From the NCBI GenBank assembly GCA_019240115.1, contig JAFAYV010000052.1:1-64000 (forward strand): 64,000 bases of DNA, in the 5' to 3' direction. This document shows, in pieces, positions 1 to 64,000 of this stretch. Position 1 is the stretch's first letter. Each line of letters starts with the position of its first letter. Source of the stretch: Solirubrobacterales bacterium. GTDB taxonomy: Bacteria > Actinomycetota > Thermoleophilia > Solirubrobacterales > Solirubrobacteraceae. A program made the translations under genes and the position numbers. The notes under the pieces are model-generated. The model was given only the letters and a program-made list of their open reading frames with translations, ran no database searches and was not told the origin of the DNA.

Positions 1-144
1 CTCGGGAGTGATGAACTGCGCCGCCATCGTCAGATCGCCCTCGTTCTCCCGATCAGGATCGTCGCAGACGACCACCATCCGGCCCTGCCGAATGTCCTCC
101 AGCGCCTCCTCGATCGTCGCAAACGACGGCCGCGTGGAACTCAT
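1..144 (-). CDS. ribBA: 3,4-dihydroxy-2-butanone 4-phosphate synthase (RibB or RibBA), 5' part only
   Basis: Only the first 48 codons are inside the window. The residues [18 protein letters not shown] are the acidic substrate/Mg-binding signature of DHBP synthase, which converts ribulose 5-phosphate to the four-carbon precursor of riboflavin. The ATG at 144 overlaps the ribE stop (ATGA), so it is translationally coupled and third in the ribD-ribE-ribBA order. Whether a GTP cyclohydrolase II domain follows (RibBA) cannot be seen; actinobacteria usually have the fusion, so the symbol is by inference. Confidence 0.85.
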
Positions 145-731
145 CGCGCCCCCGCCAACAATCGCTCGACGTACTTCGCCAACACATCGACCTCCAGATT
201 GACCCGCGTGCCGGGCGTCGCTCGGCCGAGGTTCGTCCGCGCGAGCGTCTCGGGGATGACCGAGACGGTAAACCATGCCTCGCCGCACTCCGCCACCGTC
301 AGCGAGACGCCGTCGACCGCGATCGAGCCCTTGACCACGACGTAGCGCATCAGCTTCGCCGGCGCTTTGATCGCCACCCGACGCGCGAACCCGTCGTCGA
401 CGACGTCGGTCAGCGTCCCGACGCCGTCGACGTGGCCCTGGACGACGTGGCCGCCGAGCCGGTCGGCGGCTCGCAACGGCAGCTCGAGGTTGACCGCGCC
501 GCCGGCCTGCACCTCGCGCAGCGAGCTGGCGCGCAGCGTCTCGTTCATGACCTCGGCCGCGAAGCCCGCGGTGCCGACACGCGTGGCGGTCAGGCAGACG
601 CCGTTGACCGCGATCGAGTCGCCGACCGCCAACTCGTCGGCGAGAGCCGAGTCGACCGCGAGCCGCACGCCGTCGGCGGTTGCCGCCACCTCGCGGATCT
701 CACCGAGGCTCTGGATCAGCCCGGTGAACAT
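141..731 (-). CDS. ribE: Riboflavin synthase, alpha subunit
   Basis: 196 residues, the usual size. It dismutates two molecules of 6,7-dimethyl-8-ribityllumazine to riboflavin. The start [10 protein letters not shown] is the classic family N-terminus. Two homologous lumazine-binding barrels follow, with NGVCLTAT in the first and DGVSLTV in the second. It sits 15 bp downstream of ribD and overlaps ribBA by 4 bp, consistent with one riboflavin operon. Also called ribC in some bacteria. Confidence 0.97.
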
Positions 732-746
732 GCCTCCACCGCGCCC

Positions 747-1892
747 CTACCACTCCCGCAGCCGGGCGGACACGAGCAGGTCGGAGTCGATCCGCTCGCA
801 GTCGAGGGTCAGCGTGCGCACCGCGGCGGCGATCGCGTCCGCGCCCTCGCCCTCGAGCGGGTCGCGAGCGGCTCGTCCGCCGAGGATGACCGGCGCCAGG
901 AACAGCCGGATCTCGTCGATCTCCTCCGCGTCGAGGAAGGCGCCGGCGAGTCGGGGCCCGCCCTCGAGGAGGATCGAGGCAATCCCGTGGTCGGCGAGCT
1001 GGTGCAGCGCGGAGACGACCCGCGCCGGCTCGTGCTCGCCGGTGGCGACGATGACGTCGACGCCGTGGATCTCGAGCGCGTCGGTCGCGGCGCGCGGCGC
1101 GGCCCGGGAGACGACGACGCTGAGCGGCATCTCGCGCGCATCGCGCACGAGCCGCGACTGCAGCGGGAGGCGCCCCAGCGAGTCGAACACGACCCGCCGC
1201 GGCTGGCGCGTCGGGTGGACGAGGGGGGCGGGATCCGGATCGCGGGCGGTCAGCTGCGGGTCGTCGGCGAGCGCGGTGCCGATGCCGACGGCCACCGCAT
1301 CGCACTCGGCGCGCCAGCGATGGACCCGGCGGCGGCTGGACTCGCTCGAGATCCACTTGGAGTCGCCACTCCGGGTCGCCACCTTGCCGTCGAGGCTCAT
1401 CGCCGACTTGAACAGCACCCACGGACGGCCGGTGCGTGCGCGCTTGCGAAACGGCTGGTTGAGCAGGCGGGCGCGGTCCGCCAGATCACCGTCGACGAGC
1501 ACGATCTCGATCCCGTCGTCGCGCAGGATCCCGAGGCCCCGACCGCTGGCGTGCGCCGACGGGTCGTCGGAGGCGACGACCACCCGGGGGATGCCGGCCG
1601 CGCGGATCGCCTCGGTGCACGGGGGCGTGCGACCGTGATGGCAGCACGGTTCGAGCGAGACGTAGAGGGTCGCTTCCGCGAGCGCGTGGTCGCCGGCGGC
1701 GCGGATCGCCGCGACCTCGGCATGAGGCCCTCCGAGCTCGGCGTGGAAGCCCTCCCCGAGCACGCGGGGGCCGTCGGCGAGCACCGCTCCGACCATCGGG
1801 TTGGGGCTGACCCGGCCGCGCCCCTGCTCGGCGATCTCGATGGCCCGGGCGACGTGGTGGCGATCGATGTCGGTAGGGGCAATCATCGTCAT
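747..1892 (-). CDS. ribD: Bifunctional pyrimidine deaminase / 5-amino-6-(5-phosphoribosylamino)uracil reductase
   Basis: 381 residues with two domains. The N-terminal cytidine-deaminase fold (about 10-150) has zinc ligands in HAE (57-59) and the PCC..PPC segment (about 82-92). The C-terminal dihydrofolate-reductase-like reductase has LLEGGPRLAGAFL. It performs the second and third steps of riboflavin synthesis. It is first of the rib genes, 43 bp after a membrane glycosyltransferase gene. There is no room for an FMN riboswitch in that spacer; a TATCCT box lies 4 nt before the first ATG and 10 nt before a second in-frame ATG at 1886. Confidence 0.97.
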   Translation of the reverse strand: MTMIAPTDIDRHHVARAIEIAEQGRGRVSPNPMVGAVLADGPRVLGEGFHAELGGPHAEVAAIRAAGDHALAEATLYVSLEPCCHHGRTPPCTEAIRAAGIPRVVVASDDPSAHASGRGLGILRDDGIEIVLVDGDLADRARLLNQPFRKRARTGRPWVLFKSAMSLDGKVATRSGDSKWISSESSRRRVHRWRAECDAVAVGIGTALADDPQLTARDPDPAPLVHPTRQPRRVVFDSLGRLPLQSRLVRDAREMPLSVVVSRAAPRAATDALEIHGVDVIVATGEHEPARVVSALHQLADHGIASILLEGGPRLAGAFLDAEEIDEIRLFLAPVILGGRAARDPLEGEGADAIAAAVRTLTLDCERIDSDLLVSARLREW

Positions 1893-1896
1893 GTGC

Positions 1897-1902
1897 AGGA
1901 TA
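1897..1902 (-). promoter_or_regulatory. Candidate -10 box (TATCCT) for the rib operon
   Basis: TATCCT on the minus strand, 4 nt before the first ribD ATG and 10 nt before the second. It is one of several TANNNT boxes close to start codons in this window. No convincing -35 element was seen. Confidence 0.3.
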
Positions 1903-1935
1903 TTGCCCGTCCGCCGTCCTCGCCGGACGCCGAGA

Positions 1936-3762
1936 TCAGCGGCTCGCGCAGCGTCCGCTGGTCAGCCGATAGACGCTCATCTCGGGCCCGGGACGCGCGT
2001 AGTGGCCCGGGTAGTAATCGATCGACCAGTCGAAGTTGAACGGGACCGCCCGGGAGCGGGCGGCGAACGGGGTCACCGAGTACTCGAGCCGAGCGTGATC
2101 GGCCAGCTGGGCGTAGTAGCCGATCGCGGCGGGCGCGATCCCCGGCTGCGCGAACGATCGCCCGGCCTGCAGCGAGCCGACCACGACCCAGCAGACGTCC
2201 GCCCTGGCGTACTCGTCGAGCAGCTCGGGACGCAGGGTGCGCTCGTACTGGTCGACCGGGACCAACCGGTGCTCGCCGGCGGGCAGCGGTCGGCCGTCGG
2301 CATCGACGTTGGTGACCGCGGTGTTCCAGGTGCGCCAGCGCGCGCCCGTCGACGTCGCGGGGTTCGCGCGCCCGATGTCCTGCGCCCAGTCCTCGGAGAC
2401 GACCGGCTCGACGACGATCTTGGCGCCGGCGGGCACGTGGTCGACCATCCAGGCCCGCGTCAGGTTGCGGGTGTCGGCGCGCGAGAGGATGACGTCGGAG
2501 TGCACCGCCGCGGCGACGCTCTGGCCCAGGACGATGACCGCCGCCGCCGCCACCGCGATCCCGACCGGGACCCGACGGCGGACGATCAGCCAGTGGACGA
2601 CCTCGACGATCGCATAGCCGGCGAGCAGCGAGACGATCTCGAACACCGGCAGCAGCCAGCGCGCGAAGAACCGCTGCTGGTCGCCCATGAAGATGATGAA
2701 CGCGATCGGTGCCGGGAGCAAGACGGCGGCGAGCGCCAGCCATCGCCGGACGAGCAGCAGCCCCGCCCCGCCCGCGGCGGCGATCGCCGGCACCCAGCCC
2801 AGCCCCCAGGTCAGCGTCCACAGGTAGTACGCGGTGCCGCTGGTGGTCGTCGTCCCGAGCTTGATCGGGTCCGCGCCACCGGCCAGGGACTGCTGGAGCG
2901 TCACGCCCGCGTGGAACGCCGAGTAGTCGAGCACCGAGTACGGGTTGGCGGCGACGAAGGCCAGCAGCGCGCAGGCGACGGCGCCGAGCACCCGGCGCAC
3001 CGACTGCAGCGGGGTGCCCGAGACCGCATCGCCGGCGAAGGCTCCGAGCAGGCAGACGATCGTGATCCCGCCGGTGTACTTCGTGGCGGCGCCGAGCCCG
3101 ATCCCGACGCCGGCGATCGCGTAGTCTCGCCACGACCCGTTGCGCACGATGCCGGCGACCCCGTAGAGCGCGAGGGCGACGGGCGCGAGCGTCGGGACGT
3201 CGTTGAGCGCGAGGTGGCTGTAGAAGATCGGCAGGAAGGCGAGGCCGAAGATCGCCGCGGCGACGAGCCCGGCGGTGCGCCCGAACAGCCGTCGGCCGGC
3301 GAGATAGGTCAGCCACACCGCCATGGTCCCCAGGACCGCCGCGACAACTCGGGCGACGACGAAGACCGTGGTCGGGTCGCTGACGAACAGGCGCCGGGTC
3401 GCGTCGGCCGAGCCGAACCACAGCTCGAAGACGATGTGCAGCAGATACGAGTAGGCGGGCGGGTTGAGAAAGTACTGCGGGTTGTAGTCGTGGCCGAAGT
3501 AGGCGATCGCCCGCGGGACGAAGTGGGTGGCCTCGTCGCTGTTGTAGCTGTAGGGCAGGCCCTGCTTGATCCCCCACAGGCGCAGCGCGAGCGTGATCGC
3601 CAGCAGCGCGACGAGCACGACGCGGTGCCGCCGCGCGGCGGTGACGAGCCCGGCGCCCGGCATGGCCGGGGCCCTCGTCCGGCGGCGCGACGGACGGGCC
3701 GGGCGCGTCGAGGGATCCGCCGGCGCGGCTACGGTTGACGGGGGCGTATCCATGTCGGTCAT
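1936..3762 (-). CDS. Polytopic GT-C / ArnT-PMT-like glycosyltransferase (GT39-like)
   Basis: 608 residues from the ATG at 3762 (MTDMDTPPST); a second ATG is 3 codons in. A basic N-terminal tail precedes about 9-11 membrane segments. The first periplasmic loop holds the acidic motif SYNSDEATH and is followed by YNPQYFLNPPAYSY, as in the ArnT/PMT (GT39, GT83) superfamily, which use polyprenyl-phosphate sugars outside the membrane. A soluble domain of about 150 residues ends the protein. It is divergent from a DPM-like GT2 that could make its lipid-linked donor. Acceptor unknown; the assignment to GT-C is firm, the exact family less so. Confidence 0.75.
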   Translation of the reverse strand: MTDMDTPPSTVAAPADPSTRPARPSRRRTRAPAMPGAGLVTAARRHRVVLVALLAITLALRLWGIKQGLPYSYNSDEATHFVPRAIAYFGHDYNPQYFLNPPAYSYLLHIVFELWFGSADATRRLFVSDPTTVFVVARVVAAVLGTMAVWLTYLAGRRLFGRTAGLVAAAIFGLAFLPIFYSHLALNDVPTLAPVALALYGVAGIVRNGSWRDYAIAGVGIGLGAATKYTGGITIVCLLGAFAGDAVSGTPLQSVRRVLGAVACALLAFVAANPYSVLDYSAFHAGVTLQQSLAGGADPIKLGTTTTSGTAYYLWTLTWGLGWVPAIAAAGGAGLLLVRRWLALAAVLLPAPIAFIIFMGDQQRFFARWLLPVFEIVSLLAGYAIVEVVHWLIVRRRVPVGIAVAAAAVIVLGQSVAAAVHSDVILSRADTRNLTRAWMVDHVPAGAKIVVEPVVSEDWAQDIGRANPATSTGARWRTWNTAVTNVDADGRPLPAGEHRLVPVDQYERTLRPELLDEYARADVCWVVVGSLQAGRSFAQPGIAPAAIGYYAQLADHARLEYSVTPFAARSRAVPFNFDWSIDYYPGHYARPGPEMSVYRLTSGRCASR

Positions 3763-3858
3763 CGAGTATCCCGCTACCGTTTGCGCCCACGCGCGTGCCC
3801 GGCGCCCCCGCCCCGCGCGTCGCCGCGCCGCAGCGCGGTCGCAACCACGGCCTGCCCG

Positions 3859-4893
3859 ATGAAGCTCATCATCCAGATCCCCTGTTTCAACGAGCAGGAC
3901 CAGCTGCCGGGAACGCTGGCGCGGCTGCCCCGCGCGATCGAGGGCTTTGAGACGGTGGAGTGGCTGATCGTCGACGATGGCTCCAGCGACGCCACGGTGC
4001 AGACCGCGCGGGCGCACGGCGTCGACCACGTCGTGCGCCTGACCAACCACAAGGGCCTGGCCGCGGCCTTCCAGGCCGGCCTCGACGCGGGACTCAAGCT
4101 CGGCGCCGACGTCATCGTCAACACCGACGCCGACAACCAGTACGAGGGCTCCGACATCCCCAAGCTCGTCGCCCCGATCCTCCGCGGCGAAGCCGACATG
4201 GTGGTCGGCGACCGCCGCGTCGACTCCAACGAGAACTTCTCGCGCGCCAAGCGGCGCCTGCAGCGTGTCGGCTCCTGGGTCGTGCGCCAGGCCTCCTCGA
4301 CCGAGATCCCCGACACGACCTCGGGCTTTCGCGCCTACAACCGCGAGGCCGCGCTGCAGATGCAGGCGGTGTCGAAGTTCACCTATACGCTGGAGACGAT
4401 CATCCAGGCCGGCAAGCTGCTCGTCGCCGTCGATCATGTCCCGATCCGGACGAACGCCAAGACCCGCGAGTCGCGCCTGTTCCCGTCGATGTGGGCCTAC
4501 ATCCGGCGCAACGCCCTGTCGATCTTCCGCATCTACTCCCAGTACGAGCCGCTGCGCGTGTTCTGGGGCGGCGCGGTCATCATGGGGCTGCTCGCGCTCG
4601 CGGTGTTCGTCCGCTTTCTCGTGTTCTTCATCGCCAGCCCGCACGACGCCGCCCGCGGCCACATCCAGTCGCTGATCGCCGGCGCGGTGCTGTTCAACGC
4701 CGCCATGCTCCTCGGCGCGCTCGGCGTGATCGGCGACCTGCTCGCCGCGCAGCGGACGCTGTCGCAGCGGACCTTCGAGCGGGTCAGGCGGATCGAGCTT
4801 CAGCTCGGGATCGAGCCTTCGCACTACGAGCCCGGCGCCGCCCGGGACGACGACGCCGCGGGCCGCGACGACCGCGAGGCGCTCGAGGTATGA
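3859..4893 (+). CDS. GT2 family glycosyltransferase, dolichyl-phosphate mannose synthase-like, membrane anchored
   Basis: 344 residues. The start MKLIIQIPCFNEQ is chosen because it begins the GT2 fold; an upstream in-frame TTG (3781) would add a Pro/Arg-rich tail. Nucleotide-binding VDDGSSD and the metal-binding NTDADNQY are present. Two C-terminal membrane helices (about 235-260 and 285-310) resemble DPM/GtrB enzymes that load a sugar on polyprenyl phosphate. It is first of a plus-strand run with a methyltransferase (4-bp overlap) and a flippase, and divergent from a GT-C protein. Confidence 0.85.
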   Translation: MKLIIQIPCFNEQDQLPGTLARLPRAIEGFETVEWLIVDDGSSDATVQTARAHGVDHVVRLTNHKGLAAAFQAGLDAGLKLGADVIVNTDADNQYEGSDIPKLVAPILRGEADMVVGDRRVDSNENFSRAKRRLQRVGSWVVRQASSTEIPDTTSGFRAYNREAALQMQAVSKFTYTLETIIQAGKLLVAVDHVPIRTNAKTRESRLFPSMWAYIRRNALSIFRIYSQYEPLRVFWGGAVIMGLLALAVFVRFLVFFIASPHDAARGHIQSLIAGAVLFNAAMLLGALGVIGDLLAAQRTLSQRTFERVRRIELQLGIEPSHYEPGAARDDDAAGRDDREALEV

Positions 4894-5510
4894 CCGCCGC
4901 CGGGATCCCGACGGGGAACACGTTCGACAAGTACGGATCCGCGAACCCGGTCGTGCGCCGGCTGATGACCGGCTTTCAGCGCGCGCTCGACGAGCTGCTC
5001 GGCGCCGCCGCGCCGGAGTCGGTGCTCGATGTCGGCTGCGGCGAGGGCGTGCTGACCGCTCAGTGGGCGCAGCGCCTGGCCCCGGGCCGGATCGTCGGCG
5101 TCGATCTCGATGATCGAAAGCTCGCGGGCGAGTGGGCGCAGCGCGGCGAGGCCGCGAACCTCGAGTTCCGGGTGATGTCGGTCGACGCCCTGCAGTTCGA
5201 CGATCGCGAGTTCGACCTCGTGGCGGCGACCGAGGTGCTCGAGCACGTCGACGACCCCGGACGCGCGGTCGCGGAGATGGCGCGGGTGGCGCGGCGCTGG
5301 CTGCTCGTCTCGGTGCCCCGCGAGCCCCTGTGGCGGGCGCTCAACCTCGCGCGCGGCGCCTACGTCCGCGAGCTCGGCAACACCCCGGGGCACCTGCACC
5401 ACTGGAGCCGTCGCGGCTTCCAGGAGCTGCTGGGGCGCCACGGCGACGTCGTGCGAGCGCGCTCTCCGTTCCCGTGGACGATGCTGCTCGTGCGGGTGGG
5501 CGACGGGTGA
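4890..5510 (+). CDS. Class I SAM-dependent methyltransferase
   Basis: 206 residues. Motif I VLDVGCGEG, the acidic GVDLDD at the end of strand 2, and the post-I/II region EFDLVAATEVLEHVDD define a class I Rossmann methyltransferase of the Methyltransf_11/UbiE-like type. The ATG overlaps the preceding GT2 stop by ATGA, so they are co-translated; a glycan or lipid-carrier substrate is inferred from context only. Confidence 0.85.
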   Translation: MTAAGIPTGNTFDKYGSANPVVRRLMTGFQRALDELLGAAAPESVLDVGCGEGVLTAQWAQRLAPGRIVGVDLDDRKLAGEWAQRGEAANLEFRVMSVDALQFDDREFDLVAATEVLEHVDDPGRAVAEMARVARRWLLVSVPREPLWRALNLARGAYVRELGNTPGHLHHWSRRGFQELLGRHGDVVRARSPFPWTMLLVRVGDG

Positions 5511-5514
5511 GCCG

Positions 5515-6930
5515 ATGAGCACCGCGCCGGTCGCGCCCCCCGAACCGGGGTCGCAGCCGCCGCCGGAGAAGACCCCGTCGTTCGGCTCCGGGGCGCGGGT
5601 GCTCTCGGTCGGGATCGCCTCCACCGGCATCTTCACCTTCGCCTATCTGGCCACCTCGAGCCACGTCCTGAGCCGGCGCGACTACGGGCTCATCTCGCTC
5701 TGCTGGGCGATCATGTTCGTGATCCTGTCGGTGATCTACCGGCCGATCGAGCAGCTGCTCTCGCGCACGATCGCCGACCGGCGCGCACGCGGCCTGCACG
5801 GTCATCCGCTTCGGGTGCCGGCGTCGATCCAGCTCGGCTTCGCGGCCCTGTTCGTCGCCGTCGCCGTGCTCGAGCGTCACGCGATCCGGTACGGGATGTT
5901 CGGCGGCTCGGCGGCGCTGTACTGGATCCTCGTCGTCGGGGTCATCGCCTACGCCGGCAGCTACTTCGCCCGCGGCTGGCTCGCCGGGCACCAGTACTTC
6001 GCGCTCTACGGCGGGCTCGTGTTCCTCGAGTCCACCTCACGGTTCCTGTTCCCGCTCGCGGTGGCGATCGGGATCGGCTCGGGCCTCGGCACCGTCGGGC
6101 TGGGGATGGCGGTGGCGCCGTTCGCCTCCCTGTCGGTGATGCCGTTCGCGATCGCGCGGATCCGGCGCGCGCTGCCCTCGGCGACGAGCGAGATCCCGGT
6201 CGTCGACGCCGCCGCCGAGGGGCCGGCGCACGCCCAGCTCGAGCAGGCCAGCGCCGACCTGTCGCTGCGCCACGGCACCGGCTTCGCGGTCTCGGTGGTC
6301 GGGATCATGCTCTCCGAGCAGGCGCTGATGAACGCCGGCGTGCTGATCGTCGCCGCTCGCGCCGGCGCCCACGATCTCAACAGCGGCCTGACCGGATTCG
6401 TGTTCAACGTGATGCTGATCGTCCGGGCGCCCCTCCAGCTCTTCCAGGCGATCCAGACGTCGATCCTCCCCCACCTCGCCGGGCTGCAGGCGCGCGAGAG
6501 CGCCGCCGAGTTCCGCCGCGCGATCCGGACAACGGTGCTCGTCATCGCCGGCTTCGGGCTCGCCGTCGCGCTCGGCCTGCTGGCGATCGGGCCGCCGGTG
6601 ATGGCTCTCCTGCTCGGTGACAAGGGCTTTGATTACGGCCGTGTCGGGCTGGCCCTCGTCGGCCTCGGGATGGGCCTGCATCTCGTGTGCGGGACGCTGA
6701 ACCAGGCGGCGCTCGCGCGGGGCCGGGCGCCCGCGGCGGCGGCGGCGTGGCTGCTCGCCGCGACGCTGTTCGTCGCCTTCCAGATCGCCGGGGTGATCGC
6801 CTCGGAGGTCACGCGCGTCGAGGTGGGCTACTTCGGGGCGACCGCCGTGCTCTGCGCGATGCTCGTCGGGGTCTACCGGCGAGGCGGGGCGACGGCACCG
6901 GCGGTGGCGGCGGCCTCCGGCCCGGCCTGA
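5515..6930 (+). CDS. Polysaccharide flippase-like membrane protein (MOP/Wzx superfamily)
   Basis: 471 residues, about 12 predicted membrane helices, with the early SHVLSRRDYGLISLCWAIMF resembling the first helices of Wzx/polysaccharide-synt proteins. A hydrophilic central loop (about 215-245) splits the protein into two halves. It begins 4 bp after the methyltransferase stop and ends a glycan-assembly run. Role inferred: moving a lipid-linked saccharide outward. No substrate can be read. Confidence 0.7.
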   Translation: MSTAPVAPPEPGSQPPPEKTPSFGSGARVLSVGIASTGIFTFAYLATSSHVLSRRDYGLISLCWAIMFVILSVIYRPIEQLLSRTIADRRARGLHGHPLRVPASIQLGFAALFVAVAVLERHAIRYGMFGGSAALYWILVVGVIAYAGSYFARGWLAGHQYFALYGGLVFLESTSRFLFPLAVAIGIGSGLGTVGLGMAVAPFASLSVMPFAIARIRRALPSATSEIPVVDAAAEGPAHAQLEQASADLSLRHGTGFAVSVVGIMLSEQALMNAGVLIVAARAGAHDLNSGLTGFVFNVMLIVRAPLQLFQAIQTSILPHLAGLQARESAAEFRRAIRTTVLVIAGFGLAVALGLLAIGPPVMALLLGDKGFDYGRVGLALVGLGMGLHLVCGTLNQAALARGRAPAAAAAWLLAATLFVAFQIAGVIASEVTRVEVGYFGATAVLCAMLVGVYRRGGATAPAVAAASGPA

Positions 6931-6939
6931 GCCAGCCGC

Positions 6940-6957
6940 TCGTCCCGCCCGGGACGA
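6940..6957. terminator. Hairpin between convergent genes
   Basis: Seven-base perfect stem tCGTCCC / GGGACGa with a 4-nt GCCC loop, between the flippase stop and the DyP stop. There is no T-tract, so it is a weak bidirectional terminator candidate. Just after it, TGTCCGTCCATA occurs twice (6981-6992 and 6994-7005). Confidence 0.35.
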
Positions 6958-7021
6958 CCGAGCACAGACAATTCGGACGATGTCCGTCCATAGTGTCCGT
7001 CCATATGGCCTGAGCAAGGGC

Positions 7022-8062
7022 TCAGGAGGTAGGTGATTCGTCTCCAGAGCCCTTCAAGCTCCCGATCCCCAGCGAACCGTCGCCCGATGCAGGCGTATCC
7101 TCCTCGGCGCTGGGTATCGCGGCGGCCGCTGGGGCGGGCGGGTCGTCGAGGAAGTCGTTCGTGGGAACGAAGAAGAGATTGCCGGTGACCGCGGTGGAGA
7201 AGTCGAGGATCCGGTCGTAGATGCCCGGCGGCTTGCCGATGAACATGTTCTCGAGCATCTGCTCGATCACCTCCGGGGTGCGGACGTAGCCGATGAAGTA
7301 GGTGCCGAACTCCTGCGCGCCGACGCGGCCGAACGGCATGTTGAAACGCATGATCTGGTGCTGGTCGCCGTTCTCGTCGACGATTGTGTTCAGCGTGAGG
7401 TGCGCGTTCGCGGCTTTCTCGGCGTCGGGGAACTCGACGTCGTTGAGCTTCGTCCGGCCGAAGGCTCGCTCCTGCTCCTCGACGGTCAGGCCGTTCCAGC
7501 CCGCGAGATCGTGGAGATACTTCTGGGGGACGACGTAGCTGCCGCCGGCGAACTCGGGGTCCTCGTCGCCGATCAGCACCTGGGCGGGCGCCGCCGGCCA
7601 GTCGGGGTTCTCGGTGCCGTCGACGAACCCGAGCAGGTCGCGCTCGTCGAACGACCTGAAGCCGTGCACCTCGTCGACAACCCGCGCGTACGGATCGAGT
7701 CGATCGGTGAGCAGTTGCGCGAGCTCGAAGCACAGGTCGAGGCGATCGGCCCGGAGGTGGAAGAACAGGTCGCCGGGCGTTGCGGGCGCGTGGTGCCGGG
7801 AGCCGTTCAGCTCGCGAAACGGGTGAAGTCCGGCCGGGCGCGGCCGGCCGAACAGCCGATCCCATACCGCGGCGCCGACGCCGACCACACAGGTCAGTCC
7901 GGCCTCCGGGATCCGGAACCCCACCGAGCGCCTGAGTCCGTTGATTGCCGACAGCACGTCGCGGACATCATCCTCGGCCCCGTCATGAATGGTGAGCGTG
8001 AGGAACATCGCCGCCGACGTAGTCGGGGTCAGAATCGCCTGCGGCTCGGCGGCCGCCATCAT
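7022..8062 (-). CDS. Dye-decolorizing heme peroxidase (DyP type) with encapsulin cargo-loading peptide
   Basis: 346 residues. The DyP signature GFVDGTENP (145-153) supplies the catalytic Asp148; the likely proximal heme His is H221 and the distal Arg R239 (IMRFNMPFG). The last 19 residues are DGSLGIGSLKGSGDESPTS: after a Pro/Ala-rich linker, SLGIGSLKG matches the known C-terminal peptide that directs DyP into encapsulin nanocompartments. No encapsulin shell gene is adjacent on either side; neighbours are a convergent flippase and rpe. GGAGG is 4 nt before a second ATG (8059), so the true start may be one codon later. Confidence 0.95.
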   Translation of the reverse strand: MMAAAEPQAILTPTTSAAMFLTLTIHDGAEDDVRDVLSAINGLRRSVGFRIPEAGLTCVVGVGAAVWDRLFGRPRPAGLHPFRELNGSRHHAPATPGDLFFHLRADRLDLCFELAQLLTDRLDPYARVVDEVHGFRSFDERDLLGFVDGTENPDWPAAPAQVLIGDEDPEFAGGSYVVPQKYLHDLAGWNGLTVEEQERAFGRTKLNDVEFPDAEKAANAHLTLNTIVDENGDQHQIMRFNMPFGRVGAQEFGTYFIGYVRTPEVIEQMLENMFIGKPPGIYDRILDFSTAVTGNLFFVPTNDFLDDPPAPAAAAIPSAEEDTPASGDGSLGIGSLKGSGDESPTS

Positions 8063-8219
8063 GCCTCCATGTTCGGGAGCGCGCCAACCCTAGCGCTCCC
8101 TGGTGCCGCGGGAAGGATCCGCGTGCTCGGTCGCGCCCTGATCCGGCGGCCGTGGCGGGTACCCGCGTAGCGCGCCCCCACCAGCAGGCCGAGCGCAATC
8201 CTCAACGTATCGGTACGTG

Positions 8220-8256
8220 GCGGTGGCGGCGGCGGCGGTGGCGGTGGCGGTGGCCT
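8220..8256. repeat. CGGTGG/GGCGGC simple repeat
   Basis: Low-complexity run of GGTGGC and GGCGGC units in the 192-bp gap between rpe (stop at 8255) and DyP. Nothing else is recognisable in that gap. Likely slippage product at the 3' end of rpe. Confidence 0.6.
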
Positions 8257-8950
8257 AAGCCGCGCCCGCGGCCGACGCGATGCTGCGATAGGTGCCCGCC
8301 GGGTCGTCGGACCCGAACACCGCGGAACCGGTCACGAGCATGTTCGCGCCCGCCTGCACGATCGGTCCGGCGGTCTCGTCGTGGATGCCCCCGTCGACCT
8401 CGAGGCCGACGTGATCGGGCAGCAGCGCGCGGAGCCGGGCAACCTTGGCGAACGAGTGCGGGATGAACGACTGGGCTCCCCAGCCGGGGTTGACCGTCAT
8501 GCACAGGGCCATGTCGAGCGCGCCGTCGGCGACGTCGGCGAGGGCCTCGATCGGCGTCGCGGGGCAGAGCGCCGCCGAGGCGGCGCAGCCGGCGTCGCGG
8601 ATCGCCGCCAGCGCGTAGTGGACGTGCGGAGTCGCCTCGACGTGGATCGTGATCGAGTCGGCGCCCGCGCCGGCGATGTCGGCGATGTGGCGTTCGGGAC
8701 GGTCGACCATCATGTGGACGTCGATGATCGCGCCGGCGTCGTGGACGACATCGGCGAGCGCGGAGACGACGACCGCCCCAAAGGTGATCGGCGGCACGAA
8801 GTGGCCGTCCATGACGTCGACGTGGATGACCCGCGCGCCCGCGTCGAGCACCTCCTGGACGTGCGAGCCGAGCCGCGCGAAGTCCGCGGACAGGATCGAG
8901 GGCGCGACGCGCCGCTGCGTCAGCGAGACCGTCCCGGGGCCCTCCGCCAT
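8255..8950 (-). CDS. rpe: Ribulose-phosphate 3-epimerase
   Basis: 231 residues. It interconverts ribulose 5-phosphate and xylulose 5-phosphate in the pentose phosphate pathway. APSILSADFARLG, VDVMDGHFVPPITFG (metal His and Asp), HMMV, MTVNPGWGAQSF and LEVDGGI are the ordered TIM-barrel active-site motifs. It is followed closely upstream by a zinc-ribbon gene and then rsmB/fmt on the same strand, the common fmt-rsmB-rpe order. Confidence 0.97.
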   Translation of the reverse strand: MAEGPGTVSLTQRRVAPSILSADFARLGSHVQEVLDAGARVIHVDVMDGHFVPPITFGAVVVSALADVVHDAGAIIDVHMMVDRPERHIADIAGAGADSITIHVEATPHVHYALAAIRDAGCAASAALCPATPIEALADVADGALDMALCMTVNPGWGAQSFIPHSFAKVARLRALLPDHVGLEVDGGIHDETAGPIVQAGANMLVTGSAVFGSDDPAGTYRSIASAAGAA

Positions 8951-8969
8951 CAGGCCGCCGTGACGAGGC

Positions 8970-9197
8970 TCACACGGCCACCAGCATGCTGCCCCGGCAG
9001 TGGTTGCACTCGACGATCGCGGTGCTCGACATCCGCACGATCGTGGAGTGCTCCCCGCAGTCCGGGCACACCGAGACGAGCTCGTAGCGCTGCAGGCAGT
9101 AGACGCAGCGATAGCGGCCCGGCACCGCGGTCGGCCGCAGCCACGGCTCCCCGCAGCCGGGGCACTCCGGACCGAGCTTGACCGCAGACTCGCTCAT
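8970..9197 (-). CDS. Small protein with four CxxC motifs (zinc ribbon)
   Basis: 75 residues; not recognised beyond the fold type. Four CxxC pairs (CPGC, CVYC, CPDC, CNHC) are spaced to bind two zinc ions, like a double zinc ribbon. SD-like GGAGAGC precedes the ATG and a TAACCT box lies 9 nt upstream of the start. It lies between rsmB and rpe on the same strand. Nucleic-acid or ribosome association is possible but not shown by the sequence. Confidence 0.75.
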   Translation of the reverse strand: MSESAVKLGPECPGCGEPWLRPTAVPGRYRCVYCLQRYELVSVCPDCGEHSTIVRMSSTAIVECNHCRGSMLVAV

Positions 9198-9206
9198 GCT
9201 CTCCGG

Positions 9207-9212
9207 AGGTTA
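9207..9212 (-). promoter_or_regulatory. Candidate -10 box (TAACCT) for the zinc-ribbon gene
   Basis: TAACCT 9 nt before the ATG at 9197, in the rsmB/zinc-ribbon spacer. Position fits a nearly leaderless transcript. Confidence 0.3.
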
Positions 9213-9256
9213 ACGCGCGTCCCGCCGGACTCCCGCCCGCCGGCCGCGCGCGCGGC

Positions 9257-10552
9257 TCACCGGCGCCTCAGCCGGGCGATGAAGAAGCCGTCGGTGCCGT
9301 CGACGTCGGGGCGCGTCTGCACCGGCTCGCCGTCGAGCGCGAGGTCCTCGCGCGCGGCGAGCAGGCCGTCGATCACCCCCCGAGACTCGGCGCGAGAGAT
9401 CGTGCACACCGAGTAGACGAGCACCCCGCCGGGCCGGGTCGCCTCCGCCCCGGCGGCGAGGATGCGCGCCTGCAGCCTCGCCACCTCGGCGATCCGCTCC
9501 GGGCTCGCGCGCCAGCGCAGGTCGGGGCGCGACTGCAGGGTTCCCAGTCCGCTGCACGGCGGGTCGACGAGCACGCGATCGAACTCGCGCTCCCGGTCCC
9601 CGCCCAGCGCCGCGGCGTCGCCCTCCACCACCCGGGCGCACCCGACCTGCATCCGCGCCAGCGTCCGCCGCAGCGCCCGCGCCCGTCCGGGATGCCGCTC
9701 GACCGCGACGAGCTCCCCGGTATCGCGCATCAGCGCCGCCAGATGGGTCGTCTTGGCCCCGGGCGCCGCGCACAGGTCGAGGACCCGCTCGCCGCCCGCA
9801 GGCGCGAGCATCCGGGCGGCGAGCATCGAGCCGCGCGACTGGGGCATGAGCGCCCCGCGCTCCCACAGCGGCGAGCCGTGCGCGTCGAGAGGACCGTCGA
9901 TCACGATCCCCTCGTCGATCCCCGGCACGGCCCGCGCGCCGGGCCCGAGCTCGGCGAGCACCGCCGCCGGGTCGGCGAGCAGCGTGTTGACCCGCAGCGC
10001 GGACTCGGCCGGGCGGTTGATCGCGGCGAGCAGCGCGCGGGCGGCGGGCGGCCCGAGCTCGGCGAACCACAGCCGCGCGAGCCACTCGGGCACCGAGTGC
10101 AGGACCGCGGCGCCCGCGGGGGTGGCGTCGCTGCACTCGGCGAGCCGGACGGCGCCCTGGCGGGTCGCCCGGCGCAGGACCGCGTTGACGAGCCCCGCGC
10201 CCCGCGGCGCATCGCGCTTGGCCAGCGTCACCGACTCGTGCACGGCAGCGTGCGCGGCCACCCCGTCGAGCAGCAGCAGCTGCGCGAGCCCGAGGCGCAG
10301 CGCCGCCAGCAGCGGCGCGTCCAGGCGCTCGGCCGGGCGCCCGGCGAGCGCGCCGAGGACGTAGTCGAGCGTCGCTGCGCGCTGGATCGTCGTGTAGGCG
10401 AGCGCCATCGCGAACGCGCGCTCGCGACCGGTCAGTCCGGCGGCCTCGCCGTGGAAGGCACGGTCGGCGTAGGCGCCCTGCTCGAACACCCGCCGGACGA
10501 CCGCGTAGGCGCAGGCGCGCGCGGGCGCGACGTCGGCGGCGGCGACCGCCAT
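9257..10552 (-). CDS. rsmB: 16S rRNA m5C967 methyltransferase
   Basis: 431 residues from the ATG at 10552, which shares one base with the fmt stop (TGATG); a GTG at 10564 would add four residues. N-terminal NusB-like RNA-binding domain (about 1-140), then the Sun/RsmB methyltransferase domain with VLDLCAAPGAKTTHLAALM (SAM site), DPPCSGLGTL and VYSVCTIS, the two catalytic cysteines of RNA m5C methyltransferases. It is downstream of and coupled to fmt. Confidence 0.95.
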   Translation of the reverse strand: MAVAAADVAPARACAYAVVRRVFEQGAYADRAFHGEAAGLTGRERAFAMALAYTTIQRAATLDYVLGALAGRPAERLDAPLLAALRLGLAQLLLLDGVAAHAAVHESVTLAKRDAPRGAGLVNAVLRRATRQGAVRLAECSDATPAGAAVLHSVPEWLARLWFAELGPPAARALLAAINRPAESALRVNTLLADPAAVLAELGPGARAVPGIDEGIVIDGPLDAHGSPLWERGALMPQSRGSMLAARMLAPAGGERVLDLCAAPGAKTTHLAALMRDTGELVAVERHPGRARALRRTLARMQVGCARVVEGDAAALGGDREREFDRVLVDPPCSGLGTLQSRPDLRWRASPERIAEVARLQARILAAGAEATRPGGVLVYSVCTISRAESRGVIDGLLAAREDLALDGEPVQTRPDVDGTDGFFIARLRRR

Positions 10553-11457
10553 CAGCCGCGCCACCCGCGCAGGTAGGCGTCGCCGGCCATCGGCCGCCGT
10601 CCCGCGGGCTGCACGACGGTCAGCGCCAGCGCCCCGGGCGAGGCGCCGAGCACCGGCACCCGCCCGGTCAGCGACAGCTCGCCGGGGGCGGGGTCGCCGT
10701 CGGCGGGCTCGCGCGCGACCGCCTCCAGGACGCCGAGCCGTTCGCCGCCCGGGAGCGCGACCGCGGCGCCGATGTGGGGCGCGAGCGCGCGCACGAGGCG
10801 GCCGAGAGCCGCCGCCGAGCCCGACCCGTTGAGCAGCCGGTCCTCGGGCGTGATCTTCTCAGCGTAGGTGACCGCCGACTCGTCCTGCGCGGCGAACCGC
10901 AGCTCGCCGGCGGCCATCGCGTCGAGCGCCTGCACGAGCAGCTCTCCGCCGAGGCCCTGCAGGCGCCCGGCGAGCGTCCCGTACGTGTCGTCGGGCGCGA
11001 TGGGCTCGGCGCGCGTCAGGCACGTCGGACCGGCGTCGAGCGCGGCGACGAGGCGCATGATCGAGACCCCCGTGTGCGCGTCGCCGGCCATGATCGCCCG
11101 CTCCACCGGCGCCGCTCCGCGCCATCGCGGCAGCAGCGAGGGATGGACGTTGAGGATCTCGTGGTCGGTCAGCAGCGGTTCGCGGATGAGCGCCCCGAAG
11201 GCGCACACGCACAGCACCTCCGGGCGCGCGGCGGCGATGCCGTGGCGCGCCTGGTCCTCGTTGACCGACGCGGGCTGGGTGAGCTCGAGCCCGAGGTCGC
11301 GGGCCGCCCGAGCGACCGGCGGGGACGCGAGCCGGCGGCCGCGGCCGCGGGGGCGATCGGGCCGGGTGATGACGAGTCGCGGACGATGGGGCGAGTCCGC
11401 GAGCGCGCGCAGGACCGCCGCGGCGAACTCGGAGGTGCCGAGGTAGACGGTCCGCAT
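10552..11457 (-). CDS. fmt: Methionyl-tRNA formyltransferase
   Basis: 301 residues. It formylates initiator Met-tRNA using 10-formyl-tetrahydrofolate. FAAAVLRAL, NVHPSLLPRWRGAAPVERA (catalytic Asn/His region) and the later C-terminal OB-like tRNA-binding domain are seen. It lies between def and rsmB, the standard def-fmt-rsmB arrangement for N-terminal formyl-Met processing. Confidence 0.96.
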   Translation of the reverse strand: MRTVYLGTSEFAAAVLRALADSPHRPRLVITRPDRPRGRGRRLASPPVARAARDLGLELTQPASVNEDQARHGIAAARPEVLCVCAFGALIREPLLTDHEILNVHPSLLPRWRGAAPVERAIMAGDAHTGVSIMRLVAALDAGPTCLTRAEPIAPDDTYGTLAGRLQGLGGELLVQALDAMAAGELRFAAQDESAVTYAEKITPEDRLLNGSGSAAALGRLVRALAPHIGAAVALPGGERLGVLEAVAREPADGDPAPGELSLTGRVPVLGASPGALALTVVQPAGRRPMAGDAYLRGWRG

Positions 11458-11516
11458 GCCGGGGTGAGACGCCGGCTACAGGTCGCGGACGAGCACCGGT
11501 ACCGCCGACGCGGACA

Positions 11517-12125
11517 CTACGCGGGCAGCGCCTCGCGCAGCGCCTTCATCGCCTCGCGGCGCTGGGAGCGCGAGACGCGGTCGAGCACGAGCACCCCGTC
11601 GAGGTGATCGATCTCGTGCTGGATCACGCGCGCCTCGAGGCCCGAGGCCTCGACCGTGATCGGCTCGCCGTGCTCGTCGTGGGCGCGGACGCGGACGTGG
11701 ATCGGGCGCTCAACATCGACGTGCACGCTGGGCAGGCTCAGGCACCCCTCCTCGGCCGTCTCGAGCCCGGAACCCGACCACTCGATCTCGGGGTTGACGA
11801 GCGCCGATACGGGCGACTGCTGATGGACCCGATAGACGAGCACGCGGTGCAGGATCCCGACCTGGGTGGCCGCGAGCCCGACGCCGATCGCGTCGATCAT
11901 GACCGCGCCCATCCGCCGGACCTCGTCGCGCAGCGTGTCGTCGAAGCGGTCGACGGGACGCGCCCGGGTGCGCAGCACCGGATCGCCGAACTTGCGCACG
12001 TGCGCGAGCGCGGCCTGGCGGCGCGCCGCCGCCTCGGGGTCGAGCTCCTCCTCGTCGGAGGCCTGCACCTCGAGCTCCTCATCGTCGACGAGCGGCTCGG
12101 CGGTATCGGTGGGGTTCTCGGACAC
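11517..12125 (-). CDS. def: Peptide deformylase with acidic N-terminal extension
   Basis: 202 residues. Family motifs GVGLAATQ (written as GxGLAATQ), EGCLSLP and HEIDHLDG give the active-site Gln, metal Cys and the two metal His residues. An acidic tail of about 45 residues (EPLVDDEELEVQASDEEELD) precedes the catalytic domain and is longer than in most deformylases. The start is GTG at 12125, 7 nt after a TAAACT box, suggesting leaderless mRNA. A tandem-repeat spacer separates it from priA. Confidence 0.95.
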   Translation of the reverse strand: MSENPTDTAEPLVDDEELEVQASDEEELDPEAAARRQAALAHVRKFGDPVLRTRARPVDRFDDTLRDEVRRMGAVMIDAIGVGLAATQVGILHRVLVYRVHQQSPVSALVNPEIEWSGSGLETAEEGCLSLPSVHVDVERPIHVRVRAHDEHGEPITVEASGLEARVIQHEIDHLDGVLVLDRVSRSQRREAMKALREALPA

Positions 12126-12132
12126 CTCCGCG

Positions 12133-12138
12133 AGTTTA
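12133..12138 (-). promoter_or_regulatory. Candidate leaderless -10 box (TAAACT) of def
   Basis: TAAACT, then exactly 7 nt, then the def GTG. This is one of the clearest TANNNT-N7-start arrangements in the window. Confidence 0.45.
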
Positions 12139-12149
12139 GTGGCGGGTGC

Positions 12150-12256
12150 CTGGGACCCCGGGGGGTCACTGGGGACCCGGGGTCACGGGGGACCGGGGGT
12201 CACTGGGGACCGGGCGGGTCCCTGGACCGGGCGGGGTCGCTTGGACCGGGCGGGTC
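12150..12256. repeat. Degenerate 17-19 bp tandem repeats between priA and def
   Basis: Six imperfect units with plus-strand consensus near TGGGGACCGGG(C)GGGTCAC fill the spacer. Each unit contains a small dyad GACC-GGG-GGTC, so the transcript could form a row of short hairpins. No coding potential was recognised. Confidence 0.7.
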
Positions 12257-14537
12257 ACCGGGGATCGACGTCGACGCTGACGCTCGCGCCGCGTCGTGCG
12301 GCCCCGGGCGCGATGCGGTCGACGGCGTGGCCGACGGCGTCGATCGCGGCCTGGCGAGCGGTCGCCTTGAGCACGAGCTGATGGCGGGCGCGGCCGCGGA
12401 GGGCGAACAGCGGCGCCGGCCCGAGGACGAGGGCGTCGGCGTCGGCGAGCTGCGCGGCGAGCGCCTCGGCGGTCTCGCGGGCCAGCGGCTCCTCGGCCGC
12501 CGAGCAGACGACCCGGATGAGCGACGCGAACGGCGGATAGGCGAGCGCCTCGCGGCGGATGAGCTCGTCGGCGACGAAGCCGTCGGCGTCGTGGCGGACC
12601 GCGTAGCGGATCGGTCGCGCCTCGGGGGCGAGCGTCTGCACGAGCACCCGGCTGGGCAGCGGTCCGCGGCCGGTGCGCCCCGCGAGCTGGGTGATGAGCG
12701 CGAACGTCCGCTCCTCGGCGCGGAAGTCGGGGAAGCGCAGCGTCTGGTCGGCGTCGAGCACGAGGCCGAGCGAGACGTCGGGGAAGTCGTGGCCCTTGGC
12801 GACCATCTGGGTGCCGACGAGCACCCCGGCTCCCGCGGCGCCGAACGCCTCGAGCGTGCGCGCGCGACCGGCGAGCGCCGAAGAGTCGGCGTCGAGACGG
12901 AAGATCGGGAACGGGTGGGCGGGATCGGATCCGAGCGCCTCGCGCAGCTCGTGCTCGATCCGCTCGGTGCCGGCGCCGTGGCGCGCCACCGACACCGACC
13001 CGCACGCGGGGCAGCGCTCGGGCACGCGCTCGCGGTGCCCGCAGTGGTGGCAGGCGACGAAATTGCTCGGGCCTGCGTTCGCGCCGGGCGCGCGCTCGGC
13101 ATCCTGCCTCGCCGAATCGCGCGCCGCGCGAATCGTCCGGCTCTCGGCATCCAGCCTCGCGTGATCGGGCCGCTGGGTGGGCGGGACTCGAGTCATCCGG
13201 CTCCGGTGCAGGACGAGCGCGACCTCGCAGTCGGGGCACTCCCACACCCGCCCGCAGGCGCGGCAGGAGAGGAAGTTGCACCAGCCGCGGCGATTGAGCA
13301 GCAGGATGGCCTTGCCACTCGCGCGGCGCAGGTCGGCGAGCGCGAGCCGCGTCTCGGGATGCAGCGGCTGATGAAAGCCGCGCATGTCGAGCACCTGCAC
13401 CGGCGGCAGGGGGCGATGGTCGATCCGCCGGTCGAGCCGCAGGCGGGGCATCGCCCGCACGCTCTCGGGACGCGGGGTCGCCGAGCCGGCGACGAGCAGC
13501 GCGCCGTGCTGGCGGGCGCGCCACCGGGCGACGTGACGGGCGTCGTAGCGCGGGTCGCCCTCGTGCTTGTAGGAGCTCTCGTGCTCTTCGTCGACGATGA
13601 TCAGCCCCAGGTCGGCGAGCGGCGCGAACACCGCCGAGCGCGGACCCACGCACACGCGCGCCTCCCCGCCGCGCAGGCGCATCCACTCGTCGTGGCGCGC
13701 GCCGAGGCTCAGCGCCGAGTGCAGCACCGCGACCACGTCGCCGAACCGGGCCCGGAAGCGCCACAGCACCTGGGGCGTCAGCGCGATCTCGGGCACGAGC
13801 ACGATCGCCGTGCGCCCGGCATCGAGCGCCGCCTGCACCGCTCCGAGGTAGACCTCGGTCTTGCCCGAGCCGGTGACCCCCTGCAGCAGGAACTCGGCGT
13901 GCCCGCCGCCCAGCGCGCCGGTCAGCGCGCGCAGCGCCACGTCCTGCTCGTCGGTCAACGGCGGCGGCGTCGCCGAGGCCGATCCGATCGCATGCCCGGC
14001 CGGACGCCGCGGGCGAGCCCGGCGCTGCAGCGACACGAGGCCCCGGCGCTCGAGTCGCCGCAGGGCGCCGGTCCCGAGCGTCGCCGCCTCGGCGGGTCCT
14101 CCCTCCGCCAGCCCGCCCAGCAGCGCGCGCTGGCCCGCGGTCAGCCGCGATCCGTCGCGCAGCGCCGCCTGCCCCGCGTCGGTCAGCTGCGCGACGAGCA
14201 CCCGGCGCGCCCCCGTTCCGGCGGCGGCGCCCGGAGCGAGCATGAGCGACAGCGCCCGCGCCGGGGTCGAGCAGTACTCGCGCGCCATCCAGCCGGCGAG
14301 CGCCACCAGGTCGGACCCGACCCCGGCGCCGACCACCTGCTCGGGCTCGACGAGCCGGCCATCGTGCACCGTCGAGGTCTCGGCGAGCTCGACGACGACG
14401 CCGAGCGCCCGCTGCGCGCCGAAGGGCACCCGCAGCAGCGAGCCGACCGCCACCTCGCCGTGCTCCTCGGTCAGGCGGTAGTCGAACGGCCCGCGGACGG
14501 CGCGGGTCCGGGTCAGGGGCTGCACGCGGGCGATCAC
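12255..14537 (-). CDS. priA: Primosomal protein N' (PriA helicase-like)
   Basis: 760 residues from a GTG 7 nt after a TAGCCT box. N-terminal 3'-DNA-binding domain, then SF2 helicase with Walker A GVTGSGKTEVY, DEEHESSYK (Walker B), and QLAGRTGRG. Zinc-binding cysteines occur as CRACGRVWECPDC and CHHCG..CPACG. Between these pairs is an Arg/Asp/Ala-rich insertion of about 45 residues not usual for PriA, built from an internal duplication (13093-13165). The Walker sites are intact, although in some actinobacteria PriA lacks helicase activity. Confidence 0.94.
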   Translation of the reverse strand: MIARVQPLTRTRAVRGPFDYRLTEEHGEVAVGSLLRVPFGAQRALGVVVELAETSTVHDGRLVEPEQVVGAGVGSDLVALAGWMAREYCSTPARALSLMLAPGAAAGTGARRVLVAQLTDAGQAALRDGSRLTAGQRALLGGLAEGGPAEAATLGTGALRRLERRGLVSLQRRARPRRPAGHAIGSASATPPPLTDEQDVALRALTGALGGGHAEFLLQGVTGSGKTEVYLGAVQAALDAGRTAIVLVPEIALTPQVLWRFRARFGDVVAVLHSALSLGARHDEWMRLRGGEARVCVGPRSAVFAPLADLGLIIVDEEHESSYKHEGDPRYDARHVARWRARQHGALLVAGSATPRPESVRAMPRLRLDRRIDHRPLPPVQVLDMRGFHQPLHPETRLALADLRRASGKAILLLNRRGWCNFLSCRACGRVWECPDCEVALVLHRSRMTRVPPTQRPDHARLDAESRTIRAARDSARQDAERAPGANAGPSNFVACHHCGHRERVPERCPACGSVSVARHGAGTERIEHELREALGSDPAHPFPIFRLDADSSALAGRARTLEAFGAAGAGVLVGTQMVAKGHDFPDVSLGLVLDADQTLRFPDFRAEERTFALITQLAGRTGRGPLPSRVLVQTLAPEARPIRYAVRHDADGFVADELIRREALAYPPFASLIRVVCSAAEEPLARETAEALAAQLADADALVLGPAPLFALRGRARHQLVLKATARQAAIDAVGHAVDRIAPGAARRGASVSVDVDPR
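13093..13165. repeat. 25-bp direct repeat inside priA zinc region
   Basis: CTCGGCATCC followed by [T/A]GCCTCGC begins at 13093 and again at 13141, about 21 of 25 bases identical, 48 bp (16 codons) apart. In the protein it gives DHARLDAES and DSARQDAER, an in-frame duplicated 16-residue unit inside the PriA zinc domain. Confidence 0.75.
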
Positions 14538-14544
14538 CTCGGCG

Positions 14545-14550
14545 AGGCTA
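14545..14550 (-). promoter_or_regulatory. Candidate leaderless -10 box (TAGCCT) of priA
   Basis: TAGCCT-N7-GTG in front of priA. Confidence 0.4.
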
Positions 14551-14887
14551 CTTATGGCCCCCGTCGGTGCGATCGCTGCAACGGCGGCGGCGGGGCGTCG
14601 GGGCGCGAACTTTCGCCGCCCGCGCGCGCCGCAGCTGCCAGGGGTGGTCAGCTTTCGCGTCGAGCACCGGCGTCACACTGACCACGTCGCGCTGCGGAGT
14701 CGCGACGTTCGCAGTCGCGGCTGCCGGCGCCGCGCACGAGTGCTCACCGCGGCTGCCCGCGTTCTCAGGGGGCGCGTCGCGCCGCCAGGGCACCAGCGAA
14801 CACAAGGGCGGCCGCCGGCGACCACCCATGCGCCCCGCCGCCCCCCCAGCGCCCGCGCCCCAGACGTTCCGGGCCCCGAAAGGCGGC

Positions 14888-14990
14888 GGGATGGACGCGC
14901 TCCGATCGGCACAGCTTGTGTTCGCCGAGACCCCAGAGCGGCCCGAGCCCCCAGCGAACGCGCTGTGCCGAGCGGGGACGCGTCCAGCCC
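14888..14990. repeat. Large imperfect inverted repeat
   Basis: Left arm 14888-14925 (core TGGACGCG and TCGGCACAGC) is complementary to right arm 14954-14990 (core GCTGTGCCGA and CGCGTCCA), with about 30 of 38 positions pairing and a 28-nt loop. Outer and inner ends (GGG/CCC, TTCGC/GCGAA) also pair. No T-tract follows. Could be a structured RNA, a REP-like element or a remnant of a mobile end. Confidence 0.65.
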
Positions 14991-15075
14991 GTCCGAGCGG
15001 GATCGCGTCTCAGCCCGCCGCCCGGCAACGGCCACCCGCGGCCACCCCTTCGCCCGCCGGGGCGCGCGCGAAGCG

Positions 15076-15081
15076 TAGCCT
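15076..15081 (+). promoter_or_regulatory. Candidate leaderless -10 box (TAGCCT) of the PH-domain gene
   Basis: TAGCCT-N7-GTG, identical in form to the priA promoter candidate on the other strand. Confidence 0.4.
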
Positions 15082-15088
15082 GGACGCC

Positions 15089-15598
15089 GTGGATCTCGAG
15101 CCCGGCGAGGAGATCGTCTTCCGCGGCCATCCCTCGTGGAGGTCGCAGACCGGGCTCCATCTGCGGGCCGTGGCGCTCAGCCTGATCGCCGGCGTGGCGG
15201 TCGGGATCGCGACCCGGCTCGCCGACCACCGCGGGCAGCTCGGCTGGATCATCCTCGCGGTCGTCGTCGTGTTCGCCGGGATGGCGGGGATCGGCCGGCT
15301 GCGGCGGGTCCAGACCCGCTACTCGATCACCGACCGCCGCCTGGCGATCGAGACCGGGTTGCTGACGCGCGAGCTGCGTCAGACGCGCGTCGAGCGGATC
15401 CAGAACGTCAGCTCGCGCCAGTCGCTGGGCGAACGGATGCTCGGAATCGGCACCGTCGAGTTCGACACCGCCGCCGGGAGCGGCTTCGACTTCTCCTTTC
15501 ACGGCGTCTCGGATCCCGGCGGGATCGTGCGCACGCTCGAACGGACGCTGCACGAGCGCCACCGCGGCGCCGTCACCGAGCCCTTCTCCGCGCTGTGA
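15089..15598 (+). CDS. Bacterial PH-domain membrane protein (YdbS/DUF304 type)
   Basis: 169 residues from the GTG at 15089, chosen because it opens the conserved DLEPGEEIVFRGHPSWRS and sits 7 nt after a TAGCCT box; the reading frame is open further upstream but that part is random in composition. Two adjacent membrane helices (about 28-72) precede the bPH2 domain with TRYSITDRRLAIETGLL and RVERIQNVSSRQSLGERMLGIGTV. Found widely in Gram-positives; biochemical role unknown. Confidence 0.85.
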   Translation: MDLEPGEEIVFRGHPSWRSQTGLHLRAVALSLIAGVAVGIATRLADHRGQLGWIILAVVVVFAGMAGIGRLRRVQTRYSITDRRLAIETGLLTRELRQTRVERIQNVSSRQSLGERMLGIGTVEFDTAAGSGFDFSFHGVSDPGGIVRTLERTLHERHRGAVTEPFSAL

Positions 15599-15613
15599 GG
15601 ACCGCGGGGCTGA

Positions 15614-16966
15614 TCAGGCGGCGCGCCGCGAGCGCGACCCCGTCGGCCGCCGCTCGGAGCGCTCGACGAAGTCGATGATCGCGGGCACCCCCTCGAGCCG
15701 GTAGCGCTCGCGCAGGCGGTTCTCGACGAAGTAGGCGTAGTCGCGCGTGACCCGCGCCCGGGAGTTGACCTGGATCGAGAAGCGCGGCGGGCGCTCGCCG
15801 GTCTGAGTCATGAACAGCAGCCGCAGGCGGTGGCCCGAGCGCGCGCCCCGGCCGGCGGCGCCGACCGGCGGCTGCCGCGCGGCGACGACCTCGGAGAGGA
15901 AGCGGTTCAGCTGCGGGGTCGGGATCCGGCCCCGCGAGCGGTCGGCGAGGGCGATCGCCTCGACGAGCAGCCGCTCGACGTGGCGGCCGGTCGCCGCCGA
16001 GGCGGTCAGCACCCGCGGGCGCAGGCGCAGCTTGGCGTGCGCGCGGGCGCGCTCGTGGTCGAGGTCGACGTCCTGGGCGAGATCCCACTTGTTCAGCACG
16101 AGCGCGGTGGCGCAGCCGCTCTTCATCGCCAGCTCGGCGATCCGCAGGTCCTGGGTCGTGATCCCGTCGGTCGCGTCGCAGACGACGAGGGCGACGTCGG
16201 CGCGCTGCGCCGCGCGCCGCGAGCGCAGCGCCGTGTAGTACTCGATCGACTCCCCCACCTTGGCCTGGCGGCGGATCCCGGCGGTGTCGACGAGGACGAG
16301 CTCGCGGCCCTGGAACTCGAGCGGGAGGTCGATCGCGTCGCGGGTGGTGCCGGCGACCGGCGAGACGATGACCCGCTCGGAGCCGGCGAAGCGGTTGACG
16401 AGCGAGGACTTGCCGACGTTGGGGCGGCCGATGAGCGCCATGCGGACCCCATCGTCGTCGCCCTCCTCGTCGGCGGCGTCGGGCGCGAGCGCGACCACGC
16501 GGTCGAGCAGATCGCCGGTGCCCAGGCCCTGCGCGGCCGAGACGGCGATCGGGTCGCCGAGCCCGAGCGCGTGGAACTCGGTGGCGAGCGGCAGGTCGCG
16601 CGCGGTGTCGACCTTGTTGGCGGCGACGAGCACCGGCAGCGGGGAGCGGCGCAGCAGGTCGGCCATCTCCTGATCGCCGGGGCGCAGACCGGCGCGCGCG
16701 TCGACGACGAGCACCGCCGCGTCGGCGTCGGCGAGGGCCGCCCGGGCCTGGTCCTGGATCTGGATCGCGAGCGCGGCGCGATCCTCGAGGTCGACGCCGC
16801 CGGTGTCGATCAGGGTGAGCGGCCGTCCGTTCCAGTCGGTGCGCAGCTCCTTGCGGTCGCGCGTGACCCCGGCGCGCTCGTGCACCACCGCCTCGCGGGA
16901 CTCGGTCAGCCGGTTGACCAGCGAGGACTTGCCGACGTTCGGGTAGCCGACGATCGCGACCTTCAT
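15614..16966 (-). CDS. der: Ribosome-assembly GTPase Der (EngA)
   Basis: 450 residues with two tandem G domains: GYPNVGKSS (8-16), later DTGG and NKVD; then [16 protein letters not shown] and NKWD. The C-terminal KH-like domain follows, with an Arg-rich end. Acts in 50S maturation. It is the last gene of the aroA-cmk-der run and starts 16 bp after cmk. Confidence 0.97.
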
Positions 16967-16982
16967 CGCGCTCTAGTATGCG

Positions 16983-17594
16983 TCAGCGGCGCGACTGGGC
17001 GAGGGCGACGATGCGGTCGACGACCGCGTCGAAGCCCAGCTGGGTGGTCTCGACGGTCACCGCGTCCGGCGCGGCGCGCAGCGGCGACGCCGCGCGGCCG
17101 GCGTCGCGCTCGTCGCGAATCACCTGCTCGGCGAGCACGATCGCCGGATCGACGCCGAGCTGCGCCGCGCGCCGCCGAGCCCGAGCCTCGGGGCTGGCGG
17201 TGAGAAAGACCTTGCACTCGGCGTCGGGGGCGACGACGGTGCCGATGTCGCGGCCTTCGGCAACCCAGTCGCCGTCGGCCATCAGCCGCCGCTGCTCGTC
17301 GACCAGGGCGGCCCGGACCCGCGGCCTGGCCGCCACCACCGACGCCAAGTCGGAGACCTCGGCGGCGCGGATCGCGGCGGTGACGTCCTCGCCGTCAAGG
17401 AGCACCCGCTCGCCGAGCGCGATGCGCACGCGCGGGGCGACCTCTTCGGGCGGCGCGCCGGCCCGCAGCGCGGCGAGCGCGACCGCGCGGTACATCGCGC
17501 CCGAGTCCAGGTAGGTGAACCCCAGGCGCCCCGCGACCGCCCGCGCCACGGTCGACTTGCCGGCGCCCGCCGGGCCGTCGATGGCGACGATCAT
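16983..17594 (-). CDS. cmk: Cytidylate kinase
   Basis: 203 residues, slightly short for the family (about 215-225). P-loop GPAGAGKST, LDSGAMYRAVAL, the NMP-binding insert and EGRDIGTVVAPDA are all present. Phosphorylates CMP/dCMP. It lies 22 bp after aroA and before der, a widely conserved order. Confidence 0.96.
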   Translation of the reverse strand: MIVAIDGPAGAGKSTVARAVAGRLGFTYLDSGAMYRAVALAALRAGAPPEEVAPRVRIALGERVLLDGEDVTAAIRAAEVSDLASVVAARPRVRAALVDEQRRLMADGDWVAEGRDIGTVVAPDAECKVFLTASPEARARRRAAQLGVDPAIVLAEQVIRDERDAGRAASPLRAAPDAVTVETTQLGFDAVVDRIVALAQSRR

Positions 17595-17616
17595 CAGTGG
17601 TCGCTCCCGCGGACCA

Positions 17617-18927
17617 CTAGTGGCTCAGCGCCCGCAGGTCGTCGGCGAAGCCGGGATAGGAGACCGCGGCCGCCTCCATCCCGATGACCTCGACGCCATC
17701 CTGCGAGGCCAGTCCCGCGACCGCGCCGAGCAGCGCGAGCCGGTGGTCGCCGTGGGCGTCGAGCCGTCCGCCCCGCAGACCGCCGGCGGCCCGGACGGCG
17801 AACCCGTCGGGCAGCGCCTCGATGTCGGCGCCGAGGCCGCGCAGGCCGTCGACGACGGTGGCGATCCGGTCGGACTCCTTGACGCGGAGCTCCGCGGCCC
17901 CGCGCACGACGGTCTCGCCCTCGGCGAAGCAGCCGAGCAGCGCCACCAGCGGCAGCTCGTCGATGGCCAGCGGCACCTCGTCGGCCCCGACCTCGGTCCC
18001 CGTCAGCGCCCCGTGGGCGACCTCGAGGTCGCAGATCGGCTCGGCCGCGGCGAACGTCCCGGGCGGCTCGAGCTCTCCCCCTACCCGGGCGCCCATGCGC
18101 CGCAGGATCTCAAGGAACCCCGAGCGCGTCCAGTTGACCCCGACGCCGGTCAGCGTCACCTCCGCGCCGGGGAGGAGCACCGCCGCGGTGATCAAGAACG
18201 CGGCGCTCGACAGGTCGGCGGGCACGACGATCCGATCGAGCGCCAGCTCGCCGGCGCGGCCCACGCTCGAGACCCAACCGCCGTCGCGGAGCCGGCGGCG
18301 CCCGACCGGCGCTCCGGCGGCGAGGAGCATCCGCTCGGTATGGTCGCGGGAGGCCACGGCCTCGCGGACCGTCGTGACGTCGGTGGCCAGCCCGGCGAGC
18401 AGCACGCACGACTTGACCTGCGCGGAGGCGACCGGCAGCTCGTAGTCGAGGCCGGCGAGCTGCGCCCCGAGGACGGTGAACGGCGGAAAGCGCCCCCCGC
18501 GAGCGTCGACGCGCGCGCCCATCGCCCGCAGCGGCAGCGCGATCCGGTCGACCGGCCGGCGGCGGATCGAGGCGTCGCCGTCGAGCGCGAACGACCGGCC
18601 CGCGACCGACGCCAGCCAGCCGGGAAGCAGGCGCATCAGGGTGCCGGCATTGCCGACGTCGAGCACCTCGTCGCAGCGGGGCCCGGCCGCTCCGACGCCG
18701 CGGATCACCAGCTCGCCGTCGCGCCCCTGCACCGAGGCACCGAGGCGCCGCATCGCCTGCAGTGTCGAGCGCGTGTCGGCGGCGTCGAGATACCCCGCGA
18801 TCGCGACCGGCGCCTCGCACATCGCTCCCACGATCGCGGCGCGGTGCGAGATCGACTTGTCCGACGGCGGCGTGACGCGGCCGCGCAGACGGACCCGGTC
18901 CCGCCCACCTCCGAAGCGCACGCTCAC
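17617..18927 (-). CDS. aroA: 3-phosphoshikimate 1-carboxyvinyltransferase (EPSP synthase)
   Basis: 436 residues from the GTG at 18927, which overlaps the tyrA stop (GTGA); the open frame continues upstream but only through tyrA. LRGRVTPPSDKSISHRAAIVGA (PEP/shikimate-3-P binding), NAGTLMRLLPGWLA and the later IKESDR-like VKESDRIATV are family motifs. Sixth step of the shikimate pathway. Glyphosate-sensitivity class was not judged. Confidence 0.96.
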   Translation of the reverse strand: MSVRFGGGRDRVRLRGRVTPPSDKSISHRAAIVGAMCEAPVAIAGYLDAADTRSTLQAMRRLGASVQGRDGELVIRGVGAAGPRCDEVLDVGNAGTLMRLLPGWLASVAGRSFALDGDASIRRRPVDRIALPLRAMGARVDARGGRFPPFTVLGAQLAGLDYELPVASAQVKSCVLLAGLATDVTTVREAVASRDHTERMLLAAGAPVGRRRLRDGGWVSSVGRAGELALDRIVVPADLSSAAFLITAAVLLPGAEVTLTGVGVNWTRSGFLEILRRMGARVGGELEPPGTFAAAEPICDLEVAHGALTGTEVGADEVPLAIDELPLVALLGCFAEGETVVRGAAELRVKESDRIATVVDGLRGLGADIEALPDGFAVRAAGGLRGGRLDAHGDHRLALLGAVAGLASQDGVEVIGMEAAAVSYPGFADDLRALSH

Positions 18928-19991
18928 GGTGACGCCACCGGGAAGCCGAGCCCGGCGATCAGCTCCTGCGCCCGCTGCGCCTCCGCCGACCCGGCGATCC
19001 ACAGCGCGATCACGCCCTCGCGCATGTCGCTCGCCGGGTACAGGGCCATGTCGGCGATGTTCACGGCGACGCGCCCGAGCTCGAGCGCGAGCTCGGCGAT
19101 GACTCCGGGCCGGTTGGGCACCGAGATCCGCAGCTCGAACAGCGCGCCGCCGACGAGCTCACGCTCGAGCAGACGCCGGCGATCGCTTGCCGCGTCGTCG
19201 TTCCAGGCGCTGACCGCGCCGGCGTCGGCGGCGAGCAGGCGCTCGCGCGCGTCGCGCAGCCGCTCGAGCACGCCGTCGATCTCGGCGATGATCGCCTCCC
19301 GGTTGTGCAGGTAGATGTCGGTCCAGATCGCGCTCGGCGCACCCGCCACCCGGGTGGCGTCGCGAAAGCTCGGCCCGGTGGCCGGCAACGGCTGCTCGCC
19401 GACGGTCAGTGTCGCGGCGGCCTGCGCGACGAGCACGTTGGCCAGCACGTGCGGCAGGTGCGAGACGGCAGCCAGGACCCGATCGTGCGTCGCGGGATCG
19501 ATCGCCGACGGCCGGGCTCCGAGCGCGTGCAGCAGCCGGTGCAGCCGCTCGTACAGGACCCCGCTCGTCGCGGGGCGCGGGGTCAGGTACCAGGTGGCGC
19601 CCTCGAACAGATCGGCGCGCGCGTGCGCCACCCCCGCGGTCTCGGCGCCGGCGAGCGGATGGCCTCCCACGAACCGCGGGTCCTCGATCCCCGCGACGAG
19701 CGCCCGCTTGACCGACCCGACGTCGGAGACGACGCAGTCGACCGGCGCCGCGCGCAGGACCGCGCGGACGAGCTCGGGCAGCGCGCCGACGGGCGCGGCC
19801 ACGAACACGGCCTCGGCGTCGCCGACCGCCTCCTCGACGGTCTCGGCCGCCCGGTCGATCGCTCCGCGCGCCGTCGCCTCGGCGAGCACCTGCGGGGTGT
19901 CGGCGCCGGTCACCATCGCGCCGGCCCGCGCGCGTGCGGCGAGCGCCACCGAGCCGCCGATCAAGCCCACCCCGATGACCGCCACCCGCAT
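18924..19991 (-). CDS. tyrA: Prephenate dehydrogenase with C-terminal ACT domain
   Basis: 355 residues from the ATG at 19991 (MRVAVIGVGLIGGS, the NAD-binding loop). SDVGSVKRALV and VGGHPLAGAETAGV give the substrate-binding Ser/His region. The final 75 residues (FELRISVPNRPGVIAELALEL) form an ACT domain, usually a tyrosine feedback site. It starts 11 bp after a DAHP synthase and overlaps aroA. Arogenate specificity cannot be excluded. Confidence 0.94.
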   Translation of the reverse strand: MRVAVIGVGLIGGSVALAARARAGAMVTGADTPQVLAEATARGAIDRAAETVEEAVGDAEAVFVAAPVGALPELVRAVLRAAPVDCVVSDVGSVKRALVAGIEDPRFVGGHPLAGAETAGVAHARADLFEGATWYLTPRPATSGVLYERLHRLLHALGARPSAIDPATHDRVLAAVSHLPHVLANVLVAQAAATLTVGEQPLPATGPSFRDATRVAGAPSAIWTDIYLHNREAIIAEIDGVLERLRDARERLLAADAGAVSAWNDDAASDRRRLLERELVGGALFELRISVPNRPGVIAELALELGRVAVNIADMALYPASDMREGVIALWIAGSAEAQRAQELIAGLGFPVASP

Positions 19992-20002
19992 GCGGCGGGC
20001 GG

Positions 20003-21085
20003 TCAGCGAGCCTCGCGCCGGGCCCGGACGCCGGCGGCCAGCGCCTCGAGCACCTCGACCGTCGTCTCCCAGCCGATGCACCCGTCGGTGATCGACCGAC
20101 CGTAGGTGAGCTTCTCCGGACGGTCGAGGTCCTGGCGTCCGTCGAGCAGGAACGACTCGAGCATCACGCCGACGATCGTGCGCTCCCCGCCGGCGAGCTG
20201 GTCGGCGACGGCGGCGGCCACGTCGGGCTGGCGCGCTGGGTCCTTGCCGCTGTTGTCGTGGCTGAGGTCGATCATCACCCGCTCGGGGAGGTCGGAGGCC
20301 CGCAGCAGCTCGACGGCGCGCGCGACCGAGGCCGCGTCGAAGTTCGGCGCATTGCGCCCGCCGCGCAGGATCACATGGCTGTCCTCGTTGCCGCGGGTGT
20401 AGAGGATCGCCGGGGTGCCGGTCTCGTCGATACCGGCGAAGGCGTGGGAGACGCCGGCGGCGCGCACGGCGTCGACGGCCACCTGGACGTTGCCGTCGGT
20501 GCGGTTCTTGAACCCGACGGGCATCGACAGCCCGGAGCCGAGCTGGCGGTGGATCTGGCTCTCGGTCGTCCGCGCCCCGATCGCGCCCCAGCAGACCGCG
20601 TCGGAGATGTACTGCGGGGTGATCGGATCGAGGAACTCGCAGCCGACCGGCAGCCCGAGCTCGAGCACCTCGAGCAGCAGGCGCCGGGCCATTCGCAGCC
20701 CGGTGTTGACGTCGGAGGAGCCGTCGAGGTGCGGGTCGTTGATCAGGCCCTTCCAGCCGAGGCTCGTCCGCGGCTTCTCGAAGTACACGCGCATCGCCAG
20801 GCACAGGTCCGCCCGCCGCCGATCGCGCTGCGCGGCGAGGCGCCCGGCGTACTCGCGGGTCGCCGCGACGTCGTGGACGCTGCACGGTCCGACGACGACG
20901 AGCAGGCGATCGTCGCGACCGTCGAGGATCGCCTCGACCTCGCCGCGGCCGCCGAGCAGGACCTCGGCGTGGGCGTCGGAGAGCGGCAGCTCCTCGATCA
21001 GCTCCTGCGGCGAGGCGAGCGGGACGAGGCGCTCGATCCGGCGATCGCGGATCGTATAGCTGCGGGCGCTGCCGGTCAGCGACAT
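20003..21085 (-). CDS. aroF: DAHP synthase, class I alpha (AroF/G/H type)
   Basis: 360 residues from the ATG at 21085; an open frame continues upstream into the other DAHP synthase. LLVVVGPCSVHD, MRVYFEKPRTSLGWKGLINDPHLDGS and GARTTESQIHRQLGSG are hallmarks of the E. coli-type class I alpha enzymes that condense PEP with erythrose 4-phosphate. An N-terminal regulatory extension of about 45 residues is present. It follows a class I beta enzyme by 4 bp, so the first shikimate step is encoded twice in one operon. Confidence 0.93.
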   Translation of the reverse strand: MSLTGSARSYTIRDRRIERLVPLASPQELIEELPLSDAHAEVLLGGRGEVEAILDGRDDRLLVVVGPCSVHDVAATREYAGRLAAQRDRRRADLCLAMRVYFEKPRTSLGWKGLINDPHLDGSSDVNTGLRMARRLLLEVLELGLPVGCEFLDPITPQYISDAVCWGAIGARTTESQIHRQLGSGLSMPVGFKNRTDGNVQVAVDAVRAAGVSHAFAGIDETGTPAILYTRGNEDSHVILRGGRNAPNFDAASVARAVELLRASDLPERVMIDLSHDNSGKDPARQPDVAAAVADQLAGGERTIVGVMLESFLLDGRQDLDRPEKLTYGRSITDGCIGWETTVEVLEALAAGVRARREAR

Positions 21086-21089
21086 CGGG

Positions 21090-21923
21090 CTACGCCGTGA
21101 CCCCGGTCGCGGGGATCTTGCCGACCTGCGCGGCCACCGCGTGCACCCGCTCGGCGTAGTCGGCGAACTCGTCGCACGGCAGCTGCTGCGCGGCGTCGCA
21201 GATCGCCTCCGCGGGGCGCGGATGGACCTCGACGATGACCCCATCGGCCCCGGCGGCGGCGGCTGCCAGCGACATCGGGAGCACGAGGTCGCGCCGGCCC
21301 GCCGCGTGGCTGGGATCGACGATCACCGGCAGGTGCGTGCGCGACTTCAGCACCGGGATCGCCATCAGGTCGAGCGTGAAGCGGTAGGCGGTCTCGAAGG
21401 TCCGGATCCCGCGCTCGCAGAGGATCACGGATTCGTTGCCCTGCGCAAGCAGGTACTCGGCCGCCATCAGCAGTTCGTCGAGCGTGGCCCCGAGCCCGCG
21501 CTTGAGCAGCGCGGGGCGCCCGCAGCGGCCGACCTCGGTCAACAGCGCGTAGTTCTGCATGTTCCGCGCCCCGATCTGCAGCACGTCGGCGACCTCGAGC
21601 AGCTCCGGGAGATCGCGGGGGTCGATCACCTCGGTGACGATCGGCAGCCCGGTGTGCGCGCGCGCCTCGGCGAGCAGCCGCAGGCCCTCCTGTCCGAGCC
21701 CCTGGAACGAATAGGGCGAGGTGCGGGGCTTGTAGGCGCCGCCGCGGAGCATCGCCGCCCCGCCGGCCGCGACCGCCCGCGCGGACTGCAGCAGCTGCTC
21801 GCGCGACTCGACCGCGCAGGGTCCCGCGATGATCGTGAAGTGCGCGCCACCGAGCCGGTGCCCGGCGATCTCGACCGCTCGCCCGTCCCCCTCGTCGATG
21901 TCATCCTGCGTCGCCATGCTCAT
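21090..21923 (-). CDS. DAHP synthase, class I beta (KDO8PS-like)
   Basis: 277 residues. IIAGPCAVESREQLL, LRGGAYKPRTSPYSFQGLG, QIGARNMQNYALL, LLKRG and PVIVDPSHAAGRR are the ordered motifs of the class I beta family (Bacillus/Thermotoga DAHP synthases). It lacks an attached chorismate mutase or ferredoxin-like regulatory domain, but a free AroH chorismate mutase is two genes upstream. AAAGGA precedes the ATG. Preceded by a 340-bp leader with promoter, short ORF and hairpins. Confidence 0.93.
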   Translation of the reverse strand: MSMATQDDIDEGDGRAVEIAGHRLGGAHFTIIAGPCAVESREQLLQSARAVAAGGAAMLRGGAYKPRTSPYSFQGLGQEGLRLLAEARAHTGLPIVTEVIDPRDLPELLEVADVLQIGARNMQNYALLTEVGRCGRPALLKRGLGATLDELLMAAEYLLAQGNESVILCERGIRTFETAYRFTLDLMAIPVLKSRTHLPVIVDPSHAAGRRDLVLPMSLAAAAAGADGVIVEVHPRPAEAICDAAQQLPCDEFADYAERVHAVAAQVGKIPATGVTA

Positions 21924-21970
21924 CTGATCCTTTCCACGCCAGAGACTGTCAAAGAAGCTTCCGATGCGAC

Positions 21971-22037
21971 CCGGGCCGGCCAGCGGCCCGGCGAGACGGC
22001 GCCCGGCCTCCGGAGGGGCCGCCGATCGGCCGGCGGC
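21971..22037 (-). promoter_or_regulatory. Hairpins of a candidate transcription attenuator upstream of the DAHP synthases
   Basis: Three GC-rich hairpins lie between the leader-peptide stop and the DAHP synthase start: GCCGCCG/CGGCGGC (22018-22024 with 22031-22037), CCTCCGGAGG (22007-22016) and CCGGGCC/GGCCCGG (21971-21977 with 21985-21991). The last is nearest the gene. There is no long T-run. Alternative pairing was not computed. Confidence 0.35.
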
Positions 22038-22059
22038 GACGGGGGCTGTGGCCGAGCGC

Positions 22060-22149
22060 CTAGCTAAATCGCCAGGCGACGAGGGCCGCGCAGGAATACC
22101 GGCCGGTGGCGGCGTCGGTGCGATGCGACGATGGGGACGGCCGGCTCAT
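22060..22149 (-). CDS. Candidate 29-residue leader peptide with Tyr, Trp and Phe codons
   Basis: Short ORF (ATG at 22149, TAG at 22060-22062) too small for ordinary gene calling. It starts MSRPSPSSHR and ends RYSCAALVAWRFS, so one Tyr, one Trp and one Phe codon fall in its last 13 codons. It begins a few bases after a promoter-like TTGCCA-N18-TAGACA and is followed by GC-rich hairpins and then two DAHP synthase genes. By analogy with aromatic leader peptides, it may sense charging of aromatic tRNAs. No Shine-Dalgarno is seen. Could be chance. Confidence 0.4.
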   Translation of the reverse strand: MSRPSPSSHRTDAATGRYSCAALVAWRFS

Positions 22150-22162
22150 GCGCTGGCGCGAA

Positions 22163-22192
22163 TGTCTAGCAGATGGCCGGCGCGACTGGCAA
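22163..22192 (-). promoter_or_regulatory. Candidate promoter of the DAHP synthase-tyrA-aroA operon
   Basis: TTGCCA (22187-22192), 18-bp spacer, TAGACA (22163-22168). Predicted start of transcription is just before the leader ORF. Confidence 0.4.
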
Positions 22193-22266
22193 CGCCGCCG
22201 TCGGCTCATCGCGCTCGCGGCGCCGATCCGCGCGCGGCGCGGCCGCCCTCCGGCGGCGATCGGCTC

Positions 22267-23355
22267 TCACCTATCGAGCAGCTCGGACATCGCCGCCAGA
22301 AAGCGCCGGTTCTCGCCGTCGGTGCCGACCGTGACGCGCAGCGAGCCGGGACGGCCGAGGGCGGCGCCGGCGCGCACGAGCACGCGCCGCTCGCGCAGGC
22401 CGTCGAGGATCTGCGGCTCGTCCTCCTCGTTTCGCAGATGGATCCAGACGAAGTTCGTGTCCGAGTCGGCCACCCACAGCCCGAGCTCGCGCACCCCGTC
22501 GGCGAGCGCCATCCGGGCGGCGACCGCGTGGGCGACCCGCCGCTCGACCTCATCCTGATGCTCGAGCGCGACGACCGCGGCCGCTTGGGCGGCCATGTTG
22601 AGGTAGAACGGCTGGCGCATCTGGTCCACCGCGGCGCGGACCGCCTCGGATCCGCAGAGGCCGTAGCCGACGCGCAGGCCGGCGAGGCCGTAGGCCTTGG
22701 AGAACGTCCGCAGCAGCACGAGGTTCGGCCAGCGCCGCAGCAGCTCCACCGAGGCGTAGGTGTCGCCGACGGCGAGCGCGAACTCGACGTAGGCCTCGTC
22801 GAGGACGACGCACACGTGGTCGGGGACCGAGCGCAGGAACGCATCGACGTCCTCGAGGGCGACCGACGTCGAGGTCGGGTTGTTCGGGTTGCAGATGAGC
22901 ACCAGCCGCGTGGCGACGGTCACCTCGGCGGCCATCGCGGCGAGGTCGTGCCGATCCTCCGCGTCGAGCGGGACCTCGATCGCGCGTGCTCCCGAGGCGG
23001 GTCCGAGGTGTCGGTACTCGCTGAACGCGGGCCAGGCGTAGACGACCTCGGCGCCCGGCTCCAGCAGGGCGTCCCCGAGCGTCAACAGCAGGTCGCAGGA
23101 GCCGTTGCCCAGGGCGATGCGCTCGCGCGGGACGCCGTAGCGGGCGCGGAGCGCGGTGCGCAGCGCGACGTAGGACGGGTCGGGGTAGCGGTGCACCCCG
23201 GCGAGCGCGCGGTGGGCGGCGGCCACCGCCTCGGGGTGGGGCGCGAAGCAGGACTCGTTGGAGGCGAGCATCGCGGTGTCCTGGCCGAGGTCGTAGCCGG
23301 CGGCCAGCGGATAGGCCGGGATCCGGCGGATGCGCTCTCCGAACTCGATCGCCAC
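22267..23355 (-). CDS. hisC: Histidinol-phosphate / aromatic aminotransferase
   Basis: 362 residues from GTG at 23355, 8 bp after the aroH stop. PLP fold type I enzyme with ASNESCFAPHPEAV, HRYPDPSY, CNPNNPTS, DEAYVEF and the Schiff-base FSKAYGLAGLRVGYGL. In this aromatic operon it probably transaminates prephenate, phenylpyruvate or 4-hydroxyphenylpyruvate, as hisC beside tyrA does in Bacillus; histidine synthesis is possible as well. No other his gene is in the window. Confidence 0.9.
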   Translation of the reverse strand: MAIEFGERIRRIPAYPLAAGYDLGQDTAMLASNESCFAPHPEAVAAAHRALAGVHRYPDPSYVALRTALRARYGVPRERIALGNGSCDLLLTLGDALLEPGAEVVYAWPAFSEYRHLGPASGARAIEVPLDAEDRHDLAAMAAEVTVATRLVLICNPNNPTSTSVALEDVDAFLRSVPDHVCVVLDEAYVEFALAVGDTYASVELLRRWPNLVLLRTFSKAYGLAGLRVGYGLCGSEAVRAAVDQMRQPFYLNMAAQAAAVVALEHQDEVERRVAHAVAARMALADGVRELGLWVADSDTNFVWIHLRNEEDEPQILDGLRERRVLVRAGAALGRPGSLRVTVGTDGENRRFLAAMSELLDR

Positions 23356-23363
23356 GACGGCGT

Positions 23364-23729
23364 CTATTGTGCCGACTCGAGGTCGCGCCTCAGCGCGCGC
23401 GTCTCGCGCAGGTACACGTGCGCAGGCTCGTGATCCTCTTCGGCGTAGTAGTGCACGAGCGTGCGGATGACCCGCGGCAGCGAGCCGGGAACGGGGATCT
23501 CCCGGGTGCACAGCAGCGGCACGCGGTCGAGCCCGAGCTGGCGCGCGGCGACCGCCGGAAACTCGGCGTCGAGGTCGTCGGTGAGCGTGAAGATGCAGCT
23601 GACCATCGCCTCGGCGACGAGCCCGTTGCGCGCCATCAGCTCGCGGATCAGCTCGTCGGTGGCGTCGAGGATCGCCTGCGCCCGGTTGGCCTCGACGCTG
23701 TTGGCGCCTCGCAGCGCGAACAGACGCAT
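23364..23729 (-). CDS. aroH: Chorismate mutase, AroH class
   Basis: 121 residues, the normal size of the monofunctional trimeric Bacillus-type enzyme. LRGANSVEANRAQAIL carries the active-site Arg and Glu region; SCIFTLTDDLDAEFPAVAAR and VPLLCTREIPVPGSLPRVIR follow the family pattern. Converts chorismate to prephenate, feeding TyrA. First gene of the aromatic run. Confidence 0.95.
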   Translation of the reverse strand: MRLFALRGANSVEANRAQAILDATDELIRELMARNGLVAEAMVSCIFTLTDDLDAEFPAVAARQLGLDRVPLLCTREIPVPGSLPRVIRTLVHYYAEEDHEPAHVYLRETRALRRDLESAQ

Positions 23730-23775
23730 CGCGCGGGCATTCTGCCAGAGCCCGGAGTCAGGGCCGGCCGGGCGT

Positions 23776-25494
23776 TCACGGGCCGCCGCCCGTCCCGGAG
23801 GGGCCGACCGCCGCCGCGGTCGTCCGCGCGGAGGGCGCCGAGGCGAGACGCTCGGCGGCGGGGGGCGGCACGGTCACCTCCCACACCTCGGCGCAGCCGA
23901 AGCGTCGCGCCGAGACGACCATCGACCCGAGCGTCTGAGACAGATCGACGTGCTGCTCGCAGCTGGCGAGCAGGAACCGCGCCCCGGACTGGCGCACGAA
24001 GCGTTGACTGGCCGCCGCCGACAGCTGCCCTTGGAAGAGCGCGTCGGCGGCCATCATGCGCGGAACGCAGTCGGGCTCGGACCACAGGCAGTCACCGACG
24101 AACACGTGCCGGCCGGTGCGACCGGGGACGGCGACGCCGAGGTAGAACTGCGACAGCACGCCGCCTCGGTCGCGCGCGCGATCGAGGTAGGTGAGCGCGT
24201 TGCGCTCGTCGGCGGTGACGTAGTTGGCGTTGTCGGGCTTGACCCCGGTGTAGCGGTGGGCATAGCTGAGCGTGTAGACGTTGGCGGGGACGATCCCGAC
24301 GAGCACCGCGAGCACCGCCAGCGCCCGGGCGCGCGGGATCCGCGACAGTGGGCTCTTGCGGACCCCCTTGACCGCGAGCACCGCGAGCGGGACGGTGATC
24401 CCGTTGAAGGCGTGCAGCGGGGTGGCGCTCAGCGCGGTCGCCGAGAGCACGTAGATGACGAGCGCCGCGGGCACCCAGACGCGCAGCGCCAGCTCGAGGA
24501 AATCGGCGGACCGGCCGCGGTAGCCGAGCAGCGCGACGACCGCCAGCGGGGCCACCCCGAGCGCGATCGCCGACAGCGGGAAGGCGTGCTTGGAGTTGTC
24601 GCGCGCCATGCCCCAGTTGATGTCGAAATGGCCGAGCGCGAAGTAGTACAGCAGCGGCAGCGCGGTCAGCACGATCGTGACCGCCGCCAGCCGCAGCCGG
24701 GGATCGGCGAGCCATTGCCGCGGGCCGCGGCCGCGGCCGCGCGCGAGCTCGGGCAGGCGAACGAGCTCGAGGCCGAGCACGACGACGATGAGCAGCTCGC
24801 CCTGCCACGGGTGCAGCGAGCTGGCCAGCGCGCCGAGCAGTCCCGGGCCCCAGCGCAGCCGCTGCTCCCCGCGGGCCCGGTCATAGCGCAGCAGCGCCCA
24901 GAGGACGAGCGCGACCGCGATCAGGCCGAAGGGATAGCCCCAGCTCAGCCACATCGGCATCTCGTCCCCGACGACGCCGAGCGCCCCGTAGATCCAGCTG
25001 ACCGAGCCGAACAGCACGCACAGGGCGAGCGCCGCCCGGCGATCGAAGGTCGTGCTCAGGCACCGGTGCACGACCCCCCGGCAGGCCATGAAGAAGCTGC
25101 CGACCGCAACGGGCTTCCAGGCCAGCAGCGAGAGCCACGCGGGCAACCCGAGACGGGTCAGCACGCCGGAGATCGCGATCGCCGGCTGCAGGTAGTCGGC
25201 CGGCGTCGAGCGCAGCACGAACAGATTGGAGATCGTGAGGTGGCTTGCCGCCGACTGGATCCAGGCCAGGTACTGCATCTGGTCGACGATGAAGAAGCCG
25301 TCGGTCCCGGTCCACACGAGGTGGTGCGAGACGGCGTGGTAGATGTCGGTGGAGATCACCCACAGCGAGAGCACCGCCAGGGCGACGAGCACCGCGAGCT
25401 CGAACGGATCGGGTCCCCGGCAGCGAACGGCCAGCGCAGGCGGCGTCAGGCGGACCGGTCTGGCGGCGACCGCCGCAGAGAGAGGGGCCGACAC
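23776..25494 (-). CDS. Polytopic membrane protein, probable GT-C-like
   Basis: 572 residues from GTG at 25494, 5 bp after the upstream gene stop. About 10 membrane helices, the first at about 32-52, then a soluble C-terminal part of about 140 residues containing DERNALTYLDRARDRGG and VGDCLWSEPDC. HLVWTGTDGFFIVDQMQYLAWIQ in the first outer loop and ASSLHPWQGELL resemble GT-C membrane proteins, but I do not recognise the family. Paired with a mannosyltransferase-like gene, so a cell-envelope glycan role is inferred. Confidence 0.65.
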   Translation of the reverse strand: MSAPLSAAVAARPVRLTPPALAVRCRGPDPFELAVLVALAVLSLWVISTDIYHAVSHHLVWTGTDGFFIVDQMQYLAWIQSAASHLTISNLFVLRSTPADYLQPAIAISGVLTRLGLPAWLSLLAWKPVAVGSFFMACRGVVHRCLSTTFDRRAALALCVLFGSVSWIYGALGVVGDEMPMWLSWGYPFGLIAVALVLWALLRYDRARGEQRLRWGPGLLGALASSLHPWQGELLIVVVLGLELVRLPELARGRGRGPRQWLADPRLRLAAVTIVLTALPLLYYFALGHFDINWGMARDNSKHAFPLSAIALGVAPLAVVALLGYRGRSADFLELALRVWVPAALVIYVLSATALSATPLHAFNGITVPLAVLAVKGVRKSPLSRIPRARALAVLAVLVGIVPANVYTLSYAHRYTGVKPDNANYVTADERNALTYLDRARDRGGVLSQFYLGVAVPGRTGRHVFVGDCLWSEPDCVPRMMAADALFQGQLSAAASQRFVRQSGARFLLASCEQHVDLSQTLGSMVVSARRFGCAEVWEVTVPPPAAERLASAPSARTTAAAVGPSGTGGGP

Positions 25495-25499
25495 GGGAG

Positions 25500-26966
25500 C
25501 TAGTGGGCGAGCCTGTCCTGCAGCGACATCGACGCCTGGCCGGCCGCGGTGTTCAACGGGTTGACGTTGTGCGCCGCCATGTATTGCGCGGTGACCGGCA
25601 GGAACGACGCCAGCAGGAACACGGTCAGGGCGATCGAGATGCGCCGCAGCCGCAGGCTCGTCCCCAATCCAGCCAGGGGCAGCAGCCACACGACGTACCA
25701 GGGGACGAGCCAGGCCAGGCTGCCGATGAGCGCGAGCGTCGACCACCCGGCACCGTTGCACCACTGGCGCCGCCAGAACTGGTGCGCGACGACGAGGACG
25801 ACGGCGACGGTGGCGATTCGCAGCAACCACGGCGTTCCGCCACCGAGGTGCAGCAACAGGCCAACCACATTGGGGATGCTGAAGTCGGTCAACAGGGAGC
25901 TCTGCTGCTGGAGGTTAGGGATCGAGAGGCCGAACAGGGCGAGGCTGAGCGCCGCCAGCGGGATCGCCCCCAGCACCACGCCGACGATCAACCGCACCTG
26001 TCGCCGACGGTCGCGCGCCGCCAGCAGCAGGAACGGCAGCAGCAGCACCGCGGTGAACTTGACCGCGATCGCGACGACCAGCAGCACGCCGGCCCATCCG
26101 CCGCGGCGGTGCAGCACGAGCGCGATCGCTCCCATCGAGGCGGTGAGCATGAAGAAGTCGTTGTGAAATCCCGCGACGGCGTAGATGAGGAAGATCGGGT
26201 TCAGCGCGGTGAACGCGAGCGGGAAGCGCGGATCGCGGCCTAGACGCCGGGCGCACTCCCAGACGAGCGCGAGGAAGCCGAGGCTGAGCGCGACCGTGAC
26301 CGACTTCAGCGTCCAGAAGGCGACCGGCAGCGAGACGAGGCCGAGCGGATAGGTGAAGGCGGTGAACAGCGGCCCGTAGGGGCTGCGCAGCGAGTGCCAG
26401 CTCGTGAACCGGTAGACCGGGTCGAACATCTCCTGGCGGATGACGTGCGCGTACGGGTTGAGGTGATGCAGCGCCCCGAGGCGCGCGTAGCCGACGTAGT
26501 TGAACAGGTCGGTGAGCTGTAGCGGCGGGCTGAGGAGCAGGATCGCATGCAGGGCGACGACGACGATCGCGATCGTGCGCATCGAGAACGTCCGCACCGA
26601 CGCGATGACGAGCATCCAGGCGATCGTCATCGCCACCAGCAGGACGCTGAACACGAGCCCGACGATGTGCGGGCTCGTGACGAGGCGCACGCTGATGTCG
26701 TGCAGTGGCCCCGCCTCCCAGTTGGGGAAGGTCTCCGCGCTGGCGGGAACGAGCACCGACGGGTCGGCGGCCGCGGTGGCGACGACGAGGAACGTGGCGA
26801 TGACGACGACGGCGAGCGCGACCCGCGCGGTCACCGGCCCGATCCGCACCTGCGTCGGCGCGCGCAGCGTCGGGGCCGCGACCCCGATCGGGAGATCGGC
26901 GGTCGCGCTCGCCGACGCCGGCGCCAGCCGGAGCGAAGGCCGCAGAGAGTCGAAGAGCTCGCGCAT
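25500..26966 (-). CDS. Polyprenol-phosphate-mannose-type glycosyltransferase (GT87/MptA-B-like)
   Basis: 488 residues, about 12 membrane helices. LTDLFNYVGYARLGALHHLNPY, SLRSPYGPLFTAF and GFHNDFFMLTA are typical of actinobacterial alpha-mannosyltransferases such as MptA/MptB and other GT-C enzymes. Hydrophilic N-terminus of about 45 residues. TATCTT lies 5 nt before the ATG. Followed after 5 bp by another membrane protein. Sugar and acceptor not determined. Confidence 0.75.
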   Translation of the reverse strand: MRELFDSLRPSLRLAPASASATADLPIGVAAPTLRAPTQVRIGPVTARVALAVVVIATFLVVATAAADPSVLVPASAETFPNWEAGPLHDISVRLVTSPHIVGLVFSVLLVAMTIAWMLVIASVRTFSMRTIAIVVVALHAILLLSPPLQLTDLFNYVGYARLGALHHLNPYAHVIRQEMFDPVYRFTSWHSLRSPYGPLFTAFTYPLGLVSLPVAFWTLKSVTVALSLGFLALVWECARRLGRDPRFPLAFTALNPIFLIYAVAGFHNDFFMLTASMGAIALVLHRRGGWAGVLLVVAIAVKFTAVLLLPFLLLAARDRRRQVRLIVGVVLGAIPLAALSLALFGLSIPNLQQQSSLLTDFSIPNVVGLLLHLGGGTPWLLRIATVAVVLVVAHQFWRRQWCNGAGWSTLALIGSLAWLVPWYVVWLLPLAGLGTSLRLRRISIALTVFLLASFLPVTAQYMAAHNVNPLNTAAGQASMSLQDRLAH

Positions 26967-27025
26967 GCGTGAAGATAGTGCCGTTCACCCCGGCTGACCT
27001 GCGTCGTAGACGGGTTGAGATCATG

Positions 27026-27748
27026 TTAAGCGCCGGGTCGAGCGCGAGGGTCGCGGATCGTCTTGCGCAGCGCGCGATCCTCGTCAGCGCTCAGCCGGCG
27101 GGCCTCCCCGGGGGCGAGGTCGCCGAGCGCGAGCGGCCCGAAGCCGACGCGCTCGAGGCTGCGCACGCGGTGGCCGACGGCCTCGCACATGCGCTTGACC
27201 TGGCGGTTGCGTCCCTCGTGAATCGTCAGCTCGATCGTGTCGGGGCGCAGGCGCCGCACCCGCGCGGGAGCGGTCGGCCCGTCGTGCAGCGCCACCCCGG
27301 AGCGCAGCGCGCCGAGCGCGTCGTCTGAGATCGGCGAGCGCCACAGCCGGACGCGATAGGTCTTGGCCACCTCGTAGCGGGGATGGGTCAGGCGGTGGGC
27401 CAGGTTCCCGTCGTTGGTCAGCAGGATGAGACCGGTGGTGTCGATGTCCAGGCGCCCCACCGGATAGAGCCGCAGCGGAGAATCGACGAGCGAGACCACG
27501 GTGCGCCGGTGCTGGGGATCGCGGACGGTGGAGACCACGCCGGCCGGCTTGTTGACGACGAGCACCAGCCGCTGGTCGGGCGGCTGGACGGCGTCGCCGT
27601 CGCAGGTGACGGCGTCCTCGGGGCCGACATCGCGCGCGGGGTCGTCGACCGTCTCGCCGTTGACACCGATCCGGCCCTCACGGATCAGCTGCTCGCAGGC
27701 ACGACGCGACGCCACCCCAGCGCTCGCCAGGAACTTCACCAAGCGCAC
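27026..27748 (-). CDS. rRNA pseudouridine synthase, RsuA/RluB family
   Basis: 240 residues. N-terminal S4 RNA-binding domain (MRLVKFLASAGVASRRACEQLI), then catalytic domain with GRLDIDTTGLILLTNDG (the catalytic Asp in GRLD) and EGRNRQVKRMCEAVGH. Members act on 23S (RluB, RluE) or 16S (RsuA) rRNA; the gene beside scpA/scpB is usually rluB. GTG start 6 nt after TATGGT. Divergent from rlmN with only 18 bp between start codons. Confidence 0.92.
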   Translation of the reverse strand: MRLVKFLASAGVASRRACEQLIREGRIGVNGETVDDPARDVGPEDAVTCDGDAVQPPDQRLVLVVNKPAGVVSTVRDPQHRRTVVSLVDSPLRLYPVGRLDIDTTGLILLTNDGNLAHRLTHPRYEVAKTYRVRLWRSPISDDALGALRSGVALHDGPTAPARVRRLRPDTIELTIHEGRNRQVKRMCEAVGHRVRSLERVGFGPLALGDLAPGEARRLSADEDRALRKTIRDPRARPGA

Positions 27749-27754
27749 GGTGGC

Positions 27755-27760
27755 ACCATA
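27755..27760 (-). promoter_or_regulatory. Candidate leaderless -10 box (TATGGT) of the pseudouridine synthase
   Basis: TATGGT-N6-GTG. The box lies within the 18-bp spacer shared with the divergent rlmN. Confidence 0.4.
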
Positions 27761-27766
27761 GACAGC

Positions 27767-28786
27767 ATGGACATGCCCCTGCTCCAGCAGACGCTCTCCG
27801 AGCTGGGCCAGCCAGCCTACCGCGAGCGCCAGATCTGGCGCTGGCTCTCCCAGGGCGCCGACAGCTTCGAGGTGATGACCGACCTGCCGCGGGGGCTGCG
27901 CGAGGCGCTCGGAGAGCGCCTGGCGTTCTCGAGCCTCACCCTCGAGCGCGAGGCGCGCGCCCGCGACGGGACGGTCAAGGCGCTGCTACGCACGCGCGAC
28001 GGACGCCCCGTCGAGGCGGTGCTGATGACTTATCGGGCACCGCGCGGGGTCCGCGGTGCTGATCCCGGCGCCGCCGGGCGGCGGTCGCTGTGCCTGTCCT
28101 CGCAGTCGGGCTGCCCCCTGACCTGCCGCTTCTGCGCCACCGGCGCGATGCGCTTTCACCGCAACCTGTCCGCCTCGGAGATCGTCGACCAGGCGCTGCA
28201 CTTCCGTCGCTCCGGCCCCGTCGACCACGCCGTGTTCATGGGCATGGGCGAGCCGATGATGAACCTCGACGCGGTACTGGAGGCCTGTGCGCGGCTGCCG
28301 GCGATCGGCATCAGCCACCGCCGCACGGCGATCTCCACCGTCGGCTGGATCCCCGGCATCCGCCGGCTCACGTCAGAGCCGATGCCGATCCGCCTCGCGC
28401 TTTCGCTGCACGCCGCCGACGACGCCCTGCGCTGCGCGCTGATGCCGGTCAACGAGCGCTACCCCCTCGCCGACGTGCTGCAGGCGTGCCGCGAGCACTA
28501 CGAGCGCAAGCGCCGCCGCGTGTTCGTCGAGTACGTGATGCTCGCCGGGGTCAACGACTCCCACGTCCAGGCGCGCCAGCTCGCCGCGGTGCTCGACCCC
28601 CGGATCTTCAAGGTCAACCTCATCCCGTTCAACCCCACCGACGCGCCCTACGAGGGATCGAGCCCGAAGGCGATCGAGGCGTTCCGCGCGGAGCTCGAGC
28701 GTCAGGGCCTCGGGGCGACCGTCCGCCTCACCCGCGGGCGCGACATCGACGCCGCCTGCGGGCAGCTCGCTGCCCGGGGCGCCTGA
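27767..28786 (+). CDS. rlmN: 23S rRNA (adenine2503-C2) / tRNA methyltransferase, radical SAM
   Basis: 339 residues from ATG 27767 (MDMPLLQQTLSELGQPAYR); a second ATG is two codons on. Radical-SAM cysteines C116, C120 and C123 (CPLTCRFC), GMGEPMMN, and the C-terminal resolving Cys near 331 (DIDAACGQL) are present. N-terminal helical RNA-binding domain as in RlmN. The open frame extends upstream only antisense to the pseudouridine synthase. Confidence 0.96.
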   Translation: MDMPLLQQTLSELGQPAYRERQIWRWLSQGADSFEVMTDLPRGLREALGERLAFSSLTLEREARARDGTVKALLRTRDGRPVEAVLMTYRAPRGVRGADPGAAGRRSLCLSSQSGCPLTCRFCATGAMRFHRNLSASEIVDQALHFRRSGPVDHAVFMGMGEPMMNLDAVLEACARLPAIGISHRRTAISTVGWIPGIRRLTSEPMPIRLALSLHAADDALRCALMPVNERYPLADVLQACREHYERKRRRVFVEYVMLAGVNDSHVQARQLAAVLDPRIFKVNLIPFNPTDAPYEGSSPKAIEAFRAELERQGLGATVRLTRGRDIDAACGQLAARGA

Positions 28787-28837
28787 GCCGGCGCGTCGGC
28801 CGCCTCAGGGCGACGAATCCGGTGTCCTCAACGGCCG

Positions 28838-28937
28838 CATCGGCAACCCGGCGACGCCGCGGAGGAGCCTCACCGGCGACACCGGCGCCGCGGCGGAGGA
28901 GCCTCATCGGCGACGCCGGCGACGCGGCGGAGGATCG
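28838..28937. repeat. Three 33-34 bp tandem repeats between rlmN and scpB
   Basis: Units begin near 28838, 28871 and 28905 and share CGGCGACnCCGGCG and GCGGAGGAGCCT. They lie between the convergent rlmN and scpB 3' ends. No gene recognised; the GC-rich units could act in termination. Confidence 0.65.
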
Positions 28938-28946
28938 AGAGCTCCG

Positions 28947-29546
28947 CTACCCGTGGCCGTTGGACGAGCCGGCGATCCCGCCCCGTGCCTCGCCGGCGCG
29001 CAGCAGCCGCTCGCGCAGCTCGTGCTCGAACTCGGGCGAGGGGTCAAAGCCCGCGACGTCGGGCAGCTCGCCGAGCTCGCGCAGGCCGAACAGCGCCAGG
29101 AACAGCGTCGAGGTGCGATACAGGGCGGCCCCGAACGGCGACCGGCCGGACTCCTCGATGAGGCCGCGCTCGAGCAGGGTGCCGACCGCCGACTCGGCGC
29201 TGACCCCGCGGATGCGCGCGATCTCCGGGCGCGACACCGGCTGCAGGTAGGCGACGATCGCCAGCGTCTCGGCCTGGGCGGCGGTCAACGGCGGGGTGCG
29301 GGGCTTGGCCAGCAGAGCTCGGGCCGCCGGCTCGGCGTCGGGATGGCTGCTCAGCGCCCAGCCGCCCGCGAGCTCGCGGAGCACGAGCCCGTGACCGTCC
29401 CGCTCGTAGTGTTGGACAAGCTCCTGGAGCGCCGCGCGGACCTCGTCGGCCTCGGCCTCGGCGGCCTGCGCGAGCGCCGCGACCGGCACCGGGTCGGCGC
29501 TGAGAAACAGCAGCGCCTCGAGCGTGCGCGGCAGCTCGGCGATCAC
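28947..29546 (-). CDS. scpB: Segregation and condensation protein B
   Basis: 199 residues, winged-helix pair protein of the SMC-ScpAB condensin. LEALLFLSADPVPVAALAQ, LTAAQAETLAIVAYLQPVSRPEIARIRGV and GRSPFGAALYRTSTLFLALFGL match the family. GTG start overlaps the scpA stop (GTGA). The C-terminus ends in a short Gly/Ser-rich tail. Confidence 0.95.
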   Translation of the reverse strand: MIAELPRTLEALLFLSADPVPVAALAQAAEAEADEVRAALQELVQHYERDGHGLVLRELAGGWALSSHPDAEPAARALLAKPRTPPLTAAQAETLAIVAYLQPVSRPEIARIRGVSAESAVGTLLERGLIEESGRSPFGAALYRTSTLFLALFGLRELGELPDVAGFDPSPEFEHELRERLLRAGEARGGIAGSSNGHG

Positions 29547-30337
29547 GCGGCGGAGACCGGGACGCGGATCGCCGGCGCCGGCTCGGCCTCCGGCGCGCGC
29601 AGCGCCGGCTCGGCCTCCGGCGGGCGGCTGACGGTGATCTCGGCGAACGGTTCGTCCTGGACCCAGGTCGCCTCCCCCTGCTTGTGCAGCTCGAGCAGCG
29701 CGTACAGGGTGACCGCGATCGTCACCCGGTCGGCGCGGCCGAGCGCCTCGGCGAAGGTGAAGCGTCCGGCGGCGAGCAGGCGCCGCAGGTGGCGCAGGCG
29801 CTCGGCGACGGTCACCGTGGCCACCGTGATGTGCCGGACGTCGACCGGGGGCGGGATCGTCGTCAGATGGCCGATCGCCGCCGCCAGCAGCCCCGGGTCA
29901 TAGACGGCCACGGCGTCGCGCTCGGGGGCGCGACGCAGCTGCGGCGGCAGCGGCGCGGACCGGAAGCGGTACCCGGACTCCTCGCCCAGGCGCGCGTGGA
30001 GGTGCGCGGCGGCGCTGCGATAGCGCTGGGCGTCGAGCAGGCGGGCGAGCAGCTCCTCGGCGGCCTCGCCGGGGTCGAGCTCGACCTCGTCGATCTCCTC
30101 GCCCGGCAGCAGCAGCCGCGACTTCAGCTCCAACAGGGCGGCGATGAGCACGAGGAACTCGGTCGCCGCCTCGAGATCGAGCTCGCCGCTCGCATCGAGA
30201 TGGTCGATGTAGGCGATGACCACCTCGGCGAGGTCGACCTCGAGCAGGTCGACCTCCTCGCGCAGCACGAGCGTCAGCAGCAGGTCGAACGGACCGGCGA
30301 AGACGTCGAGATCGAGCTCCAGATACTGCAGCGTCAC
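29543..30337 (-). CDS. scpA: Segregation and condensation protein A (kleisin)
   Basis: 264 residues. FAGPFDLLLTLVLREEVDLLEVDLAEV is the kleisin N-terminal SMC-binding region; a central acidic stretch (EEIDEVELDPGEAAEELL) and C-terminal winged helix follow. About 25 C-terminal residues contain a duplicated PPEAEPALRAPEAEPA segment. GTG start lies 7 nt after a TAGGCT box. Confidence 0.95.
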   Translation of the reverse strand: MTLQYLELDLDVFAGPFDLLLTLVLREEVDLLEVDLAEVVIAYIDHLDASGELDLEAATEFLVLIAALLELKSRLLLPGEEIDEVELDPGEAAEELLARLLDAQRYRSAAAHLHARLGEESGYRFRSAPLPPQLRRAPERDAVAVYDPGLLAAAIGHLTTIPPPVDVRHITVATVTVAERLRHLRRLLAAGRFTFAEALGRADRVTIAVTLYALLELHKQGEATWVQDEPFAEITVSRPPEAEPALRAPEAEPAPAIRVPVSAA

Positions 30338-30344
30338 GATCGCA

Positions 30345-30350
30345 AGCCTA
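30345..30350 (-). promoter_or_regulatory. Candidate leaderless -10 box (TAGGCT) of scpAB
   Basis: TAGGCT-N7-GTG in the 10-bp spacer and end of trpS. Confidence 0.4.
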
Positions 30351-31343
30351 ACCGCGCGACCGGACCGCTCCCACCCCCATCGCCGCGCGCACGTCGACGA
30401 TCGTCGCCGCGGCGATCGCCCGCGCCTTGTCGGCGCCCGCCTCGAGGATCCGCTCGAGCTCGGCCTCGTCGCCGCGCAGCGTCCGATAGCGCTCGCGCAC
30501 CGGTGCGAGGTAGTCGACCACCGCGTCGGCGACCGCCTGCTTGAACGCGCCGTAGCCCGAGCCGTCGAACTCCTGCTCGACCGTCTCGGGCGCGACGCCG
30601 CGGACGACGGCGAGGATGTCGACGAGGTTGGAGATCCCCGGCTTGTCGGGGGCGCGGCGGACCTCGGTGCCAGCGTCGGTGACCGCGGAGCGGATCTTCT
30701 TGGCGACCGTCGCGGGCTCGTCGAGGAGCAGAACGGTTCCCTGGGCGGTGCCGCCGGTCGTCGACATCTTGTTCTCGGGGGCTCCGAGGTCCATGATCCG
30801 CGCCCCCACCGCCGGGATCCGGGGCTCGGGAACGACGAGCGTCTCGCCGAAGCGGGCGTTGAAGCGCTCCGCGACGTCGCGCATCAGCTCGACGTGCTGG
30901 CGTTGATCCTCGCCGACCGGGACCTCGTGCGCCCGGTAGGCGAGCACGTCGGCGGCCATCAGCACCGGGTAGGTGAAGAGCCCGGCGGTGACGAGCTCTC
31001 GCTGGGCGCCCGCCTTGTCCTTGAACTGCGTCATCCTCGTCAGCTCGCCGTAGGACGTGACCGCCATCAGCAGCCACGTCAGCTCGCTGTGCTCGGGCAC
31101 GTCGGACTGGCGAAAGAAGATGCAGCGCTCCGGATCGAGGCCCGCGGCGAGCAGCGTCGCCTGGGTGTCGTAGACCGCGTCGCGCAGCGCCTCGGGCTGG
31201 TACGGGACGGTGAGCGCGTGCAGGTCGACGACGCAGTAGATCGCCTCGCCGCGATCCTGGCCGGCCACGTACTGGGTGATCGCGCCGATGTAGTTGCCCA
31301 GGTGCTTGCGTCCGGTGGGCTGGATACCGGAGAAGATGCGCAT
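30348..31343 (-). CDS. trpS: Tryptophanyl-tRNA synthetase
   Basis: 331 residues. Class I synthetase with HLGN (14-17) in place of HIGH and FSGIQPTGRKHLGNYIGA. The second signature reads KMSTT rather than KMSKS, so the second lysine is a threonine; GTVLLLDEP follows normally. VGEDQRQHVELMRDVAERFN is the tryptophan/dimer region. TAGCCT lies 9 nt before the ATG, with no leader room for a T-box. Confidence 0.95.
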   Translation of the reverse strand: MRIFSGIQPTGRKHLGNYIGAITQYVAGQDRGEAIYCVVDLHALTVPYQPEALRDAVYDTQATLLAAGLDPERCIFFRQSDVPEHSELTWLLMAVTSYGELTRMTQFKDKAGAQRELVTAGLFTYPVLMAADVLAYRAHEVPVGEDQRQHVELMRDVAERFNARFGETLVVPEPRIPAVGARIMDLGAPENKMSTTGGTAQGTVLLLDEPATVAKKIRSAVTDAGTEVRRAPDKPGISNLVDILAVVRGVAPETVEQEFDGSGYGAFKQAVADAVVDYLAPVRERYRTLRGDEAELERILEAGADKARAIAAATIVDVRAAMGVGAVRSRG

Positions 31344-31352
31344 CGACGGCGC

Positions 31353-31358
31353 AGGCTA
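31353..31358 (-). promoter_or_regulatory. Candidate -10 box (TAGCCT) of trpS
   Basis: TAGCCT-N9-ATG. It falls at the edge of a 42-bp tandem duplication. Confidence 0.35.
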
Positions 31359-31436
31359 CAGCGCCCCCGTCCGGCCACTGGTGCCCCGACGCGGCGGCTA
31401 CCGCGCCCCCGTCGGCCACTGGTGCTCCGGACGCGG
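31354..31436. repeat. 42-bp tandem duplication upstream of trpS
   Basis: GGCTAC(A/C)GCGCCCCCGTC begins at 31354 and again at 31396; the copies match at nearly every base through CACTGGTG and GACGCGG. It occupies the rhomboid-trpS spacer. No gene seen. Confidence 0.75.
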
Positions 31437-31445
31437 ATACGAGCG

Positions 31446-32126
31446 CTACTGCGCGAGCGCCCGGTCCAGCGCGTCGCCGTGGGTCCGCCCGCCGAGCGCC
31501 TCCGCGCCCGGCGGGGTCCCGGAAGGCGTCCCGCGGCCCGCTCGGGCGCGGTGGGCGCCCAGCAGCCAGGCTGCGACGACGCCGCCGATCGCCCCGCACG
31601 CGTGCCCCTGCCACGAGATGCCGTGCTGGGGCACGAGGCTCGAGAGCAGCGCGCCGCCCCACACGACCCCGACGACGAGGCCGATGAGGATCTCGACCCA
31701 GCTGCGATCGAAGACCCCGCGCGTCAGCAGATAGGTGGCATAGCCGAACACGATCCCGCTGGCGCCGACCGTCTCGGTCCCCGAGGGAGCGATCAGCCAC
31801 GTCCCGAACCCGCCGATCAGCATGACGATCAGCGTCACCAGCGCGAGCCGAGCGGCACCGCGCAGCGCGACGAAGACCCCCATGAACACCAACGGGATCG
31901 TGTTGTCGATCAGGTGCGCCCAGCCGACGTGCAGGAACGGCGCGGTGAAGATCGCCCACAGGTGCCCGATGCTGCGCGCGTAGATCGCCCCTTCGTCGTC
32001 GAGGCCGTGGCCGCCGGTCGTCAGCGCATTGATCGCCTCGATCAGCCACATCAGCCCGACGATCGCGGCGAGGAGCGCCAATCCCTCGGCGGGTTGTCGA
32101 CTCCGAGGCCGCAGACGCTGCATCAC
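31446..32126 (-). CDS. Rhomboid-family intramembrane serine protease
   Basis: 226 residues with six membrane helices. FLHVGWAHLIDNTIPL (oxyanion-side His/Asn loop), GASGIVFGY with the nucleophile Ser, and QGHACGAIGG with the catalytic His are all present, so it is predicted active. The final 40 residues are hydrophilic Gly/Arg-rich. Substrate unknown. It lies between an M20 hydrolase gene and trpS on the same strand. Confidence 0.9.
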   Translation of the reverse strand: MMQRLRPRSRQPAEGLALLAAIVGLMWLIEAINALTTGGHGLDDEGAIYARSIGHLWAIFTAPFLHVGWAHLIDNTIPLVFMGVFVALRGAARLALVTLIVMLIGGFGTWLIAPSGTETVGASGIVFGYATYLLTRGVFDRSWVEILIGLVVGVVWGGALLSSLVPQHGISWQGHACGAIGGVVAAWLLGAHRARAGRGTPSGTPPGAEALGGRTHGDALDRALAQ

Positions 32127-32205
32127 GCCTGAAAGGATGACATGCCGGGCACGCCGGCCGGAGAGCCGCTGCTGCAGCCGGGCAGGCCGGCCTGCGAGCC
32201 GCCGC

Positions 32206-33366
32206 TCAGCCGGCCGGCGATTCTGAAATGCTGAGCGCCGCCCGAGTGACCGCCAGCGCGATCTCGGCCCGCTCGCGCAGCGCGTCGGCGAGGACGAACT
32301 CCTCCGGGGTGTGGGCGCCGCCCCCGCGCGGGCCGAGCCCGTCGACGGTCAGCGCGATCGTGTCGGCGAAGTGGCTGGCGTCGCTCGCCCCGCCCCGAGC
32401 GATGCCGACGACGGGGCGGCCGGTGAGCCGCGAGGCCCGCGCCAGCAGATCGGCGGTCGCCGCGCGCGAGTCCATCGCCGGCCAGCGCCGCTCCATCCGG
32501 GGCCGCAGCATGACCTCCTCGGACGCGGGCTCGATCGCGGCCAGCACCGGATCGAACGCGGCCAGCCGGCGCGCGCGCAGGTCGACGATCAGCTCGCCGT
32601 TCGCGGGCACGACGTTGAACGCGTCGCCGGAGCGCATCACGGTCGGCACCGCGCTCAGCTGGTCGACCCCGCCGGGGTCGTGCAGCCGCGCGATCGCCTG
32701 CGCGGTCCGCGCGAGCGCGAGCAGCGCGTTGCGCCCCCGGTCCGGGGCACTCCCAGAGTGCGCGGCGCGGCCCTCGGCGACGACGCGCAGCGTCCCCGCG
32801 GCCTTGCGGGTCACGACGACGCCCTCCTCGCCGTCGGGCGTCAGCTGCCCGGCCTCGAAGCACAGGCAGGCGTCGTAGCCGGCGAACCGCGGCGCGTGCA
32901 CGAACGGCGACACGCGCCACTCCTCGTCGGTGACGAGCAGGATCGCGAGCTCGGCGAAGCTCGACGGATCCTCGGCGAGGGCTCGGGCGACGCCGAGAGC
33001 GAGGATGTCGCCGCCCTTCATGTCGGTGGCCCCGGTCCCGTACAGGCGCTCGCCGTCGCGCCGCAGCGGCTGGTGGGCGTCGTGGCCGATGACCGTGTCG
33101 ACGTGGCCGACGAGGAGCGCCCGCCGGGCCCCCGTGCCCGTGACGGTGGCGACGAGGTCGGGCGCGCTGCCCGCGGTCGAGCACGTCGGGCGCTCGATCT
33201 CGGCGCCGGGCGGCAGCAGCGAGACGCACAGCGCCAGCGCCGCCTCGGCGCCCGGCACGTCGCCCGAGGGCGACGAGATGTCGACGAGCGCCGCCAGCTC
33301 CTCGGGCGCTCGCGCGGCGATCTCCCACGCGGCGTCGCGGATCGCCGGGTCGGCGACGCCGGTCAC
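32206..33366 (-). CDS. M20-family metallohydrolase (DapE/carboxypeptidase G2-like)
   Basis: 386 residues from GTG 33366, 11 bp after gcvPB. VGHVDTVIG (metal His, catalytic Asp), GATDMKGGDI (bridging Asp), VTDEEW (catalytic Glu), GRAAHSG and GGASDASHF fit the M20 di-zinc fold with lid domain. DapE (N-succinyl-diaminopimelate desuccinylase) is plausible since MurE is meso-DAP type, but other M20 peptidases cannot be excluded. Confidence 0.85.
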   Translation of the reverse strand: MTGVADPAIRDAAWEIAARAPEELAALVDISSPSGDVPGAEAALALCVSLLPPGAEIERPTCSTAGSAPDLVATVTGTGARRALLVGHVDTVIGHDAHQPLRRDGERLYGTGATDMKGGDILALGVARALAEDPSSFAELAILLVTDEEWRVSPFVHAPRFAGYDACLCFEAGQLTPDGEEGVVVTRKAAGTLRVVAEGRAAHSGSAPDRGRNALLALARTAQAIARLHDPGGVDQLSAVPTVMRSGDAFNVVPANGELIVDLRARRLAAFDPVLAAIEPASEEVMLRPRMERRWPAMDSRAATADLLARASRLTGRPVVGIARGGASDASHFADTIALTVDGLGPRGGGAHTPEEFVLADALRERAEIALAVTRAALSISESPAG

Positions 33367-33377
33367 GCGGCCACCGT

Positions 33378-34943
33378 TCAGAGCGCCTGGCGGAGCACGG
33401 GCCGGCGAGCCGCGGCGGCCTCGTCGAGACGCCGCACGGGGGTGCTGTAGGGGGCCCGGCGCGCCACCTCGGGGTCCTCGGCGGCCTCGCGCAGCAGCGC
33501 GGCCACGATCTCGGCGAAGCGATCGAGCGTCTCCTTGGTCTCGGTCTCGGTGGGCTCGAGCAGCAGCGCCTCGTCGACGAGCAGCGGGAAGTACACCGTC
33601 GGCGGGTGCACGCCGCAGTCGAGCAGCCGCTTGGCGAGGTCGAGCGTGCGGATCTTCAGCTCGCGCTTCATCGGCGCGCCCGAGAGGACGAACTCGTGCA
33701 TGCACAGCCGGTCGTAGGCGACCGGCAGATACTTCGCCGCGTCGGCCTCGCGCAGTCGCGCCAGTAGATAGTTGGCGTTCAGGACGGCGGTCTCGGAGAC
33801 GTCGCGCAGTCCGGTGGCCCCGAGCGAGCGGATGTAGGCATAGGAGCGCACGAACACGCCGTAGTTGCCGTGGAAGCCGCGGAGACGGCCGATCGACTTC
33901 GGGCGGTCGACATCCAGGTCGAAGACCGTGCCGGCGCCGTCGCCGCGGTGACCGTCGCCCCCGGCGGAGCGTCGCACGACGACCGGACGCGGGAGGAACG
34001 GCTCGATCCGCGCCGACACCGCGATCGGGCCGGCGCCGGGGCCGCCGCCGCCGTGGGGCTGGGTGAACGACTTGTGCAGGTTGAAGTGCACGATGTCGAA
34101 GCCCATGTCGCCGGGTCGGCAGATGCCCATGATCGCGTTGAGGTTGGCTCCGTCGTAGTACAGCGTCGCCCCGACGTCGTGCACGATCGCCGCGATCTCT
34201 GAGATGTTGGGCTCGAACAGGCCGAGCGTCGACGGGTTGGTGAGCATCAGGCACGCGATGTCGTCGGACGCCTTGGCGCGCAGGTCGTCGAGGTCGACGT
34301 TGCCGTGCTCGTCGGTTCCGACCTTGACGACCTCGTAGCCGGCCATCGTGACCGTCGCCGGATTGGTGCCGTGCGCGGTGTCGGGGGTCAGCACCTTGCT
34401 CGGGCAGCGGCCGAGGTCCTCGTGGTAGGCGCGGGTCAACAGCACCCCGGCGAGCTCGCCGTGGGAGCCGGCGGAGGGCTGCAGCGAGACCGCGGGCAGC
34501 CCGGCGATCTCGCCGAGCGCCTCCTGCAGGCGCCACATCAGCTCGAGCGCGCCCTGGGCGTGCTCTGGCCGCTGCAGCGGGTGCAGCTTGGCGTGCCCGG
34601 GGAGCGCGGCGACCCGCTCGTGGAGCTTCGGGTTGTGCTTCATCGTGCACGAGCCGAGCGGATAGAAGCCGGTGTCAAGGTCGAAGTTGCGCTTGGACAG
34701 GCGGTTGTAGTGGCGAACGATCTCGGGCTCGGAGACCTCGGGCAGCTGCGGCGGGCGATCCCGGCGCATCTCGGGCGCCAGCAGCTCGTCGAGCGGGCGT
34801 TCGGGGACGTCGAGCGCGGGCGCGACGAACGCCCGGCGGCCCGGATGCGAGCGCTCGAAGATCGTCTGCGCGTCGTCGGCGCGGAAGGGAGCCGCGACGA
34901 CGTCCGCGGGATCGCGGTCGGCGCCCGGCGTGATCGCGCTCAT
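33378..34943 (-). CDS. gcvPB: Glycine dehydrogenase (decarboxylating), subunit 2
   Basis: 521 residues from ATG 34943. GFYPLGSCTMKHNPK, QPSAGSHGELAGVL, DTAHGTNPATV and the PLP-Lys region FNLHKSFTQPHGGGGPGAGPI mark the P-protein beta subunit. Works with gcvPA to decarboxylate glycine onto the lipoyl arm of GcvH. ATGA overlap with gcvPA. Confidence 0.96.
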   Translation of the reverse strand: MSAITPGADRDPADVVAAPFRADDAQTIFERSHPGRRAFVAPALDVPERPLDELLAPEMRRDRPPQLPEVSEPEIVRHYNRLSKRNFDLDTGFYPLGSCTMKHNPKLHERVAALPGHAKLHPLQRPEHAQGALELMWRLQEALGEIAGLPAVSLQPSAGSHGELAGVLLTRAYHEDLGRCPSKVLTPDTAHGTNPATVTMAGYEVVKVGTDEHGNVDLDDLRAKASDDIACLMLTNPSTLGLFEPNISEIAAIVHDVGATLYYDGANLNAIMGICRPGDMGFDIVHFNLHKSFTQPHGGGGPGAGPIAVSARIEPFLPRPVVVRRSAGGDGHRGDGAGTVFDLDVDRPKSIGRLRGFHGNYGVFVRSYAYIRSLGATGLRDVSETAVLNANYLLARLREADAAKYLPVAYDRLCMHEFVLSGAPMKRELKIRTLDLAKRLLDCGVHPPTVYFPLLVDEALLLEPTETETKETLDRFAEIVAALLREAAEDPEVARRAPYSTPVRRLDEAAAARRPVLRQAL

Positions 34944-36310
34944 ACGCCCACTCGCGCGGCCGAGGCCCGGAGTTCGCCGGCGACGGCGTCGCCGAGCACC
35001 TCGACGAGCCGGTCGATGTCGGCCCGGCTGCGCTGTTCGGTGATCGCCACCAGCAGGGCGTCCGGGTGCTCGGGGTAGTCGGCGCCGAGCGGGTACCCGG
35101 GGTTGACGCCCATCGCCTGACAGCGGGCGATGACGCGCTCGGCGCTGCACTGCAGCGCGACCGCGAACTCGCGGACGACCGGCTCGCGGTGCACGGCGGT
35201 GATCCCGTCGATCGCCTCCAGGCGCTCGCGCGCGTACGCGGTCCGCTGCACCATCAGCTCGACGAGCTCGGTGATGCCCCGGCGGCCGAGCCAGCTGAGA
35301 TAGATGACCCCGGCGAGCGCGTTGAGCGCCTGCGAGGTACAGATGTTCGAGGTGGCCCGCTCGCGGCGGATGTGCTGCTCGCGCGTCTGCAGCGTCAGCA
35401 CGAAGCCGCGGCGCCCCTCGAGATCGCGGGTCTCGCCGGCGATCCGGCCCGGGATGCGCCGGACGAGCGCCTCGGTGGTGGAGAAGAAGCCGAACGACGG
35501 GCCGCCGAAGTCGAGCCGGTTGCTGAGCGTCTGGCCCTCGCCGACCGCGATGTCGACGCCGCATTCGCCGGGGGTGCGCAGCAGCGCGAGCGGCAGCGGG
35601 TCGCAGGCCGCGATGCACAGGGCGCCGACCTCGTGCGCGGCCCGGGCGAGCGCCGCGAGGTCCTCGACGGCACCGAGGAAGTTCGGCTGGGCGACGATGA
35701 CCGCGCTGCAATCCTCGTCGAGCTCGGGCAGCGCCGTGCGCCCCTCGTGAATCGGCGCCTCGACGACCTCCATCCCCCACGCGTGCGCGTGAGTGCGCAA
35801 TGTCTCGCGCGCGTGCGGGTGCACGCCCCGGGAGACGACGAAGCGCCGGCGGCGATTGTCGTGCCGGGCGACGTAGCCCGCGGCGGCGACCGCGCTCGGG
35901 CCCTCGTAGACCGACGCGTTGGAGACGGGCAGGCCAGTCAGCTCGCAGATCGCCGTCTGGTACTCGAACATCGCCTGCAGCCCGCCCTGGGAGACCTCGG
36001 GCTGATACGGGGTGTACGGGGTCAGGAACTCCGAGCGCTGAAGGATCGAGTCGATCAGCGCCGGGACGTAGTGGTCATACATCCCACCGCCGAGGAACGA
36101 CAGCTCGTCCTCGGTGCTCGCGTTGCGCGCGGCGAGCGCCCGCAGCTCGGCGCAGACCTCCTGCTCGGAACGCTCGCGGTCGAGCGCGAGCGGCCCGTCG
36201 AGCCGCAGCTCGGACGGGATGTCGGCGAACAGGTCCTCGATCGACGCGACGCCGATCGCGCCGAGCATCGCCTCGCGATCGGCATCGGTGGCGGCGGTGT
36301 ACCTAGTCAA
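34940..36310 (-). CDS. gcvPA: Glycine dehydrogenase (decarboxylating), subunit 1
   Basis: 456 residues. RYTAATDADREAMLGAIGV, FLGGGMYDHYVPALIDSIL, TPYTPYQPEVSQGGLQAMFEYQT and GEGQTLSNRLDFGGPSFGFF are hallmarks of the alpha subunit of two-part P-protein. The best start is TTG at 36310, which overlaps the gcvH stop by 8 bp and gives the conserved N-terminus; no ATG or GTG is nearby. Confidence 0.95.
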   Translation of the reverse strand: MTRYTAATDADREAMLGAIGVASIEDLFADIPSELRLDGPLALDRERSEQEVCAELRALAARNASTEDELSFLGGGMYDHYVPALIDSILQRSEFLTPYTPYQPEVSQGGLQAMFEYQTAICELTGLPVSNASVYEGPSAVAAAGYVARHDNRRRRFVVSRGVHPHARETLRTHAHAWGMEVVEAPIHEGRTALPELDEDCSAVIVAQPNFLGAVEDLAALARAAHEVGALCIAACDPLPLALLRTPGECGVDIAVGEGQTLSNRLDFGGPSFGFFSTTEALVRRIPGRIAGETRDLEGRRGFVLTLQTREQHIRRERATSNICTSQALNALAGVIYLSWLGRRGITELVELMVQRTAYARERLEAIDGITAVHREPVVREFAVALQCSAERVIARCQAMGVNPGYPLGADYPEHPDALLVAITEQRSRADIDRLVEVLGDAVAGELRASAARVGV

Positions 36311-36689
36311 GCGTCGCCTCGTAGGCCGCGGCGTCGAGCAGCGCCTCCTGCTCGGAGGGATCAGCGACCGTGATCCGCACCAGCCACCCGTCGCCGTACG
36401 GATCGTCGTTGATCGTCTCCGGCGAGTCGCCGAGCGTTTCGTTGACGGCGACGATCTCGCCCGACAGCGGGCTGATCACGTCCGAGACGGCCTTGACCGA
36501 CTCGACCTCGGTGTACGCGGCGTCCTTGCTCACCTGGGCGCCGACCTTGGGTGGATCGAAGAAGACCACCTCGCCGAGTGAGTCCTGGGCGTACCAGGTG
36601 ATCCCCAACGTCGCCTCCTCGCCGTCGACGCGGGCCCAGTCGTGCTCGGGGTGGTAGAGCAGGTCGTCGGGATAGCTGGCGTTGGCCAC
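36303..36689 (-). CDS. gcvH: Glycine cleavage system H protein
   Basis: 128 residues from GTG 36689, which shares one base with the gcvT stop (TAGTG). LLYHPEHDWARV, LGEVVFFDPPKVGAQV and the lipoylation site VESVKAVSD are seen. Shuttles the aminomethyl group between P, T and L proteins. The lipoamide dehydrogenase gene is not in the window. Confidence 0.96.
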   Translation of the reverse strand: MANASYPDDLLYHPEHDWARVDGEEATLGITWYAQDSLGEVVFFDPPKVGAQVSKDAAYTEVESVKAVSDVISPLSGEIVAVNETLGDSPETINDDPYGDGWLVRITVADPSEQEALLDAAAYEATLD

Positions 36690-37765
36690 TAAGCATCCTT
36701 CCGGTAGAGGGGCTTGGCGCGCACGACCGCCGGCCGGGCGGTTCCGCGCACGTCGATCTCGAGCTCGGTGTCGGGGGCGGCGCTGTCCACGGGCACGTAG
36801 CCCATCCCGATGCCGCGCTGCAGGCAGGGCGAGTAGGTGCCGCTCGTGACGACCCCGCCGCCGGCGATCGGGTTGCCGGCGCGCGCGATCCCGGCGCCCT
36901 GCAGCGTGAACGCGACGAGGCGCTCGCGGGGCCCGGCGGCGCGCACGGCGGCGACCGCCTCGGCGCCGACGAACCCGGTCGCCTCGGCGCAGCACCACCC
37001 GAGGCCGGCCTCGATCGGGCCTCGCTCGGTGCTCAAGTCGTTGCCGTACAGAGGCAGGCACGCCTCCAGGCGCAGCGTGTCGCGCGCCCCCAGCCCGGCG
37101 GGGGCCGCCCCCGCGGCGAGCAGCGCATCCCACAGCTCGGGCGCGCGGGCAGGCTCGACCAGCAGCTCGACGCCCGGCTCGCCGGTGTAGCCGGTCCCGC
37201 AGACAAGCGCCGGCACGCCGGCGACCGTCCGCTGACAGCAGTGCATCCGCGGCGGCAGCCCGCCGTCGGACAGGCGGGCGATCAGGGGCCGCGCCTCGGG
37301 CCCCTGCACCGCGAGCATCGCGAAGTCGTCGCGCCGGTCGACGACGTCGACGTCGAAGCTCCGCGCCCGGGCGCGGAACCAGTCGAGGTCGCGCTCGTGG
37401 TTGGCGGCGTTGGTGACGGTGAGAAACCGCCACTCGGCGAGCCGGTAGGTGATCTCGTCGTCGAGGATCCCGCCGTCCTCGCGGCACAGCACCCCGTACT
37501 GGGCCTCGCCCTCGGCCAGCCGCCGGACGTCGCCGGACAGCAGCCGCTGGAGGAACTCGGGCGCCTGGCGCCCGCGCACCTCGATCTCGCCCATGTGCGA
37601 GACGTCGAACACGCCGACGCCGGTGCGCACGGCGAGATGCTCCTCACGGATGCCCGCGTACTGGACGGGCATCTCCCAGCCCGCGAACCCGATCAGCTTC
37701 GCGCCCGCCGCCCGATGGCGCTGTACCAGCGGGCCACGGCGCAGCGTCTCCGCCACGGAGGTCAC
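36689..37765 (-). CDS. gcvT: Aminomethyltransferase (glycine cleavage T protein)
   Basis: 358 residues, GTG start. GAKLIGFAGWEMPVQYAGI, DVSHMGEIEVRG, GYTGEPGVELLV and RDTLRLEACLPLYGNDL are conserved T-protein motifs. First gene of gcvT-gcvH-gcvPA-gcvPB. A TACTCT box 6 nt before GTG and only 61 bp to ftsZ leave no space for a glycine riboswitch. Confidence 0.96.
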   Translation of the reverse strand: MTSVAETLRRGPLVQRHRAAGAKLIGFAGWEMPVQYAGIREEHLAVRTGVGVFDVSHMGEIEVRGRQAPEFLQRLLSGDVRRLAEGEAQYGVLCREDGGILDDEITYRLAEWRFLTVTNAANHERDLDWFRARARSFDVDVVDRRDDFAMLAVQGPEARPLIARLSDGGLPPRMHCCQRTVAGVPALVCGTGYTGEPGVELLVEPARAPELWDALLAAGAAPAGLGARDTLRLEACLPLYGNDLSTERGPIEAGLGWCCAEATGFVGAEAVAAVRAAGPRERLVAFTLQGAGIARAGNPIAGGGVVTSGTYSPCLQRGIGMGYVPVDSAAPDTELEIDVRGTARPAVVRAKPLYRKDA

Positions 37766-37771
37766 CCCGCG

Positions 37772-37777
37772 AGAGTA
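37772..37777 (-). promoter_or_regulatory. Candidate leaderless -10 box (TACTCT) of the gcv operon
   Basis: TACTCT-N6-GTG before gcvT in the 61-bp ftsZ-gcvT spacer. Confidence 0.4.
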
Positions 37778-37826
37778 CTACCCGCCTGCCGCGATTTCCC
37801 CCCGCCCGCGGGCCGATGGGTCGCGC

Positions 37827-38912
37827 TCAGCGGTCGCGCAGGAACGAGGGGATGTCGATCTCGTCGTCGGAGATCTCCAGCGACGAGCGCTGGCGGTCGT
37901 CCATGGTCACGTCGCGGTCGCGGCGCTCGCGACGGGTCGTCTCCCGGGCGGTCGTCGGGCTGCGGTGGCCGTGGTCAAAGCCGGTGGCGATGACCGTGAC
38001 CCGCACCTCGTCGCCGAGGTTGTCGTCGATGACCGCGCCGAAGATGATGTTCGAGTTCGAGTCCGACGCCCCCTGGACGATCTCCGCCGCCTCGTTGACC
38101 TCGAACAGCCCGAGGTCGTTGCCGCCGGTGATGTTGAGCAGGATCCCGGTCGCGACCTCGACGGACTCCTCGAGCAGCGGGGAGGAGATCGCGATCTTCG
38201 CCGCCTCGGCGGCGCGGTTCTCGCCGGCGGCGGTCCCGATCCCCATCAGCGCGCTGCCCGCCTCGTGCATGATCGTGCGCACGTCGGCGAAGTCGAGGTT
38301 GATCAGGCCGGGGATCGTGATCAGGTCGGTGATGCCCTGCACGCCCGAGCGCAGGACGTTGTCGGCCTCCCGGAAGGCGTCGAGGATCGTCGTGCGCCGC
38401 TCGACGATCGTCAGCAGCTTCTCGTTGGGGATGACGATCAGCGTGTCGACGTTCTCGCGCAGGCGCTGGACGCCCTCCTGCGCGGCGCGCCCCCGCTGGC
38501 TGCCCTCGAAGGCGAACGGCCGCGTGACCACGCCCACGGTCAGCGCGCCGATCTCGTTCTTGGCGATCTCGGCGATCACCGGCGCGGCTCCGGTCCCGGT
38601 GCCGCCACCCTCGCCGGCGGTCACGAACACCATGTCGGCGCCCTTGAGCGCCTCCTTGATGTCGTCGCGCGACTCGGCGGCCGCGCCGTGGCCGACGTCG
38701 GGGTTGGCGCCCGCGCCGAGGCCCTTGGTCAGCTGGTTGCCGATGTTCAGCTTGATGTCCGCGTCGCACATCGCGAGCGCCTGCGCATCGGTGTTGCAGG
38801 CGACGAACTCGACGCCCCGCAGCCCCGCGTCGACCATCCGGTTGACCGCATTCGTGCCGGCGCCCCCGACGCCGACGACCTTGATGACCGCGAGATAGCT
38901 ACCGCTTTCCAT
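37827..38912 (-). CDS. ftsZ: Cell-division GTPase FtsZ
   Basis: 361 residues. [13 protein letters not shown], the tubulin signature GGGTGTG (102-108), and the T7 loop NLDFADV are intact. After a short variable linker (about 315-345) the conserved C-terminal tail [13 protein letters not shown] can bind FtsA/SepF-type partners. Last gene of the dcw cluster, with its own promoter candidate in the ftsQ-ftsZ gap. Confidence 0.98.
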
Positions 38913-38924
38913 GAGTGTGATCCG

Positions 38925-38940
38925 ACCCTCGACTTAGGGT
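38925..38940. promoter_or_regulatory. Dyad element A near ftsZ start
   Basis: ACCCTCGACTTAGGGT, inverted 5-bp arms around CGACTT, 13 bp before the ftsZ ATG and inside its predicted 5' UTR. A second relative lies at 39092-39109. Confidence 0.5.
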
Positions 38941-38981
38941 TGAAGGAGTGGGGCACGGACGCGCCCGACATGCAGTTTCGC

Positions 38982-39011
38982 ACGTTAGGCCCTCTCGTTA
39001 CAGGAAGTCAA
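38982..39011 (-). promoter_or_regulatory. Candidate ftsZ promoter
   Basis: TTGACT (39006-39011), 18-bp spacer, TAACGT (38982-38987). It would give a 5' UTR of about 60 nt for ftsZ. This is the best -35/-10 pair seen in the window. Confidence 0.5.
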
Positions 39012-39091
39012 CGAGCGACCGACGCTCGCAAGAACCGTTGCAGAACGCCGAAGTCTCGATTCGCGAGCCAGGTTGGGTTCGGGAGAGACCT

Positions 39092-39109
39092 AACCCTTGA
39101 GTCGAGGTT
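39092..39109. promoter_or_regulatory. Dyad element B at the ftsQ stop
   Basis: AACCCTTGAGTCGAGGTT, a near-palindrome sharing the CGACT core and AACC/GGTT arms with element A (opposite orientation). It touches the ftsQ stop codon and lies about 80 bp upstream of the -35 box. Confidence 0.45.
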
Positions 39110-40089
39110 CAGCCATCGCCGGGATTCGTCGTCGTGGCGGTCGTTTGCGCGTTCGGTGCGGTTGGTGAGGCGGTGCTCGACGGCGTGCCGGTGGAGACGC
39201 TCGGGATGCTCGTGCCGCTGTCCGAGCCGGTTCCGGCGGCCGGACGGGAAGGATCTGAGACGTCGATGTAGTCGGCGCCCGCGGAGGCCGGATCGGAGAG
39301 CACCGCGGCGACCGCCCGCCACTTCGCCGCGAGCGCGTCGGCGCCGCCGAAGTAGAGCGCCGGGCCCTCGCGCAGCTGTGCGACCAGGCCATGGTCGGCG
39401 TCGGCCGAGCCACGGCCGACCTTGGTCAGCAGCGGCGCCGGCGCGGCGGCGAGCATGCGCACGATCGCGCGGATCGATCCGGTCACGTGGGTCCCGCCCG
39501 GGTCGACCGAAACCGGGACGACCGGCAGCGAGCCGTTGATCGTCATGTCGCGCAGCAGCGTCCCGTCAGCCGAGACCGGGATCCGCTGCCCGGCGGCGAG
39601 GACCGTCGCCACCGCGACCTGCTCGAGGACCCGGATCGTCATCCCGTGCGGAAACCGGACGCTGACGCGCACCTTCTTGACCACCGGATACGGCGACACC
39701 GCCGTGCGAAACTGGCCGTGTGCGACGTCGAGCGTCGTCATGTCGCGCGCGGCGGCCTGCAGCGCCGCGCGGATCCTGCCGGCGTCGGGGCCGCTGACCC
39801 CGGTGATCGAGACGTGACGCACCGCGGCAAGCGAGGAGTGGCGCAGCCACAGCCAGCCTCCGCCGAGGAGGGCGAGCCCGACGACGAGGAGGGTCACCGT
39901 CCGGGGCCGAGGGCGCGGGAGCCGGGCGCGGAGTCGCCCGCCGCGGGGGCGGGCCCGCCGCGGACCGGCACCGCGGAGCCGGCCGCCTCGGGCGAGGATG
40001 CGCCAGCGGCGGCGCCCGGTCGCCGAACCGGCCCGCGCGGCGTCGCCCCGGAGCGCGTGCGCCCGGGGCGGATGGCCGCCTCCGATCAT
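39109..40089 (-). CDS. ftsQ: Cell-division protein FtsQ
   Basis: 326 residues from ATG 40089 overlapping the murB stop (ATGA). Basic cytoplasmic N-terminus of about 75 residues, one membrane helix (TVTLLVVGLALLGGGWLWL), then a POTRA domain (LAAVRHVSITGVSGPDAGRI) and the FtsQ/DivIB domain. A Ser/Thr/Pro-rich tail of about 45 residues ends the protein. Membrane-bound divisome component. Confidence 0.9.
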   Translation of the reverse strand: MIGGGHPPRAHALRGDAARAGSATGRRRWRILARGGRLRGAGPRRARPRGGRLRARLPRPRPRTVTLLVVGLALLGGGWLWLRHSSLAAVRHVSITGVSGPDAGRIRAALQAAARDMTTLDVAHGQFRTAVSPYPVVKKVRVSVRFPHGMTIRVLEQVAVATVLAAGQRIPVSADGTLLRDMTINGSLPVVPVSVDPGGTHVTGSIRAIVRMLAAAPAPLLTKVGRGSADADHGLVAQLREGPALYFGGADALAAKWRAVAAVLSDPASAGADYIDVSDPSRPAAGTGSDSGTSIPSVSTGTPSSTASPTAPNAQTTATTTNPGDG

Positions 40090-41021
40090 CCGCGTCCCCA
40101 GTCGGCGGGAAAGGCGACGGGGCCGAGCGACTGGACCTCGGGCTCGAGCTCGACGCCGAGCCGCTCCCGGACGCGGCGCCGACCCTCGGCCATGACCGCG
40201 ATGACCTCGGCGGTCGTGGCGGCGCCGTGGTTGACGACGAAGTTGGCGTGCTCGTCGGAGAAGCCGGCGGCGCCGAGGCGCAGGCCACGGGCGCCGGCGG
40301 CGTCGAGCAGCTGGCCGGCGCTGCGGCCGTGAGCGCGCGGGTCGTCGGGGTTCTTGAACGTCGAGCCGAACGTCTTGATGCCCGACGGCTGCGCCTCCCG
40401 CCGCCGGCGGCGCATGTCGGCGAGCGTCGCTCTGACCGCGTCGGGAGCCAGCGGCGTCAGCGCGAACGACACGCCGGCGACGACCTCGCCGGGGCGCAGG
40501 CTCGAGCGTCGATAGCCGAACCCGAGCTCCTCGGGCGCGCGACGCGCGCGCCCGGCGGCGCTGACGACGTCGGCCCACCGCAGCGTCCGGGCGAGCTCTC
40601 CGCCGTAGGCGTTGGCGTTCATCCGCACCGCGCCGCCGACGGTGCCGGGGATGTTGACCCCGAACTCGAGCCCGCTGAGCCCCTGGCGCGCCGCCTGCGC
40701 CGAGACCGCGGGCAGGCGCGCGCCACCCCCGCAGTGCAGGCGCGTGCCGTCGAATGCGATTCGGCTGAGCTCCTGATCAAGTTTCAAGACGAGTCCGCGG
40801 ACACCCGCGTCCGCTATCAGCAGGTTCGACCCCGATCCGATGACCCCTACCTCGAGCCCTCGCCGCTGCGCCCATGCGAGCAGCCGCTCGAGCTCCTCGA
40901 TCGTCCCCGGCCGAGCGAACAGCTCGGCGGCTCCGCCGGTGCGGATCGTCGTCAGCCGCGCCAGCGGGTAATCGCGCTGGACGCCAGCGGGAAGCTCAGA
41001 GCTCGGCGGGGACCCGGGCAC
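40086..41021 (-). CDS. murB: UDP-N-acetylenolpyruvoylglucosamine reductase
   Basis: 311 residues, GTG start. FAD-binding GSGSNLLIADAG, GLEFGVNIPGTVGGAVRMNANAYGGE, FGYRRSSLRPGEVV and TFKNPDDPRAHGRSAGQLLDAAG match type II-like (short) MurB enzymes. Second committed step of UDP-MurNAc synthesis. Between murC (64-bp gap) and ftsQ. Confidence 0.96.
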   Translation of the reverse strand: MPGSPPSSELPAGVQRDYPLARLTTIRTGGAAELFARPGTIEELERLLAWAQRRGLEVGVIGSGSNLLIADAGVRGLVLKLDQELSRIAFDGTRLHCGGGARLPAVSAQAARQGLSGLEFGVNIPGTVGGAVRMNANAYGGELARTLRWADVVSAAGRARRAPEELGFGYRRSSLRPGEVVAGVSFALTPLAPDAVRATLADMRRRRREAQPSGIKTFGSTFKNPDDPRAHGRSAGQLLDAAGARGLRLGAAGFSDEHANFVVNHGAATTAEVIAVMAEGRRRVRERLGVELEPEVQSLGPVAFPADWGRG

Positions 41022-41085
41022 GACGGTGGCAGCGTAGATGGCCGTCCGGCCGCCTCCGCGCGCGAGGGACGAGGTCGGCGGGGTC

Positions 41086-42369
41086 CTACGGCGGGACGAG
41101 AAGCGAGCGCGCGAGGCCGTCGACGTCGCCGGCGCCCATGACCAGGCACAGGTCGCCCGCGCGAGCCGTCGCCTGCAGGAACGCGCGAGCGGGCGCGAAC
41201 CCCGGGAACCAGGCGACGGGCGTCGAGCCGGCGTCGGCGGCGCGGGCAGCGACCATCCGCCCGTCGACCCCCGGGAAGTCCGCGGCGCGCTCGCGGGCCG
41301 GGTAGACGTCGAGGACGACGACCCGGTCGGCGGCGGCGAGCGCGCGGCCGAAGCCGCCGGCGAGCTCGCGCGTGCGCGAGAAGAGATGGGGCTGGAAGAC
41401 GGCGAGCAGACGCCGCGGAGCCAGGGTGCGCGCGGCGGCGATGGTGGCCGCCACCTCGGTCGGGTGGTGGGCGTAGTCGTCGTAGACGACGGCGCCGGCG
41501 GCGGTCTCGCCGAGGCGCTCGAGCCGGCGGCGAGCGCCGCGGAAGTCCGCGAGCGCGGCGACGGCCGCCGCGGGCTCGGCGCCGGCGAGCGCCGCCGCGG
41601 TCAGCGCCCCGGCGGCGTTGACGGCGTTGTGCGCGCCGGGCACCGCGAGGCGCACCTCACGGCCGCGCCAGGCAAAGCGCGAGCCGCCCGGGGTCAGGAC
41701 GGGATCGGGCGCGTCGTAGGGGACCGCGTCGAGCGGGCAGAGCGCGCGCAGCGCCGGGCGGTCCCACACCACCGCCCCCGCTGCGGCGCGCGCCACGAAC
41801 TGCCTGAACGTCGCCTCGAGCTCGAGCCGGGAGGCGTAGGTGGCGTGGTGGTCGAGCTCGGCGTTGGTGAGGACCGCGATCTCCGGGTCCAGGGCGAGCA
41901 GCGAGCGATCGGACTCGTCGGCCTCGACGACGATCCACTCCCCCCGCCCCCAGTCGGCGTTCAGCCCGGTCGTCCGCAGCTCGCCGCCGACCACGTAGGC
42001 GGGGTCCAGGCCGGCGCCCCGCAGGGCATGGACGGCCATCGCCGCGGTCGTCGTCTTGCCGTGGGTCCCCGTCACCGCCAGGCAGCGGCGCAGCCGGGCG
42101 ATCTCGGCGAGCAGGTCGGAGCGGTGCAGCTCGCGTTCGGCGGACCGCCGCTCGGGATTTTCGGGCGGCACGGCCGTCGAGTAGACGACCTCGGCGCCGC
42201 GGGGGACGTTCTCGGCCCGGTGACCGCGGATCGGCTCGATCCCGCGTTCGCGCAGGCGATCGGCATACGCCGAGTCGGCCCGGTCAGAGCCGGTCACCGC
42301 GGCGCCGAGCGCCTGGGCGATGAGCGCCAGGCCGCTCATCCCCGCCCCGCCGATGCCGACGAAGTGCAG
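41086..42369 (-). CDS. murC: UDP-N-acetylmuramate--L-alanine ligase, non-standard start
   Basis: About 427 residues. GTHGKTTTAAMAVHA (ATP loop), EADESDRS, NAELDHH and YDDYAHHPTEV are MurC motifs. The first ATG in frame (42339) would begin inside the essential nucleotide-binding motif VGIGGAGMSG. The frame is open from a TGA at 42442-42444 but has no ATG, GTG or TTG before that motif. I chose CTG 42369 (gives HFVGIGGAGM); ATC at 42420 (ITAHDSRTDAARWSGRRLHF) is another candidate. A sequencing error is also possible. Confidence 0.88.
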   Translation of the reverse strand: MHFVGIGGAGMSGLALIAQALGAAVTGSDRADSAYADRLRERGIEPIRGHRAENVPRGAEVVYSTAVPPENPERRSAERELHRSDLLAEIARLRRCLAVTGTHGKTTTAAMAVHALRGAGLDPAYVVGGELRTTGLNADWGRGEWIVVEADESDRSLLALDPEIAVLTNAELDHHATYASRLELEATFRQFVARAAAGAVVWDRPALRALCPLDAVPYDAPDPVLTPGGSRFAWRGREVRLAVPGAHNAVNAAGALTAAALAGAEPAAAVAALADFRGARRRLERLGETAAGAVVYDDYAHHPTEVAATIAAARTLAPRRLLAVFQPHLFSRTRELAGGFGRALAAADRVVVLDVYPARERAADFPGVDGRMVAARAADAGSTPVAWFPGFAPARAFLQATARAGDLCLVMGAGDVDGLARSLLVPP

Positions 42370-42439
42370 CCGGCGGCCCGACCAGCGTGCGGCGTCGGTG
42401 CGGGAATCGTGAGCGGTGATCGGGGTCTCGCGAGGCGTA

Positions 42440-42457
42440 GGTCAGAGATCGGACCGG
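42440..42457. promoter_or_regulatory. 18-bp element upstream of first GH6 gene
   Basis: GGTCAGAGATCGGACCGG, 39 bp before the first GH6 start. It recurs with one mismatch upstream of the second GH6 gene. GGTC..GACC ends are complementary, as in an operator. It also lies between GH6 and divergent murC. Confidence 0.45.
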
Positions 42458-42496
42458 CAGCGTCCATTGTCGTTCAGCGCGACGACGGGACGGTCG

Positions 42497-43816
42497 ATGA
42501 GCTGTCTCATGCCACGTGCCGCCGCCCACCATCATCACCATCGCGCCTGCCGTCCCAGGCGCCCGCTCCGGACCGGAGCGCTCGCCGTCCTGACGTGCCT
42601 GCTCGCGGGGCTCACCGTCCTCGCCGCCGGCGCATCGGCGCAGCGCCTCAGGCCGCGCCTGGCCGGCGGCCGCCAGCAGTGCGCCGACCCCTATTCGAGC
42701 ATCCGCAACCCGGCCAATCCGCTCGATCTCGCCCAGGCTCCGGGCTCCGATCCCCTGAACGGCGCGCAGTTCTTCGTCCCCGGGCCCGCGCACGGCTCCG
42801 CGGCGAGCCAGATCGCGACGCTGCTGGGGATCAACCCCGAGACCCTGCCCGCCGACGAGTCGTGGGCCGATTTCGATCGCCGACTGCAGACCGGGCCACT
42901 TGCCGCGCGGCTCGCCGCCGATCCGACGCTTGCCCACGACGTCGACGCGTTGGCGTTGATCGCCGCCGAGCCCGAGGCGCAGCGGATCTCCAGCGTGTCC
43001 GAGGGCGGCGGCCCCGGCGCGATCTTCAAGCAGACCGAGAAGATCCTCTGCCAGAACATGCAGGCCGATCCGGGAACGGTCCCGATCTTCAACACCTACT
43101 TCCTGCACCCGGTGCTCGGCGGCTGCCCGACGCCGGCGCAGGTGACCGCCTACGACCCCGTGTTCCACCGCCGCGTCGACGAGATGGCGGCGGCGATCGA
43201 CCGGCGGCCCGCGGTGCTCCTGCTCGAGATCGACGCGATCGGCTCCTCGAGCTGCATCGCCCGGTCGCGCGCGATGCGCGGGTGGGAGGCCGACCTGCGC
43301 TACGAGATCAACGCGATGCGGGCCCTGCCGCACACGGTCGTCTACATCGAGGGCGGCTACTCGGACTCCAACTCGGTGGGTTACACGGCGCGGATCCTCA
43401 ACGCGATCGGCGTCGATCACATCCGCGGGTTCTTCACCAACGACACCCACAACAACTGGACGAGCAAGGAGGTCGGCTGGGCCACCGCGATCTCGCGGCG
43501 GACCGGCGGCGCCCACTTCATCGTCAACACGTCGAACAACGGCCGCGGCCCGCTGCTCAACGCCCACCCGACCGCCGAGGGCGTCGAGAATCTCTGCAAC
43601 CCGCCCGGGCGCGGCCTCGGCCCCCGCGACGCCACCGACACCGGCGTCCCGAGCGCCGACGCGTTCCTGTGGACCCACCCGCCCGGCAACTCGAGCGGCC
43701 ACTGCGGCGGGGCCGGTGCTCCCTCGTCGGGTGCGTTCTGGTGGCAGTACGCGGTCGGTCTCGCCGACCGCGCCAACGGCCAGCTCGGCCCCGGGTTCCC
43801 CAGCCTCCCCTACTGA
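42497..43816 (+). CDS. Secreted glycoside hydrolase family 6 (cellulase-like) protein, copy 1
   Basis: 439 residues from ATG 42497 (another ATG four codons on). A basic N-terminus with HHHHH is followed by a signal-peptide core (GALAVLTCLLAGLTVLAAGASA). GH6-like features: RRPAVLLLEIDAIG, TVVYIEGGYSDSNSV, GFFTNDTHNNWTSKEVGWA, HFIVNTSNNGRGP (compare DTSRNG), NLCNPPGRGLG and FLWTHPPGNSSG (compare the KPPGESDG motif). Beta-1,4-glucanase activity is inferred; the real substrate could be another glucan. Opposite in strand to the surrounding dcw genes. Confidence 0.85.
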   Translation: MSCLMPRAAAHHHHHRACRPRRPLRTGALAVLTCLLAGLTVLAAGASAQRLRPRLAGGRQQCADPYSSIRNPANPLDLAQAPGSDPLNGAQFFVPGPAHGSAASQIATLLGINPETLPADESWADFDRRLQTGPLAARLAADPTLAHDVDALALIAAEPEAQRISSVSEGGGPGAIFKQTEKILCQNMQADPGTVPIFNTYFLHPVLGGCPTPAQVTAYDPVFHRRVDEMAAAIDRRPAVLLLEIDAIGSSSCIARSRAMRGWEADLRYEINAMRALPHTVVYIEGGYSDSNSVGYTARILNAIGVDHIRGFFTNDTHNNWTSKEVGWATAISRRTGGAHFIVNTSNNGRGPLLNAHPTAEGVENLCNPPGRGLGPRDATDTGVPSADAFLWTHPPGNSSGHCGGAGAPSSGAFWWQYAVGLADRANGQLGPGFPSLPY

Positions 43817-43821
43817 CGCCG

Positions 43822-43839
43822 GGTCAGAGATCCGACCGG
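43822..43839. promoter_or_regulatory. 18-bp element upstream of second GH6 gene
   Basis: GGTCAGAGATCCGACCGG, 43 bp before the GTG start; 17 of 18 bases match the element at 42440-42457. Confidence 0.45.
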
Positions 43840-43882
43840 GGTCGGCTCACCGGGGGACGGACGTGGGTATAGGCGGCTCTCG

Positions 43883-45301
43883 GTGTTCAGCCGACCGCAG
43901 CTCGGGCCTGGACTGGCCATCCTCGCCTGCGTGACGTGCACCCTCCTGGGGCTCGGCGCGGGCAGCGCCGCCGCCCGCCGGGGCACCGGCACCGGCACCG
44001 GCACCGGCACCGGCACCGGACACGATCGTCGAGCCGAGCGCCGCCACCGACGCGGGCATCGGCCCGGTCACGCCCACCGGCCCGGCCACGGACCGCGGCA
44101 TCACCGCGCTCGCCACGGCCGGCATCACCGTGCGTATCGCCCCGTCCACGCCGCCAGGTACCAGCAGCAGTGCGCCGAGCCCGCGGTCCCCGCCGGGCGC
44201 GACCCCGGCAATCCGCTCGCGCTCGGCCGTGATCCCGGGCCCGATCCGCTGACGGGCGCGCGGTTCTTCATCCCCGGGCCCGCGCACGGTGCCGCCGCCG
44301 GCGCCATCGCCGAGCTGCTCGGCCTGTTCCCGGCGACGCTGCCCGCGCGCGAGTCGTGGACCGCTTTCCGCCGCCGGCTCGCCTCCGGCCGGGACGCCGC
44401 GCAGCTCGCCGCCGATCCCGACCTCGCCGGCCAGGTATCAGAGCTCTCGACGATCGCCGCCGAGCCCGAGGCACAGCGGATCTCGAGCGACTCCGAGGGC
44501 GGCGGCCCGGGCGCCATCTTCGACCAGGCCGAGAAGATCTTCTGCCGGAACATGGCGGCCGATCCGGGCACGATCCCCATCCTGACCACCTACTTCCTGC
44601 ACCCCGACCTCGGCAGCTGCCCCACGCCCGCGCAGGTTCAGGCCGACGGTCCCGTCTTTCACCGCCGCGTCGACGAGCTCGCCGAGGCGGTCGCCCGCCG
44701 GCCCGCGGTCCTGCTGCTCGAGATCGACGGGCTCGGGGAGACGGCCTGCATCGAGCGGGTGGGCTCGCTGCCCGGCTGGGAGGCCGACCTGCGCTACGAG
44801 GCGCGGGCGCTCGGGTCGCTGCCGCACACCGTCGTCTACGTCGAGGCGGGTTACTCGGACTCCAACTCGGTCCCCGACACCGCCCGCATGCTCGACGCGA
44901 TCGGCATCGGCGACATCCGCGGGTTCTTCACCAACGACACGCACGAGAACTGGACGATCGACGAGGTCCGCTGGGCTACGGCCGTCGCGCGGCGCACCGG
45001 GAATCCGCACTTCATCGTCAACACCGCCGACAACGGCCGCGGTCCCCTGCTCAACCCCCGGCCGGCCGCCCAGGGCGTCGAGGACCTCTGCAATCCGCCC
45101 GGGCGCGGCCTCGGCCCCCGCGACACCACCGACACCGGCGTCCCGCTCGCCGACGCGTTCCTGTGGACCCACCCGCCCGGCAACTCGAGCGGCTGCGGCG
45201 GCGGTCCGCCCGGCGGGGTGTTCTGGCCGCTGCGCGCCGAGAGTGAGGCCGCCCTGGCCGACGGCCGGCTCGGCCCCGGCTTCCCGAGCCGGCCCTACTG
45301 A
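43883..45301 (+). CDS. Secreted glycoside hydrolase family 6 (cellulase-like) protein, copy 2
   Basis: 472 residues from GTG 43883. Signal peptide (LAILACVTCTLLGLGAGSAAA), then (Gly-Thr)6 and a His/Arg-rich linker of about 50 residues, then a catalytic domain closely similar to copy 1 (ADPGTIPILTTYFLHP, VVYVEAGYSDSNSV, FIVNTADNGRGP, LWTHPPGNSSG). A tandem duplicate. The linker has abnormal codon use: the +1 frame reads as an Ala/Pro/Thr linker with G/C at 44 of 45 third positions, so paired frameshifts are suspected. The 3' end overlaps murG by 7 bp tail to tail. Confidence 0.83.
   Translation: MFSRPQLGPGLAILACVTCTLLGLGAGSAAARRGTGTGTGTGTGTGHDRRAERRHRRGHRPGHAHRPGHGPRHHRARHGRHHRAYRPVHAARYQQQCAEPAVPAGRDPGNPLALGRDPGPDPLTGARFFIPGPAHGAAAGAIAELLGLFPATLPARESWTAFRRRLASGRDAAQLAADPDLAGQVSELSTIAAEPEAQRISSDSEGGGPGAIFDQAEKIFCRNMAADPGTIPILTTYFLHPDLGSCPTPAQVQADGPVFHRRVDELAEAVARRPAVLLLEIDGLGETACIERVGSLPGWEADLRYEARALGSLPHTVVYVEAGYSDSNSVPDTARMLDAIGIGDIRGFFTNDTHENWTIDEVRWATAVARRTGNPHFIVNTADNGRGPLLNPRPAAQGVEDLCNPPGRGLGPRDTTDTGVPLADAFLWTHPPGNSSGCGGGPPGGVFWPLRAESEAALADGRLGPGFPSRPY
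43982..44017. repeat. GGCACC hexanucleotide repeat, six units
   Basis: Six perfect GGCACC units in the linker of GH6 copy 2, coding (Gly-Thr)6 in the used frame and (Ala-Pro)n in the +1 frame. Unit-number changes would keep frame. Confidence 0.9.
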
Positions 45302-46350
45302 CGCCGCGCCGCGGCGAGCACCTCGGCGGCGATCTCGTCAGCCGCCTGGGGCCGGGCGAGCGCCGCCGATGCGCGTGCCATCGCGGCCAGCCGTCCAGGA
45401 TCGCCGAGCAGCCGTCCCACCTCGCAGGCCAGCCGCGGGCCGTCGAGCTCGCGGTCCGCAATGACGACGGCCGCGCCGTGGCGCTCGAAGTACCGGGCGT
45501 TCTCGGTCTGATGGTCGGCGGCGGCGTGCGGATAGGGGATCAGGACCATCGGGCGGCCATGGGCGGCGACCTCGAACACCGACCCGCCCGCGCGCGCCAC
45601 CACCAGGTCGGCGGCGAGCAGCGCCTCGCCGAAGTCCGAGACATAGCCGCGCAGGTCGTAGTGCGGCCCCGGCGAGCGCAAGGACGGCAGGTCGCGCGCG
45701 CCGGCGGCATGCAGCACGTGGAAGTCCGCGCCGGCGAACGCGGCGAGCGCGGCGTGGTTGATCGACCGCGCGCCGAGCGAGCCGCCGAACACGAGCACGG
45801 TCGGCTCCCCGGCATCGATCCCGAAGCGCCGCCGGGCGGCGGCTCGGTCGACCGCCGGCGCCGGAACCGGACGACCCGTGACGCGGTAGCGGCGACCCCC
45901 GCGCCCGTCGATCGCAAACGCCAGGCACACCCGGCGCGCCAGCGGGGCCAGGCAGCGGTTGGTGAGGCCGAGATGGCTGTCTGACTCCATCAGCACGAGC
46001 GGGACCCGCGCGAGTCCCGCCGCCAGGCCGACCGGCCCCGCGACGTAGCCGCCGGCCCCGAGCACCACGTCGGGGGCGACGCGGCCGATCAGACGTCTCA
46101 TCGTCGCGACGGCGGCGGCCGCCACCGCAGCGCCGCGCAGCGCCTGCACCGGGCTGCGGCCGGCCAGCGCCGCGACCCGCACGACGTGCAGCTCGTACCC
46201 GGCCGCCGGGACGAGCTCGCGCTCGGCCCGTTCGCCGCCGACGAAGACGACCTCGGCGCCGTCGGCACGCAGCGCGTCGGCGACCGCGAGCGCGGGCACG
46301 ACGTGTCCGGCGGTCCCGCCTGCTCCGATGAGGATCCGCGGCCCGCCCAC
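45295..46350 (-). CDS. murG: UDP-GlcNAc--undecaprenyl-PP-MurNAc-pentapeptide GlcNAc transferase
   Basis: 351 residues, GTG start. GAGGTAGHVVPALAVADAL (lipid I site), GAGGYVAGPVGLAA, VFGGSLGARSINHA and ARAGGSVFEVAAHGRPMVLIPYPHAAADHQTENARYF are MurG/GT28 motifs. Makes lipid II. Six bp after ftsW. Its stop overlaps the end of GH6 copy 2. Confidence 0.97.
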   Translation of the reverse strand: MGGPRILIGAGGTAGHVVPALAVADALRADGAEVVFVGGERAERELVPAAGYELHVVRVAALAGRSPVQALRGAAVAAAAVATMRRLIGRVAPDVVLGAGGYVAGPVGLAAGLARVPLVLMESDSHLGLTNRCLAPLARRVCLAFAIDGRGGRRYRVTGRPVPAPAVDRAAARRRFGIDAGEPTVLVFGGSLGARSINHAALAAFAGADFHVLHAAGARDLPSLRSPGPHYDLRGYVSDFGEALLAADLVVARAGGSVFEVAAHGRPMVLIPYPHAAADHQTENARYFERHGAAVVIADRELDGPRLACEVGRLLGDPGRLAAMARASAALARPQAADEIAAEVLAAARRQ

Positions 46351-46356
46351 GGGTTC

Positions 46357-47697
46357 TCAGCCGGCGGCGCGACTCCCGTCCGCGTGGGCGCGACGCGCCC
46401 GGCGCTGCGCCCGGCGGCGATCACGCTCGGCGTCACGCTCACGCGCGGGCTCCTGCACCACCTTCAGCCGCCGGGCGCGGGGACGCGAGATGTTCAGCAG
46501 CAGGCCGACGGCGGCGAGCATCACGCACAGGTTCGTCGGCGCGTAGGAGATGAACGGCAGCGGCACGCCGGTCAGCGGCGCCAGCCCGAGCACGACGAAG
46601 ATGTTCAGGATGCCCTGGCACAGGATCAGCGAGGTGAGCCCCGCCGCCAGGAGCTTGGCGTGCCGGGTCGCGGCGCGGCGAGCCGTGCGCAGTCCGGCGT
46701 AGGCGATCATCCCGTACAGGCCGACGACCGCGAGGATCCCGAGCACCCCGAGCTCCTCGCCGATGACCGCGAGGATGAAATCCGTCTGGGCCTCGGGCAG
46801 GTAGTAGACCTTCTGGACGGACTTGCCGAGCCCGACCCCGAGCAGCCCGCCCGACCCGAGCGCAATCTGACCCTGGACCGACTGATAGCAGGGCCCTGAC
46901 TTGCAGGTCGCCGCCCACGGGTGCAGGAACGAGGTCAGCCGGGCGCGCTGGTAGGGCTGGAACACGGCCAACAGCAGGACGAAGGCGACCGCGGCGGCGG
47001 CGAGCGCGAGCATGTGCCGGCGCGGGGTCCCGGCGACGATGAGCAGCGCCGCGATCGTGAAGGCGACGACGAGCGCGGTCCCGAGGTCGGGCTCGACGAC
47101 GATCAACAGCATTGCGGGGGCGGCGACGATGGCGATCGGCGCGATCGCCTTGCGCAGCCCGCGCGGGTCTCGCGCCGGCCGCCCGCTCGCCGTCCGGCCT
47201 CGCCCCGTCGGGCGGCGCGCGAGTCGTCCGGCTGGATGGTCGGCGAGGTAGCGCGCGACGTAGAGGACGAGCGAGATCTTCATCAGCTCCGACGGCTGGA
47301 ACTGCAGCGGTCCCGCCCCGAACCACCGCCGGGCGCCGTTGACCTCGCGCCCGAGATGGGGCACGAGGACGAGCACGAGCAGCGTGAACGACGCCAGCAG
47401 CATCAGCTTGACCAGCCGAGCGTCGAGCCATGCGAGACCGCGGCGCTCGAGCAGGTGCATCGCCACCAGGCCAACGCAGCCGAACGCGAGATAGCGGACG
47501 AACTCGCCGGTGCCGCTGCCCCCGGCCCCCGAGAGCACGCCGAGCGGCGACGAGGCGCTGTAGACCATGACCGCGCCGAAGGCGATCAGGCACAGCGTCG
47601 CCGTGGTCAGGATCCGGTGCTCGAGCGGCGGCGCGACGCGTCGGCCCGCGGCGCGCCGGCCGGCGAGCGACTCGCGGGGCGCAGCGGCCGAGGCCAT
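46357..47697 (-). CDS. ftsW: Septal peptidoglycan polymerase FtsW (SEDS)
   Basis: 446 residues from ATG 47697, sharing one base with the murD stop (TGATG). About 10 membrane helices; GARRWFGAGPLQFQPSELMKISLVLY, VVEPDLGTALV, SVQKVYYLPEAQTDFILAVIGEELG and PLPFISYAPTN are SEDS motifs. An Arg-rich loop of about 33 residues (HPAGRLARRPTGRGRT..) interrupts the usual helix 4-5 connection. Position in the dcw cluster favours FtsW over RodA. Confidence 0.95.
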   Translation of the reverse strand: MASAAAPRESLAGRRAAGRRVAPPLEHRILTTATLCLIAFGAVMVYSASSPLGVLSGAGGSGTGEFVRYLAFGCVGLVAMHLLERRGLAWLDARLVKLMLLASFTLLVLVLVPHLGREVNGARRWFGAGPLQFQPSELMKISLVLYVARYLADHPAGRLARRPTGRGRTASGRPARDPRGLRKAIAPIAIVAAPAMLLIVVEPDLGTALVVAFTIAALLIVAGTPRRHMLALAAAAVAFVLLLAVFQPYQRARLTSFLHPWAATCKSGPCYQSVQGQIALGSGGLLGVGLGKSVQKVYYLPEAQTDFILAVIGEELGVLGILAVVGLYGMIAYAGLRTARRAATRHAKLLAAGLTSLILCQGILNIFVVLGLAPLTGVPLPFISYAPTNLCVMLAAVGLLLNISRPRARRLKVVQEPARERDAERDRRRAQRRARRAHADGSRAAG

Positions 47698-49067
47698 CAG
47701 TCGCCCATCACCAGCGCCCGGAAGTGCTCTCCTCGGGCCTCGAAGTTCGGATACTGGTCGTAGCTGGCGCACGCCGGCGACAGGAGCACCGTGTCCCCGG
47801 CCCGTGCGGCTCCGGTGGCCGCCGCCACCGCGGCGGGCAGCGCCCGGCAGCGGTGCACCGAGACGCCGGCGGGGGCCAGCGCGACCGCGAGCGTTTCTTC
47901 ATCCTCCCCGATCAGGTAGACCGCGCGGCAGCGCTGCGCGACGACCGGCGCGAGCGGCGTGAAGTCCTGGCGCTTGCCCTGCCCGCCGGCGATGAGGTGC
48001 ACGCCGCCGGCGTGCGTGCGCAGCGCGATGAGCGCGCTGTCGACGTTGGTCGCCTTGGAGTCGTTGACGAAGGCGATCCCGTCGCGCTGCGCGATGAGCT
48101 CGAGGCGATGCGCGACACCGGCGAACGTCCGCAGACCCTCGGCCACCGCGTCGGGCTCCACCCCGCGGGCCAGGCACGCGGCGGCCGCTGCCATAGCGTT
48201 GGCGCGATTGTGGTGCCCGGGCAGCGAGATCTCGTCGGTCGCCACGAGCGGGCGCTCGTCCCACCAGAGCCGGCCGGCGCGGTCGCAGAGCTCGGCCCCC
48301 GGGCCGCCGAAGCAGACGCGGCGCGCGCAGCCGCCGAGATCCTCGATTCCGACGTGCAGGGGCGCCACGGCGACGTCGTCGTTGCCCTGGTTGGCGAAGA
48401 TCCGCAGCTTGGCGGCGACGTAGTCCTCGAAGGTCCCGTGGCGATCGAGGTGGTCGGGGGCAAGGTTGAGCAGCACCGCGGTCTCGGGCGCGAACGCGAT
48501 CGTGTCCTCGAGCTGGAACGAGGAGGTCTCGCAGACGACCGTCACGTCGGGCGCGGTCGTCGCCGCGAGCGAGCTCGCGGCTCTCCCGACGTTGCCGGCG
48601 ACGACCACCGGCAGCGCGGCCGTGCGGTGGATGTGGCCGATCCACTCGACGACGGTCGTCTTGCCGTTGGTGCCGGTCACCGCGACGAACTCGTTGGGCA
48701 CCAGCCGCCAGGCGAGCTCGATCTCGCCGAGCACCGACAGCCCGCGGGTCCGCGCCGCCGCCACCGCGGGGGCGCCAGAGGGCACGCCAGGGCTCTTGAT
48801 GAGCGTCTGGGCGCGGGCGGCAAGGGCGTCGCCGGACGCATCGAGGTGGATTTCGACGCCGGCGGCCGAAAGCCTGCGCGCCGCCTCGCGCAGCGCCGGA
48901 GAAGCGGATCCGCCCGCCCCGCCCGCATCGCAGCCGATCACCTCCTCCCCGCGGGCGCGCAGCGCGAGCGCGGCGGCGATGCCCGAGCGAGCGAGGCCGA
49001 CGACGAGGTATGGGCCGCCGGGCAGCGGCGGGCGGGGTCGGGACCGGGGCGTGCGCCCGGAGCTCAT
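47697..49067 (-). CDS. murD: UDP-N-acetylmuramoylalanine--D-glutamate ligase
   Basis: 456 residues from ATG 49067 overlapping the mraY stop (ATGA). VVGLARSGIAAALALRARG, SPGVPSGAP, VTGTNGKTTVVEWIGH (ATP loop), CETSSFQLE, LNLAPDHLDRH and NDSKATNVDSALIAL are diagnostic. Adds D-Glu to UDP-MurNAc-L-Ala. Confidence 0.97.
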   Translation of the reverse strand: MSSGRTPRSRPRPPLPGGPYLVVGLARSGIAAALALRARGEEVIGCDAGGAGGSASPALREAARRLSAAGVEIHLDASGDALAARAQTLIKSPGVPSGAPAVAAARTRGLSVLGEIELAWRLVPNEFVAVTGTNGKTTVVEWIGHIHRTAALPVVVAGNVGRAASSLAATTAPDVTVVCETSSFQLEDTIAFAPETAVLLNLAPDHLDRHGTFEDYVAAKLRIFANQGNDDVAVAPLHVGIEDLGGCARRVCFGGPGAELCDRAGRLWWDERPLVATDEISLPGHHNRANAMAAAAACLARGVEPDAVAEGLRTFAGVAHRLELIAQRDGIAFVNDSKATNVDSALIALRTHAGGVHLIAGGQGKRQDFTPLAPVVAQRCRAVYLIGEDEETLAVALAPAGVSVHRCRALPAAVAAATGAARAGDTVLLSPACASYDQYPNFEARGEHFRALVMGD

Positions 49068-50122
49068 CCCTTGATGCCCTGCTGGAAGACGACGAAGCCA
49101 ATCGCCCCGAGGGCGGCCGCAACGATCCAGAAGCGCAGGATGATCTTCGTCTCCGACCACGCCTGCAGCTCGAAGTGGTGGTGGATCGGGGCCATCAGGA
49201 ACACGCGCTTGCGGAACACCTGGAACGAGAACACCTGGATGACGACCGACAGCACCTCGACGACGAAGATCCCGCCCAGGAGGATGAGCAGCACCTCGGT
49301 CTTGGTCATGACCGCCAGCCCGGCGACGGCTCCGCCGAGACCGAGCGCCCCCGTGTCGCCCATGAAGATGCTCGCCGGGAAGCTGTTGAACCACAGAAAG
49401 CCGATGCACGCGCCCACCAGGCAGGCCGCGAGCAGCGTGAGGTCGTGGTCTCCGGTGACGATGAACGTGATCCCGATGTAGGCGAGCAGCGTGATCGCCG
49501 CGCAGCCGGCGGCGAGGCCGTCGAGCCCGTCGGTGAAGTTCACGGCGGTCGTCGTGCCCGCGACGACGAGGTAGATGAACACCGGATACAGCGGCCCGAG
49601 GTCGATCGAGGCGTCGAATGGACGCAGCGAGATCGTGGGCGCGATGCTCGCCTGCTGCGTGGCCGCGTACCAGAGGCCGAGCGAGATCGCGATCGTCACC
49701 GCGAGCTTGGTTCGCGCGCGCAGCCCCAGCGACCGCCGGCGGACGATCTTCGTGTAGTCGTCGGCGAACCCGAGCAGCGCGCACGCGATCGCGGTCCCGA
49801 ACACCGCGACCGACTGCGCGTCGCGCTTGGACAGGAGCAGGTAGGGAATCGTGATCGCGGCGAAGATGATGATCCCGCCCATCGTCGGGGTCCCGGCCTT
49901 CGTCTGATGGCCCTCGGGACCCTCCTCGCGGATGTTCTGGCCGAACTCGCGCCGGCGCACGAACTCGATGAAGCGGGGGCTGAGGAACAGGCACATGAGC
50001 AGCGATGCGGTGCCGGCGAGCAGGATGACCCCCGACGCCGACCCGGTGGTTGAAAGGTGGCCCGACGTGGTCGCCGCGGCGAGCCCGAGCGCCGGCGCGG
50101 GTTGGCCTGGCGTGACGCTCAT
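49064..50122 (-). CDS. mraY: Phospho-N-acetylmuramoyl-pentapeptide transferase
   Basis: 352 residues, about 10 membrane helices. GTPTMGG, FADDYTKIVRRRSLGLRARTKL (catalytic Asp pair), NFTDGLDGLAAGCA and PIHHHFELQAWSE are the MraY motifs. Makes lipid I on undecaprenyl phosphate. ATGA overlaps on both sides (murE and murD). Confidence 0.98.
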   Translation of the reverse strand: MSVTPGQPAPALGLAAATTSGHLSTTGSASGVILLAGTASLLMCLFLSPRFIEFVRRREFGQNIREEGPEGHQTKAGTPTMGGIIIFAAITIPYLLLSKRDAQSVAVFGTAIACALLGFADDYTKIVRRRSLGLRARTKLAVTIAISLGLWYAATQQASIAPTISLRPFDASIDLGPLYPVFIYLVVAGTTTAVNFTDGLDGLAAGCAAITLLAYIGITFIVTGDHDLTLLAACLVGACIGFLWFNSFPASIFMGDTGALGLGGAVAGLAVMTKTEVLLILLGGIFVVEVLSVVIQVFSFQVFRKRVFLMAPIHHHFELQAWSETKIILRFWIVAAALGAIGFVVFQQGIKG

Positions 50123-51564
50123 CTCCCGGCGCCGACGGCGGCCTCGCGCAGGATCTCGCGCGCCACCGTCACGTCGTCGAACGGGATCTTGTGCCCGGAG
50201 GCGAACTCCTGCCCCTGCTCGTGGCCCTTGCCGGCGATGACGACGACATCGCCGGCGCCCGCGGCGGCGATCGCCCGCGCGATGGCGCGACGCCGATCGG
50301 CGTCGTGGGCGACGTCGCCGCCGCTTCCCTGCAGGATCTCGGCGATGATCGCCTCGGGGTCCTCGGAGCGCGGGTTGTCAGACGTGACGACCACCTCGTC
50401 GGCGAGGCGGCGGGCGATCTCGCCCATCTGCGGGCGCTTGCCCCGGTCTCGGTCCCCGCCGCAGCCGAACACGACGTGCAGCCGCCCCGGGGTCAGCTCC
50501 CGCGCCGCGCGCAGGACGTTGCGCAGCGAATCCGGGGTGTGCGCGTAGTCGACGAGCACCGCGAACCCCTGGCCCTCGTCGACGGTCTGAAAGCGGCCCG
50601 GGACCTGGCCGGCGGTCGCGATCGCCTCCACGCAGGTGTCGGCGTCGATGCCGAGGCTCCGCGCGGCGGCGAGCGCCCCGAGCACGTTGGAGACGTTGAA
50701 CTCGCCGCGCAGCGGCGAGCGCACCGCGAGCTTGCCGTCGGGGCCCCGGACGGTGAAGGTCGAGCCGTCGATCCCCGTGCGCACGTCGGTGGCGCGGTAG
50801 ACGGCGTCGGCGCGCAGCGCGAACGTCGTCGCCCCGCCCAGCTCGGCGGCGAGCCGCGCGCCGTAGGGGTCGTCGACGTTGACGACCGCCGCCGGCGCCT
50901 CGGCGCCCGCGAACAGCATCCGCTTGGCCTGGAAGTAGTCCTCCATCGTCGGATGGAAGTCGAGATGGTCCTGGGTGAGGTTCGTGAAGATCGCCGCCGC
51001 GAAGCGGATCGCGTCGGCGCGACGCAGCGCCAGCGCGTGCGAGGAGACCTCCATCACGCACGCCCGGTCGCCCCCGTCGAGCATCGCCCGGAGCGTCCGC
51101 TGCAGATCGATCGCCTCCGGCGTGGTGCGCTGGACGTCATGCGCGACGCCCGCGATGACGCTCTTGATCGTGCCGAGCAGGCCGCTGGGACGTCCCGCGG
51201 CCTCGAGCAGCGCGCGGACGAGGAACGCGGTCGTCGTCTTGCCGTTCGTGCCGGTGACCCCGACGATCTGCAGGTCCGCGCTCGGATCGCCGTAGAACGC
51301 GGCCGCGGCGGGCGCCATCGCCGCCCGGGTCGACTCGACGACGACCTGGGCGACCGGCAGGTCAAGCGGGCGCTGCACGACGAGCGCCACCGCGCCGCGG
51401 GCGACGGCGTCGGCGGCGAAGTCGTGGCCGTCGCGCGCGAAGCCGACCACGCAGAAGAACAGCGTGCCCACCCGAACCGCCCGATTGTCATAGGCGAGGT
51501 CGACGATCTCGAGGTCGTGCGCGCCCGCCGGCGCCGCGCCCGGCAGAACCTGGTCGAGCCGCAT
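50119..51564 (-). CDS. murE: UDP-MurNAc-L-Ala-D-Glu--meso-2,6-diaminopimelate ligase
   Basis: 481 residues from ATG 51564. VTGTNGKTTTAFLVRALLEA, EVSSHALALRRAD, TNLTQDHLDFHPTMEDYFQAK and the DNPR motif (VVTSDNPRSEDP) that indicates meso-DAP specificity. First gene of the murE-mraY-murD-ftsW-murG run. murF, usually next, is absent. TACGCT lies 8 nt before the ATG. Confidence 0.97.
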   Translation of the reverse strand: MRLDQVLPGAAPAGAHDLEIVDLAYDNRAVRVGTLFFCVVGFARDGHDFAADAVARGAVALVVQRPLDLPVAQVVVESTRAAMAPAAAAFYGDPSADLQIVGVTGTNGKTTTAFLVRALLEAAGRPSGLLGTIKSVIAGVAHDVQRTTPEAIDLQRTLRAMLDGGDRACVMEVSSHALALRRADAIRFAAAIFTNLTQDHLDFHPTMEDYFQAKRMLFAGAEAPAAVVNVDDPYGARLAAELGGATTFALRADAVYRATDVRTGIDGSTFTVRGPDGKLAVRSPLRGEFNVSNVLGALAAARSLGIDADTCVEAIATAGQVPGRFQTVDEGQGFAVLVDYAHTPDSLRNVLRAARELTPGRLHVVFGCGGDRDRGKRPQMGEIARRLADEVVVTSDNPRSEDPEAIIAEILQGSGGDVAHDADRRRAIARAIAAAGAGDVVVIAGKGHEQGQEFASGHKIPFDDVTVAREILREAAVGAGR

Positions 51565-51572
51565 CGGCCGAC

Positions 51573-51578
51573 AGCGTA
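51573..51578 (-). promoter_or_regulatory. Candidate leaderless -10 box (TACGCT) of murE
   Basis: TACGCT-N8-ATG. It would start the dcw transcript. Confidence 0.4.
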
Positions 51579-51629
51579 GCGGCGCACGCGGAGTCTCCGG
51601 CGGCGCCGCGACCCCAGCCGCGGCGAGCC

Positions 51630-51923
51630 TCAGTGAGCGCGGGCGCTCGGGTGAACCGTGACCCGCCGCACGCGGCGATGCACGTGTACGCTGCCGTCGG
51701 CGGTGGCCAGCGGCCCCCGCGACGACGACGCGCGGACGCACGGATGCACGGTGACGCGGCGGACGCCGTGCTGGGCATGCACGCTGCCGTTGGCGGTCGC
51801 CAGCGGACCGGGACGATGATGCCGCGCCGCCGCCGAGGCCGTCGCCGCCAGCGCCAGCGCCAGCGCCGCCACCACGGCCGCGACGAGCAGAGCGGCCGGG
51901 CGGAGATCACGCGTCAGGTTCAT
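51630..51923 (-). CDS. Small secreted protein with internal 26-residue duplication
   Basis: 97 residues; family not recognised. A signal peptide (residues about 1-32, LLVAAVVAALALALAATASAAA) is followed by two copies of GPLATA[N/D]GSVH..VRRVTVHP. The mature part is small, basic and His-rich. It lies 65 bp downstream of... the murE start side on the same strand, i.e. just upstream of murE. Start chosen at the ATG opening the signal peptide; the frame continues upstream. Confidence 0.6.
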   Translation of the reverse strand: MNLTRDLRPAALLVAAVVAALALALAATASAAARHHRPGPLATANGSVHAQHGVRRVTVHPCVRASSSRGPLATADGSVHVHRRVRRVTVHPSARAH

Positions 51924-52227
51924 GCCCAACCCATCGGACCTGGACACCTCCTGGCCGAGCCCGTCCACGCTGTCTGGACGGATGTATGGCCGCCGAGCTG
52001 CCGCCCTTCGCGGCTGGGGGAAAATGCGGTTACTCATTCCATGTGATTTGGCGCCCTCGACAAGGCCAGGCTGATCCGGACGGCGAGGGCGGCATTCCGG
52101 CCACTCCTGGCGATCAGTCCGCCCCCCGATCCGGATTGGGCTGGCAGACGATCGGTGTGGGGAGGGAGCCGACGGCGGCCGGCGGGACGGGCCGTCGGCA
52201 GAAGCGCTCGGCCGGCGCCTGAACACG
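51924..52227. other. Intergenic region between the small secreted gene and gmhA
   Basis: About 300 bp between divergent genes. One perfect 7-bp hairpin CCGTCCA/TGGACGG at 51961-51981 lies just upstream of the secreted-protein gene. Otherwise no gene or recognised motif; likely carries both promoters. Confidence 0.5.
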
Positions 52228-52233
52228 TACGCT
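52228..52233 (+). promoter_or_regulatory. Candidate leaderless -10 box (TACGCT) of the heptose operon
   Basis: TACGCT-N7-TTG before gmhA, same hexamer as in front of murE. Confidence 0.35.
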
Positions 52234-52240
52234 TGACGAC

Positions 52241-52849
52241 TTGACCGACAGCGAACACGCGCGAAGGTACTTCGACTCGGTGGCGCAGATAGCGCGCGCG
52301 ACCGATCTCGTCGGCATTGACGAGATGGCGCGCGGTTTGGCTGCGCTCCGAGCGCGCGGCGGGCGACTGTTCATCCTCGGCGTGGGTGGCGGCGCCGGCC
52401 ACGCGTCGCACGCCGTCAACGACTTTCGCAAGCTGTGCCGGATCGAGAGCTACGCCCCGACCGACAACGTCTCTGAGCTGACGGCCCGCACCAACGACGA
52501 GGGCTGGGACACGTCGTTCACCGAGTGGCTGGCGGTCTCCAGGCTGTCGGCCGACGATGGCCTGATGGTGTTCAGCGTCGGCGGCGGCTCGCGGGCTCAC
52601 AACGTCTCGGTGAACCTCGTCAACGCGATCGAGCTCGCCCGGGACCGGGGCGCGTCGGTCTATGGGGTTGTCGGCTCTCCCGACGGAACGCTGGCCCAGC
52701 TGGCCGACACCGCGATCGTCGTCCGTGCTCCCGGCGACCTCAAGACGCCGCTGGTGGAGGCGTTCCAGGCCGTCGTCTGGCATGCGCTCGTCTCCCATCC
52801 GGACCTCGCTGTGCAGCCGGGCCATTGGGAGTCGCTTGGCACCGCGTGA
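52241..52849 (+). CDS. gmhA: Sedoheptulose-7-phosphate isomerase (SIS domain)
   Basis: 202 residues from TTG 52241. SIS-domain protein with FILGVGGGAGHASHAVNDFRKLCRIES, PTDNVSELTARTNDEGWDTSF and VFSVGGGSRAHNVS, matching GmhA, which converts sedoheptulose 7-phosphate to D-glycero-D-manno-heptose 7-phosphate. First gene of a plus-strand heptose cluster. Other SIS isomerases are possible, but the next genes support this role. Confidence 0.87.
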   Translation: MTDSEHARRYFDSVAQIARATDLVGIDEMARGLAALRARGGRLFILGVGGGAGHASHAVNDFRKLCRIESYAPTDNVSELTARTNDEGWDTSFTEWLAVSRLSADDGLMVFSVGGGSRAHNVSVNLVNAIELARDRGASVYGVVGSPDGTLAQLADTAIVVRAPGDLKTPLVEAFQAVVWHALVSHPDLAVQPGHWESLGTA

Positions 52850-53429
52850 GCGCGCCGTCTTCGTCGATCGCGACGGCGTGATCAACGAGCTGGTCGTGGA
52901 TCGCACCAGCGGCCTGTGCGAGTCGCCGCTCGCCGTGGAGGACGTGAGGCTGATCGCCGGCGCCGCCGACGCGCTGCGGCGTTTGTCGCAGGCGGGCTGG
53001 CGGCTGATCGGCGTCTCCAATCAGCCGGCGGCAGCGAAGGGAACCGTGGCTGCCTGCGCCATCGACGCGGTCCAGGAGCGGGTGATGGCGCTGTGCAGCC
53101 AAGCAGGGGTGCGGTTCGATGACTTTCGCCTGTGCCTCCACCATCCCCACGGCGTCGTTGCCGAGCTCACCGGAGAATGCGACTGCCGCAAGCCGGCCCC
53201 TGGCATGCTGCTGAGCGCGGCCGAGGCGCTCTCCGTCAACCTACCGGCGTCGTGGATGGTCGGCGACACCGACGCCGACGTCATGGCGGGCCGGGTGGCG
53301 GGCTGCCGGACGATCCTGGTGGCGCAGCCGGGCAGCGTCCACAAGCGCTCCGGGACCCCGGTGCCGGATGCCGCCGCCTGCGACCTGCCCGCCGCCGCCC
53401 GCCTCATCCTCTCTGCCCCGAAGGAGTAG
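52836..53429 (+). CDS. gmhB: D-glycero-D-manno-heptose 1,7-bisphosphate 7-phosphatase (HAD, GmhB-like)
   Basis: 197 residues from TTG 52836, with GGGAG 4 nt before it; overlaps gmhA by 14 bp. HAD nucleophile motif FVDRDGVINE, VSNQPAAAKG (motif II), the zinc-loop CLHHPHG..GECDCRKPAPGML and GDTDADVMAGRVAGC (motif IV) match GmhB. Removes the C7 phosphate of heptose bisphosphate. Histidinol-phosphatase is the related alternative. Confidence 0.88.
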   Translation: MAPRERAVFVDRDGVINELVVDRTSGLCESPLAVEDVRLIAGAADALRRLSQAGWRLIGVSNQPAAAKGTVAACAIDAVQERVMALCSQAGVRFDDFRLCLHHPHGVVAELTGECDCRKPAPGMLLSAAEALSVNLPASWMVGDTDADVMAGRVAGCRTILVAQPGSVHKRSGTPVPDAAACDLPAAARLILSAPKE

Positions 53430-53439
53430 ATTCACGCCC

Positions 53440-54150
53440 GTGCTGGAGGACCTGAACGTCAAGATATTCGCGGACGGCGCCGATCTCGACGTGATCCTGG
53501 CCCTCGCCGCCGACGGCCGAATCACGGGGTTCACGACGAACCCGACGCTGATGTGGAAGGCAGGGTTGACCGATTACGAGGAGTTCGCCAAGCGCCTCCT
53601 GGAGCGGATCACGACTCACCCGATCTCGTTTGAGGTGTTCGCCGACGACGTCGCCGAGATGCGCCGTCAAGCGACGATGATCGCCGGCTGGGGGGACAAC
53701 GTCTACGTCAAGATGCCCGTATCCACCACCGCCGGAGTGTCGACAGCACCCTTGGTGCGCGAGCTGTCGGAGAGCGGGGTCAAGGTCAACATCACCGCGG
53801 TGTTCACCACCGCGCAGGTGGAGCTGATCACCGAGGCCGTCAAGGACGGCGCGCCATCGTATATCTCCGTGTTCGCGGGACGGATCGCCGACGCCGGAAT
53901 CGATCCGGTCCCGTTGATGGCCCGGGCCGTTGATGTCATGGTTGCCGCCCCGCGCTCGGAGCTGATCTGGGCTTCGCCGCGCGAGGTCCTCAACGTGGTG
54001 CAGGCTGATCAAGTCGGATGCCACATCATCACCGTGACCAACGACCTGCTGAACAAGCTCGATCTGCTGGGCAAGGACCTGCTCCAGTACTCGCTGGAGA
54101 CGGTGCGGATGTTCCGCCGCGACGCTCTCGCCGCGGGCTTCACGGTCTAG
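53440..54150 (+). CDS. Transaldolase-family protein in heptose operon
   Basis: 236 residues from GTG 53440; AAGGAG lies 13 nt upstream. KIFADGADLDVI, GFTTNPTLMWKAG, the Schiff-base lysine in VYVKMPVST (K91), NITAVFTTAQVEL and SVFAGRIADAG are transaldolase features; length fits the short TalB/TalC/FSA group. It may supply sedoheptulose 7-phosphate to GmhA or act as a specialised aldolase. Placement within the heptose genes is unusual. Confidence 0.85.
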   Translation: MLEDLNVKIFADGADLDVILALAADGRITGFTTNPTLMWKAGLTDYEEFAKRLLERITTHPISFEVFADDVAEMRRQATMIAGWGDNVYVKMPVSTTAGVSTAPLVRELSESGVKVNITAVFTTAQVELITEAVKDGAPSYISVFAGRIADAGIDPVPLMARAVDVMVAAPRSELIWASPREVLNVVQADQVGCHIITVTNDLLNKLDLLGKDLLQYSLETVRMFRRDALAAGFTV

Positions 54151-54216
54151 CCATGAGAAGTGGCCCACGAGCACCGGCGTGGCCGGCTGGCGTGGCCTTC
54201 TCGTGAGGGGAGCGCG

Positions 54217-55203
54217 ATGAGCGTCATCTACAGCCAGGCACCGCTGCGCATCTCCCTGGGCGGTGGTGGGACCGACCTGCCGTCCTACTACTCCGAGCAT
54301 GGCGGGTTCCTCGTCGCCGGAGCGATCGACAAGTACGTGTACATGCTCGTGCACACCGTCTTTCAGCGGCGCTACCTGATGAAGTACTCCCAGACCGAGG
54401 ACGTGGAGGAGATCTCGCAGATCCGCCACCCGATCCTCCGGGAGACGCTCAAGCGTCATTGGCGCGGGAGCCCGTTGGAGATCGCGTCCGTCGCCGACGT
54501 GCCCGCGGGGACCGGGATGGGATCCTCGGGGGCGTTCACGGTGGCGCTGCTCAAGAGCTTGGCGCACGCCCGCCGCACCTCGATCACCCCGTCGGCGCTG
54601 GCCGAATCCTCCTCGGCGATCGAGATCGACGTGCTCAACGAGCCGTGCGGGAAGCAGGACCCCTACGTCGCCGCGCACGGCGGGATCTGCGCCTACACGT
54701 TCGCGCGCGACGGGGCCGTCGACGTCGAGCCCCTGGAGCTCGACTCCCAGACGCTGCGCGCGCTGCGCGAGCAGCTGCTCCTGTTCTACACCGGGGAGGC
54801 GCGCAATGCCGCGGCCGTACTCGCCGACCAGGACCAGCGCACGAAGACCGGCGACGACGAGATGGTCGAGAACATGCACCGCACCAAGGAGATGGGCCAT
54901 CAGGCCCGGAAGCTGTTGCTCGCCGGCGACCTGTTCGCCTACGCCGAGCTGATGCACGAGCACTGGCTCAACAAGCGGCGACGTTCTCCGGGCATGGCCA
55001 CCGATCGCATCGACGAGCTGTACACCCTGGCGCGTCGCAGCGGGGTGATCGGGGGCAAGCTGGTGGGCGCCGGAGGGGGCGGATTCCTGCTCGTCTACGC
55101 GCGCCATCCCGCCGACACCCGCCAGGCGATGGCGGCCGCCGGCGCGGTCGAGCTCCCGTTCGACTTCGAGTTCGTCGGCGCGCAGTCCAGCGAATATGCG
55201 TGA
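54217..55203 (+). CDS. hddA: D-glycero-alpha-D-manno-heptose 7-phosphate 1-kinase (GHMP kinase)
   Basis: 328 residues from ATG 54217, with strong SD GAGGGGAG 4 nt upstream; an open frame starts earlier but without SD. APLRISLGGGGTDLPSYYSEHGG and the ATP loop VPAGTGMGSSGAFTVALL are typical of HddA and sugar 1-kinases; KLVGAGGGGFLLVYA is GHMP motif 3. Forms the 1,7-bisphosphate substrate for GmhB in the GDP-heptose branch. Confidence 0.9.
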   Translation: MSVIYSQAPLRISLGGGGTDLPSYYSEHGGFLVAGAIDKYVYMLVHTVFQRRYLMKYSQTEDVEEISQIRHPILRETLKRHWRGSPLEIASVADVPAGTGMGSSGAFTVALLKSLAHARRTSITPSALAESSSAIEIDVLNEPCGKQDPYVAAHGGICAYTFARDGAVDVEPLELDSQTLRALREQLLLFYTGEARNAAAVLADQDQRTKTGDDEMVENMHRTKEMGHQARKLLLAGDLFAYAELMHEHWLNKRRRSPGMATDRIDELYTLARRSGVIGGKLVGAGGGGFLLVYARHPADTRQAMAAAGAVELPFDFEFVGAQSSEYA

Positions 55204-55205
55204 GG

Positions 55206-55910
55206 ATGACCCAGCCGCTGCCGCCGATCTGCATCCTCGCCGGGGGCCTGGGGACCCGGCTGGGAGCCAGGGTGCGCGAGACTCCCAAGCCGCTGCTCGA
55301 CGTCGCCGGCGAGCCGTTCCTCATCCATCAGCTCAGGTTGCTCGCCCGCCACGGAGCGCGCGAGGCCGTCGTCAGCGTCGGCTACCTCGGTGAGCTGATC
55401 GAACAGCGGATCGGCCCCGAGCGGTTCGGGGTGTCGCTGCGCTACAGCTACGACGGCCCAACCGCGCTGGGGACGCTCGGGGCGATTCGGAAGGCCTCTC
55501 CATGGCTGGGTCAGCGCTTCCTCGTGCTCTACGGAGACACCTACTTGCGGATCGACTACGCCGACGCGTGCCGTGCCTGGTCTGCCAGCGAGCTGCCGGC
55601 GATGATGACCGTGTTGCGTAACCACGATCGCTGGGACGCCTCCAACGCATCCTTTGACGGTCGGCGGGTCACGCGCTACGACAAGCGAACGCCGGATCCG
55701 GCGATGCACTGGATCGACTACGGTTTGGGCGGACTGACCGCAGGCGCACTCGACGCGGTGGCCGTCCACGTCACCGAGCTGGCTGACCTGTACCACGAGT
55801 TGTCGCGGCGCAGCTTCCTGTTCGGGTACTGCGCCACGGAGCGCTTCTATGAGATCGGAACCCCGGAGTCGTTAGCCGAGGCGGCGGATTTTCTTGCCGC
55901 CGGTGGGTAG
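55206..55910 (+). CDS. hddC: Sugar-1-phosphate nucleotidyltransferase (heptose 1-phosphate guanylyltransferase, HddC-like)
   Basis: 234 residues from ATG 55206; a GTG at 55200 overlapping the hddA stop (GTGA) is an alternative. ILAGGLGTRLG..TPKPLLDVAGEPFL is the nucleotidyl-transfer signature; LYGDTYLRIDY the metal Asp; IDYGLGGLTAGAL follows. In this cluster it most likely makes GDP-D-glycero-alpha-D-manno-heptose; base specificity cannot be read from sequence. Confidence 0.85.
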   Translation: MTQPLPPICILAGGLGTRLGARVRETPKPLLDVAGEPFLIHQLRLLARHGAREAVVSVGYLGELIEQRIGPERFGVSLRYSYDGPTALGTLGAIRKASPWLGQRFLVLYGDTYLRIDYADACRAWSASELPAMMTVLRNHDRWDASNASFDGRRVTRYDKRTPDPAMHWIDYGLGGLTAGALDAVAVHVTELADLYHELSRRSFLFGYCATERFYEIGTPESLAEAADFLAAGG

Positions 55911-55948
55911 GCGGCCTCGCGATCGAAAGCTCCCCTGGAGGCGATCGC

Positions 55949-56256
55949 CTACGCGGCGGGCGAGATGACGAGGAGGCCGGGAACGCGCTGAAGGTCGTCG
56001 GCGTTTCCGGTTGCGACGGCGAACCCGTGGGCTATCGCCGTGGCCGCGATCCACAGATCGTGAGCGCCGATCAGCTGTCCCCGATCGACGAGGTGGGCCC
56101 AGAGGTCGGCGTGAGCGCGGGCCACTCGATGAGTGATCGGGATCGATGGCAAGCCCGCGAGCAGGTGCTCGACGAACGCGCCGCGGCGAGCCCGGCGAGC
56201 GCCCGTCGCGCGCGGTGGACGCCGTGCAGAAGCTCGCTGATAAATCGGATAGCTGG
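55949..56256 (-). pseudogene. PIN-domain (VapC-type) toxin remnant, frameshifted
   Basis: The C-terminal half of a PIN ribonuclease reads FVEHLLAGLPSIPITHRVARAHADLWAHL..IGAHDLWIAATAIAHGFAVAT (acidic residues of the active site present). The preceding helix ISELLHGVHRA occurs at about 56221-56250 in a different frame, so one indel separates them. No N-terminal strand with the first catalytic Asp and no antitoxin were found. A decayed toxin-antitoxin fragment between two glycan gene groups. Confidence 0.65.
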
Positions 56257-56396
56257 CCGGCTGCGGCATCGTGCGCGCGGTTGATCATCTGGCGTCGGGG
56301 CGGGGGGTGGAGATGCTCGGTCGCGGCGGCTCGGCGGTCGCTGGCGCGGTCGAGATCGCCGGGCTGCTCGCGCTTGAGCCTCGTCGGGTCAGGCGT

Positions 56397-59279
56397 TCAT
56401 CTGATGAGGCGGACCGCGCCGATCTGCTGCCCGGGCACCGCCGTCAGGAACAGGCGACTCGAATCAAAGCCGTCCCACTGCTGGCAGCTGGAGACAGGGA
56501 TGATGTAGCGCGGAGGGGAGCGCTCGATGGTCTGGAAGGTGATCAGGCGCCCCGGCTGGCTCAGCCCCGAGCGGTCGGAGAGGTCGAAGGCTCCCGGGTG
56601 CAAGCCGCTGGACCGCGCGGCATCGACCTCCAGCCAACGGTAGTCCCTCCACGCCGTCCCGGCCGGGGGCTGAATCTGAAGCGAGGAGCTCTGCGTATCA
56701 ACATGCCTTTCCGCCGTCGTGCGCACGGAGACCGTCTGGGCGCCGGGGCGGGGCTCTGCGGGTCCCTCGAGAAAGGTCGGGGCGTCGCCCCAGATGCAGG
56801 CCTGGCCACGGAACGGCACTCCGGTCGTTGCCGGCTGCTGATCAAGGTGCAGATGAAGACGTGCGACGGGCCGAGCGCCGGGCAAGGAGTAGATCGTGCG
56901 ACCGTGGCTTTCGAGCAACGGCCGGTAATGATCCAGGATCCATCTGCTCACCAGGTAGAGGAAGACCGGCGCCGGCGTGCCATCTATGGACGGGGCGCCG
57001 TACATCTTGGCGTCGGTGTCGTCGAAGACGATCAGCTTCGGCGGCGCGCGGCGGAGCTGGGCAAGGAGGTTGCGCTGCAGCTCAGCTGTGTCAGTGAGAC
57101 CGACCGGGGCATACCAGCGTGAGCTTGGATCGTGGCCGAGGAAGTAGTAGAACAGGGCCGGCTCGTTGGTGATGTCCAGCAACCGGCCGTGGGGCCCCTC
57201 GTAGGCGTTGACGATCCGCTGCAGATCGTCCACCGCAGGACCGTCGACATCACTGGTGTACCCGACTCGCGCAAACGCCGGTGGCGCCGATACCTTTGGG
57301 CGGTACGCCGCCGGCGCGCCGTCCATCACCTTGTGCAATGGCCCCCAGAAGGCGACCACGAACAAGATCAAGGCTGCGATGCCAAGCGGGTGGGCCGTCA
57401 CCGAGCCGACCACCCGTTCTGAGAGTCGGCTGCGGATCCAGCGCTCGATCGCACTGATCACGCGGTAGACGATGTAGACGATCAGCGGCGTCGCCACGAT
57501 GAACGGCTGATCGGCGTGTGGAGGGTCCATCCGGGCCAGGAACTTCGAGTAGTAGATGAGCAGAAGGAGCGCCGCTGCGCCCATCGCCCAGTCCGCGGCA
57601 AGCAACGAACGCCGCAGTCGCAGTCGAGCCACCGCGTACGCGAAGGAGATGAGTAGCGCCGCGACCGGCGCCAGCGCCATGAACTCAAACCTCGCTTGCG
57701 AGGAGTTGTACGACGCGGGCGGGATCGCCTCAGCGAAATGGCCCCCGATGAGACCAAGGCTTACCGAGAGGAAATCGCCCAGCGCCCCCCGGCTCGCCAT
57801 GTAGATCGCGAAGACGCCTGCGGCGGCGACAGCTCCCACAGTCGCCCAGATCGTCCGTCGAAACGCCTGCGCCAGCGGAGCGCCCGGCGACCACCAATAC
57901 CACTCGTAAGCAGCGACGACGACGGCTACGGCGAGCACCGCTGGCGCCAGTTCCAACGTAACGATCGCCTGCGCGACCACCAGAAAGCCAAGGCCGACCG
58001 CCCGCACCCGAGTCGGGCGCTTCAGCGTCGCCGCGAGAAGCAGCAGGATCAACCACCAGGACATGAAACGGGGGTCGGGGGTCACCCCGATCCAGCTGCC
58101 CACGAAGATCAGCGCCCCGATCAGGAGCAGCGGCCAGCTCCGTCCCACGAGGTAGGCGAGCAGCCAGTACGTCGCCACCACGGCGAGTGGGTTCAAGATG
58201 ACGCCGGCGCCCGCGTAGGCGCCCCAGTAGCTGTCGCCGAACACGGCCCAGCCGACGGCGGTCGGAGCCACGTCACCGAGCAATCCGTGCGTCAATACGA
58301 CGCCGCTCCAGGGCAGCCAGCCGTGCCCCACGAGCATCGTCTCGGCAACCCACTGCCCCTGCTCGAACAGGCCGAGCTGTCCCATCTGTCCCAGGTCACC
58401 TGGAAGATGTGCATACAGGACGAACAGCGCAGCCGAAACAGCGACCAGCACGACCGCGCGTCTCTCGATCACTCTGGCCCCGCCGGCACCCGACCGGCGC
58501 AGCGACACGAGAATCCAGGCCAACAGTGCTGCGGTGAGCGGCAGCCCGAGCCACGTCGGGAACCACGGGTAATGCCGCACGGCGTGGTCCGAGCGGATGC
58601 GCACCTCGGTGTGCGCCGAGACGAGTATCAGTCCGGCAACCGTCAGCGACGTTCCCAGAGCGTTGATCGTGGCAAGCCACGCCTCCCCATGCGTCTGCCC
58701 GGGCATGAGCCACCGCAAGGCAGTCGCCCCGAGGCCGGCCACCAGGAGATAGCCAATCGCGACGAGCGCAACGCTCAGCCACAGACGGTCGAAGGCGACG
58801 CCGACCTCGAATCCGAGGACGGCTCCGACGAACGCGACGCGCGCGCCCAGGCCGAAGCGGTCATTGATCGGCACCGATGACTCTGGGTGAAGCGACGGCT
58901 GCGCTTCACCCAAATCCACAACTGGGCGCAGGCGCCCGCGTGACGGCGGCCTCGCCAGCCCCACCCGAGGTCCGATCCGCGTCAGGCCGAGAAAGATCAA
59001 CAGGGCAAGCAGCGGGAACAGGACGACCGTCAGGTAGTACGCGTCGACGTAGTTGTTCGGATTGAAGTCGGCGAAGATCGGATAGCCGATCGCGTCCGAC
59101 TTGGCGGTCAGCGGCCCCCAGCGCGCGACGATGGCGGCTGCCGTGACGGCCCCGGCGACGAGAACCGCGAGGCCGACTCGGATGACCGCGCTGCGCCGGA
59201 GTGCGGGAGAGCTGCGCTGGCGGGCAGCGGCCGGCCGTGGGTTTCTCTGGACGACCGACCCCTTGGCGGTTGTGGTCAT
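56397..59279 (-). CDS. Very large polytopic membrane protein with extracytoplasmic C-terminal domain
   Basis: 960 residues from ATG 59279; family not recognised. About 15 membrane helices occupy residues 30-660, the first outer loop containing DAIGYPIFADFNPNNYVDAYYL. Later outer loops have QGQWVAETMLVGHGWLPWSG, GWAVFGDSYWGAYAG and the conserved-looking ARMDPPHADQPF. A soluble C-terminal region of about 280 residues follows (GRLLDITNEPALFYYFLG, VFLYLVSRWILDHYRPLLESHGRTIYSL). GT-C superfamily architecture is likely. 25 bp after gtrA; probably acts on the glycan made by the neighbouring genes. Confidence 0.65.
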   Translation of the reverse strand: MTTTAKGSVVQRNPRPAAARQRSSPALRRSAVIRVGLAVLVAGAVTAAAIVARWGPLTAKSDAIGYPIFADFNPNNYVDAYYLTVVLFPLLALLIFLGLTRIGPRVGLARPPSRGRLRPVVDLGEAQPSLHPESSVPINDRFGLGARVAFVGAVLGFEVGVAFDRLWLSVALVAIGYLLVAGLGATALRWLMPGQTHGEAWLATINALGTSLTVAGLILVSAHTEVRIRSDHAVRHYPWFPTWLGLPLTAALLAWILVSLRRSGAGGARVIERRAVVLVAVSAALFVLYAHLPGDLGQMGQLGLFEQGQWVAETMLVGHGWLPWSGVVLTHGLLGDVAPTAVGWAVFGDSYWGAYAGAGVILNPLAVVATYWLLAYLVGRSWPLLLIGALIFVGSWIGVTPDPRFMSWWLILLLLAATLKRPTRVRAVGLGFLVVAQAIVTLELAPAVLAVAVVVAAYEWYWWSPGAPLAQAFRRTIWATVGAVAAAGVFAIYMASRGALGDFLSVSLGLIGGHFAEAIPPASYNSSQARFEFMALAPVAALLISFAYAVARLRLRRSLLAADWAMGAAALLLLIYYSKFLARMDPPHADQPFIVATPLIVYIVYRVISAIERWIRSRLSERVVGSVTAHPLGIAALILFVVAFWGPLHKVMDGAPAAYRPKVSAPPAFARVGYTSDVDGPAVDDLQRIVNAYEGPHGRLLDITNEPALFYYFLGHDPSSRWYAPVGLTDTAELQRNLLAQLRRAPPKLIVFDDTDAKMYGAPSIDGTPAPVFLYLVSRWILDHYRPLLESHGRTIYSLPGARPVARLHLHLDQQPATTGVPFRGQACIWGDAPTFLEGPAEPRPGAQTVSVRTTAERHVDTQSSSLQIQPPAGTAWRDYRWLEVDAARSSGLHPGAFDLSDRSGLSQPGRLITFQTIERSPPRYIIPVSSCQQWDGFDSSRLFLTAVPGQQIGAVRLIR

Positions 59280-59304
59280 GCTCGGCGCATTCTGGCCAAG
59301 GCCA

Positions 59305-59832
59305 TTAGCCCTGGACCGGATCGGGCTCTCTCTGAGGTCCGTCGGCCGTCTGGCGGGCGCCGGCGTCCCGGCGAGCAGCATCGTGCTCGGCCGTCGCCTC
59401 GGCGATCACTCCCCCGTCCGGAGCAAAGACATGGCCCCGCAGGAGCAGGAAGAACGTGACGGACATCACGAGCGTCACGCCGACGAATATCACTCGCTCG
59501 GAGACGCCGAGAAGCCCTGGCAGGAACCCGGTGGCCAGCGCCGTGGTGGGGTACTGAATCGCGCCGAGCACGAGGTAGCGCCCGATCTGCTGGCGCGTCG
59601 ACAGCGCGAACTCGTCGACGTGGCGGAAGACGAAATGACGCTGTAGGTTGAAGTGCAGCGTGACCGCGAGGACGTAGGCGAGAGGGATCGCGACCTCGAT
59701 CGGGGCTCCGATCAGGCCGTTGAGCACGAGTGGCACCCCGAGGTAGACGGCGCCGACGATGGCGCCCGCAACGCCGTAGCGGACCAACGGCCCGGCGAGC
59801 GGGTGCTTCAGAAGCGCGCGAACCGATCGCAT
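59305..59832 (-). CDS. GtrA-family membrane protein
   Basis: 175 residues from ATG 59832 (a frame extends 10 codons further). Four membrane helices; VRYGVAGAIVGAVYLGVPLVL, LHFNLQRHFVFRH and RYLVLGAIQYPTTAL fit GtrA proteins, which help transfer lipid-linked sugars across the membrane with a GtrB-like GT2. The GT2 starts 17 bp away on the other strand. C-terminal 25 residues are hydrophilic. Confidence 0.88.
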   Translation of the reverse strand: MRSVRALLKHPLAGPLVRYGVAGAIVGAVYLGVPLVLNGLIGAPIEVAIPLAYVLAVTLHFNLQRHFVFRHVDEFALSTRQQIGRYLVLGAIQYPTTALATGFLPGLLGVSERVIFVGVTLVMSVTFFLLLRGHVFAPDGGVIAEATAEHDAARRDAGARQTADGPQREPDPVQG

Positions 59833-59849
59833 GCCAACATTCTGCCGTT

Positions 59850-61151
59850 CTGGAGCCCGCACCGCCCACCGAGACCTCGGCGCCCCCCGCGCCGAACGGA
59901 ACGTCGATCGCCCGCCGCAGCTCTGACGCAGTCCATGCTGCGGAGATCGAACTGCTCCTCCCTGAGCACGATGTTGCCGAGCCGGACGTCTCGATCGTCA
60001 TCCCGGCGCTCAACGAGGAGCTGACGATCACGGACTTCGTCGCGTGGTGCCGACAGGGCCTCCGGGGTGCGGGGGTGCAGGGCGAGATCCTGATCGTCGA
60101 TTCCTCGAACGATCGGACGCCTGAGCTCGCCCGAGTCGCGGGGGCGCGCGTCTTGCGCGTCCCCAAGCGCGGCCTGGGACGAGCCTACATGGACGCGATT
60201 CCCTATATCCGGGGGCGCTGGGTGCTGATGGGCGATGCAGACTGCACGTACGACTTCCGGCTGCTGGCGCCGTTCGTGGAGAGGTTCCGTGAGGGACACG
60301 AGTACGTGATGGGCTCGCGCTGGAAGGGATCGATCGAGCCCGGATCGATGCCCCGGCTGCACCAGTACTTCGGTACCCCAGTGACGACGTGGATCCTCAA
60401 CCGGCTGTTCTCCAGCAAGTTCTCGGACATTCACTGCGGGATGCGCGGCATCACACGCGACGCCCTGATACGGATGGGCCTGCAGTCCCAGTCCTGGGAG
60501 TACGCCTCGGAGATGGTGCTCAAGTCCGTGCACATGAACCTGCGCACCGCCGAGGTGCCGGTTCGCTTTCTCAGCGACCGCGAGGGGCGGCTCAGCCACC
60601 ACAAGCGGGCGGGCTGGTTCTCGCCCTGGCAGGCGGCCTGGATCAACCTCCGGGCGATGTTCATCTACGGCTCGGACTTCTTCGTGTTCAAGCCGGGGCT
60701 CGTGCTCGCGTTCGTCGGGCTGATCGTGACGCTGGTGCTGACGTTCGGCAACCTCACGATCGGCAAGGTGACGCTGTCGATCAACTGGCAGTTCCTGGCT
60801 GTCGCGGTGTTGATCGTCGGGCTGCAGGCGGTGTTCCTCGGCGGGATCGCCCATGTCCTGTTTGACTACACCGGCCGGCGCACCAGGCGCTGGTTGCGGA
60901 CTTTTCCGTATACGCGTACCGTGCTCGTGGCGGGACTGCTGGTCCTCGCCGGCATCGGCCTGGGGGTTCCGCTGGCAATCGCCTACGGACACAACGATCT
61001 CCTGCTCACGTCGGCCAACTTGGTGCAGGACCATCTGGCGGTGACGGGTCTCGCCGCGGTCGTGGCCGGGGCACAGCTGTTCGTGTTTGTGCTGCTGCTC
61101 CACGGGGTCGTGCTCGCCACCGCCCCGGTGCGGCCCACCGTCCCGGACTGA
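59850..61151 (+). CDS. GT2 family glycosyltransferase, DPM/GtrB-like with four C-terminal helices
   Basis: 433 residues if CTG 59850 is the start; no ATG, GTG or TTG precedes the GT2 core in frame without running antisense through gtrA, so the start is uncertain. VSIVIPALNEELTI, IVDSSNDRTPELA, the DxD MGDADCTYDF and GSRWKGSIEPGSMPRLHQYFG follow the GtrB/DPM pattern. Four membrane helices after residue about 280. Likely loads a sugar on polyprenyl phosphate for the GtrA/GT-C pair. Confidence 0.8.
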   Translation: MEPAPPTETSAPPAPNGTSIARRSSDAVHAAEIELLLPEHDVAEPDVSIVIPALNEELTITDFVAWCRQGLRGAGVQGEILIVDSSNDRTPELARVAGARVLRVPKRGLGRAYMDAIPYIRGRWVLMGDADCTYDFRLLAPFVERFREGHEYVMGSRWKGSIEPGSMPRLHQYFGTPVTTWILNRLFSSKFSDIHCGMRGITRDALIRMGLQSQSWEYASEMVLKSVHMNLRTAEVPVRFLSDREGRLSHHKRAGWFSPWQAAWINLRAMFIYGSDFFVFKPGLVLAFVGLIVTLVLTFGNLTIGKVTLSINWQFLAVAVLIVGLQAVFLGGIAHVLFDYTGRRTRRWLRTFPYTRTVLVAGLLVLAGIGLGVPLAIAYGHNDLLLTSANLVQDHLAVTGLAAVVAGAQLFVFVLLLHGVVLATAPVRPTVPD

Positions 61152-61924
61152 TGGACGGCAGCACGCGGTTCTACGCTCGCTACTACGGCGGGCTTCTCCG
61201 TCGCTCGGGATTCTCGCTGGCCAAGGGGCTGGCGCTGCCACTCGTGCGCGCCGAGGCGGTGCGATCCGGGGCCCACGCGATGGCCTACCCGATCTCGACC
61301 TACGCTCCGTGGCAGTCCGACTCGGAGTTCCGGCGCGTCTACGGGAAGGTCAGGGCCAACACCCTGGTCGACATCTGGCGCTGCCATGAGCTCTGGAGCC
61401 TGCTCGCTGAGGTCTGCGAGATCCCGGGGGCCGTCGTGGAGGTCGGGGTCTGGCGGGGCGGCAGCGGCGCTCTGATGGCCGCCCGGATGGCCGGGCTGGG
61501 CCTCGGGGACCCCGTTTACCTGTGCGACACCTGGGAGGGGGTGGTCAAGACCGGACCCGACGACATCTACTACCACGACGGCGAGCACGCCGACACGTCG
61601 AAGGCGATCGTGCAGGCGCTGGTCGCTCGGATGGGCCTGGCCAACGTCCAGTTGTTACAGGGAGTGTTCCCGGAGGAAACCGCGGCGCAGGTCACCGCCG
61701 ATGCCCTGCGCCTCGTCCACGTCGACGTCGACGTCTATCAGTCGGCCAAGGACGTGATCGAGTGGGCGTGGCCTCGGTTGAGCAGCGGAGGGGTCGCCGT
61801 GTTCGACGACTACGGGTTCCCGGCGTGCCCCGGAGTGACCAGGTTCGTCGAAGAGCAGAGGCGGATGCCCGACCGCCTCGTGCTGCACAACCTCAACGGC
61901 CACGGGATCGTCATCAAGCGGTGA
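61151..61924 (+). CDS. TylF/MycF-like O-methyltransferase
   Basis: 257 residues; ATG shares a base with the GT2 stop (TGATG). VVEVGVWRGGSGALMAARMA (SAM loop), YLCDTWEGVVKTGPDD, LVHVDVDVYQSAKDVIEWAWPRL and VFDDYGFPACPGVTRFV (metal Asp residues) are typical of the macrocin O-methyltransferase family that methylates sugar hydroxyls. Predicted to methylate a sugar of the glycan encoded here. Confidence 0.88.
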   Translation: MDGSTRFYARYYGGLLRRSGFSLAKGLALPLVRAEAVRSGAHAMAYPISTYAPWQSDSEFRRVYGKVRANTLVDIWRCHELWSLLAEVCEIPGAVVEVGVWRGGSGALMAARMAGLGLGDPVYLCDTWEGVVKTGPDDIYYHDGEHADTSKAIVQALVARMGLANVQLLQGVFPEETAAQVTADALRLVHVDVDVYQSAKDVIEWAWPRLSSGGVAVFDDYGFPACPGVTRFVEEQRRMPDRLVLHNLNGHGIVIKR

Positions 61925-62541
61925 GCGCCACCAGCGAGCGCACCTCGTCCTACGGCCAGCACCGTCGCCCGAGCGTCGTCGATCGCTTCGGCGTCTGGCT
62001 CGGCAGCCGGACGGCTCGAGCGGCCGGCGAGTTCACCGGTGCGCGCTTCGCCGATTTCGGCTGCGGATACGACGCGACGTTCGCCCGGACACGGCTGCCT
62101 TGGTGTGCACACGCGCTGCTGGTTGACCTCGCACTCGCCGCTGACCTCGCCCACCATCCCAAGGTCACGGCCGTGGAGGGCTCGGTGCTCGACGTGCTGC
62201 CGACGTTGGGCGATCGTTCGCTGGACATCATCGTCTGTCTATCGGTCCTCGAGCACCTGACCGTCCCTCAGGTTGCGCTCGACCACTTCCATCGACTGCT
62301 GGCACCCGGCGGAGTCGCCATCCTCAACGTGCCCTCGTGGCTGGGCAAGCCGTTCTTGGAACTGGCGGCGTTCCGCCTCGGCGTCAGCCCGGCTGAGGAG
62401 ATGGATGACCACAAGGCCTACTACGATCCTCGCGACCTGTGGCCGATGCTCGTCCGCGCTGGGTTCAGGCCGAGCCTGATCAGATGCCACCGCCACAAGT
62501 TCGGCCTCAACACCGCGGCTGTCTGCCGGGTGCCGGCATGA
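61921..62541 (+). CDS. SAM-dependent methyltransferase
   Basis: 206 residues from GTG 61921 (GTGA overlap with the TylF-like gene). Motif I FADFGCGYDATFA, LLVDLALAAD, IIVCLSVLEHLTVPQVALDHFHRLLAPGGVAILNVPSW identify a class I methyltransferase. Overlaps the next epimerase gene by ATGA. Substrate unknown. Confidence 0.85.
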   Translation: MSATSERTSSYGQHRRPSVVDRFGVWLGSRTARAAGEFTGARFADFGCGYDATFARTRLPWCAHALLVDLALAADLAHHPKVTAVEGSVLDVLPTLGDRSLDIIVCLSVLEHLTVPQVALDHFHRLLAPGGVAILNVPSWLGKPFLELAAFRLGVSPAEEMDDHKAYYDPRDLWPMLVRAGFRPSLIRCHRHKFGLNTAAVCRVPA

Positions 62542-63521
62542 CCTTCGACCGTGGGCGCGTCATCATCGTCGGCGGGACCGGGTTCATCGGCAGCCACTTC
62601 TGTGACGCACTGCTGGCTGACGAGCGAACCACTCGTCTGACCCTCTATGACAACTTCTCCTCTGGACAGGAGTGGCACTACTCCGACCACGCCGGCGACG
62701 GCCGACTGCAAGTCGTCCGTGCCGACGCCAATGACCTCCGAACGCTGTGCGGCGCCATGGCCGGCCACGACCTTGTCATCCATCTAGCGTCCAACCCGGA
62801 TATCGCCGCAGCGATGACCAACCCGGCGATCGACTTTCACGAGGGCACGCTGATCACCCACCACGTCGTGGAGGCGATGCGCCGGACGGGCGTCGCCCGG
62901 ATCGCCTATTCGTCGGGCAGTGGCGTCTATGGCGACCTGGGTGAAGTCGAGGCCACCGAGGATCACGGCCCCCTGGTGCCGGTCTCGACCTACGGCGCGA
63001 GCAAGCTGGCCGGTGAGGCGCTGATCAGCGCTTACGCGCACATGTTCGAGATGCGGGGCTGCGCGTTTCGCAACGGCAACGTCGTCGGACGTCGGCAGAC
63101 GCACGGCGTGGGCTTTGACTTCGTGCGGCGCCTGCGCGACGATCCGACCCAGCTCACCGTGCTGGGCAATGGGACCCAGTCGAAGTCCTACATCTTGGCG
63201 AGCGACGTCGTCGCGGCGTTCCTGACGGCGCTGGACGCCGAGACGGACGTCCCGTTTCGCAGCTTCAACGTGGCCACCGGCGACTACGTGACCGTGCGGG
63301 AGATCGTGGGACTCGCGCTGGAGGCCGTTGGGCTCGACGAGACCCAGACCACGATCCACTACGGCGCCGAAAGCCGTGGCTGGAAGGGGGACGTCCCGGT
63401 CGTCCGGCTGAACACCGAGCGCATTCGAGCGCTGGGGTGGGTGCCGTCCACCGACTCCGGGGGCGCGCTGCGTGCCTCGATGCAGGCGATGCTCGACGAC
63501 CTCGCGGTCGGGCGTCGATGA
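62538..63521 (+). CDS. NAD-dependent sugar epimerase/dehydratase (extended SDR)
   Basis: 327 residues from ATG 62538. Nucleotide-binding GGTGFIGSHF, LYDNFSSGQ (NAD ribose), SGSGVYGD, catalytic YGASK and LNTERIRALGWVP fit GalE/GDP-mannose-4,6-dehydratase-like enzymes. Last gene of the glycan run; could modify the GDP-heptose made upstream, but no substrate can be assigned. Confidence 0.87.
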   Translation: MTFDRGRVIIVGGTGFIGSHFCDALLADERTTRLTLYDNFSSGQEWHYSDHAGDGRLQVVRADANDLRTLCGAMAGHDLVIHLASNPDIAAAMTNPAIDFHEGTLITHHVVEAMRRTGVARIAYSSGSGVYGDLGEVEATEDHGPLVPVSTYGASKLAGEALISAYAHMFEMRGCAFRNGNVVGRRQTHGVGFDFVRRLRDDPTQLTVLGNGTQSKSYILASDVVAAFLTALDAETDVPFRSFNVATGDYVTVREIVGLALEAVGLDETQTTIHYGAESRGWKGDVPVVRLNTERIRALGWVPSTDSGGALRASMQAMLDDLAVGRR

Positions 63522-63560
63522 CGCCGGCCACCGCGCCCGGCGTCTGCGTCGGCGCGACCA

Positions 63561-64000
63561 TCAGCCAAACCCGCGCGATCCGCTCTGGATCTGGCGACTC
63601 TCGATCACCTTGTCGACGAGCCCGTAGGCCTGGGCCTCGGGGCCGCTGAAGTAGCGATCGCGCTCCATGTCGGCGTGGACGCGCTGCACCGACTGACCGG
63701 TGTGCTTGGCGTAGATCTCGTCTACGCGCTCGCGGAGGGCGAGGATCTCGCGAGCGTGGATCTCGACGTCGCTGCTCTGTCCCTGGAAGCCGCCGGAGGG
63801 CTGGTGGATGAGCACGCGGCTGTTGGGCAGCGCCATCCGCATGCCCGGCGCACCGCCGGCCAGCAGCAGCGAACCCATCGACAACGCGATCCCGTAGCAC
63901 GTCGTCTGCACCGCGGGCTGGATGAACTGCATCGTGTCGTAGATCGCCAGCCCGGCGTAGATCGAGCCACCCGGCGAGTTGATGTACAGGTGGATGTCCT
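63561..64000 (-). CDS. clpP: ATP-dependent Clp protease proteolytic subunit, 3' part
   Basis: About 146 residues visible; the 5' end lies beyond 64000. [25 protein letters not shown] opens it; the nucleophile Ser in [15 protein letters not shown], His in VLIHQPSGG and Asp in [23 protein letters not shown] complete the triad. Convergent with the epimerase gene. Ends with a short basic tail. Confidence 0.95.

What the first reader, a model, noticed from the sequence alone, without database searches (positions are those of the whole stretch)
7022..8062. DyP peroxidase with an encapsulin targeting tag but no encapsulin gene beside it
The C-terminal SLGIGSLKG after a Pro/Ala linker is the established cargo-loading signature of encapsulin-packaged DyP enzymes. 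In known actinobacterial systems the shell gene is normally adjacent. Here neighbours are a convergent flippase and rpe. Either the shell is encoded elsewhere (split system), the tag serves another shell, or the shell was lost.
Basis: partly seen in the sequence, partly recalled or inferred. Interest (0 to 1): 0.7.

Follow-up and report, generated by a model that had tools for sequence, protein, structure and literature searches.

The report
Shell-tagged peroxidase with distant ferritin shell
The peroxidase carries an address label for packaging into a protein nanocompartment; the single shell gene of this type sits elsewhere in the genome next to an iron-storage protein with the same label, so the peroxidase is most likely a second cargo of that iron-storage shell, an arrangement shared by many related bacteria.

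Summary
Window 7022-8062 (-) encodes an intact encapsulated-type DyP with tag DGSLGIGSLKG, followed by eight residues, and no shell gene is adjacent.

The genome has one family-1 encapsulin, on another contig at least 35 kb away. It lies directly behind an encapsulated ferritin (EncFtn) ending GSLGLGSLKG. The tag motif occurs twice genome-wide: in the DyP and in that ferritin.

This is a lineage pattern, not an artefact. In the order, all 17 genomes with this DyP carry an encapsulin, against 35 of 151 overall (p = 4e-13); class-wide it is 19 of 19 against 59 of 399 (p = 1e-17). Twelve such genomes have DyP and shell on separate contigs. Two keep EncFtn, shell and tagged DyP in one cluster. Six DyPs that lack the tag come from genomes with no encapsulin.

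The shell belongs to an EncFtn-type clade, not to the shells that normally carry DyP, and retains the tag-binding residues R/D/D. Secondary cargo encoded in trans is a known idea; a DyP in that role on a ferritin-type shell across an order appears undescribed in what I could search. Whether both enzymes share one particle is inferred.

The parts
7022..8062 (-). dye-decolorising peroxidase (encapsulated subgroup), 346 aa
   Evidence: catalytic D148, H221, R239, N241 present (roles from own knowledge of DypB)
7049..7075 (-). encapsulin targeting peptide SLGIGSLKG (residues 330-338)
   Evidence: conserved at protein level with synonymous codon turnover
7076..7141 (-). Pro/Ala/acidic linker between DyP domain and tag
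   Evidence: sequence; unconserved in relatives
7025..7048 (-). eight residues SGDESPTS after the tag
   Evidence: sequence
8064..8068 (-). GGAGG ribosome-binding site of the DyP gene
   Evidence: sequence
6974..6990 (-). terminator-like hairpin just downstream of the DyP gene (weak)
   Evidence: 1 found against 0.6 in shuffles
8255..8950 (-). rpe, upstream on the same strand (neighbour, not part of the system)
   Evidence: PF00834

Best explanation
The DyP is a cargo, encoded in trans, of the genome's only family-1 encapsulin, a ferritin-type shell whose operon is EncFtn-Enc on contig C67. Shown: the intact DyP and tag, the sole shell gene, the sole other tagged protein (EncFtn), conserved tag-binding residues in the shell, genome-wide co-occurrence of DyP and shell, and joint absence of tag and shell. 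Inferred: after separate translation the C-terminal SLGIGSLK inserts Leu/Ile/Leu into the shell's inner hydrophobic pockets, with Lys to Asp39 and backbone bonds to Arg35/Asp232, so DyP hexamers are captured during shell assembly alongside EncFtn decamers, or in a separate pool of shells when DyP is expressed. Inside, EncFtn oxidises Fe(II) and iron is stored while DyP uses H2O2, making a combined iron-storage and peroxide-detoxifying compartment.
For: Single PF04454 gene, C67:28363-29115, E 3e-76. EncFtn just upstream, overlapping it by 4 bp and ending GSLGLGSLKGASR. The motif is found only in these two proteins. Order: 17 DyP genomes, all with encapsulin, 35 of 151 overall, p 3.7e-13; class: 19 of 19 against 59 of 399, p 1e-17. 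Tagged DyPs without a neighbouring shell have a shell elsewhere in 12 of 13 genomes; 6 untagged DyPs have none in 6 of 6. The core [STG]L[GS]IG is retained in 20 of 20 DyPs with variable codons while the linker is near random. Shell residues equivalent to Kp Arg34/Asp38/Asp229 are conserved in 32 of 32 shells; mutating Kp tag residues Leu340, Ile342, Leu345 or Lys346 abolishes loading (PMC10960027). G148 and G063 hold EncFtn-Enc...DyP in one cluster. G129, G133 and G400 have DyP directly beside a shell of the same EncFtn-type clade.
Against: No expression, co-purification or structural data. No shared regulatory sequence was found upstream of DyP and EncFtn. The nearest DyP relative, L010 (tag SLSIGSLRDS), lies in a MAG with no encapsulin found, possibly from incompleteness. 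In a few split relatives (G077, G068, G114, G083) the third hydrophobic or basic tag position is altered, which in Klebsiella would abolish loading. In M. tuberculosis cells only the core cargo was found in native particles (PMC8229669).
Confidence: 0.85

Rival explanations
1. The tag is a relic: the DyP once shared an operon with a DyP-type shell that was lost, and the enzyme is now free in the cytosol.
For: The DyP's wider relatives sit beside DyP-type shells of another clade, and such a shell is absent here. Some relatives have worn third tag positions.
Against: The window's tag is complete. The core is kept in 20 of 20 relatives despite codon turnover. Where the shell is really absent the tag is gone, in 6 of 6 genomes; 4 independent phylogenetic pairs all agree, though p is only 0.125.
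Confidence: 0.08
2. Separate populations (a sub-variant of the best explanation): DyP and EncFtn use the same shell gene product but at different times or in different particles, never together.
For: No common upstream element was found. DyP sits behind housekeeping genes and EncFtn in its own operon. Some genomes keep the shell and DyP with no EncFtn found.
Against: EncFtn-Enc...DyP clusters in G148 and G063 suggest joint use; M. xanthus co-packages core and secondary cargo (PMC8229669).
Confidence: 0.4
3. Binning or assembly artefact: DyP and shell are adjacent in reality, or one contig is contamination.
For: The genome is a 99-contig assembly with 4.2% estimated contamination.
Against: DyP is 7 kb and the shell 28 kb from their nearest contig ends, so at least 35 kb apart. 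C66 and C67 match the genome's tetranucleotide profile (r 0.967-0.981 to the centroid of other contigs). Well-assembled genomes G068 and G139 (about 10 and 9 contigs) show the same split deep inside long contigs.
Confidence: 0.03

Closest known systems
DyP-encapsulin core operons (M. smegmatis/M. tuberculosis, B. linens, R. jostii, K. pneumoniae)
   Same: Same DyP family, same C-terminal targeting peptide, same family-1 shell fold with conserved tag-binding residues
   Different: There DyP lies directly upstream of the shell; here it is unlinked, and the shell belongs to the EncFtn-type clade whose core cargo is ferritin
EncFtn encapsulins (R. rubrum, H. ochraceum)
   Same: EncFtn-Enc operon with a GSLG[IL]GSLK/R tag
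   Different: The descriptions I read concern EncFtn cargo only; here a DyP with the same tag is encoded elsewhere in the genome
Family-1 systems with secondary cargo (M. xanthus EncB core, EncC/EncD in trans; M. tuberculosis DyP core, BfrB/FolB in trans)
   Same: Additional tagged cargo encoded away from the core operon
   Different: Roles are reversed relative to M. tuberculosis: ferritin is core and DyP is in trans; the tag is the ordinary core-type tag, not the divergent BfrB/FolB type

Membership tests
Encapsulated-subgroup DyP peroxidase | DyP N and C domains with the heme-site residues | tested here: met
Encapsulated-subgroup DyP peroxidase | C-terminal targeting peptide after a flexible linker | tested here: met
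DyP family-1 core operon | DyP directly upstream of the encapsulin gene | tested here: not met
   shell is on another contig, at least 35 kb away
Family-1 encapsulin (shell) | PF04454 HK97-type shell over full length | tested here: met
Family-1 encapsulin (shell) | Tag-binding residues (Kp Arg34, Asp38, Asp229; hydrophobic 230) | tested here: met
   R35, D39, D232, L233
EncFtn core operon | EncFtn-like ferritin with tag directly upstream of the shell | tested here: met
Secondary (in trans) encapsulin cargo | Tagged protein encoded outside the core operon of a genome with a shell | tested here: met
Secondary (in trans) encapsulin cargo | Physical encapsulation in the shell | not testable with these tools
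   needs co-purification or cryo-EM

The most novel reading that the evidence does not exclude
Across this actinobacterial order a ferritin-type encapsulin has adopted DyP peroxidases as a second cargo, mostly in trans and repeatedly re-linked, so that ferroxidase and peroxidase work in one compartment as a coupled iron/peroxide module.
Probability: 0.45. Interest if true: 0.6.

Novelty: new variant of a known kind. Interest (0 to 1): 0.42.

Why it matters
Surveys of encapsulins largely assign cargo by the gene next to the shell, so cargos encoded in trans are easily missed. Here the same peroxidase class that is the commonest core cargo elsewhere is, throughout a lineage, encoded away from a ferritin-type shell. 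This gives a set of genomes with linked, split, dual-cargo and cargo-lost arrangements in which one can ask directly whether one shell carries both a ferroxidase and a peroxidase, and how cargo moves between shell lineages.

Tried and rejected
Shell lost: rejected, one PF04454 gene found. Family-2 encapsulin as host: no PF19307 match, but no control rang, so weak. More tagged cargos: strict and relaxed motif searches found only DyP and EncFtn in this genome; the relaxed pattern is too loose to be useful in other genomes. Second DyP-like gene on C52: a 129-aa fragment with no tag. Shared regulation: local alignment and palindrome search of the two upstream regions gave nothing beyond shuffles. 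Conserved gene neighbourhood of the DyP (rpe, rsmB, fmt, def): not found around relatives' DyP genes, apart from a stray def-like match in L013. The M. tuberculosis cargo paper (PMC4140288) is not held, so statements on BfrB/FolB rest on a review and a later paper. Structure prediction was not run, since sequence identity to solved DyPs and shells is high.

Full report
Observation. The window gene 7022-8062 (-) encodes a 346-aa DyP peroxidase with complete N and C domains. Its closest solved relatives are encapsulated DyPs such as M. smegmatis 7bok, aligned through the tag. The tail reads GDGSLGIGSLKGSGDESPTS, so eight residues follow the tag. The heme-site residues D148, H221, R239 and N241 are in place (roles from own knowledge of DypB). 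Upstream is rpe on the same strand; downstream is a convergent membrane-protein ORF without a Pfam match.

The shell. The genome (4.03 Mb, 99 contigs, 95.6% complete) holds one family-1 encapsulin at C67:28363-29115 (-), E 3e-76. It overlaps by 4 bp the end of an EncFtn-like ferritin ending GSLGLGSLKGASR. The motif S-L-G-x-G-S-L-[KR]-G occurs exactly twice in the genome, in these two proteins, and never for the reversed control. The DyP is 7 kb from its contig end and the shell 28 kb from its own, so they are at least 35 kb apart. Both contigs fit the genome's tetranucleotide profile.

Binding site. In the Klebsiella DyP encapsulin, tag residues Leu340, Ile342, Leu345 and Lys346 are each essential for loading, and shell residues Arg34, Asp38, Asp229 and Ile230 were singled out in the binding site (PMC10960027). 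The window tag supplies L, I, L and K at those positions. The C67 shell has R35, D39, D232 and L233, and R/D/D are conserved in 32 of 32 shells of the order.

Co-occurrence. In 151 genomes of the order, 35 have an encapsulin and 17 have this DyP; all 17 are among the 35 (p 3.7e-13). In 399 genomes of the class, 19 have the DyP and all 19 are among 59 with encapsulin (p 1e-17). The two sets overlap and genomes are related, so the p-values overstate independence. Within the window's own genus the first sample had three genomes with both genes and eight with neither; the class sample adds four with shell but no DyP and four with neither.

Arrangements. The union of both sets is 21 DyP genomes. 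Twelve have DyP and shell on different contigs (G000, G101, G108, G083, G021, G077, G068, G110, G114, G130, G132, G139), including two well-assembled ones, G068 and G139, where both genes lie deep inside long contigs. G129 and G133 have DyP-Enc. G147 has DyP 3.4 kb before Enc. G400 has Enc-DyP. G148 and G063 have EncFtn-Enc followed by DyP 1.8-2.2 kb on. G195, G205 and G270, from another family of the class, have the conventional DyP-Enc. In G083, G077, G108 and G021 no complete EncFtn was found, so there the trans DyP may be the only cargo; these are draft genomes.

Tag and shell absent together. Among loci from the genome collection, 13 tagged DyPs without a neighbouring shell come from genomes of which 12 have a shell elsewhere. 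Six untagged DyPs (Actinomycetospora, three Nocardioides, Tahibacter, Pseudomonas viridiflava) come from genomes with none. Several Solirubrobacterales loci are the same genomes as in the order sample and should not be counted twice. On the tree the tag state changes at least 5 times; 4 independent well-supported pairs all go with shell presence, too few for significance. The exception is L010, a MAG with tag but no shell found.

Conservation of the tag. In 20 DyPs of this group the core [STG]L[GS]IG is kept while codons vary (CTG/CTC/CTT, GGG/GGC/GGA) and the linker is near random. The third hydrophobic and basic positions are kept in most, but altered in G083, G077, G068 and G114 and partly in L011.

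History. The window DyP belongs to a supported clade of mostly this order (100/95) nested among actinobacterial DyPs that sit beside DyP-type shells; resolution inside the group is modest. All shells of the order that were placed, including those with a cis DyP, fall in a different, strongly supported clade with EncFtn-operon shells (100/99, 100/100). DyP and shell trees therefore disagree: a DyP of a lineage normally served by DyP-type shells is paired with a ferritin-type shell. The direction of change is inferred, because trees were rooted by midpoint or chosen outgroup.

Mechanism. Shown: tag, shell, binding residues, co-occurrence, joint absence. Inferred: capture during shell assembly, and a joint iron/peroxide function. 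EncFtn oxidises Fe(II), an oxidant used in ferroxidase activity links these systems to oxidative-stress protection, and encapsulin deletion sensitises M. xanthus to peroxide (PMC11202242), so a peroxidase in the same compartment is plausible. One particle or two populations remains open.

Known context. Core and secondary cargo are established terms, with M. xanthus the shown natural case and M. tuberculosis BfrB/FolB shown on co-expression (PMC8229669; PMC11830004). In the family-1 survey DyP appears as core cargo, 1,505 systems (PMC8346489). I found no description of DyP as in-trans cargo of EncFtn shells, nor of encapsulins in Solirubrobacter, but most subscription papers, including the 2017 family-1 survey, were not searchable.

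Noticed in passing
L095, L107, L118, L104 (genomes G083, G077, G108, G021): Encapsulin retained but no complete EncFtn beside it or elsewhere; in L095 an upstream ORF ends DLGIGSMKGQGR, like a leftover tag, and L118 keeps only fragments.
   Followed up: partly
L124, L125, L128, L122 (DyP tails): Tags SLGIGGRRDADLA, SLGIGNART, SLGIGPARDATL and SLGIGGIGAG keep the first half but alter the third hydrophobic or basic position that is essential in Klebsiella.
   Followed up: partly
L123 and L136 (genome G021): Two tagged DyP paralogues on separate contigs with one encapsulin.
   Followed up: no
L006 (G000:C52:60305-60652): A 129-aa DyP C-terminal fragment of another DyP type, without encapsulin tag.
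   Followed up: partly
window 8200-8255: CCACCG-type GC-rich repeat directly after the rpe stop codon, in the rpe-DyP intergenic region.
   Followed up: no
L014 (CAMCUD010000004.1): Record titled Bifidobacterium breve carries the same DyP tail and the same DyP-Enc pair as genome G129 of this order; probably a mislabelled MAG.
   Followed up: no
L137, L138, L139: Two alphaproteobacteria and Frankia canadensis show the same pattern: a tagged DyP with no shell found nearby, and an EncFtn-like gene directly beside the encapsulin elsewhere.
   Followed up: partly
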